DNA of 38,933 bases from Butyrivibrio sp. (GTDB lineage Bacteria; Bacillota; Clostridia; Lachnospirales; Lachnospiraceae): positions 1-38,933 of the forward strand of contig JAILBM010000443.1 in NCBI GenBank assembly GCA_024680925.1, read 5' to 3'. The position numbers and the translations under genes were made by a program. Shown piece by piece: positions 1 through 38,933 of the stretch (its first letter is position 1; the number at the start of each line of letters is the position of its first letter). The notes beneath the pieces were generated by a model. The model did no database searches, was not told the origin of the DNA, and was given only the letters and a program-made list of their open reading frames with translations.

Positions 1-19
1 TATGAGAGATGAGGAAAAT

Positions 20-1702
20 ATGAAATCGAAAAAAGCTTTTTTCCGTAAAAAAATGGGACAGATAAAGGAATGGACACTGAGCAATAAAAAAATGGCAGCG
101 CTTCTTTATTCAGGAATTGCAGTTATTCTGATCCTTGTAATTATAGTGTGCAGTGTGAATTCATCTTCGAAAACAGAAACTGCTACTTATAAAGAAGAAA
201 CAGTAGCTTATGGAGCCTTAACAGTTGGTATTACAGAGGAAGGAACCATAACAATCGGAACATCCACACAGACCCTTGATATAGATATCAGCGCATACTC
301 TGCTGAAGGAGATTTTTCCTGGGGCGGAGGCATGGGAGGAATGGGCGGTCAGACACAGACTTCGACATCTTCTTCCGATGATGATGATACCAGAGTTCTT
401 GATGTGGAAGCCGTATATGTAAGTGTAGGACAGGAGATATCTGAAGGTGATGCAATAGCACGACTTACTCAGGATAGTGTTACAAGTATTAAATCAGAAC
501 TGGAAGCCGATGTTGCAGATGCACAAAACACCTATGATCAGACACTGGCGGATCAGGCCCTTACAGATCAGAGTGCAGAAGCTTCTTATTCAGTAAATTT
601 ATTGTATGGTGATTATGCACAAAGTGAATACGATGCAGAAGTTTTAAGTCTTCAAAATGCAGTTGATTCAGCACAGGAAAGTCTTGATGATGCCAAAGAA
701 GAGCTGGAAGAATTGCAGGAACAGCTAACTGAGGATCAGACTAATCTTCCCACATTCAAAAAAGTTCTTGAAAATGCAGAATATACCGTAAACGGCATCG
801 ATAAAGAAACAGAAATGTATGGCTGGCTTACTGCTGAAGAAGCACGAGAGGATGCTCTTGAAAATCTTGAAAACCTTGAAGATGAAATAGAAAGTCTGCA
901 GGAACAAATAGAAGATCAGGAAACTACCATAAAAGAACTGGAGATAGCACTTATTTCTGCTCAAAAGGCCTATGATCTGGGTGTTATAGAGGCTAAGGCA
1001 ACCTATGACAGTCGTGTCCTGTACTATACTAATGCAACTGAGTATAAGGATGTTACAAAGCTGCAAAGCACTTTGGCAGTAGAGATTGCCTTAGACGATC
1101 TTGAGCAGGCTCAAAAGAAGCTGGATGAATTTAATACTTACGTTATTGATAATGAAATAATTTCAGGATATAGCGGAGTAATTTCAGAAGTATCCATAAG
1201 TGCAGGAGATGAGCTGTATTCTGCATCAAGCATTATGACTGTTAATGACTATGAAGATGTAACTGTAACAGTTGACGTTTCAGAAGAGGATATAGACCAG
1301 ACTACACTTGGATCAGCAGCAAAAGTCAATGTAAGTGCATTTTCCGAAATGGCCTTTGATGCCCAGGTAACAGAGATAGGAGATGCAACATATAACAGCA
1401 GTACCGGAATAACAACCTATGAAGTTACAGTAACCTTATCCGGTGATATGTCAGAGCTTTATGATGGCATGACAGCAGAGGTTACATTCATTACCGAAGA
1501 TGTGGAAGAAGTTCTTTATATATCTAACAGAGCAGTAAGCAGGGAAAATGGTGTTTCTTATGTAAAGGTCATGAATGAGAACGGAAGTATAGAAACTAAA
1601 GAAATTACTACCGGATTTTCAGATGGTACATATGTACAGGTAACTGAAGGCCTTAGTGAAGGAGACATAGTTGTTATAGAAAGTCAGGTGGATAGCAATT
1701 GA
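20..1702 (+). CDS. HlyD/MacA-family efflux periplasmic adaptor subunit
   Basis: N-terminal TM segment, long coiled-coil hairpin, lipoyl/barrel-like segments (IISGYSGVISEVSISAGDEL), C-terminal VYISNRAVSRENGVSYVKV...ITTGFSDGTYVQVTEGLSEGDIVV typical of MacA/HlyD adaptors. ORF open from base 2; ATG at 20 has the better RBS (gagg). Confidence 0.85.
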   Translation: MKSKKAFFRKKMGQIKEWTLSNKKMAALLYSGIAVILILVIIVCSVNSSSKTETATYKEETVAYGALTVGITEEGTITIGTSTQTLDIDISAYSAEGDFSWGGGMGGMGGQTQTSTSSSDDDDTRVLDVEAVYVSVGQEISEGDAIARLTQDSVTSIKSELEADVADAQNTYDQTLADQALTDQSAEASYSVNLLYGDYAQSEYDAEVLSLQNAVDSAQESLDDAKEELEELQEQLTEDQTNLPTFKKVLENAEYTVNGIDKETEMYGWLTAEEAREDALENLENLEDEIESLQEQIEDQETTIKELEIALISAQKAYDLGVIEAKATYDSRVLYYTNATEYKDVTKLQSTLAVEIALDDLEQAQKKLDEFNTYVIDNEIISGYSGVISEVSISAGDELYSASSIMTVNDYEDVTVTVDVSEEDIDQTTLGSAAKVNVSAFSEMAFDAQVTEIGDATYNSSTGITTYEVTVTLSGDMSELYDGMTAEVTFITEDVEEVLYISNRAVSRENGVSYVKVMNENGSIETKEITTGFSDGTYVQVTEGLSEGDIVVIESQVDSN

Positions 1703-2985
1703 GATTATCAGAGATTTTTAAATTAGTATGGCTTAATTTATCACAGAATAAATCCAAAGTTCTTCTTACAAGCTTTGGTATCGTAGTAGGAGCTGCAACT
1801 ATCATGCTGGTAATCGCAATTGGTACCGGCGGTAGAGAAGAGGTTGCAGAGCAGTTCAAAAATCTGAATGCAGGAGCAATAGATATCTCCTATGATTCTT
1901 CAAGTTCATCCACAAGCCAGACAGGCTTTGGCGGTATGGGCGGAGGAATGGGCGGTGGTATGCCAGGCGGAGGCGGAGGAATGGGCGGTATGGGCCAAAA
2001 TTCCAATCAGGATACCGTAACCCTCACTGCTGATGACATGGAAGACTTAACAACCTTTGTTCCGGGAATATCAGATGCCACTATGTCTTTTTCAACAAGT
2101 TCTTCTGTAGATGGAGGCGAACTGGATGAAAGTACGACCTATACAATTGCAGGTGTTAAGTATAACTATGCCACCATGTCAAATCTGGAAATGGCAATTG
2201 GTGAGTTTTTTTCAGAGGACGATGATACCTATAAAAATAAATATTGTGTACTGGGCTATGAAGCTGCAAAAGAAATCTTTGGAAGTGTTTACGATGCATA
2301 TGACGAAACAGTCTATATAGATGACAGACCATATAAGGTTATAGGAGTTATAGAGGAAATAGGAAGTGTGGCATCAGGAATAAGCCCTGACTCAGCTATA
2401 TTTGTTCCATACGAAACAGGAATCAAATATCTGACAGGAAGTAAGGTAAGCCCCACAATAACGGTTGTGGCTGAAGATACTGATGAAGTAGATACTATCA
2501 AGACCTACATTGAACAGGTTCTTTCAGAATCATATCCTAATGCTGAATTTACCATATCCGATGCAGGAACCAAAATGGAAGCGGCAAATCAGTCAAACAG
2601 AACACTTACTCTTCTTCTTATAGCAATGGCAGCTATTGTATTTGTCGTTGGTGGTATCGGTATTATGAACGTTTTGTTTGTATCTGTAAAAGAGAGAACC
2701 AATGAAATCGGTATATTAAAGGCTATAGGATGCAGCAGAAAGGATATCCTGTTGGAGTTTTTGTTAGAGGCAAGCTGCATGAGTCTTATAGGTTCCATTG
2801 TGGGAATTATATGCGCACTTGGTATCACACCTATATTGGAAAGCTTTAGCATGAGAGTTTCATTGTCAGTCGGAGGAGCTGTTTTATCCCTTGTCTTTGG
2901 TGTAATTACGGGTACATTGTTTGGTTTTTACCCTGCTTATAAAGCATCGAGACTCATTCCTGTAGTTGCTCTTAATCAGGAATAA
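1699..2985 (+). CDS. MacB-like ABC transporter permease (MacB_PCD + FtsX domains)
   Basis: Overlaps adaptor stop by 4 bp; N-terminal LVWLNLSQNKSKVLLTSFGIVVGAATIMLVIAIGTG and C-terminal FtsX motif VGGIGIMNVLFVSVKERTNEIGILKAIGCSRKDIL; glycine/methionine-rich loop in periplasmic domain. Confidence 0.9.
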   Translation: MRLSEIFKLVWLNLSQNKSKVLLTSFGIVVGAATIMLVIAIGTGGREEVAEQFKNLNAGAIDISYDSSSSSTSQTGFGGMGGGMGGGMPGGGGGMGGMGQNSNQDTVTLTADDMEDLTTFVPGISDATMSFSTSSSVDGGELDESTTYTIAGVKYNYATMSNLEMAIGEFFSEDDDTYKNKYCVLGYEAAKEIFGSVYDAYDETVYIDDRPYKVIGVIEEIGSVASGISPDSAIFVPYETGIKYLTGSKVSPTITVVAEDTDEVDTIKTYIEQVLSESYPNAEFTISDAGTKMEAANQSNRTLTLLLIAMAAIVFVVGGIGIMNVLFVSVKERTNEIGILKAIGCSRKDILLEFLLEASCMSLIGSIVGIICALGITPILESFSMRVSLSVGGAVLSLVFGVITGTLFGFYPAYKASRLIPVVALNQE

Positions 2986-3023
2986 GCTACTGACAACAAT
3001 AGTTTTGGAAAAGGAAAACAAAT

Positions 3024-3902
3024 ATGGGACAGATACAGGAAGAAAAAAAGAAACGTGAAACCTCCGCTGAAAAAAAGGCCATGATAAGCGAAGATGTAGC
3101 CCTTGGAGATATAGCTTCGGATAAAATCTTTGAGGATGACCCGGAGTTGGCCAAGGAACTTGAGGAAGACAGAAAAATTCAGGCAAGAGCTCTTGAATAT
3201 AAAGAAAAAAAGCTACTTAGAGCCAAAAAAAGGAAAAAAAGACTGATTATTTTTTTGATAGTAATAGTTATAGGTTGCGGTGCAGGGTTCTTTGGTTATG
3301 AATACTATCAGCAAAAAAAGGCAGAAGAAAACTCCGAGGCTATAGTAGCGGTAAGCGATGATCAGGAACTTGTATATGTTTCGGTGTCAATGATAGCCGG
3401 AAATAATATTACGGTTGAAGTTCTTGAAGAAGCAACCGGGCAGGCGAGCGCAAATATTAAAGTAGAAGAAATAGATTCATCAGTAAAGGCAGATAATGGG
3501 GCTTCTATGGGGGAAGCAGAAGAAACTATTGAAAATACAAATGACAGCTCGGAAGCATCTTCTAATGACAATGACACATCGGCAGATACAGATATGAAGG
3601 ACCGGGGTGATATGTCACATGGTAGCGACAATCAGATGCCGGGGGATATGAATATATCCGAGGGTACTAAGGAGCAGTCTCAGATGCCTGAAATGACAAT
3701 GGCATCTGCAGAAACTCAAGCATCAACATCCTCATATGTAGAAACAGGAGAAACAGCAAAGTATCAGATTCCGGTGGGAACAGTGGTTATTACAAAGCTG
3801 GGAACCTCTGCAACATTTTCCAGTATATCCAGTGGAAATGTTCTTGCACTTGCAGTGGAAAAGGGCACAGACATTATTGATAAAGTGTGGATAATCGAAT
3901 AA
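3024..3902 (+). CDS. Single-pass membrane protein of unknown function in efflux cluster
   Basis: Charged cytoplasmic N-terminus, one TM (LIIFLIVIVIGCGAGFFGYEYY), extracytoplasmic domain split by a Ser/Asp/Met-rich low-complexity stretch; lies between permease and ATPase genes. Confidence 0.75.
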   Translation: MGQIQEEKKKRETSAEKKAMISEDVALGDIASDKIFEDDPELAKELEEDRKIQARALEYKEKKLLRAKKRKKRLIIFLIVIVIGCGAGFFGYEYYQQKKAEENSEAIVAVSDDQELVYVSVSMIAGNNITVEVLEEATGQASANIKVEEIDSSVKADNGASMGEAEETIENTNDSSEASSNDNDTSADTDMKDRGDMSHGSDNQMPGDMNISEGTKEQSQMPEMTMASAETQASTSSYVETGETAKYQIPVGTVVITKLGTSATFSSISSGNVLALAVEKGTDIIDKVWIIE

Positions 3903-3915
3903 CAGGAGAAAGAAT

Positions 3916-4587
3916 ATGTCGATGATAAAGATGGTCAATATCTGTAAAGGCTTTACAGTAGGTGAAGAGAAGGTTCAGATATTGAAAAATATTAACTTCA
4001 ATGTTGAAGAAGGTGAATTTGTGGCAATTCTTGGTCCTTCAGGTTCAGGTAAAACCACACTGATGAATATCATAGGCTGTATGGATGTGTGCGATTCAGG
4101 AGAATACTATCTTGACGGACAGGCCATACATACTATGGAAGAGGAAGATCTCGGAGATATACGAAATACAGAAATAGGCTTTATTTTCCAGAACTATCAG
4201 CTTATTCCTACATATAACATTATGCAGAATATAATAATGCCTCTTGTTGTAAGAGGTATGACAACAGCAGAGGCTGAGGAAAAATGTATGGAAACAATAA
4301 AGCTGCTTGGAATAGATCACAGACTCAGGCATAAGCCATCTGAGCTTTCAGGTGGACAGAAGCAGAGAGTATCCATCGCCAGAGCATTGGTGGGACAACC
4401 TGCAATTCTTCTGGCCGATGAGCCTACAGGAGCTTTGGATAGACAAAGTGGTAAAGACGTTCTGGCACTGTTCAAACAGTTAAATGATATGGGTCATACA
4501 GTAGTAATGATTACTCATGACCTGACCGTTGCTCAGGCTGCGACAAGAATTGTTCACATAATTGATGGACAGTTGTCGGAAGATTAA
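3916..4587 (+). CDS. MacB/LolD-type ABC transporter ATP-binding protein
   Basis: Walker A GPSGSGKTT, signature LSGGQKQRVSIARAL, Walker B ILLADEPTGALD, H-loop MITHD. Confidence 0.95.
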   Translation: MSMIKMVNICKGFTVGEEKVQILKNINFNVEEGEFVAILGPSGSGKTTLMNIIGCMDVCDSGEYYLDGQAIHTMEEEDLGDIRNTEIGFIFQNYQLIPTYNIMQNIIMPLVVRGMTTAEAEEKCMETIKLLGIDHRLRHKPSELSGGQKQRVSIARALVGQPAILLADEPTGALDRQSGKDVLALFKQLNDMGHTVVMITHDLTVAQAATRIVHIIDGQLSED

Positions 4588-4613
4588 GCACAAGCATAGA
4601 AATATGTAAAGTG

Positions 4614-4658
4614 AGAAGAGACATGATGGCTGTAGGGGGCCGATATCATGTCTCTTCT
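4614..4658 (+). terminator. Stem-loop after ABC ATPase gene, probable terminator
   Basis: Perfect 14-bp arms AGAAGAGACATGAT (4614-4627) / ATCATGTCTCTTCT (4645-4658), 17-nt loop with internal GGC/GCC; only a weak T-rich tail. Confidence 0.6.
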
Positions 4659-4779
4659 TGCATGCAACAAACATAAATGTTAAACTAAAGAATGTTTATT
4701 GCTTATGGAAATAAAAGCATTAATGAATGATTTTTTTTTACTTATTTAATGTAAAAAAGTCTAGTTTAGTAAAATTTTA

Positions 4780-4832
4780 TTGTATTGAGGGGGGAACGGT
4801 GCTATTATATTTCCTACTAAGTAAATAGGAAA
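4780..4832 (+). promoter_or_regulatory. Candidate suf operon promoter with inverted repeat at the start-site region
   Basis: TTGTAT (4780-4785), 17-bp spacer, TATTAT (4803-4808), immediately followed by TTTCCTA-N9-TAGGAAA (4810-4832). Confidence 0.5.
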
Positions 4833-4905
4833 TGAAAATGGCAGCGTCTTTTGTTGTATAAAGGAAGTAATAGATATTGTTTTTTATAAATAGAAAGGAA
4901 TTATC

Positions 4906-5658
4906 ATGTCAGAACAGTCATTGTTGCAGGTTAAAAATTTATCTGTTTCCATAGATAACGAATTAGAAATCCTGCATAGGATAAACTTAAATATAGGAGC
5001 CGGTGAAACCCATGTACTTATGGGACCAAACGGTGCCGGAAAGTCCACTCTTGGTTATTCTCTTATGGGTAATCCTCATTACTGCGTTACAGAGGGTAAC
5101 ATTATTTTTGACGGGCAGGATATAACAAATGAGTCTACAGATAAGAGAGCTAAGGCCGGAATGTTCTTATCTTTCCAGAATCCTCTTGAAGTTCCGGGAA
5201 TATCCCTTGGGGGATTTATCAGAAATGCTTATCATGAGCAGACAGGAGCCCCTGTTAAGATTTTAAAGTTCAAAAAAGAGCTTGCTTCAGCAATGGAGCT
5301 TTTGTCAATGGATACAGCTTATGCTGACAGAGATTTAAATGTCGGCTTTTCCGGTGGTGAGAAAAAGAAGGCTGAAATACTTCAGATGCTTATGCTTGGG
5401 CCAAAGCTTGTAATTCTTGATGAGACAGATTCAGGTCTTGATGTTGACGCGGTAAGAACCGTTTCAAAGGGAATAGAAGAATTCCAGAAAAAGAGAGACG
5501 GAGCTCTTCTTATTATTACACACAGCACCAAGATTTTAGAGTCACTTCATGTTGATTATACTCATGTTCTTGTTAAGGGTGAGATTGTTCATACAGGAGA
5601 CAGTTCTCTTGTTGATGATATTAATGAACATGGATTTGAACGCTTTGAGAAAATTTAA
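4906..5658 (+). CDS. sufC: Fe-S cluster assembly ATPase SufC
   Basis: ABC ATPase with GPNGAGKST, LSFQNPLEVPG and VGFSGGEKKKAEILQM, LDETDSGLDVDAVRTV typical of SufC; first gene of a suf operon. Confidence 0.96.
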   Translation: MSEQSLLQVKNLSVSIDNELEILHRINLNIGAGETHVLMGPNGAGKSTLGYSLMGNPHYCVTEGNIIFDGQDITNESTDKRAKAGMFLSFQNPLEVPGISLGGFIRNAYHEQTGAPVKILKFKKELASAMELLSMDTAYADRDLNVGFSGGEKKKAEILQMLMLGPKLVILDETDSGLDVDAVRTVSKGIEEFQKKRDGALLIITHSTKILESLHVDYTHVLVKGEIVHTGDSSLVDDINEHGFERFEKI

Positions 5659-5717
5659 TTTAGTGGTTTTTACTTTAGACTTCTAAAAATGTTTTTTAAT
5701 TTAGTACAGAGGTTTAT

Positions 5718-7130
5718 ATGAGCGATAATAAAAATGCTGTAGTAGATGTGGATAGAAGCGTCTATGACATAAAAGATGTAGAAACAGATCAGGAATTTTA
5801 TCGTGAAAAGGAAGGCCTTACAAGGGAAATTGTTCAGCATGTATCAGAGGAAAAAAATGACCCTGAATGGATGCTGGAGTTTCGACTTAAGTGCCTTGAT
5901 ATATATAACGAGCTTAAAATGCCTGAATGGGGACCCAATATAGATGGTCTTGATATGGATAAAATAGCGACTTATGTAAGACATAAGTCAGACATGAAGG
6001 GTAGCTGGGAAGATGTTCCCGAGGATATAAAGAATACCTTTGAAAGACTTGGTATTCCACAGGCTGAGAGAGAATCTCTTGCAGGTGTAGGTGCTCAGTA
6101 TGATTCTGAACTGGTTTACCATAATGTTAAGGATGAAGTCGCTGCACAGGGTGTTGTTTATACTGATATAGAAAGTGCCTTAAGAGGTGAATATGCAGAT
6201 ATGATCAGAGAGCATTTTATGAAACTTGTGCCTCCCACAGATCATAAATTTGCAGCTCTTCACGGAGCGGTATGGTCAGGCGGATCCTTTGTATATGTAC
6301 CAAAGGGAGTAAAGGTTGAGATACCTCTTCAGTCCTATTTCAGATTAAATGCAGCAGGAGCAGGACAGTTTGAGCACACACTTATAATAGTAGATGAGGG
6401 TGCGGATCTTCATTTCATTGAAGGGTGTTCAGCACCTAAGTACAATGTAGCCAATCTTCATGCGGGCTGCGTTGAGCTTTTTGTTGCAAAAAATGCAAGA
6501 CTTCGTTATTCAACAATCGAGAACTGGTCAAAGAATATGTATAACCTTAATACCAAGAGAGCTATTGTTGAAGAAGGCGGAGTAATGGAATGGGTATCCG
6601 GATCCTTTGGATCACACACAGGATATCTTTATCCTATGACAATATTAAAGGGTAATCGTTCCAAGATGGAATATACAGGTATTACATTTGCAGGTAAAGG
6701 GCAGAACCTTGATACCGGAGCAAAGGTAGTACATCAGGGAGCAGATACTACATCTGTTATTACAACCAAGTCCATTTCTAAAGATGGTGGTATTGGAACT
6801 TACAGAAGCAGTGTGGTTATTCAGCCTTCCGCCAAGAGAGCTAAGGCTTCGGTTTCCTGTGATTCACTGATGCTTGATTCTATTTCAAGATCAGATACTA
6901 TCCCCGGAATGGATATACGTACAAATGATGCAGATGTAGGACACGAAGCTAAGATTGGACGAATCAGTGATGAGGCAGTTTTCTACCTTATGTCCAGAGG
7001 ACTTAGTGAAGCAGATGCCAGAGCGATGATTGTTAGTGGATTTGCAGATCCGGTATCAAAAGAGCTTCCTCTCGAATATGCAGTAGAGATGAATAATCTT
7101 ATAAAGCTTGAAATGAGTGGTAACGGCTGA
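5718..7130 (+). CDS. sufB: Fe-S cluster assembly protein SufB
   Basis: SufB-type sequence (EWMLEFRLKCLDIYNELKMPEWGPN; HGAVWSGGSFVYVPKGVKVEIPLQSYFR; IIVDEGADLHFIEGCSAP; AEVGHEA-like DADVGHEAKIGRISDEAVFYLMSRGL). Confidence 0.97.
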   Translation: MSDNKNAVVDVDRSVYDIKDVETDQEFYREKEGLTREIVQHVSEEKNDPEWMLEFRLKCLDIYNELKMPEWGPNIDGLDMDKIATYVRHKSDMKGSWEDVPEDIKNTFERLGIPQAERESLAGVGAQYDSELVYHNVKDEVAAQGVVYTDIESALRGEYADMIREHFMKLVPPTDHKFAALHGAVWSGGSFVYVPKGVKVEIPLQSYFRLNAAGAGQFEHTLIIVDEGADLHFIEGCSAPKYNVANLHAGCVELFVAKNARLRYSTIENWSKNMYNLNTKRAIVEEGGVMEWVSGSFGSHTGYLYPMTILKGNRSKMEYTGITFAGKGQNLDTGAKVVHQGADTTSVITTKSISKDGGIGTYRSSVVIQPSAKRAKASVSCDSLMLDSISRSDTIPGMDIRTNDADVGHEAKIGRISDEAVFYLMSRGLSEADARAMIVSGFADPVSKELPLEYAVEMNNLIKLEMSGNG

Positions 7131-7183
7131 TAAAGTCCAGGCTTTATAGATACTGTTTTTTACAATGATATATGGAGACAGTT

Positions 7184-8347
7184 ATGGATCTTAATATGAA
7201 GGTTAATGTCATTCCTGCACTTACCTATAACAGGTTGCAGCTAAATGGCAGCAGCATAAATGAAAATGGAATAGATATAAATTTAAACAGCACACCTGCT
7301 CCGGAAAAACTTCCTGAGGGAGTTGAGGTTCAAAAAGGAGTAGATGGCAAGACTGCTGAAGTTATTTTTGAAAAATACAGACAGGCAGCTCTTAAAGCAG
7401 ATGAAGGCTTAAGTAAGCCAAATGGAGACATGTCTTACAGAAATGATGCTCAGGCTACAAGAACCGGTATGGGCATAGATGTAGATGAGCTTCTTGAAAG
7501 AGCTAATATAAAAGCGGATGTTTATAATGTAAAGGATAATACAAAGGTTTCAGAGCCACTGGTTATTCATTATGAGCTTTCGGACGGCGATGGAAGCCTT
7601 TCAAGGCAGATTATTCATTTGGGCAAGGAGTCAGAGCTTACAGTAGTAATGTTTTATGAATCTGAGGAAGACACAAAGGGCTTCCAGGGTGTAAGCACCA
7701 AGATTCTTGCAGAGAATGGTTCAAAACTTAAGCTTTTTAAAGTACAAAAACTTGGAAATAAATATATACATTTTGATGATTTTGGCGGAGTTGCAGATGA
7801 TGATGCTGAAGTAGAAATTGTACAGATCGAGCTTGGAGCTTTAAAAAACTGGAATGGTGTACATATTACACTTTTTGGAAAGAATTCTAATTTCCTTGAT
7901 AATACGGGATATCTTTGCAGAGGTGAACAGCAGTATGATATGAATTACATTGCTGAGCACAGAGGGAAAAAGACTAACTCAGAAATGTACTTCAGAGGTG
8001 TTCTTGAAGATAATTCTCAAAAGGCATTCAGAGACACTCTTGATTTTAAGAGCGGATGTGCAGGTGCTAAAGGAAATGAGCAGGAGGATACTCTTTTGCT
8101 TAGCCCTGAGGTTATAAATCGCTCCATGCCTATGATTCTTTGTCAGGAAGAGGATGTTGACGGAACTCATGGAGCAACAATTGGTCAGCTTTCTGAAGAT
8201 ATTCTGTTTTATATGAATTCCCGTGGAATAGATGAAGAAGCAGCTAAAAGGCTTATGGTTAGAGCAAGGCTTGAAAGCCTTGTAAGAAGAATTCCAGATG
8301 GCGCTACTGCCGGCAAGATGCAATACTTTGTTCAAAATTTACTGTAA
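7184..8347 (+). CDS. sufD: Fe-S cluster assembly protein SufD
   Basis: SufB/D family beta-helix region and C-terminal HGATIGQLSEDILFYMNSRGIDEEAAKRLMVRARLESLVRRIPD; position in suf operon. ORF can start at 7172, but ATG 7184 has the better-placed GGAG. Confidence 0.9.
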   Translation: MDLNMKVNVIPALTYNRLQLNGSSINENGIDINLNSTPAPEKLPEGVEVQKGVDGKTAEVIFEKYRQAALKADEGLSKPNGDMSYRNDAQATRTGMGIDVDELLERANIKADVYNVKDNTKVSEPLVIHYELSDGDGSLSRQIIHLGKESELTVVMFYESEEDTKGFQGVSTKILAENGSKLKLFKVQKLGNKYIHFDDFGGVADDDAEVEIVQIELGALKNWNGVHITLFGKNSNFLDNTGYLCRGEQQYDMNYIAEHRGKKTNSEMYFRGVLEDNSQKAFRDTLDFKSGCAGAKGNEQEDTLLLSPEVINRSMPMILCQEEDVDGTHGATIGQLSEDILFYMNSRGIDEEAAKRLMVRARLESLVRRIPDGATAGKMQYFVQNLL

Positions 8348-8364
8348 TTTAGGAGACAATAAAA

Positions 8365-9585
8365 ATGTCTAATCTCGCAGAGCTTAGAAAAGATTTCCCG
8401 ATTTTGCAAAAGGGAGATTATATTTATTTTGATAATGCGGCAACAACCCAGCGTCCGATTCAGGTTGTGGAAGCTATTAAGGATTTCTACGAAAATGCCA
8501 ATGCTAATCCTCTCAGAGGACTATATGACTGGAGTGTGGAAGCAACAGACAGATATGAAAATGCCAGAAGCTGCGTAGCCGGTTTTATAGGAGCATCAAA
8601 GTCTGAGGAAATAATATTTACAAGAAATACTACTGAGTCAATTAATTTAATAGCATATTCTTATGCTCTTTCAAATATTTCAGAGGGTGATGAAATTGTT
8701 ATTACTGTTATGGAACATCATAGTAACATTCTTCCATGGCAGATGGTGGCAAGGCAAAAGGGTGCAAAGCTTATATTTATGGAACCCTTGGCTGATGGCA
8801 CTATTACCGAAGAAGAGTATAAAAGTAAGATAACAGATAAAACAAAGATTGTTTCAGTAGGTCATGTTTCCAATGTAATGGGTATCACCAATCCAGTAAA
8901 AGAAATTGCTGAGTATGCTCATTCCAAAGGAGCTGTGGTAATAGTTGACGGAGCTCAGTCTACACCTCATATGAGTGTGGATGTTAAGGCTCTTGGAGCA
9001 GACTTTTTTGCATTCTCCGGACATAAGCTCCTTGGACCTATGGGTATAGGTGTACTTTATGCAAGATATGAATTACTGGAAAAAATGACACCGTTCCTTA
9101 CAGGCGGTGAAATGATAGAGTATGTTACAAGAACAGATGCAACTTGGGCTGAAATACCGCATAAGTTTGAAGCCGGTACTGTGAATGCTGCAGGAGCGGT
9201 AGGATTAGAGGCAGCTATTAGATATATTCAGAAAATCGGCATGGATAATATAAGCGCTCATGAAAAGGCTTTAACAACCCTGCTTATGGACGAATTAAAG
9301 AAAATGCCTTATATTAAAGTATATGGATCAAGTGATCCTGCAAAGCATTGCGGAATTGTGACATTTACAATGGATGGTGTACATCCTCATGATATTTCTT
9401 CTGTTCTTAACGAAGATCATGTATGTGTCAGGGCAGGACATCATTGTGCTCAGCCTTTGATGCAGTTTTTAAATGTTGGTTCTACTGCGAGAGCCAGTCT
9501 GTATTTTTATAATACTGAGGAAGAGGTTTTAAGATTTACCGAAAAGCTGGCTAATGTTAGAAAGGTAATGGGCTATGGAGCTTAA
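8365..9585 (+). CDS. sufS: Cysteine desulfurase SufS
   Basis: YFDNAATTQRP, MEHHSNILPWQ, VIVDGAQSTPHM, FAFSGHKLLGPMGIGVLY, VRAGHHCAQPLM. Confidence 0.97.
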   Translation: MSNLAELRKDFPILQKGDYIYFDNAATTQRPIQVVEAIKDFYENANANPLRGLYDWSVEATDRYENARSCVAGFIGASKSEEIIFTRNTTESINLIAYSYALSNISEGDEIVITVMEHHSNILPWQMVARQKGAKLIFMEPLADGTITEEEYKSKITDKTKIVSVGHVSNVMGITNPVKEIAEYAHSKGAVVIVDGAQSTPHMSVDVKALGADFFAFSGHKLLGPMGIGVLYARYELLEKMTPFLTGGEMIEYVTRTDATWAEIPHKFEAGTVNAAGAVGLEAAIRYIQKIGMDNISAHEKALTTLLMDELKKMPYIKVYGSSDPAKHCGIVTFTMDGVHPHDISSVLNEDHVCVRAGHHCAQPLMQFLNVGSTARASLYFYNTEEEVLRFTEKLANVRKVMGYGA

Positions 9586-10024
9586 GGATTTATACAGAGA
9601 AATAGTTAATGAACATAATTTAAGACCTGAACACAAGGGAGAAATGTCAAATCCGGATTTGGTTTTAAGAGGTGTTAATCCAAGCTGTGGAGATGATATT
9701 ACTCTTCAGCTTAAACTGGATGAATCAGGGAAAATTTCCGATGCTATGTTCAGCGGCAGCGGATGTGCTATTTCTCAGGCATCTGTAGATATGATGATCG
9801 ATAACATTATCGGACTTAACAAGGAAGAAGCAATTAAACGCTCTGATCTTTTTATGGGAATGATAAAGGGTGATGTAAAAGATGATGATAAACTTGAAGA
9901 GCTTGATGATGCAGCGGCCCTTAAGGATATATCCCATATGCCGGCAAGAGTAAAATGTGCAGTTTTGGGATGGCGTACCATGAAAGAAATTTTAGAAAAT
10001 CCCGATAAAACAGAAAACAAATAA
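9575..10024 (+). CDS. sufU: SUF system scaffold/sulfurtransferase SufU (IscU-like)
   Basis: NPSCGDDITLQLKLD, FSGSGCAISQASVDMM, MPARVKCAVLGWRTM: the three conserved cysteines of SufU; overlaps sufS 3' end. Confidence 0.95.
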   Translation: MELKDLYREIVNEHNLRPEHKGEMSNPDLVLRGVNPSCGDDITLQLKLDESGKISDAMFSGSGCAISQASVDMMIDNIIGLNKEEAIKRSDLFMGMIKGDVKDDDKLEELDDAAALKDISHMPARVKCAVLGWRTMKEILENPDKTENK

Positions 10025-10048
10025 ATTTGGGGATTGTTGAGGGGTAGA

Positions 10049-10591
10049 ATGGCAGATTCTAATATAACTAAGAATGCCTTGGCAACAGCATTAAAAAATT
10101 TAATGAAAGAAAAGCCATTTGAAAAGATTAGTATTTCTGATATATGCGATGCTTGTGGCATGAATAGGAAAAGCTTTTATTACCACTTTAAGGATAAATA
10201 CGATCTGGTCAATTGGATATTCTACGTAGATTTTGTCGGAAAAATGAATCTTGCATCCTATAAGAATGGGTGGGATCTAATCGAAGACATTTGTAATAAA
10301 TTTTACGATGACAAAGAGTTTTATGGAGAAGCCCTTAAAATAAAGGGACAAAATAATTTCCATGATTATGTATTGGAAACAATCGCACCTATAAGTGAAT
10401 TTTTTATTCAGGATTTGTATAAAGAGGAAAAATTACAGGATTTCTTTGTTACCTTTTTTGGAGATGCTTTTTTACAGGCTATTATGAGATGGCTTACGGA
10501 AGGTATGCAGATAACTCCTGACGAATTTGTTTCCAGACTAAAAATAATAAGTCTTGGACTTGCAGTTAAAATTATTGAAGATGAAAAATAA
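10049..10591 (+). CDS. TetR/AcrR-family transcriptional regulator
   Basis: N-terminal HTH KNALATALKNLMKEKPFEKISISDICDACGMNRKSFYYHFKDKYDLVNWIF. ATG 10049 (RBS aggggt) preferred over TTG 10034 of the ORF track. About 25 bp downstream of sufU. Confidence 0.88.
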   Translation: MADSNITKNALATALKNLMKEKPFEKISISDICDACGMNRKSFYYHFKDKYDLVNWIFYVDFVGKMNLASYKNGWDLIEDICNKFYDDKEFYGEALKIKGQNNFHDYVLETIAPISEFFIQDLYKEEKLQDFFVTFFGDAFLQAIMRWLTEGMQITPDEFVSRLKIISLGLAVKIIEDEK

Positions 10592-10673
10592 GTGTCGAAA
10601 CTGATTTAAAAGCTTCCAAAAAGGATTATTTAATCTACTTTGGAAGAATTAAATCGGTAATCGGCACTTTTTT
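10590..10673. terminator. Three-tier bidirectional intrinsic terminator between convergent genes
   Basis: Nested pairings GTGtCGA/TCGGCAC, GATTTAA/TTAAATC, CTTCCAAA/TTTGGAAG followed by TTTTTT on + and an A/T-rich tail (ACTTATTTTT) on -; sits between the TetR gene (+) and the 10691 gene (-). Confidence 0.8.
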
Positions 10674-10690
10674 ATATCTATTTATAAAGT

Positions 10691-11728
10691 TTATTTATCA
10701 TCTGTTTCTTCAAATTCAGGCATTGTTTTTTTGATAATATCTGTAAGGGCAATGTCGTTATTTATTATATTCAGCTGAGAATCATTATTGGAATATACAC
10801 TACCATCGTTATCAAATCTAAGTGAGCAATCTGAATGGCATAAAATTGTACTTATAAGGTTTGAATCGTACAGTAAATCCCAGAGAATGGCAGGAACCTC
10901 CTGATTTAATCTAAGGTCTTTAATAATAGGACCTGCAGAAGTTTTGCAGGTAGAATCTTTTAACATAAAAATCATCCCACTGTGATAGTCAAGCAATGAA
11001 TTGTAATATTCAGGATTTGATAGTTTATCAATATCTTCCTCGTTATAAACCTTATATATGGAAAAAAGAACTCCTGAGTCATGCAGCAGCTGACAGGTAT
11101 CTTTGGCATTTGGAGAATCCGCATTTACCAGTAAAAGTACATTTGCGGCCTTTTTGAGCTTAGAAGCCTGTACAGATGTAACCTGAGCATCACTTAATAA
11201 ATAAAAGAAACCACAGTACTCATTTTTTATAAAAAGATCATATATATCAGTATTAGTAGAAAATTCACCGTCATTTAAAATACAATAGGTGTTACAACCA
11301 AGAGGTTGAGCCTGATCTATAATTTTTTGCATATCTTTGGTTTGGATAGATGAATGGGAAGAATCAGCAGGTTCATATCTAAAATCTATGACCCAGGGAA
11401 TATAAAAACCCAGTTCCTGTGATTTTTTTCTAAGAACCCTTGCATAATAGGTCCAACTGTCATAACCCATATTAATACCAAAGGTTTTAATACAGTTAAA
11501 GTCTGTTGTGAAAATAAAGTCCTGAAGTAATTTATAATAAGGACTGTCTTCTTTTTTTAGTATTGTAGTTATAACTTCAAATATTTCTGGCTGAAATCTT
11601 CCTGTAGAAAACTGCCTGCCCATATCTGCCAGCTTTCTAAGGGTTCTTTTGGGATCATCAGCCATTTCTTTAATACCACGGTCTACAGCAGTGGTGATCA
11701 TAAGACGTGTAATATTTTTTGTATCCAA
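10691..11728 (-). CDS. Radical SAM-like paralog lacking the cluster-binding cysteines (putative pseudoenzyme)
   Basis: Co-linear by eye with the adjacent 11941-13431 radical SAM protein (INMGYDSWTYYARVLRKKSQELGFYIPWVIDF vs LNLGYEAFFHGTKTIRANREKYNCNIPWLILF), but CxxxCxxC is absent (RYEPADSSHSS) and GGEP reads NDGEF. Confidence 0.75.
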   Translation of the reverse strand: MDTKNITRLMITTAVDRGIKEMADDPKRTLRKLADMGRQFSTGRFQPEIFEVITTILKKEDSPYYKLLQDFIFTTDFNCIKTFGINMGYDSWTYYARVLRKKSQELGFYIPWVIDFRYEPADSSHSSIQTKDMQKIIDQAQPLGCNTYCILNDGEFSTNTDIYDLFIKNEYCGFFYLLSDAQVTSVQASKLKKAANVLLLVNADSPNAKDTCQLLHDSGVLFSIYKVYNEEDIDKLSNPEYYNSLLDYHSGMIFMLKDSTCKTSAGPIIKDLRLNQEVPAILWDLLYDSNLISTILCHSDCSLRFDNDGSVYSNNDSQLNIINNDIALTDIIKKTMPEFEETDDK

Positions 11729-11940
11729 TTTTTTCTCCGTAATAATAATTTACTTAAAATTTACTTACTGATTATATCTTATCATCAATGTTATTTCATT
11801 AAAAAGTGTAAAAAAACGGACAGAATAATGAGTTTGTCCAAAAATACGACGAATAAATTTTTTTGACCAATGAAGAAAGAAATTGACACACCTATAATGA
11901 AAATATAAGAGGGGTATTTTATATATTAGGAGGATAGATT

Positions 11941-13431
11941 ATGGCTAAAGTGGTACAACATGTTTCACACGCAGCACAAAGAGAGTTTTTTAAAGTATTA
12001 ATTGATCATTTTTACGACAATATCGATAAATCAGAGGATAGAACAAAAACATATTTAAAACTGGTGGACCAGTACGAAAAATTCATGGGTGGCGGTTCTG
12101 ATAAGAAAAATGTTGAAGCAGTACGTAAGGCATTTAATGATCCAAATAACCGCTGGGTAAAGTTTTTAAACAGAATTATTGATGAAACAGATCCTACATA
12201 TGCAAAAAAACTTTTGTTAAACCTTGGTTATGAGGCGTTTTTCCATGGAACAAAGACTATAAGGGCAAACAGAGAAAAGTATAATTGCAATATTCCATGG
12301 CTCATATTATTTGATCCTACCATGGCTTGTAATATGCACTGTGTAGGATGCTGGTCCGGAACATACGGACATAAGTCAAATCTTTCATTCGAGGATATGG
12401 ATAAAATAGTTTCACAGGGCAAAGAACTGGGTGTATATGTATACATGATGACCGGTGGAGAGCCAACTACAAGAATGAAAGAAATCTTTAAGCTTGCTGA
12501 GAAGCACAATGATTGCTTCTTTGGATTATATTCAAATTCAACTCTTATAACAGATGAGATGTGCGAAAGGGTTAGAGAACTGGGCAATATAACATTTATG
12601 TTGTCATTGGAAGGAACGCCTGACACAAACGATTCAAGACGTGGTGACGGACACTACAAGGCGGTAATGACAGCAATGGACAGATTAAAGGCCCATGGAA
12701 TAATCTTTGGAACATCTGTATGTTACACTAGGGACAATATTGAAGCTGTTACAAGTGATGAATTTTTCCATCTGTTAGAGGAAAAAGGAGCAAGATTTGG
12801 ATTTTACTTCCATCTGATGCCTGTTGGAAATAATGCAGCTCCGGAGCTCATGCCAACAGTTGAACAGAGAAAGTACATAATCAATAGAATTCGAGAAGTA
12901 CGTTCTCCTGAGTCAAACATTGAGTTCTTCCCAATGGATTTCCAAAACGACGGAGAAGCAGTTGGAGGCTGTATCGCAGGTGGAAGAAATTACTTCCATA
13001 TAAATTCAAACGGTGATGCTGAGCCTTGTGTATTTATTCATTTCTCAAATACTAACATACATGATAATTCTATTCTTGAAATGTTACAGAGTCCGTTGTT
13101 TATGGCATATCATGAGGGACAGCCATTTAACAGAAATCATCTTCGTCCATGCCCAATGCTGGAGAATCCTGATCTTCTCAGAGAAATGGTACAAAAAACG
13201 GGAGCACATCAGACTAACCAGGAGAGCCCGGAAGAAGTTGATCATCTCTGTGCTAAATGCGATGAATATGCGGCAAAATGGGCACCTGTTGCAGATGAAA
13301 TCTGGGCAAATCAGAAGCATAAAAAGCCGGCCTATGAAAATTATGCAAAGGAAAAGAGAGAGCATCCTGAGCTTGCAGCTTTTGAGCATGTACCAATGAT
13401 TCAGGAAGAAAAAATTGAAAAACGAGCTTAA
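11941..13431 (+). CDS. Radical SAM protein with C-terminal SPASM-like cysteine region
   Basis: CNMHCVGCW (CxxxCxxC), MMTGGEPT, N-terminal helical extension, C-terminal cysteines (INSNGDAEPCVFIHFS, LRPCPMLEN, DHLCAKCDEYA). Confidence 0.92.
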   Translation: MAKVVQHVSHAAQREFFKVLIDHFYDNIDKSEDRTKTYLKLVDQYEKFMGGGSDKKNVEAVRKAFNDPNNRWVKFLNRIIDETDPTYAKKLLLNLGYEAFFHGTKTIRANREKYNCNIPWLILFDPTMACNMHCVGCWSGTYGHKSNLSFEDMDKIVSQGKELGVYVYMMTGGEPTTRMKEIFKLAEKHNDCFFGLYSNSTLITDEMCERVRELGNITFMLSLEGTPDTNDSRRGDGHYKAVMTAMDRLKAHGIIFGTSVCYTRDNIEAVTSDEFFHLLEEKGARFGFYFHLMPVGNNAAPELMPTVEQRKYIINRIREVRSPESNIEFFPMDFQNDGEAVGGCIAGGRNYFHINSNGDAEPCVFIHFSNTNIHDNSILEMLQSPLFMAYHEGQPFNRNHLRPCPMLENPDLLREMVQKTGAHQTNQESPEEVDHLCAKCDEYAAKWAPVADEIWANQKHKKPAYENYAKEKREHPELAAFEHVPMIQEEKIEKRA

Positions 13432-13437
13432 TGCTTT

Positions 13438-13471
13438 AAAGGAGTCTTGCTTTTAACAAGGCTCCTTTTTT
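13438..13471 (+). terminator. Intrinsic terminator of radical SAM gene
   Basis: GGAGtCTTGc-ttttaa-cAAGgCTCC followed by TTTTTT. Confidence 0.8.
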
Positions 13472-13637
13472 AGAACTTTTATCTATAAAGCAATCCATGC
13501 CGACACACTCGGCAAAGCAGAGATTTTTCTCTTTGTCGCGGTGTAGGCCGTATATAAAAATAATTCAAATCTCATTTCATTGTGCAAGTACATTCGAAGT
13601 GATTTGAGTTAAATTTTTGTATGGCGAAATTTACGCA

Positions 13638-13681
13638 CAAAAAAAGTACCATCCCCATAGCTTAGCTACGAAAACAGTACT
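13638..13681 (-). terminator. Probable terminator of tRNA-Lys
   Basis: Minus strand reads AGTAC...TAGCTaAGCTA...GTACTTTTTTT just downstream of the tRNA 3' end. Confidence 0.6.
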
Positions 13682-13686
13682 CGGCG

Positions 13687-13759
13687 TGCGCTGCCAGGGT
13701 CTCGAACCCTGGACAACCTGATTAAGAGTCAGGTGCTCTACCAACTGAGCTAGCAGCGC
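13687..13759 (-). tRNA. tRNA-Lys (anticodon CUU)
   Basis: Minus strand folds as 73-nt cloverleaf: GCGCTGC-TA-GCTC-AGTTGGTA-GAGC-A-CCTGA-CTCTTAA-TCAGG-TTGTC-CAGGG-TTCGAGA-CCCTG-GCAGCGC-A. No CCA encoded. Confidence 0.95.
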
Positions 13760-13796
13760 ATTTATTTAATTTGTATCGCTCTCAGCGACAAGTGAT

Positions 13797-13825
13797 ATAT
13801 TACTACGAACTGAATTACTTTGCAA
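13797..13825 (-). promoter_or_regulatory. Candidate sigma-A promoter of tRNA-Lys
   Basis: Minus strand TTGCAA, 17-bp spacer, TAATAT, upstream of the tRNA. Confidence 0.5.
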
Positions 13826-13976
13826 GTACTTTTTTGAAAAAAATTGAAAAAATTTATTTTTTGTTTAGAAAGCATTGAAAATAAAGGCTTTTGCTAATAA
13901 AAATTTTATTTAAGGATATTCAAAACCAAGTTACATAAGTTAAAATGAAGCATATAATTATTTAGAGGTTGAAAAA

Positions 13977-14747
13977 ATGATATTTGATACACATGCGCAT
14001 TATGATGATGAACAGTTTGATGCTGACAGACAGGAACTTTTAAACAGCTTTAAAGCAGCAGGTATAGGAACAGTAGTAAATGCTGCATCCAATATAGAGA
14101 GCTGCCATAATATTTTAAAACTTATAGAGGAATATTCTTTTATCTACGGAACCTTAGGAATTCACCCAAGCGATTGTAAAGATCTGACAGAAGAAGATTT
14201 TAAATGGATAAAAGCCCAGACATCAAATCCCAAAATTGTTGCCATTGGGGAAATCGGTCTTGATTATTACTGGCCTGAGCCGGATCATGAAATTCAACAA
14301 AAATGGTTTGAAAGACAGCTCAATCTTGCAAAAGAAGTCAATCTTCCGGTAGTAATACATTCAAGGGATGCCGCCCAGGATACACTTGAGATGATAAAAA
14401 GTGCAAATTTGCCACCGCAGACTGTGGATATTCACTGCTTTTCATATTCCAGGGAGATGGCAAGAGAATATTTAAATATGGGCTATTATTTGGGAATCGG
14501 AGGTGTAGTAACCTTTAAAAATGGCAAAAAGTTAAAGGAAGTTGTTGAATATGCACCTATAGAAAACATTCTTTTGGAAACAGATTGCCCCTATCTTTCA
14601 CCGGAACCAAACAGGGGCAAGAGGAATTCATCCTTAAATTTACCTTATGTAATTGAAAAGATTGCAGAAATAAAGAATATGGATGTAGATGACGTTATAA
14701 GCATTACAGAAAAAAATGCGAGAAATTTCTATAAAAAAGTTAATTAA
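13977..14747 (+). CDS. tatD: TatD family metal-dependent hydrolase/DNase
   Basis: MIFDTHAHYDDEQFD, GTLGIHPSD, AIGEIGLDYYW, VVIHSRDA, LLETDCPYLSPEPNRGKRNSS. Confidence 0.95.
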   Translation: MIFDTHAHYDDEQFDADRQELLNSFKAAGIGTVVNAASNIESCHNILKLIEEYSFIYGTLGIHPSDCKDLTEEDFKWIKAQTSNPKIVAIGEIGLDYYWPEPDHEIQQKWFERQLNLAKEVNLPVVIHSRDAAQDTLEMIKSANLPPQTVDIHCFSYSREMAREYLNMGYYLGIGGVVTFKNGKKLKEVVEYAPIENILLETDCPYLSPEPNRGKRNSSLNLPYVIEKIAEIKNMDVDDVISITEKNARNFYKKVN

Positions 14748-14826
14748 TTTTATAAAATATAAAAACCTGTCTTCATCTGTGATAATATGGTAAGGGATTT
14801 TATATTTAATAGTAAAAGAGGTATTT

Positions 14827-15693
14827 ATGGCATATCTGGGTAATTCTAAAAACACCTTGGAGATTGTAAAGAAATATAATTTAAGTATTCAAAAGAAATT
14901 CGGTCAGAATTTTTTGATAGACAGTAATGTACTCGAAGGCATAGTAGAGGCTTCAGGCATTACAAAAGATGACTGTGTACTTGAAATAGGCCCCGGAATA
15001 GGAACTATGACACAGTACCTTGCAGAAAACGCAAGGGAAGTTGTATCCATAGAGATAGATAAGGCGCTTATCCCTATTTTAAAGGATACCTTGTCCGAAT
15101 ATAATAATGTAACGATTATTAACAATGATGTTTTAAAAACAGATATTGAAGAAATTGTAAGAGAGCATAATGGTGGAAAGCCTGTAAAAGTTGTGGCTAA
15201 TCTTCCTTACTATATAACAACACCTATCATTATGAGATTGTTTGAAGAGCACCTTCCCATAGATAGTATAACTGTCATGGTACAAAAGGAGGTGGCAGAC
15301 AGAATGGAAACGGGCCCCGGATCAAAGGATTACGGTGCTTTGTCACTGGCTGTTCAGTATTATGCAAAACCTTCAACAGTTATGGTAGTTCCGCCTTCAA
15401 GCTTTATACCACAGCCTGGAGTAAGCTCTGAGATTATTCACCTTGAGTGCTATAAGGAACTTCCTGTTACCGCATCAGATGAGGAGCTGATGTTCAGGAT
15501 TATCAGAGCTGCTTTTAATCAGCGTAGAAAGACAATGCTTAATAGCGTTTCATCCCTGGGAGAGTTTTCAAAGGCAGATATTCAAAGTGCATTGGAAAAA
15601 ATGGGACTTTCATCTACGGTCAGAGGTGAGGCACTATCTCTTGAGGAATTTGCCGCTTTTTCGGATTTATTAAAAGCATCGAAAGTGCAGTGA
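14827..15693 (+). CDS. rsmA: 16S rRNA (adenine1518-N6/adenine1519-N6)-dimethyltransferase
   Basis: KKFGQNFLID, VLEIGPGIGTMTQYLA, VVANLPYYITTPI, VPPSSFIPQPGVSS, RAAFNQRRKTMLN. Confidence 0.96.
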   Translation: MAYLGNSKNTLEIVKKYNLSIQKKFGQNFLIDSNVLEGIVEASGITKDDCVLEIGPGIGTMTQYLAENAREVVSIEIDKALIPILKDTLSEYNNVTIINNDVLKTDIEEIVREHNGGKPVKVVANLPYYITTPIIMRLFEEHLPIDSITVMVQKEVADRMETGPGSKDYGALSLAVQYYAKPSTVMVVPPSSFIPQPGVSSEIIHLECYKELPVTASDEELMFRIIRAAFNQRRKTMLNSVSSLGEFSKADIQSALEKMGLSSTVRGEALSLEEFAAFSDLLKASKVQ

Positions 15694-15806
15694 AATCAAA
15701 GATAAATAGGCGCTTTGACCTTTTGACATAGATATAGGCGTATGATAAACTTAACACTAGATATTGTATATAAATAGGAAAATACACCAAAAGAGGTGGG
15801 GATATT

Positions 15807-18800
15807 TTGGATAAGTATGAATATAAAGTAAGAGCTGACGAAATTAAGTCTCTCATTAAGGAAAGAAGATTTGCTGAGGCAGTTGAGATTGCAGATATTA
15901 TTGACTGGAAAAGAGTTAAAAGTATTGCAATGCTCTGCACTATAAGTGATCTGTATAAATATAACAGAAGATTTGAAGAAAGTAAGGATATACTCCTTTT
16001 AGCCTATGATAGATACCCTTTAGGCAGAAATATAGTATATTCTCTGTGCGAATTATCCATAAAAATGGGTGAATTTGTTCAGGCAATTGAATACTACAAA
16101 GAATTTGTAAGAATTGCACCAAGAGATACAGCAAGATATATATTGCAGTATAAGCTGTATGAGGCTCAGGATGTAAGTCTTGAGGAGAGGATAGCGGTAC
16201 TCGAAGAGCTCAAAAAGCACGATTATAAAGAGAAATGGGCATATGAACTTGCATATCTTTATCACAGAGTGGGACTTACTACTGAGTGCGTAGAAGAATG
16301 CGATGAAATGTTTCTTTGGTTCGGAGAGGGAAGATACGTTATGAAGGCTCTTGAGCTTAAGGCACTTCATGAACCACTTTCCCCTGAGCAGCAGGATAGA
16401 TATACAAGATATAAGAGTGGGTTTACAGGCGGAGTAACTGAATCTGTGCTGGATGAAAAAGAAGAATCGGAAGGTGAGAATCTTGTTAAGCAGCCAACTA
16501 AAGAGCTGCCACCTGTTGAACAGACTTATGACCAGCAATATGTACAGAATCAGTACACTAATCCGGAAGTACAGTATAATCAGGCATATGCACAGCAACA
16601 GTACGATCCACAAAATCAGTACTCACAGACTGATAATTCTTATCAATATGATAATCAGCAGCAGTACCAAAATGCATATGAGTATATACAGAACCAGGGG
16701 TATAATCAGGTTACGGATGACACAAGAGTTTTTTCACCTGTTTCTGATGAAACAAAGGTTTATTCAGCAGTTTCAGATGAGACAAAAGTATTTGAACAGC
16801 CGGTGGTGGAAAATGATATAGAGATTAAACCTGTAGATGTAGGAAACTTTAATACTATTAACTTACAGGAAGCTCTTGCAGAAAGCCTTAGAGAAGTCAT
16901 TGGAGATGATCAGGAAACTAAGGCCTTTTCCGGTGCGGAAAATTATCAAAATGCTTCAGAAGCTCCTGATATGCAGGAAGTATTTTTTAACACTCAGGAA
17001 CAGGAACCTGAAAAGATTGCAGCTACAATGACATCAGAATTTGAAGCTCAGCTTCAAAAAGAAGATCCATTTGTAAGAGCAGCTCAAAGACACCAGGAAT
17101 CCGGACCTAAAAACAGTAACGGAGAAGCTTTACAGCATAATGGCTTTGCAGTACCCTTTACGGATGAACCTCTTCAGGATGAAGTTCCGGGTGCTGTAAT
17201 AAAACCAAATGTCAGATATAAATCAGATAATCACTTTGAGAATATTTTATCCCAGGATTATGACGGACAGATAAGTATGGTTGTTCAGGAAGAAAAACAG
17301 GTTGAACAGCAGATTACAGGTCAGATAAGTATCTCTGATTTTATGGAAAACTGGGAGCAATACAAGAAACAGCAACAACAGCAACAGCTTGACAGAATTA
17401 AAAAGCGTGTTTCAGATGAAACCGGTGATATGTTTGCTGATTTCGATGAAAAAACCAAGGCAGGTCTTCAGGAGAGAATTGAAAAGGCTATAGCTGATGC
17501 GCTTCAAAAAGAAAAGGAAGAGAATGTTCATTCCAAGAAGGCCAAAGAGCGTCAGGAACAGCTTTTAAATGAGGTTGTTTCACAGGTGGTAGATTCTGAA
17601 GAAGATGAGCCTGTAGAAATTACTCCGGGATCTACAGTAAAACCGGATAATATAATAACTCCTGAATATTCAAGTGAAGGCCTTGAAGATTTGGCCAGAA
17701 AAACTTTAAAAACAATTGATGACAGGAAAAATAAATCTAAAGAAGGCACTGTAGAGACAGAAACTACCGAAGAAATATCAGAGGAGCCTTCAGAAGAAGC
17801 ACTTCAGGATTTGGAATCTGAAGATGAGGCTGTTTTACAGGAAGCTGTTGAAAATGATAAAGAGATAACTGAGACTGAGGAAGAAACTGCAGAAGAGACA
17901 GAGATAGAAGCAGAAGATTCCCAGGCAGTATCAGAAACTGAAAGCGAAATTTCAGATAAGGATGATGCCGAAGTTATAAAGGAAAAGAAAGCTGATAAAG
18001 AGAAAAAGAAGCAGCCTGTAGAAAAGCTTTATAAGGATAGTGATGAAGAAAAAACTGAGAAATCAGTTGACAAGGAATCAAGAGAAATAGAAGAACGTGT
18101 AAGAACTATGACTCCTGAGGAAAAGGAACTTTTTGGACCATATATACATCACAAAAAATCCAGAAGACAAATTATAAATGCCATAGATTCACTTAGCATG
18201 GCATCTTATACCAATAATGCAATAGTTACAGGAGAAGAAGGCGCAGGTACAGTTTCACTTGCAAAGGGACTTATTAAGTCTGTGCAGGTTTCTGATTCTA
18301 ATTTCTCAGGTAAGGTAGCAAAGATAACAGCTAACTCTCTTAACAAAAAGAGTGTAAATACAATTTTAGAAAAGCTTTCAAATGGTGCTTTGATTATTCA
18401 GAGGGCAACAGATATGAAGGCTGATACAGTAGCTAATCTGCAAAAGGCATTGCAGAACGAGAATAGAGGAATGATAGTAATCCTTGAAGATACCAAGGAA
18501 GAAATTGATAAATTCCTTGAAAAGAATCCGGGACTTAAGGAAAGCTTTAATGTCAGAGTTGATATTGAAGCCTTGGATGATGAGTCTCTTGTGGCATATG
18601 CAAAGCAATATGCCCTGGAAAAAGAGTATGCAATAGATAATTTGGGAATACTGGCATTGCATACCTGTATAGAAGAGCGTCAGACACTTGATCATGATGT
18701 TACACTTGCAGAAGTAAAGGATATTGTAGACGATGCAATATACTATGCGGATAAGAAAAGTGTTTCACATTTTGTCGATACGCTGGTAGGAAAAAGATTT

Positions 18801-18848
18801 GATGATGAAGATATGATTATTCTAAGAGAAAAAGATTTCATGCATTGA
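15807..18848 (+). CDS. TPR protein with Gln/Asn- and Glu-rich linker and C-terminal degenerate AAA+ (CbbX/SpoVK-like) domain
   Basis: TTG start with RBS aagaggtgg. N-terminal TPR-like helices; C-terminal [12 protein letters not shown] in the Walker A position, [11 protein letters not shown] in the Walker B position, [39 protein letters not shown] matching the CbbX/SpoVK sensor region pattern. Confidence 0.85.
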
Positions 18849-18858
18849 GGGGGCAAAT

Positions 18859-20850
18859 ATGAGTAATTCTGTATTCATTTCTGAAACTGATGAGTATCTG
18901 TTCGGACAAGGTACTCACTACGATATTTATAATAAGCTTGGAGCACATCCATCGGAAGAAAAGGGCAAAAAGGGAATGTTTTTTGCTGTATGGGCTCCAC
19001 ATGCTAAGAGTGTACATGTTATAGGAAGCTTTAATAATTGGGATGAAGAAATGTATCCAATGAAGCGAAGCAAAGCTTGTGGCATATATACAATATTTAT
19101 CCCGGGAGTAGGTACAGGAGAACTTTATAAATATTTGATTGAAACTCCTGAAGGCAAGAAGCTTTATAAAGCTGATCCATTCGCAAATTATGCAGAGATG
19201 AGACCGGGTAATGCGTCAAGAACAACAGATCTTAGCGGATTTAAATGGTCTGATGAAAAGTGGTATGAATCTGTTAAGGATAAGGATCCTAACAAGCAGC
19301 CACTTGCAATATATGAATGTCATATCGGATCCTGGATGAAACATCCTGATGGAACAGAGGATGGTTTTTATACCTATAGACAATTTGCAGACAGGATCGT
19401 GGATTACCTTAAGGAAATGAAATACACTCATATAGAGCTTATTGGAATTGCAGAGCATCCATATGATGGATCCTGGGGATATCAGGTAACCGGATATTAT
19501 GCACCAACAGCAAGATACGGCGAACCAAAAGATTTTATGTATCTTGTAAATAAGCTTCATAAGGCAGGTGTTGGAGTCATTCTTGACTGGGTACCGGCCC
19601 ATTTTGCAACAGATGAATTTGCATTGGGAAGATTTGATGGTGAATGTTTATTTGAGCATCCGGATCCAAGAAAAGGAGAGCATCCGGATTGGGGTACCAA
19701 GATATTTAATCTGGAGAGCCCTGAAGTTAAGAACTTTCTTATAGCAAATGCACTTTTCTGGATAAAAGAGTTTCATATTGATGGACTTAGGGTAGATGCA
19801 GTAGCATCCATGCTTTATCTGGATTATGGTAAGAAGGACGGACAGTGGGTTCCAAATAAATATGGTGAAAATAAGAATCTTGAAGCAATAGAATTCTTTA
19901 AACACCTTAACAGTGTTGTAAGAGGAACCTATCCTAATGTACTTACAATAGCAGAGGAATCAACTGCATGGCCTAAGGTGACAGCAAAACCGGAGGATGA
20001 CGGACTTGGGTTTACATTTAAATGGAATATGGGCTGGATGCATGATTTCTGTGAATATATGAAGCTTGATCCATATTTCCGCAAAGGTGCACATTACATG
20101 ATGACCTTTGCAATGAGCTATAATGAATCGGAAAATTATATTCTTCCACTATCTCATGATGAAGTAGTTCATTTAAAATGCTCTATGGTTGAGAAAATGC
20201 CAGGCTATAAGGTAGATAAGTATGCTAATCTCAGAGTCGGCTACACATATATGTTTGGTCATTCCGGCAAAAAACTTCTCTTTATGGGACAGGACTTTGG
20301 TCAGGAAAGAGAATGGAGTGAAAAAAGAGAGCTTGACTGGTTCCTTCTTGGTGAAGCACTTAACAGAGGAATGAAGGATTATGTCAGAGATCTTCTTGAA
20401 ATTTATCGTAAATATCCTGCTTTATGGAGTGTAGATAATGACTGGGGCGGATTTGAATGGATAAATGCTGATGATACAGACAGAAGCATATACACCTTCT
20501 ATAGAAGAGCAGAAAGCGGAGTAGATGATATTCTCTTTGTCCTTAACTTTACACCAATAGAGAGACAGGGATACAGAGTTGGAGTACCGTTTGCGGGAAA
20601 TTATACACATATTCTTGATAGTGCGGATTCAAAGTATGCAGGAGTAGGTTCACATATCCCTGAAAAATTGACAGCAGTAAAAGAAGAATGTGACAAAAAA
20701 CCATATTATCTTGAGTTTGATCTTCCTGCTTATGGTGCAGAAATATTTAGATTTACAAATCCTGAAGCAAAGACTTCGAAAGCAAAAAATACAAAGACTT
20801 TGGAAAATAAAACAGAATCAAAGAAATTAACAAAAACGAAAAAAGGTTAA
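18859..20850 (+). CDS. glgB: 1,4-alpha-glucan branching enzyme
   Basis: CBM48 plus GH13 motifs: GTHYDIYNKLGAHP, VWAPHAKSVHVIGSFNNWD, DWVPAHFATDEF, IDGLRVDAVASMLYLDY, TIAEESTAWP, LPLSHDEVVH. Lys/Thr-rich C-terminal tail. Confidence 0.97.
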   Translation: MSNSVFISETDEYLFGQGTHYDIYNKLGAHPSEEKGKKGMFFAVWAPHAKSVHVIGSFNNWDEEMYPMKRSKACGIYTIFIPGVGTGELYKYLIETPEGKKLYKADPFANYAEMRPGNASRTTDLSGFKWSDEKWYESVKDKDPNKQPLAIYECHIGSWMKHPDGTEDGFYTYRQFADRIVDYLKEMKYTHIELIGIAEHPYDGSWGYQVTGYYAPTARYGEPKDFMYLVNKLHKAGVGVILDWVPAHFATDEFALGRFDGECLFEHPDPRKGEHPDWGTKIFNLESPEVKNFLIANALFWIKEFHIDGLRVDAVASMLYLDYGKKDGQWVPNKYGENKNLEAIEFFKHLNSVVRGTYPNVLTIAEESTAWPKVTAKPEDDGLGFTFKWNMGWMHDFCEYMKLDPYFRKGAHYMMTFAMSYNESENYILPLSHDEVVHLKCSMVEKMPGYKVDKYANLRVGYTYMFGHSGKKLLFMGQDFGQEREWSEKRELDWFLLGEALNRGMKDYVRDLLEIYRKYPALWSVDNDWGGFEWINADDTDRSIYTFYRRAESGVDDILFVLNFTPIERQGYRVGVPFAGNYTHILDSADSKYAGVGSHIPEKLTAVKEECDKKPYYLEFDLPAYGAEIFRFTNPEAKTSKAKNTKTLENKTESKKLTKTKKG

Positions 20851-20874
20851 GTTAATAAATATCAATGCCGAAAT
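20848..20874 (+). promoter_or_regulatory. Candidate sigma-28 (SigD/FliA-type) promoter for flagellar segment
   Basis: TAAG-N15-GCCGAAAT, close to the SigD consensus TAAA-N15-GCCGATAT, upstream of the 20933 gene and overlapping the glgB stop codon. Confidence 0.6.
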
Positions 20875-20909
20875 AAGAGGTGACGAATAAAATCGTTACC
20901 TCTTTTTTC
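20875..20909 (+). terminator. Intrinsic terminator after glgB
   Basis: AAGAGGTGACGA-taaaa-TCGTTACCTCTT followed by TTTT; 12-bp stem with one G:T. Confidence 0.85.
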
Positions 20910-20932
20910 TATTAAAGCGTAAGGCGGTATTT

Positions 20933-23900
20933 ATGAATATAAATTTTCAGACAATATCCGGGCTTGATAATAATGACAGTTCCAAGGCCTACATGGAAGT
21001 AGGGCAAAGACCTGTTTACAAGCCGGAAGGCAGTGGATTGGCAAAGGGAAGTGCCTACGCAGTAAATCTAAATTCAAATATTTTTAATAATGATGTCTAT
21101 GGTGAAAAATCAGCAAAAACAGCAGAAACTATAATGGATAATGCTGCTAATAAAGATATCTCTTTGGAAGAAAACTATAAGGTTTTGATGTCTAATACCA
21201 TGTCTGCAGAAGATTATGGGAAGGCAGCAGAGGAAGGCTTTGACTTTAATGAACTGGATCCAGAAACTGCTGTAACCATACTGGATAAGATTAAAGCTGT
21301 AGTTGCTGAAGCAGGAACCTCTATTGAAGGTTATAATGATGATCTTAATATAGAACAACTAACCAAAATAACAGGCAGCAGATCCCTTGCGACAAGTATT
21401 AAGGATAATTTTAAAGAAAATGATTTGCCACTTACAAGGCAGGTTGCAGAGGATATAAAATCAGCTTTTGACAGAGTATCTGAAATAGAAAGCCTTAGCG
21501 AAAGTACAATGAGATATATGACTGCAAATCAGGTAGAGCCGACAATAGATAATTTTTATATGTCAGTTCATAGTACCAATGGTCAGACAACCATGGGCAG
21601 AGGCTACTATGCTCAGGATTCATCAGGATATTTTGCTCAGAAAGCTGATGTACTGAATTGGGATCAAATCAAAGACCAGGCTCAAAGTATAGTTGAGGAA
21701 GCCGGCTTTGATGTGGACAACATCCAAATTTTAGAGGATGCCAGGTGGATAATTGAACAGGGACTTCCACTTACAACGGATAATTTAACCAAAATGGAAG
21801 AGCTTAAAAATATATCTTTTCCGGTAGAAGAGGACAAGATAGTTAAAGCAGCCATAAATGCTATAGTCAGTGGAAAAAAAGTCGAAGAAGCTAATCTTTC
21901 CGAAGAAGAAAACCTTATTAATAAGGCGCTGCGAATAAAAAATGATGTAGATAATATCAGTGATGAAGCAATTAGGGAAATAGTTTCTTCCGGAAAAAAA
22001 ATAAATATAAATAATTTAAGCCAGGCTCAGAAAAATATAGATATAGCCTTAAAGGATTTTGAAAATAAAAATATAATAAAAGATTCTGTTATTTTGCAGC
22101 AAGCAGAAAATAATAATCAGACTGAGCTCATGGTTCAAAAACAAATGCAGGAAATCAGACTGTCAATGACAGCTGCGGCCAATATTAAATTATTAAGAAG
22201 CGGCTTTCAAATTGATACAGAACCTATTGCCGATGTGATAAATAGGCTTCAGAAGGCCATAAGAGAAGATGTTGCAGGAGAAGAAATAACTGACAGAATA
22301 ACACAGGGAGTAAGAACTCCTGTAGATAGTGAAACCTTCAATCTTGTAAATAAAAGATTGAGTTTTATGCAACAGGCCCCATTATCCATAGTAGGAGCCA
22401 TAGGAGAAGAGTTTAATGTTGTATCTTTGGACGTTGTTGTAACAAGGGCACAAAATCTCAGGCTTGCCTATGAAAGTGCAGGAGAGGCTTATGAAACTCT
22501 TATGACAAAGCCTAGAAAAGATCTGGGAGATAATATTAAAAAGGCTTTTAAAAATGTAGAGGATATATTAGAAGATATTGGACTTGAAAAGACAGACAGC
22601 AATAAGCGTGCTGTGAGGATACTGGGTTATAACAGTATGTCTCTTACCCGTGAAAATATAGAAAATGTCAGAATGTGGGATTCAAAGCTTCAAAATGTAG
22701 TGGAAAAATTAAATCCGGGTACTGTTTTAAAAATGATAAGGGACGGTAAAAACCCGCTGGATATGACAATAGATGAAGCTCTTGAATATCTTGAAAGCGA
22801 AGATGTAAAAGATTCTGCAGTTGATGAAAAATACGCAAGATTTCTTTATAAATTGGAAAATAATGACGATATAACTTCAGAGGAAAGAGAGTCATATATA
22901 GGAATATACAGGCTGTTTAATAATTTGCAAAAAACAGATGATGCAGCAATAGGAATGCTTTTAAACAGTAATATGGAAATGACTCTGGATAATCTTCTTA
23001 CAGCATCACGAACACTTAAAACTGCAGATAAAGGTATGGATTATAAGGTAGATGATAATTTTGGCGGCATAGAACATAAAGAAAGAACAACAAAAAATAT
23101 CTCAGAGCAAATAAACAGTGCATTTGAGTTTTATTCTGCGAAATCTAAAACGGTTTATGACAATATTGAACCGGAAAAACTCCATATATTAAGTCCGGAT
23201 ATGGATATAACACTTGTATCTCTGGCAGAAGCCATGGAGGAACTTCCTGAGGATAAGGAACTAAATAATAAATATTATAAAGAACAGGCAAATCAGCTTA
23301 GAAATATCCTTATGTCAAAAGATACTTCGGCTTCCATGGAGAATCTTATACAAAATGATATAAATATAAATACCAATACCCTTCAGGCTATGATGTCTCA
23401 AAGACAGGGATATAGAGGTGGAAAATCAATTTGGAATAAAGTCAGTGATTTTTCAAAAGATGCAGACAAAGAATACCTGGATATAGCAGAAGAACTTGAA
23501 GAAGAAGGCTTTGATGAAAAATACCAAAATCATTTACAAAAAATAGAACAAAACATTGAAGAGATACTCTTGAATCAAGCTGATAAATACATAGATGTCA
23601 GAGCCTTGTCCTTAATTCATAAGCAGTTAAATGTAATTAGTAATATGGCTAAAAAACATAGTTATGACATTCCTGTAGAAATTGAAGGCAAAACTGTTTC
23701 TATGCATGTAGTTCTTAATGAGGATAGTGAGCAGGGAACAAAGGTTGAAGCCGGTATAAGAACTATGGATTATGGCTATATGTCTGTATCTCTTTATGAA
23801 GAAGAAGGAAAACTTAAGGGAGCAATTTTGACAGATATGGGAGAAAACTCATATCAATCAGAATATATGGAAGAAGTTAAGGAAAGACTATTAAAGAATC

Positions 23901-24058
23901 TTTCAGGGTTATTTCCGCAATACGAAACAAGTGAAGAAAATATTGTTGTTCTTTATCGGGCGACAGATTCAAGCCGGTTGATCACCGGATCGGGAAATGG
24001 AATTTCCGATACCAGAGAGCTTTTAGGAATGGCAAGTGCTTTTATTAAAGCATTATAA
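20933..24058 (+). CDS. Large flagellar-locus protein (DUF6240-like; C-terminus resembles FliK/hook-length control region)
   Basis: No signal peptide, mostly helical, repeated PLTxDNL-type motifs (LPLTTDNLTKMEEL, MEMTLDNLLTASRTL, MSLTRENIENVRMW); upstream of flagellin/fliS; family name from memory, not searched. Confidence 0.65.
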   Translation: MNINFQTISGLDNNDSSKAYMEVGQRPVYKPEGSGLAKGSAYAVNLNSNIFNNDVYGEKSAKTAETIMDNAANKDISLEENYKVLMSNTMSAEDYGKAAEEGFDFNELDPETAVTILDKIKAVVAEAGTSIEGYNDDLNIEQLTKITGSRSLATSIKDNFKENDLPLTRQVAEDIKSAFDRVSEIESLSESTMRYMTANQVEPTIDNFYMSVHSTNGQTTMGRGYYAQDSSGYFAQKADVLNWDQIKDQAQSIVEEAGFDVDNIQILEDARWIIEQGLPLTTDNLTKMEELKNISFPVEEDKIVKAAINAIVSGKKVEEANLSEEENLINKALRIKNDVDNISDEAIREIVSSGKKININNLSQAQKNIDIALKDFENKNIIKDSVILQQAENNNQTELMVQKQMQEIRLSMTAAANIKLLRSGFQIDTEPIADVINRLQKAIREDVAGEEITDRITQGVRTPVDSETFNLVNKRLSFMQQAPLSIVGAIGEEFNVVSLDVVVTRAQNLRLAYESAGEAYETLMTKPRKDLGDNIKKAFKNVEDILEDIGLEKTDSNKRAVRILGYNSMSLTRENIENVRMWDSKLQNVVEKLNPGTVLKMIRDGKNPLDMTIDEALEYLESEDVKDSAVDEKYARFLYKLENNDDITSEERESYIGIYRLFNNLQKTDDAAIGMLLNSNMEMTLDNLLTASRTLKTADKGMDYKVDDNFGGIEHKERTTKNISEQINSAFEFYSAKSKTVYDNIEPEKLHILSPDMDITLVSLAEAMEELPEDKELNNKYYKEQANQLRNILMSKDTSASMENLIQNDININTNTLQAMMSQRQGYRGGKSIWNKVSDFSKDADKEYLDIAEELEEEGFDEKYQNHLQKIEQNIEEILLNQADKYIDVRALSLIHKQLNVISNMAKKHSYDIPVEIEGKTVSMHVVLNEDSEQGTKVEAGIRTMDYGYMSVSLYEEEGKLKGAILTDMGENSYQSEYMEEVKERLLKNLSGLFPQYETSEENIVVLYRATDSSRLITGSGNGISDTRELLGMASAFIKAL

Positions 24059-24072
24059 AATCGGAGGTTTCT

Positions 24073-25704
24073 ATGAAGATTAATTACAACGTATCGGCAA
24101 TGGTCGCAAATAATGCATTAAAGACCAATGACAGCTTGCTGGCAGATTCAATAGAACGTTTATCCAGTGGTTTAAAAATAGCAAATGCCAAGGATAATCC
24201 TTCAGGACTTGCAATGTCCAGAAGAATGAATGCACAGATCAAAAGCCTTGATGTTGCCGGCAATAATACAAATGATGGAATATCAGTTATAGAAACTGCA
24301 GACGGAGCACTTTCGGAAATTCACGATATTCTTCAGAGGATGAATGAACTGGCAATTCAGGCAGCCAATGGAACAGTAAGTGCAAATGACAGAGAAAATA
24401 TCCAGGATGAGATAGATCAGTTAAAAGATGAGATTGAGAGAATAACGGAAGTTACGCAGTTTAACGGACAAAATATACTTGATGGAAGCTTTGATCTAAA
24501 AGGCTATGCAACAATATCAAGAAGTTATATATCAAGCTATGGTACAGATTATTTTGCAACCATACCGGAAATAAAAGTGAATTCTTATTCCGATAAAATG
24601 GAAGCTGATGTCTATACAATCGGATACTATTATGATGAAACTTCAGGTGCCTATGTAGGAAGCGGAATAAACCTTGCATATGATTCCTATGATCTGGTTA
24701 CAATGGTAGATTCAAATGGCTATGCGGTCTCAGAAGAAACTGTAAATGTATATGCTTCAGACGGAAGTATATATATGGAAGATGCTTCAGTGACAGTAAT
24801 AGATGACATAGTTACCATTAAAGATCAAAAAGGTCATGAAATAGAATTAAAGGTTGATACGTACATATCAGAAGATGATGTTATTAACCTTGACCTTACA
24901 GCTAAAGGATCAATGAAAATGCAGGTTGGAGCTAATGAAGGCCAAACATTGGATATTCGCATTCCTACGACAAATTTATCCAACCTCGGTTTGGAATATA
25001 TAGATTTTACAAGAACAATACAAGATGATATAGAATATAATCTGACAATAGTAGCTGCTGATGAAACTACTGCAACAACAATCTGGGAAGGGATTTCATA
25101 TTCTGCCGCAAGCAGTACTTCAAGTTATGAATACTATTTGGGTACGTATATTACATCATATCCTACAGCAAGTGACGTTGAAGATTATCAGGAAATAATA
25201 GACAAAATTAATGAAATACATACCATGACAGATGAGGTAGGTAATGCTTATACAGCAGTAGAAAAGGTTACAGCATTTAACAATACATATTTCATAACTA
25301 AAGATGTACAGGAAAAATTAGATGCAGTAGTAGCAGATACATCTCTTACAGACGAACAAAAAGGAATAAAAATATATAATATATTGACTGCATCAAAAGA
25401 AATAGGAGAAAAAGCACCCTATATCGGAGTTGATGAAGCAATAACTAGAATTTCCGATGCTATAAACGAAGTATCTAAAATTAGAAGCCGCCTTGGTGCT
25501 TATCAGAACAGACTTGAGCATACATCAAGGAGTATTGACGTAACAAGTGAAAATATGACAGCATCCTATTCCAGGATAATGGATGTGGATATGGCGGAAG
25601 AAATGACAGTTTATTCCACTCAGCAGGTATTGTCCCAGGCAGGAACTTCAATGCTTGCACAGGCTAATGAAAGACCTTCACAGGTTCTTACATTGTTACA
25701 ATAA
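24073..25704 (+). CDS. Flagellin
   Basis: N-terminal MKINYNVSAMVANNALKTNDSLLADSIERLSSGLKIANAKDNPSGLAMSRRMNAQI and C-terminal SRLGAYQNRLEHTSRSIDVTSENMTASYSRIMDVDMAEEMTVYSTQQVLSQAGTSMLAQANERPSQVLTLLQ; variable middle. Confidence 0.97.
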   Translation: MKINYNVSAMVANNALKTNDSLLADSIERLSSGLKIANAKDNPSGLAMSRRMNAQIKSLDVAGNNTNDGISVIETADGALSEIHDILQRMNELAIQAANGTVSANDRENIQDEIDQLKDEIERITEVTQFNGQNILDGSFDLKGYATISRSYISSYGTDYFATIPEIKVNSYSDKMEADVYTIGYYYDETSGAYVGSGINLAYDSYDLVTMVDSNGYAVSEETVNVYASDGSIYMEDASVTVIDDIVTIKDQKGHEIELKVDTYISEDDVINLDLTAKGSMKMQVGANEGQTLDIRIPTTNLSNLGLEYIDFTRTIQDDIEYNLTIVAADETTATTIWEGISYSAASSTSSYEYYLGTYITSYPTASDVEDYQEIIDKINEIHTMTDEVGNAYTAVEKVTAFNNTYFITKDVQEKLDAVVADTSLTDEQKGIKIYNILTASKEIGEKAPYIGVDEAITRISDAINEVSKIRSRLGAYQNRLEHTSRSIDVTSENMTASYSRIMDVDMAEEMTVYSTQQVLSQAGTSMLAQANERPSQVLTLLQ

Positions 25705-25733
25705 ATGGGTTTTAGAAGAATTGAGGACTGCTT

Positions 25734-26207
25734 ATGACAATAGATAAGAAAAAGGATTATACATTAAGAATTTCCGGTGCTAACAGCACACAGCTTATAA
25801 CAATTTTATATGAAATGGAACTGGACTATATTAAAGATGCCCAAAATGCATTGCAGAAAGCTGATTATGTGGCTCTTGCCAAAGAAATCTCAAATGCCCA
25901 AAATGTTATTGATGAACTGATTCAGTCTCTTGATTTAAATTATGAACTGGCAAGAAATCTTATAGGTCTATATCTTTTTGAAAAAAAGGAGCTTCTCAGG
26001 GCAGCAGGACATTTAAATATTAACTGCCTTGAACAGGTTGAAGGAGTTTTTAAGAGACTGCATGAAGCCTATGTTGAACTTGAAAAACAGGACAATAGAA
26101 AGTCACTTATGGTAAATACCCAGGAAGTATATGCAGGACTGACTTATGGAAAAAACAGTCTTGTAGAAAGCATGACCTTTAATAAAAATCGAGGATATAC
26201 AGTATAA
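25734..26207 (+). CDS. fliS: Flagellar export chaperone FliS
   Basis: FliS-like ITILYEMELDYIKDAQNAL...AKEISNAQNVIDELIQSLDLNYELARNLIGLYLF, directly downstream of flagellin. Confidence 0.88.
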   Translation: MTIDKKKDYTLRISGANSTQLITILYEMELDYIKDAQNALQKADYVALAKEISNAQNVIDELIQSLDLNYELARNLIGLYLFEKKELLRAAGHLNINCLEQVEGVFKRLHEAYVELEKQDNRKSLMVNTQEVYAGLTYGKNSLVESMTFNKNRGYTV

Positions 26208-26268
26208 ACAGTTTTAATAAATCAAATAAAATATACATAGATTAACGAAAATTAGTATTAATAAGTAG

Positions 26269-26319
26269 AAAACAGAGCTGAACAAATGTTTTTTGTAACA
26301 TCTGAAAGCTCTGTTTTTT
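26269..26319 (+). terminator. Intrinsic terminator after fliS
   Basis: AAAACAGAGCT ... AGCTCTGTTTTTT hairpin with inner pairing. Confidence 0.8.
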
Positions 26320-26784
26320 CAATGCTTATAAAAATTTCATAAGATAATTTTCAAGAGTGCAAATCATATATTAGTGCATTTTTTACAAAAATATATAAAT
26401 TATGATTTTTCTCTTTACAAATATAAAATCCCTTGTTATTATCAATTTCGCTATGAAGCATTACAAATATTCATGGTAAACATCTTGGCTGATGAACTTA
26501 CCAGATATAAAAGCTCATAGACTGATATATCTGCCCGGCCGAGGCTTGTATCAGTAGAAAAAAGTAATATGTCGAAAAAATTCTTGTTTGAATCGGCTAT
26601 CCATTTGCTAGCACAAGCGCGTTTTATGACTGCTAATCGAATTCCGTTTGTATATGCATTTTGGCGTTCTGCCCGAGGAATCACCTCCGGATACTGTGCT
26701 TCACATAGAAAGCTTCATTAGAACGTCGTTTGTAGTTAGTATGAACAAGTATCTTGCACAGAAGGAGAATTAGATTTACACAGC

Positions 26785-27207
26785 ATGCTTTACTTGACTA
26801 TTCTTGTTTCGGGTGCGATTATCTCAGATTTAATCGAAGATAAGATTTATAATATATGGGTTGTACCGGGAATGTTATTTGGAATGGCATTGGTGGGTAT
26901 TCAGGGAGTTGGGATGCTTTTTAATACCCTGATGATGCAGCTTTTTATATTAGCACTTCTGGTACCTCTATATATTATACGCGGTCTCGGAGCAGGAGAC
27001 ATTAAATTATTTATGGCTATAGCGCCATATTTATCAAGACAGGATACTCTATCCTGCATAATTAATTCTTTCATTATCGGAGGAATTATATCCATTTTAT
27101 GTATGATCATAAAACACAGAAAGATAAAAACAATTCATTTTGCCCTTCCAATAGGAATAAGCATTTTATTGAATTATTTAGGAATAAATATAAGTACATT
27201 GTTTTGA
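26785..27207 (+). CDS. Prepilin peptidase (TadV/CpaA-like), copy 1
   Basis: Type IV leader peptidase aspartates: SDLIEDKIYNIWV and GLGAGDIKLFMAIA; multiple TM helices. Confidence 0.88.
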   Translation: MLYLTILVSGAIISDLIEDKIYNIWVVPGMLFGMALVGIQGVGMLFNTLMMQLFILALLVPLYIIRGLGAGDIKLFMAIAPYLSRQDTLSCIINSFIIGGIISILCMIIKHRKIKTIHFALPIGISILLNYLGINISTLF

Positions 27208-27219
27208 GGAGACAGTCTG

Positions 27220-28248
27220 ATGAATAAAGAAAAGATTATTCAATCCGGTCCCATAATAGCAATTTGTGATTCCGAAGAGGATTATTGCTACAGGCTTGAT
27301 GAATATTTGAGAACAAACTTTAGTCTGGAATTTGAAATATATGATTTTACAAATTCAAACAGCTTAAATGAATTTCAGAATAAAGAAAACATTATGGTAC
27401 TGATTATATCTGAAAAGGAGTATGAGGATGTAGAAAAGAATATATGTCAGAATATAATTTTACTTCAAGAGGATAATGCAGGAATAAATCAAGTGGCAGA
27501 AAATGACAATATAGTACGAATAAACAAATATGTCCCTAGTAAGATGATATTGAACAGTCTGGTAGATGTATGCATGGAACTACCTGATAATATCCTTGGA
27601 AAAAATTTTGAAGGTAGTAGTGCTTTGGATATTATTGGATCTATATCTTTAAATGATAAAGATGCTCAGATGGCCCTTGCAGTTGAATTAGCATCAGAAC
27701 TGGGTCAAAAAGAGAAGGTTTTATTTTTGGAATTGTCACCCTTTTCCTGCCTTAGTAAATATACTCAGATATCCTGTGAGGAAAATCTGTCAGACCTTTT
27801 ATATTATATGGACTGTAACCCTGATAAATTTTTATTGTATTTTGACAGAATGGTAAAGGATTATGACGGCTGTAAAATTATTGCACCAATCATTTCTCCA
27901 TCCCAATTAAAGTCAATTACCAAAATTCAGTGGAATGCTCTTTTTAAGGCAATACAAAATAAAACAGAGTTCAAAAAAATCATTATAAATCTTTCGGAAG
28001 GCATTGATGGTTTATATGAAATACTCTCAAGAAGCAGCAAAATATACATGACAGTAAGTAATGATGAGATATCTCAATATAAGATAAATCAATATGAAAC
28101 ACTTTTAAAGGAAAACGAGTATGAAAAAATCCTTGCTGTAACACAAAGAATAATCAAACCATCATATATAGCAACCGGAACACTTAATAATGCCGGATAT
28201 AAAAGATGGGCAAAAGAGCTTATTGGAGGATTGGAAAATGGAACATGA
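27220..28248 (+). CDS. TadZ/CpaE-like protein with atypical ATPase domain
   Basis: Receiver-like N-terminus plus MinD/CpaE-like region (DIIGSISLNDKDAQMALAVELASELGQKEKVLFLELSPF), directly upstream of TadA. Confidence 0.7.
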   Translation: MNKEKIIQSGPIIAICDSEEDYCYRLDEYLRTNFSLEFEIYDFTNSNSLNEFQNKENIMVLIISEKEYEDVEKNICQNIILLQEDNAGINQVAENDNIVRINKYVPSKMILNSLVDVCMELPDNILGKNFEGSSALDIIGSISLNDKDAQMALAVELASELGQKEKVLFLELSPFSCLSKYTQISCEENLSDLLYYMDCNPDKFLLYFDRMVKDYDGCKIIAPIISPSQLKSITKIQWNALFKAIQNKTEFKKIIINLSEGIDGLYEILSRSSKIYMTVSNDEISQYKINQYETLLKENEYEKILAVTQRIIKPSYIATGTLNNAGYKRWAKELIGGLENGT

Positions 28249-29473
28249 TAAGCTAAAAAAAATGGTAAAAGAAGGCTTATTAAGTTCTATAGATTATTCC
28301 AGAGATATAAAAGATGAAGAAATAACAAATCTTATAGATGAGCAGATTTCTGAAAAGTGCAGGAATCTGGATATATCAATTGAAGAAAAGAAAAGGCTAA
28401 GAAGTGAAGTCTTTGATTCCATACGAAGGCTTGATATTTTACAGGATCTTGTGGATGACCCAAGGGTCACGGAAATAATGATCAATGGTCCCGACAATAT
28501 TTTTATAGAAAAATCAGGACGTCTTTTTAAATATGACATGTCCTTTGATAATAAAGAAAAATTGGAAGATGTGATACAACAGATAGTTGCAAAGTGTAAC
28601 AGAGTTGTTAACGAGTCATCTCCAATAGTAGATGCTAGACTTGAAAATGGTTCCAGAGTAAATGTTGTGCTGGCCCCTATAGCATTAAACGGCCCAATTT
28701 TAACAATACGAAGATTTCCGGAAAAGCCTTTTACAATGGAAAAATTAATTGAACTTGGTTCTATTTCACCGTATTTAAGCAAGTTTCTAAGTGTTCTGGT
28801 TCAGGCAGGATATAACGTCTTTATATCAGGCGGAACAGGTTCAGGTAAAACCACATTTCTTAATGCAATTTCAAACAGTATTCCAAAGGATGAACGAGTA
28901 ATAACCATCGAAGACAATGCAGAGCTGCAAATAACAGGAGTTCCTAACATTGTAAGAATGGAAACAAGAAATGCAAATATAGAAGGCTGTAGAGAGATCA
29001 CAATAAGAGATCTCATAAAATCATCTCTTCGAATGAGACCTGACCGAATAGTGGTGGGGGAAGTCAGAGGCGGTGAGTGTCTGGATATGTTGCAGGCTAT
29101 GAATACAGGTCATAAATCCATGTCCACAGGCCATGCCAACAGCGCCAAGGATATGTTATCAAGACTTGAGACCATGGTAATGATGGGAATGGAACTGCCT
29201 CTCCCTGCCATACGGGGACAGATAGCCTCAGGAATAGATATAGTAGTTCATTTGGGCAGACTTAGAGACAGATCAAGAAAGCTTCTGGAAATCTGCGAGC
29301 TGGAGCGGGAATTGGATCCTCAAAGCGGACAGATAGAAGTAAGAACCCTATATAAGTTTATTGAAAAAGGACAGAATGAAAAAGGAATTATTATTGGTGA
29401 ATGGGAGAAAATAAATGAACTTAAATATACTGAAAAACTACTTTCAGCAGGCCTTACATTACCGACTGACTAA
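28238..29473 (+). CDS. tadA: TadA/CpaF-type secretion ATPase
   Basis: NVFISGGTGSGKTTFLNAISNSIP, RVITIEDNAELQI, RMRPDRIVVGEVRGGECLDMLQAMNTGHKSMSTGHANS. ATG 28238 with upstream ggagga preferred over ORF start 28190. Confidence 0.96.
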   Translation: MEHDKLKKMVKEGLLSSIDYSRDIKDEEITNLIDEQISEKCRNLDISIEEKKRLRSEVFDSIRRLDILQDLVDDPRVTEIMINGPDNIFIEKSGRLFKYDMSFDNKEKLEDVIQQIVAKCNRVVNESSPIVDARLENGSRVNVVLAPIALNGPILTIRRFPEKPFTMEKLIELGSISPYLSKFLSVLVQAGYNVFISGGTGSGKTTFLNAISNSIPKDERVITIEDNAELQITGVPNIVRMETRNANIEGCREITIRDLIKSSLRMRPDRIVVGEVRGGECLDMLQAMNTGHKSMSTGHANSAKDMLSRLETMVMMGMELPLPAIRGQIASGIDIVVHLGRLRDRSRKLLEICELERELDPQSGQIEVRTLYKFIEKGQNEKGIIIGEWEKINELKYTEKLLSAGLTLPTD

Positions 29474-30179
29474 AGAAGATTTAATCATTCTTCTAAAGGG
29501 GACAGGATTATGCATTCTTTTGGGATATACATTTTATAATTCTGTATTTGCGGTAATCATAATGCTTCCTGCCATAATTCCATTTTTTGTCTATCAGAAA
29601 AGAAAAATAAAGGAAAAGGCGTGTAAAGAACTGGGAATCCAATTCAAGGATGCAATATTATCGGTTACTACTGCAGGAAAAGCAGGCTATTCAATAGAAA
29701 ATGCTTTTAATGAAGCGGTCCAGGACATGTTATCACTATATGGAAAAAACAGCCTTATATATAAAGAGATGAAACGAATAACAATTGGACTAAAAAACAA
29801 TCTGATTCTAGAAGATATGCTTACAGATCTTGGTGAACGAAGTGGAAATATGGATATTCAGGAATTTGCAGCGGTTTTTGCTGTGGCAAAGAGGAGTGGA
29901 GGTAATATGACAGAAATATTAAATTCCTCAATTCGTATGATAAGTAGAAGAATAGATGTAGAGAAAGAAATAGATGTCTTAATAGCCTCTAAAAGAATGG
30001 AAACAAGAATAATGGAAGCAGTACCGTTTTTCATTATTCTATATGTAAGTGCCACAAACAAAGGCTTTTTTGAACCTTTATATGCAAATGTGCTTGGGAA
30101 AGCTGTAATGACGGTATGCATGGTCATATACATTGCCGCAGTTTATATGGCAGAGAAGATTATTGATATAGAAATATAG
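29415..30179 (+). CDS. tadB: TadB-like pilus assembly membrane protein (type II secretion F domain)
   Basis: T2SSF pattern GIQFKDAILSVTTAGKAGYSIENAFNEAVQDM and GNMTEILNSSIRMISRRIDVEKEIDVLIASKRMETRIM; overlaps tadA 3' end by 59 bp. Confidence 0.85.
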   Translation: MNLNILKNYFQQALHYRLTKEDLIILLKGTGLCILLGYTFYNSVFAVIIMLPAIIPFFVYQKRKIKEKACKELGIQFKDAILSVTTAGKAGYSIENAFNEAVQDMLSLYGKNSLIYKEMKRITIGLKNNLILEDMLTDLGERSGNMDIQEFAAVFAVAKRSGGNMTEILNSSIRMISRRIDVEKEIDVLIASKRMETRIMEAVPFFIILYVSATNKGFFEPLYANVLGKAVMTVCMVIYIAAVYMAEKIIDIEI

Positions 30180-30191
30180 AGGAACGGAGCT

Positions 30192-31571
30192 ATGGAGAAA
30201 CTTGTATCAAGGCTTTGTGCCATAATATATGAATTTTTGGATAAAAAAGCACTAATTAAAAAAAGAGATATTGTAAGCAGAAATATGCAAAGGCTTTATC
30301 CAAATAAAAAACCGGAAGAATCCGCAAAAAATTATTATTTAGAGAAGATAAAACTAATTATTTATATTCTTTCAGCAGGCCTGATTTTGGCAGTATTATC
30401 CTTTGCGGCTGCCCATAACGATAATCTTAAGAAAAATGAGTTTGGCTTTTACATAGAAAGAAAAAGTTATGGAGAAGGTTCTACAAAAGAAAGCATTAAG
30501 GCCTTTGAAGCCGGAAAGGAAATAGGAAACTTTGATCTTGAACTTGATGAAAGACAGTATACAAAGGATCAGGCCGAGCAATTATTTGTAGAAGCTACAA
30601 AACATCTTGAAGAAACAATTCTTGCAGAAAATGCATCTTTAGATGAAGTAAAGTCTAATTTAAATCTTTCGGATAAAATTTCAGGATATCCCTTTGAAAT
30701 ACATTGGAAAAGCAGTAATTCAGAAATAATTCATAACGATGGAAGCCTTGAGATGGATGTGGTATATGAGCTTCCAAAAGAAGGTGAAGCAGTAGTTCTG
30801 ACAGCAACATTTTCTTATGGAGAAAATATATGGATACAAATGCTTCCGATTATAATTCATAAGCCTGATTTAACACCTCTTGAGCTATTAAAAATACAGA
30901 TAGATAAAAGCTTAAAGTACCAGGAGAAGGAAACAATATATGACGAGATAATGTTACTGCCAGATACGGATGCTAGCGGTGAACACAGCATTACCTGGAA
31001 GAAAGATGTGCAAAATAATAGTGGAATGATTTTATTTTTAACTATTGCATCTGCCATAGCTGTGTACTTTTTTAAAGACAAAGATCTGGATACTCAGGTA
31101 GAAGAGAGAAGAAGACAGATGCTAAGAGCCTATCCACAGTTTATAAGCCAGATGGTGCTATATCTTGGAGCAGGAATGACTGTCAGAAATATTTTTCAAA
31201 AGCTTTCCCTTAAGAAAAGCGGTTTTTTTAACAGTAAGAAAAAAACAGATTATTTAAATTCTGAAATAAAAAGAACTGTATATGAAATGAACAGCGGAAT
31301 TTCAGAGCAAACGGCATATGAAAACTTTGCCATGAGATGCGGATTGCAGCAATATACAAGGTTTGCTACTCTTTTATCTCAGAATTTGAGAAAAGGTAAC
31401 AGTGAGCTTTTGAAGCTTTTGCAGGAAGAATCTGTAAAGGCTTACGAAGAAAGAATGGATCTGGCCAGAAAACTGGGTGAGGAAGCAGGAACAAAGCTTC
31501 TTATACCTATGTTCATGATGCTTCTTATAGTTATGGTTATCATCATGATCCCTGCACTTATTACATTTTGA
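30192..31571 (+). CDS. tadC: TadC-like pilus assembly protein with large extracytoplasmic N-terminal insert
   Basis: C-terminal T2SSF-like region (YPQFISQMVLYLGAGMTVRNIFQKLS; FATLLSQNLRKGNSELLKLLQEES); two TMs enclose about 220 aa with an Ig-like EIHWKSSNSEIIHNDGSL motif. Confidence 0.75.
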   Translation: MEKLVSRLCAIIYEFLDKKALIKKRDIVSRNMQRLYPNKKPEESAKNYYLEKIKLIIYILSAGLILAVLSFAAAHNDNLKKNEFGFYIERKSYGEGSTKESIKAFEAGKEIGNFDLELDERQYTKDQAEQLFVEATKHLEETILAENASLDEVKSNLNLSDKISGYPFEIHWKSSNSEIIHNDGSLEMDVVYELPKEGEAVVLTATFSYGENIWIQMLPIIIHKPDLTPLELLKIQIDKSLKYQEKETIYDEIMLLPDTDASGEHSITWKKDVQNNSGMILFLTIASAIAVYFFKDKDLDTQVEERRRQMLRAYPQFISQMVLYLGAGMTVRNIFQKLSLKKSGFFNSKKKTDYLNSEIKRTVYEMNSGISEQTAYENFAMRCGLQQYTRFATLLSQNLRKGNSELLKLLQEESVKAYEERMDLARKLGEEAGTKLLIPMFMMLLIVMVIIMIPALITF

Positions 31572-31619
31572 GTATTACCCCAAGGGGTTTTACATAAATA
31601 ATTTTAGGAGGAATTTAAA

Positions 31620-31826
31620 ATGAAAAAAATTACTACAAAAGGAAAAAAATTCTTATCTTGTATAAAGAACTTTATGCAAGATGAATCCGGAATGGGAACA
31701 GTCGAAGTTGTTCTTATTATAGTGGTTTTAATTGGCCTTGTAATGGTATTTAAAGACCAGATTGACGGAATTGTAGAAGAAATTTTCAGAGTGATTAAGG
31801 CTGATACTCATGTTATCACAGGTTAA
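31620..31826 (+). CDS. flp: Flp-family type IVb/c pilin
   Basis: 68 aa; prepilin site SG|MGTVEVVLIIVVLIGLVMVFKDQI with Gly -1 and Glu +5 followed by hydrophobic helix; strong RBS aggagg. Confidence 0.88.
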   Translation: MKKITTKGKKFLSCIKNFMQDESGMGTVEVVLIIVVLIGLVMVFKDQIDGIVEEIFRVIKADTHVITG

Positions 31827-33252
31827 GGGATACATGACAGTATATCTGTCGCTTTCTATAAGCATTATTCTTTCACTGATTCTGACTCTGTATAGCGGAG
31901 CCAGGATCGGTGCAATAAGAATGAAAACAGAATGTGTTATGGATATTGCCATGAATTCTGTACTTGCAGAATATAACAGGGCACTATTTGAAAGATACGG
32001 ACTTATAATGACTGATATTTCATATGGAGGTACATCACCTTCTGTGGTAAATGCTGAAGAACACTTAAAACATTATGTACAAAAAAATTTTGAACTAACA
32101 GATATTGGTAAGCTGGAAAGATCCACCACCCTTCTTGGACTTGAATGTGAAGATGCGTCTATCACAGGGGTAAGCTTTGCTTCAGATAATAACGGAGCTG
32201 TATTAAGAAGACAAATACTTGAATATATGAAGGCAGAGCCGATAGAAGGTATGATTGCAAATCTGACGGATTCGCTAAGTATTGTTAAATCCAGCGGAAT
32301 GGATAGCAGAGATGTTTTACAGGAAGCCAGAGCAAACTCCGAAGCTATAGAATCCTATGAACTTCCGAAGATTATCAATGAAGAAGGAGAGGAAGAAGAA
32401 CAATATTTTTCTGATCCTGTCAAAAATGTATGGTCAATAACAGGAAGCGGAATCTTAAGTCTTGTTTTACCTCCGGGAGTAGGAATATCTGATAAATATA
32501 CAAGAACGGATCTGCTGATATCAAATAGAGATATTAATAAGGGAACAGGGCTGGATGATAGTGAAAACTTATCTGTTACGGAGCTTGGACTTATTGATCA
32601 GTATATTTATGAAAAATGTGGAAGCTATGGAAATGAGAGAGAAGGCTCGGAGCTTGATTATCAGCTTGAATATATATTAGAAGGAAATTCAAGCGATAGA
32701 AGAAATCTTGAGGAAATAGCAAGTAAATTATTTGCATGGAGAGCAGCATCAAATGCAATGTATGTATTTTCTGATTCCGGAAAAGTATCCATGGCAGATG
32801 CGACAGCTACTTTGCTTACAGCCATATTCTTTATGCCTGAATTAAAAGAACTTGTAAAAAATTCCATACTTTTTGCCTGGGCAATTATAGAAACTGTAAG
32901 TGATTTGAAGGTTCTTTATAAAGGTGGAAGAGTTCCTTTGCTAAAGGACAGTGCCTCCTGGAAGACAGGATTTGATAACATTTTTGCCATGGATTTTGGA
33001 AATAGTTACAGTGAAGGATCAGGGCTAAGTTACGGAGAGTATTTGCGAATAATGCTGCTGATGCAGAATCTGAATACAAAAACCTATAGGCTTATGGATA
33101 TCATGGAAATGGATATTAGAAAAACCGATGGAAACAGCAGCTTTATGCTGGATTACTGTATGGATATTTTCTGTGCTGAAGTAAAGGCAAAAAGCAGGTT
33201 TGGATACAAAGTAAAGATTGAGAGAATATACGGTTATGAACAATACCCTTAA
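31810..33252 (+). CDS. DUF5702-like Tad locus protein
   Basis: N-terminal GYMTVYLSLSISIILSLILTLYSGARIGAIRMKTECVMDIAMNSVLAEYNRALFERYGLIMTD, single N-terminal TM, large extracytoplasmic domain; overlaps flp stop. Confidence 0.75.
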   Translation: MLSQVKGYMTVYLSLSISIILSLILTLYSGARIGAIRMKTECVMDIAMNSVLAEYNRALFERYGLIMTDISYGGTSPSVVNAEEHLKHYVQKNFELTDIGKLERSTTLLGLECEDASITGVSFASDNNGAVLRRQILEYMKAEPIEGMIANLTDSLSIVKSSGMDSRDVLQEARANSEAIESYELPKIINEEGEEEEQYFSDPVKNVWSITGSGILSLVLPPGVGISDKYTRTDLLISNRDINKGTGLDDSENLSVTELGLIDQYIYEKCGSYGNEREGSELDYQLEYILEGNSSDRRNLEEIASKLFAWRAASNAMYVFSDSGKVSMADATATLLTAIFFMPELKELVKNSILFAWAIIETVSDLKVLYKGGRVPLLKDSASWKTGFDNIFAMDFGNSYSEGSGLSYGEYLRIMLLMQNLNTKTYRLMDIMEMDIRKTDGNSSFMLDYCMDIFCAEVKAKSRFGYKVKIERIYGYEQYP

Positions 33253-34153
33253 GAAGCAGATTGCGATGTCCTTTTCCAATCTGAAAATCGCTAAATCTAC
33301 CAAAGTCAAAAGGATTCTCCGGGCGGTCGGGCGACGGAAGAGGATATCGCTATCTGCTTCTATAACTGTAGAAGCATCCTTTGTGCTCCCACTATTTTTG
33401 TTCTTTTTTATAAATATCTTAAGTATGTTTAACATACTTAAAATGCAATGTGATATAGGAGCAGCACTGCATCAAAGCGGAAATGCCATGGCACGGGAAG
33501 CTTTCGACATAAGATACGGACTTAAAGAACTTGGAATAGAAAATTCTGACAGCGAACTGCTACCGGCGGCTTTAGATGTTTTTTATGCAGAAAGCAAAGT
33601 GAAAAATTACCTTGGAAAAGATTATCTGGATAGCAGTTGTATATCAGGGGGAAGCAAGGGACTGACCTTTTATAAATCAGCAGTAGGAGCAGATAAGGAC
33701 ATAATCAATATTGTGGCATCCTATAAGGCAAAACCTTATTTGAGCATAGCAGGCTTTTCTCCCTTCAGATTGGAAAACAGATATTACGGACATGCCTGGA
33801 CCGGATACGATTATACGGAGACGATAGGAAGCTTTGAATCACCGGAAGAAGAATACGTATATAAAACCGAATGGGGTGAAGTCTATCATAGAAGCCTTGA
33901 TTGCCCTCATTTGAAGCTTTCTATTACCTGCGTAAACCTATCCGATATTGAACACAAACGTAATGAAGGTGGAGCAAAGTTTTACCCTTGTGAATACTGT
34001 AATCACAACAATCATGCAGGACAGGTATATATAACTAACTACGGAAACAGATACCACACCAGTGTATCTTGCCCCGGCTTGAAGAGAACAATTTATACGA
34101 TACCAATAAGTGAAGTAGGAGGTTTGCCTCCCTGTTCAAAATGCGGAGGATAA
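33218..34153 (+). CDS. TadE-like pseudopilin with tandem C-terminal Cys/His repeat domains
   Basis: SASITVEASFVLPLFLFFFINILSMFNILKMQ (TadE-like signal-anchor with Glu), C-terminal two copies of YHxxxxCPxLK...PCxxC. Start may be ATG 33236. Confidence 0.75.
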   Translation: MREYTVMNNTLKKQIAMSFSNLKIAKSTKVKRILRAVGRRKRISLSASITVEASFVLPLFLFFFINILSMFNILKMQCDIGAALHQSGNAMAREAFDIRYGLKELGIENSDSELLPAALDVFYAESKVKNYLGKDYLDSSCISGGSKGLTFYKSAVGADKDIINIVASYKAKPYLSIAGFSPFRLENRYYGHAWTGYDYTETIGSFESPEEEYVYKTEWGEVYHRSLDCPHLKLSITCVNLSDIEHKRNEGGAKFYPCEYCNHNNHAGQVYITNYGNRYHTSVSCPGLKRTIYTIPISEVGGLPPCSKCGG

Positions 34154-34161
34154 AATAAATC

Positions 34162-34587
34162 ATGAATATTATCATATTTTTAATACTCTTAATTGCATGC
34201 TTTTTTGATTATAAAAATAAAAAAATTCCTATATGGACTATTGTTCTGGCAGCAGTCGTTTCAGCTATGAATATTTTTATGGATCTAAAAACAGGAAACA
34301 TATACAGAGGGGATCTTTTGTATGTCTTCTTTCCGGGATTGGTTCTTGTGGCACTATCTGTTATATCATCAGGAAATATCGGGATAGGTGATGGCATGAT
34401 GTTACTGGCACTATCACCTGCCCTTGGTATTGAAGTAACCTTTATAGGAGTTTGCCTTGCGGTTGTGTTATGTGCAGTGGTTTCAATTGTTCTTCTTACA
34501 TTTAAAAGGGTTGGACCAAAAACCGCTTTGCCTTTTATACCATTTTTAACACTAGGAATTGGAGGTGCAGCCTTTGTATTTGGATAA
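34162..34587 (+). CDS. Prepilin peptidase (TadV/CpaA-like), copy 2
   Basis: ACFFDYKNKKIPIW and GNIGIGDGMMLLAL catalytic-Asp motifs; polytopic. Confidence 0.85.
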   Translation: MNIIIFLILLIACFFDYKNKKIPIWTIVLAAVVSAMNIFMDLKTGNIYRGDLLYVFFPGLVLVALSVISSGNIGIGDGMMLLALSPALGIEVTFIGVCLAVVLCAVVSIVLLTFKRVGPKTALPFIPFLTLGIGGAAFVFG

Positions 34588-35038
34588 AAAAGGTATCGAT
34601 GCTTACTTTACTGTAGAAGCAGCGCTGGTTATACCAATGGCTATAGGGACGATGGTATTTATTATATATACCTGCTTCTATCTCTATGGGAGATGCATCT
34701 TGACGCAGGATATTTATATTATGAGCTTTAGAGCTTCACAAATAACAAAAGAGATGGGAACTACACCTCAAAATTATGTTTTGGAAAATAGTGAAAAAAT
34801 ACTGGGACAAAGATATTTTGGCAATAATAGGCCTGAAATTAAAACTGAGGTAAAGGGAAAAGAAATTACTGTATCGGCACAAAATTCAACGAGACATAGG
34901 GCTTTAAGTAATTATTTTTTGATGCCGAACGGAGCCTGGGGATATAGATCAAAAGGAAAGGCATATATAAATGATCCTCCGGGATCCATGAGATTAAAGA
35001 AGCGATTGTTGGATTTATATAAAACAGTTAAGGAATGA
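34574..35038 (+). CDS. TadE-like pilus assembly protein
   Basis: DAYFTVEAALVIPMAIGTMVFIIYTCFYLYGRCILTQD signal-anchor. ORF opens at TTG 34559; TTG 34574 is 7 nt after GGAGGT, so start uncertain. Confidence 0.7.
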   Translation: MYLDKKGIDAYFTVEAALVIPMAIGTMVFIIYTCFYLYGRCILTQDIYIMSFRASQITKEMGTTPQNYVLENSEKILGQRYFGNNRPEIKTEVKGKEITVSAQNSTRHRALSNYFLMPNGAWGYRSKGKAYINDPPGSMRLKKRLLDLYKTVKE

Positions 35039-35044
35039 ACATAA

Positions 35045-36334
35045 ATGGAATTTAAATATCATAGAGAATTAAATCATAATTACCTTGTAATGAAGTATCC
35101 GGGCAATGTGGACGGCTATAAATATAGAATGCTTGCAACCAATAAACTGAATGGTTTTTTAAAACTCGGAAAAAGATATATAAATTGTGAAAGCTACCTT
35201 TTTTACGAAATTACTTCAATGCAAAGCCTTACAAACAGATATGCTTTAAAAGGTATGAATTCAGAAGAATTAAGAAATCTGCTGTCTGAAATATCTATGG
35301 CAATAAGTGTTGCTTCCGAATATTTACTGGATGAAGAGGGAATAGTTTTTTCACCTGATTTTATTATGGAAAATCTGGGAGATAAAAAACACTATTTTCT
35401 ATACAGTCCTGAAGGAAGTGAAGAATGGACTTTTAAGAAATTTTCAGAAGAACTGCTAAGCCTGGTGGATCAAAATGATGATCTTGCAGTACAGATGGTA
35501 TATGACCTGTGTGAACTGTCGGGAAGGGACGGTGCACTTACAACTGATATAATTAGCATTGTATGTAATGATAACATCAAGGAAGAGATTGTTACGGAGT
35601 CTTTCAAAGATGATGAAATATGGAAGGATTCTATAGAGTCTGATATTGAAGTTGAAGAAAGTGAAGAAGAAAGCAAAAATGACATAGGGGAGCTTAAATT
35701 TACACTTATAATAGGAGGGTTATTTGCTGTTTTAGAGCTGATTCTTCTATATATAAAAGTGAATTATATTTTGAATGAAAAAGAAAGTATTATAGTACTT
35801 TTGTTAATGGCCTTATCCTTTTTGATGATAGTTCTTTGTAGTGGGAATATTGCAAGAAAATACAGTAAAAAACGTTTTGGGAATAAAGATACAATCTCCG
35901 AGGAAGAAATTATGGATGATTATTTTTATAACGATGTTGAATATAAGAATTACTATCCAAAGGAAAAAATAAATAAAAAAGTCGAAAATAATATTGAATA
36001 CGGACAGACAATAGTATTAGATGAAAATAGTTTTGGAAGTGGTAACAGATTGTATAGTATAGATAGAGAAAAGGCCGGAAATATAGATTTAAACAATCTA
36101 CCCATAACCATAGGTAAGCAGTTGAACCTTGTGGATGTTGTGCTTTCAAGCAAAGCAGTGAGCAGAATGCATGCACGTATTTATAATGATACGGATAACA
36201 GACTTATTTTGGAAGATTTAAACTCAAGTAATGGAACTTTTATTAATAATATAAGACTTCATCCCCAGGAAAAAGTATTTATAAAACCTGGGGATGAAGT
36301 AAGATTTGCAGATGTAAGATTTGATTACAGATAG
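35045..36334 (+). CDS. DUF6382-like protein with C-terminal FHA domain
   Basis: C-terminal FHA pattern ITIGKQLNLVDVVLSSKAVSRMHARIYNDTDNRLILEDLNSSNGTFINNIRL...PGDEVRFADVRF; two central TM helices; family name from memory. Confidence 0.82.
   Translation: MEFKYHRELNHNYLVMKYPGNVDGYKYRMLATNKLNGFLKLGKRYINCESYLFYEITSMQSLTNRYALKGMNSEELRNLLSEISMAISVASEYLLDEEGIVFSPDFIMENLGDKKHYFLYSPEGSEEWTFKKFSEELLSLVDQNDDLAVQMVYDLCELSGRDGALTTDIISIVCNDNIKEEIVTESFKDDEIWKDSIESDIEVEESEEESKNDIGELKFTLIIGGLFAVLELILLYIKVNYILNEKESIIVLLLMALSFLMIVLCSGNIARKYSKKRFGNKDTISEEEIMDDYFYNDVEYKNYYPKEKINKKVENNIEYGQTIVLDENSFGSGNRLYSIDREKAGNIDLNNLPITIGKQLNLVDVVLSSKAVSRMHARIYNDTDNRLILEDLNSSNGTFINNIRLHPQEKVFIKPGDEVRFADVRFDYR
36256..36300. repeat. 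Perfect 14-bp inverted repeat within FHA coding sequence
   Basis: ACTTCATCCCCAGG (36256-36269) / CCTGGGGATGAAGT (36287-36300), 17-nt loop. Confidence 0.9.
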
Positions 36335-36396
36335 TAGTGCATTTAAAGCTTTTTTTGATATAATAATCTTAAGCGTCGATTGGGAGGGGGTCTCAA

Positions 36397-37404
36397 ATGA
36401 AAATCAACATTTATTATGGTGGACGTGGAATAATAGATGATCCTACCTTATATGTATTATCCAAAATAACAAATGTGTTCAATGAACTAAATGTAAAGGT
36501 TGAACGCTTTAATTTGTATGAGCAGAAAAGCAACATAACATCCCTTGCAAATACTTTAAAGGATGCGGATGGTATTATACTTGCATCTACTGTAGAGTGG
36601 TTTGGCATTGGCGGATATATGATGCAGTTTCTTGATGCTTGCTGGTTATATGGTGATAAAGAAAAAATCAAAAAGATTTATATGTCACCTGTTGTAATGT
36701 CTACAACCTATGGCGAAAGAGAAGGAATGATGCATCTTGCAAGTGCTTGGGAGATGCTGGGAGGACAGCCCTGCGATGGTATGTGCGGATATATAGCAGA
36801 TACAACGGTATTTGAGAATAATACAGAGTATGCAAAGCTTATTGAAAAAAAAGCCGAAAACATATATCGAACCATAAATCAAAAGATGCCTTCACTGCCT
36901 TGTAGTAATCAGGCTGTAAGCAATATGGTATCAATTACACAGGGAATGGATCTTACACCTCAGGAGTCTGAACAGCTTTCAGAGTATGTTTCCGATGCTA
37001 AATATGTTCAAAAGCAAAAAGAAGATCTGAAGGAATTAACAGATCTGTTTAAAAATAAAATGGGCCATGAACAAAAGACCGCGGATGTTGACCAATATAA
37101 AGATAAGTTTGAAAAAAGATTCAGAAGCGGAAGCGGAGTAATCGCAAAATATAAGCTGAATTTTACAGATGTTGAACAGCATAAAGAGCTGGTAATAGAT
37201 GTAAATAACAGAGAATGTAAATGCATATTTGATTCAAATCTTGAGGCGGATGTAACCATATCGATAACAACAGATACTCTTAATGATATTTTGGCAGGAA
37301 GGATGACATTCCAAAGAGCTTTCATGGCGGGTAATATGAAAATGAAAGGTGATTTTAAGCTTCTTCGCAATATGGATCAAATCTTTGGGATTATGGAACA
37401 ATAA
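36397..37404 (+). CDS. Flavodoxin/NADPH-dependent FMN reductase-like domain fused to SCP2 sterol-binding domain
   Basis: N-terminal flavodoxin-like fold pattern (MKINIYYGGRG...DADGIILASTVEWFGIGGYMMQFLDACW); C-terminal SCP2 pattern (ADVTISITTDTLNDILAGRMTFQRAFMAGNMKMKGDFKLLRNMDQIF). Confidence 0.82.
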   Translation: MKINIYYGGRGIIDDPTLYVLSKITNVFNELNVKVERFNLYEQKSNITSLANTLKDADGIILASTVEWFGIGGYMMQFLDACWLYGDKEKIKKIYMSPVVMSTTYGEREGMMHLASAWEMLGGQPCDGMCGYIADTTVFENNTEYAKLIEKKAENIYRTINQKMPSLPCSNQAVSNMVSITQGMDLTPQESEQLSEYVSDAKYVQKQKEDLKELTDLFKNKMGHEQKTADVDQYKDKFEKRFRSGSGVIAKYKLNFTDVEQHKELVIDVNNRECKCIFDSNLEADVTISITTDTLNDILAGRMTFQRAFMAGNMKMKGDFKLLRNMDQIFGIMEQ

Positions 37405-38066
37405 TGCAGGAAGATAATAATTTGCAACAAGATGCATATGACAGATATTGGAACCATAAAAAACAAATCACCTTACAGAGTTATATTACATTAGCTCTGG
37501 TAGCTGTTAATTGTATTTTACTTCTTATAACCATGGCAACAGGAGATATTTTATATACCCGATTTTCATTGGTCCTTGAAAAAGTAATCTATGATAGACA
37601 ATTATTCAGACTGATTTCTTCTATATTTATTCATGCTGACATATCACATTTGTTTGGTAATATGATAATGCTTATATTGATAGGGCCTGAATTAGAGAAA
37701 ACAGTTGGACATATGTGGTATCTGTTTATTTATCTGGTATCCGGTATTGCAGGAAATATTGTGTCTTTGATATATGAAAGTATCAGAAAAGAGAACTGGA
37801 TTTCTTATGGAGCCAGTGGTGCAGTATTTGGAATAGTAGGAGCAGTTGGTATTGTAATCTTTTTAAATAGAAAAGCACTATTGAAGCGAGGATCGGATTT
37901 ACCGATAAGAATGGGTTTTATGATAGTATATGCTTTGTATAGTGGTTTTACTACGACATCAGTAAATAATGCAGCTCATATAGGTGGCTTTTTAGTAGGT
38001 GCTGCATTAATGTATTTGTTTTTACTATATAATAGAAGAAATATTACTATGGAGGTTTATTTATGA
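37404..38066 (+). CDS. Rhomboid family intramembrane serine protease
   Basis: Polytopic; IHADISHLFGNMIML, SYGASGAVFGIVGA (GxSG), NNAAHIGGFLVGA (catalytic His). Confidence 0.93.
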   Translation: MQEDNNLQQDAYDRYWNHKKQITLQSYITLALVAVNCILLLITMATGDILYTRFSLVLEKVIYDRQLFRLISSIFIHADISHLFGNMIMLILIGPELEKTVGHMWYLFIYLVSGIAGNIVSLIYESIRKENWISYGASGAVFGIVGAVGIVIFLNRKALLKRGSDLPIRMGFMIVYALYSGFTTTSVNNAAHIGGFLVGAALMYLFLLYNRRNITMEVYL

Positions 38067-38473
38067 AAGATTCAAATTGTATTTTTTGTAAAATTGCCAA
38101 TGGAGAAATTCCATCAAACACTATATACGAGGATGAGGAATTCAGAGTAATACTGGATAACGGACCGGCTACAAAAGGCCACGCACTTGTATTGCCAAAA
38201 GAACATTATTCAGATTTATTTGAGATACCTGAGGATAAACTTGGAAATGCTATTGTAGTTGCACAAAAGGTGGCCAAAAAAATAAAAGCAGCTCTTAATT
38301 GTGATGGGCTTAATATAGTACAGAATAATGGTGAGGCAGCAGGTCAAACAGTAAAACATTTACATATTCATGTGATTCCACGCTATAAAGATGATAATCA
38401 GCATATTTTATGGAACCCGACAAGTCCATCGTCTGATGAACTTGAAAATATAAGAGATACTATAAATGGTTAA
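38063..38473 (+). CDS. HIT family protein
   Basis: CIFCKIANGEIPSNTIYEDEEF and KHLHIHVIPRY (HxHxH). Confidence 0.96.
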   Translation: MKDSNCIFCKIANGEIPSNTIYEDEEFRVILDNGPATKGHALVLPKEHYSDLFEIPEDKLGNAIVVAQKVAKKIKAALNCDGLNIVQNNGEAAGQTVKHLHIHVIPRYKDDNQHILWNPTSPSSDELENIRDTING

Positions 38474-38493
38474 AGAATCAAACTGATCGGAAG

Positions 38494-38541
38494 ATATCAA
38501 GAAGAAGCCAAAGAACAGAATCTTCGGCTTCTTCTTGATAT
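38494..38541. terminator. Long hairpin downstream of HIT gene, possible terminator
   Basis: 21-bp arms ATATCAAGAAGAAGCCAAAGA / TCTTCGGCTTCTTCTTGATAT with one mismatch and 6-nt loop; no U-tract follows. Confidence 0.55.
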
Positions 38542-38730
38542 ATATGGACAACATAGTATTATAATAGAAATTGCACGACTTTTTGTCGCATTGTACCAAA
38601 AGCCATGCAAATAGATTATTTGAAGGTGAGTTCATCACAGAGCCTATTTGCCCTTGAATCATTATCTTACAAAAACCGCAGCAAGTACGAATTTTTGTTT
38701 TAAGATACAATAATATAAATATATTGTTAT

Positions 38731-38933
38731 ATGAATTATAAAATATATTTATGGTGTAAATTGCAGAATATATTTACGATATGAACTGTAAAATATATTT
38801 GAGGCATGAATTACGGACTGTATATGCGATATGAATTGCAGAATATGCTTACGATATGAATTGTAAAATATATTTGAGGCATGAATTACGGAATGTATTT
38901 GTGATATGAATTGCAGAATGTATTTACGATATG
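38731..38933. repeat. 25-bp tandem repeat array with 75-bp higher-order unit, extending past window edge
   Basis: Eight consecutive 25-bp units (38731, 38756, 38781, 38806, 38831, 38856, 38881, 38906) of the form ATGAATTRYRRAATRTRYTTRHGRY plus trailing ATG; units 3/6, 4/7, 2/5/8 are most alike. Confidence 0.92.

Follow-up and report, generated by a model that had tools for sequence, protein, structure and literature searches.

A Conserved Family of Predicted Radical-SAM-Fold Pseudoenzymes and Its Possible Role as Co-regulator of DhaS-Type TetR Proteins

Introduction

Why should a radical SAM gene be faced, across a short gap, by a gene for a shorter version of the same protein from which the cysteine motif is missing? 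The question is raised by a stretch of 38,933 nucleotides from a Butyrivibrio genome (contig JAILBM010000443.1; hereafter the window), in which an earlier note, made by eye from the sequence, had described a 345-aa protein as a retained pseudoenzyme, paralogous to a divergently encoded 496-aa radical SAM protein that it may regulate, scaffold, or present with substrate. Radical SAM pseudoenzymes are rarely discussed, few full-text papers pairing "radical SAM" with "pseudoenzyme". In Lactococcus lactis, DhaQ, which is paralogous to the DhaK subunit, is a coactivator that works with DhaS, the TetR-type activator of dhaKLM. DhaQ is described as the "coactivator of the DhaKLM operon" (PMC7911632). 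In this study, we explored the relatives, neighbors, and upstream DNA of the Butyrivibrio pseudoenzyme and asked what such a protein might do.

The Locus

The window belongs to a draft genome of 3.77 Mb (G000), with Butyrivibrio sp. SIG348 and Butyrivibrio proteoclasticus P18 among its nearest relatives; plasmid carriage was rejected, as PLSDB gave no match. The end of a Suf operon, sufS and sufU (8365..10024, plus strand), identified from sequence and synteny, precedes the gene for a DhaS-like TetR regulator of 185 aa (10034..10591, plus strand), an arrangement kept in Butyrivibrio and CAG:791. Convergent with the TetR gene lies the pseudoenzyme gene (10691..11728, minus strand), which opens with a TTG codon and has GGAG just upstream on the minus strand, and diverging from it is the gene for the 496-aa protein (11941..13431, plus strand). 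As the earlier note had it, the 212-bp gap between the divergent genes holds no plausible small peptide gene, and a RiPP-type precursor was thus rejected. Elsewhere in the window, two long ORFs (15807-18848, 1013 aa, and 20933-24058, 1041 aa, the latter just before a flagellin gene) gave no NCBIfam match at E 1e-20, and a TadA/VirB11-type secretion ATPase (28190-29473) stands in a co-directional run of genes, possibly a Tad pilus cluster.

The 496-aa protein scores above the Pfam cut-offs for Radical_SAM (PF04055) and SPASM (PF13186) and counts SuiB and SkfB among its sequence relatives. It carries the cluster motif CxxxCxxC (as CNMHCVGC), GGEP, and the SPASM cysteines, motif residues that are invariant in 22 relatives; judged by these motifs, it is a radical SAM/SPASM enzyme of the active type.

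The Pseudoenzyme and Its Family

The 345-aa protein has no significant match in Pfam or NCBIfam. Its kinship with the enzyme, proposed from colinear blocks seen by eye, is nonetheless recovered both by BLASTP (22% identity over 273 aa, E 1e-15) and by profile-profile alignment of the two families (hhalign, 99.9% probability, E 9.7e-33), the 326 aligned columns of which span those blocks. At only ~22-24% identity the pair must be old, and not the product of a recent duplication. The losses listed in the earlier note, CxxxCxxC, GGEP, and the cysteine-rich C-terminal tail with its auxiliary cysteines, were all confirmed, and they extend further: the cysteine loop is deleted outright (a 12-residue gap in the alignment), as is a loop with two arginines invariant in the enzyme; the equivalents of S222, E224, R233, and R234 are gone; and of 76 positions that are invariant in the enzyme and fall in the region common to both proteins, the pseudoenzymes keep 13 and have lost 63. 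Homologs with an intact CxxxCxxC, which the earlier note would have taken as a sign of strain-specific decay, number none among the 41 aligned family members. Lacking both the cluster cysteines and the SAM-binding GGE and later strand motifs that define radical SAM enzymes, the 345-aa protein falls, on its sequence, outside that group.

The fold appears to have outlived the chemistry. In the AlphaFold model (pLDDT 88.5, pTM 0.89), five N-terminal helices are followed by a β/α barrel, the partial TIM barrel of the radical SAM proteins, the absence of which would have refuted the earlier note; strands and helices come in the same order as in the enzyme model. The best PDB matches found by Foldseek are SuiB, SkfB, PqqE, and anSME, at moderate TM-scores (0.36-0.49 by query length) that may partly reflect the extra N-terminal domain of the pseudoenzyme. 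These proteins share its barrel; yet, unlike it, they carry iron-sulfur clusters and SAM sites, whereas the pseudoenzyme has lost the cluster cysteines, GGEP, and the auxiliary cysteines and has an N-terminal five-helix domain. From its alignments and predicted fold, the 345-aa protein is a true paralog of the radical SAM/SPASM enzyme, predicted to be catalytically dead.

Relatives were sought by a scan of GTDB genomes together with three whole-genome samples (class, order, and phylum). Full-length pseudoenzymes occur in Butyrivibrio, Acetobacterium tundrae, Fusibacter paucivorans, Intestinimonas, and Oscillospiraceae, among others; in the class sample they score at least 188 bits and active enzymes at most 126. 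One genome (G518) was left out of the set, its match being a radical SAM family member. In a quick tree search (LG+G4), 39 pseudoenzymes fall on one side of a single branch (SH-aLRT 100), which rules out a recent duplication of the neighboring enzyme. Three residues of the second helix (R28, R31, and D35), and likewise Y64, never change among the 41 pseudoenzymes, whereas the enzyme has other or varying residues there. The dN/dS check of the minus-strand gene proposed in the earlier note gave 0.10 in a close pair (G472 and G012), where the enzyme has 0.03 and the TetR gene 0.04.

That the gene might be a functionless radical SAM duplicate in the course of decay is therefore hardly credible. 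It does evolve faster than its neighbors (55% identity between G000 and G008, where the enzyme keeps 90%), and a few copies are broken (L087, L190) or truncated at the C-terminus (G012, G472). However, the single deep clade, the frames kept open over very large distances, the low dN/dS, and the invariant residues speak against decay and exclude a strain-specific one; judged by these alignments, the breadth of conservation has already refuted the idea. Tree, substitution ratios, and the modelled barrel support a retained pseudoenzyme, as the earlier note had supposed, with an apparently intact radical SAM fold and under purifying selection, and the family, which is real and conserved, has no name. 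Across large evolutionary distances, its clade has retained the predicted fold without the chemistry. The haloarchaeal TIGR04347 is likewise radical-SAM-derived and filed by NCBI as pseudo-SAM/SPASM, and our enzyme scores 52.6 bits against it (cut-off 525); the pseudoenzyme belongs to a different family, as it has no significant match to that model and is coupled to a TetR gene, a feature that the TIGR04347 description does not include.

Constraint, too, has moved. Mean identity among the enzymes is 38% in the N-terminal domain and 64% in the barrel; among the pseudoenzymes it is 39% in the N-terminal helical domain and 23% in the barrel. The aligned sequences thus indicate an inversion of constraint relative to the enzyme, and no clear shared ligand pocket was seen in the fast-evolving pseudoenzyme barrel.

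The TetR Companion

The constant companion of the pseudoenzyme is not the enzyme but the TetR gene, of which the earlier note made no mention. Its product has the Pfam domains TetR_N and TetR_C_8 (the latter above the Pfam cut-off), scores 116.3 bits against the NCBIfam model for DhaS (TIGR02366), just under the cut-off of 129, and has as its best PDB relatives the DhaS-type regulator 4mk6 (E 3.4e-21) and DhaS itself, 2iu5 (E 1.5e-11); the recognition region (NRKSFYYHF) is mostly invariant in the aligned set. A convergent DhaS-like TetR gene lies within ~4 kb on the opposite strand in 37 of the 43 pseudoenzyme loci, and in one more (L186 6774-7330, genome G657) it is split by a frameshift, either a sequencing error or real. 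Of the other five, three stop at contig ends (L084, L085, L152) and two are true exceptions (L083, L199), in which pseudoenzyme and enzyme occur with no TetR gene nearby, the operator described below being kept in L083. Counted by genomes, the TetR subfamily is present in 15 of the 16 pseudoenzyme genomes among 392 of the order (Fisher 4e-20), the sixteenth having the frameshifted copy, and in all 8 of those in the genus (Fisher 1e-7).

The dependence is one-sided. The TetR subfamily is also present where there is no pseudoenzyme (G025, G279, G448, G014, G474, and others), commonly beside the enzyme (G025, G279, G448, and the loci L232, L234, and L237); thus, the pseudoenzyme seems to need the TetR protein more than the TetR protein needs the pseudoenzyme. 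Two of these genomes document the loss itself: compared with the almost identical locus of G012, G279 (L217 5686-5793) and G448 (L218 6297) show a clean and recent internal deletion of the pseudoenzyme gene, leaving its last 20 codons. This natural knockout keeps the TetR gene, the enzyme, and an operator identical in sequence to that of G012; hence the TetR protein can do without the pseudoenzyme.

Enzyme Partnership and Co-divergence

The earlier note had asked whether the divergent pair is conserved across genomes, and the enzyme does stand beside the pseudoenzyme in 26 of the 43 loci. It is absent from 13 loci in which over 3 kb of sequence leaves space for it, and 8 genomes of 94-99% completeness (G350, G134, G328, G093, G657, G824, G626, and G590) keep the pseudoenzyme yet contain nothing of the enzyme family at E 1e-20. 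A common alternative target gene in the enzyme-less loci was not found, the neighbors of the pseudoenzyme being mixed: RelA/SpoT-like proteins, MerR with an FMN reductase, citrate synthase with a P-type ATPase, HerA, a BadF-type ATPase, and AcrB were considered and rejected as such. In three related genomes with pseudoenzyme and TetR and no adjacent enzyme, the divergent gene encodes a RelA/SpoT-type synthetase (L191 6915-7625, L192 1853-2551, L194 3070-3777).

Pairwise distances among the 19 loci that hold all three genes tell a similar story. Pseudoenzyme and TetR distances correlate most closely (r 0.89, partial 0.84), followed by those of pseudoenzyme and enzyme (r 0.73, partial 0.57), while the correlation between enzyme and TetR (r 0.58) turns negative once controlled (partial -0.23). 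These values favor the TetR protein as the partner of the pseudoenzyme, although joint inheritance of both genes could also produce them.

Could the pseudoenzyme instead be a partner subunit of the neighboring enzyme, acting as scaffold, inhibitor, or substrate presenter? The frequent divergent pairing, the N-terminal domain common to both proteins, trees that look largely congruent where both genes occur, and the partial correlation between the two would all fit. Yet the association with TetR is tighter, many close enzymes in the tree have no pseudoenzyme, the two deletion genomes discarded it cleanly while keeping the enzyme, and the 8 enzyme-less genomes disfavor any obligate partnership; because of the latter we rank this reading third and regard it as improbable. 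Of the roles offered in the earlier note, those of scaffold and presenter are accordingly weakened by the enzyme-less genomes, and "may regulate" survives, more likely by way of transcription. That the TetR gene is retained beside the pseudoenzyme in many Firmicutes, even where the enzyme is missing, suggests a role in helping the switch, and not in chemistry.

Operator-Like Sites

Between the divergent genes lies a palindrome, GGACA-N12-TGTCC (site P, 11818..11839), that occurs in exact form only once in the 3.77-Mb draft, the reversed control giving 8. Of the 43 loci, 17 have the same motif ahead of the pseudoenzyme gene, where shuffled sequences would lead one to expect 0.004, and the loci that bear it span Butyrivibrio, Acetobacterium-like genomes, Fusibacter, Intestinimonas, and Oscillospiraceae. 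The L. lactis DhaS site, which we take to be GGACACAT-N6-ATTTGTCC, matches it in half-sites and spacing. Exactly 29 bp further toward the enzyme, in loci that have the enzyme, is a second, weaker operator-like sequence (site R; 11847..11868 in the window, with 7/10 half-site bases). Its mean score is 6.6 of 10 half-site bases with the enzyme and 2.25 in four enzyme-less loci (Mann-Whitney p 0.004); other offsets score 1.4-3.8, a comparison that is partly post hoc, the 29-bp offset having been noticed and scored on the same sequences. Two loci (L086 4623-4703, L088 5836-5915) each carry a pair of exact operators, spaced by 58-59 bp, and a degenerate copy midway between the two; such an array with a 29-bp period suggests that several TetR dimers may bind side by side. 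A candidate promoter for the pseudoenzyme gene (ATGAAA-N17-TATAAT, 11771..11799, minus strand) was tentatively placed by a scan that yields no more sites than shuffles; thus, operator position alone cannot tell activation from repression.

The exact operator is also found in enzyme-less loci (L186, L191, L192, and L152), and this arrangement bears on our main rival explanation, namely that the pseudoenzyme is an effector under TetR control that has acquired its own new activity, be it ligand binder, carrier, or non-SAM enzyme, the TetR protein also regulating the radical SAM gene where present. A site P preceding the pseudoenzyme gene even where there is no enzyme, and a TetR protein that exists and keeps its operator without the pseudoenzyme, are what such a target would predict. 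On the other hand, the barrel shows no conserved new catalytic-looking motif, conservation being concentrated in the N-terminal helical domain, and the distances of the pseudoenzyme follow those of TetR more closely than one would expect of a gene that TetR merely regulates, although shared inheritance of the pair could account for this. We consider this explanation unlikely.

Proposed Role

We suggest, with about equal confidence for and against, that the pseudoenzyme acts as a co-regulator of the DhaS-type TetR protein, controlling its own gene and that of the enzyme. The locus would then be a regulatory module of three parts, TetR, pseudoenzyme, and enzyme, in which the TetR protein would bind GGACA-N12-TGTCC, at a strong site P ahead of the pseudoenzyme gene and a weaker site R ahead of the enzyme gene. 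The pseudo-radical-SAM protein, no longer an enzyme, would serve as its co-regulatory subunit: contact with TetR would be made by the conserved N-terminal helical domain, with the R28/R31/D35 helix as the proposed site, and the divergent barrel, which has lost its SAM and cluster sites but still has a few residues in common with the enzyme, would act as the sensor of a small molecule or peptide, possibly the substrate or product of the radical SAM enzyme. Ligand binding would switch transcription of the pseudoenzyme gene and, where present, of the enzyme gene, in either direction. DhaS and DhaQ of L. lactis are reported to act in this way. Weighing against this co-regulatory role are the two deletion genomes, where TetR, operator, and enzyme persist without it, the two loci with pseudoenzyme and enzyme and no TetR nearby, the restriction of the exact operator to a minority of loci, the barrel in which no clear shared ligand pocket was seen, and joint inheritance as another source of the co-divergence.

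The parallel with DhaQ and DhaS is evident. The TetR protein probably belongs to the same family (best PDB relatives 4mk6 and 2iu5), and in both systems it is encoded together with a degenerate paralog, derived from a metabolic enzyme or, in the case of DhaQ, from an enzyme subunit. Yet the pseudoenzyme has a predicted radical SAM barrel instead of the DhaK fold, and the candidate regulated gene encodes a radical SAM/SPASM enzyme, with no link to dihydroxyacetone. Given its different fold, the pseudoenzyme is not a member of the DhaQ family, though it may work like DhaQ. A literature search retrieved no published account of a TetR-pseudoenzyme module, pseudo-radical-SAM terms being swamped by unrelated uses of "pseudo-sam". 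More broadly, and a shade more tentatively than for the co-regulatory role itself, we envisage a widespread, unnamed radical-SAM-fold family that lost its SAM and iron-sulfur chemistry and may have come to serve DhaS-type TetR proteins as sensing co-regulators, in Firmicutes both with and without the parent enzyme. This would be a second and independent origin of the DhaQ principle, whereby a dead copy of an enzyme turns into the ligand sensor of a TetR protein. If so, the use of an enzyme copy as a sensor arose more than once, and the module would help to find the substrate of a radical SAM/SPASM enzyme of rumen and gut bacteria that is as yet uncharacterised. With a TetR partner, a defined operator, and genomes without the parent enzyme at hand, the regulatory role is directly testable. 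A possible hint at the pathway comes from three distant loci, in which the radical SAM gene is immediately followed by a DegV-family gene of the fatty-acid-binding type (L083 3481-4365, L157 5552-6421, L199 9716-10585).
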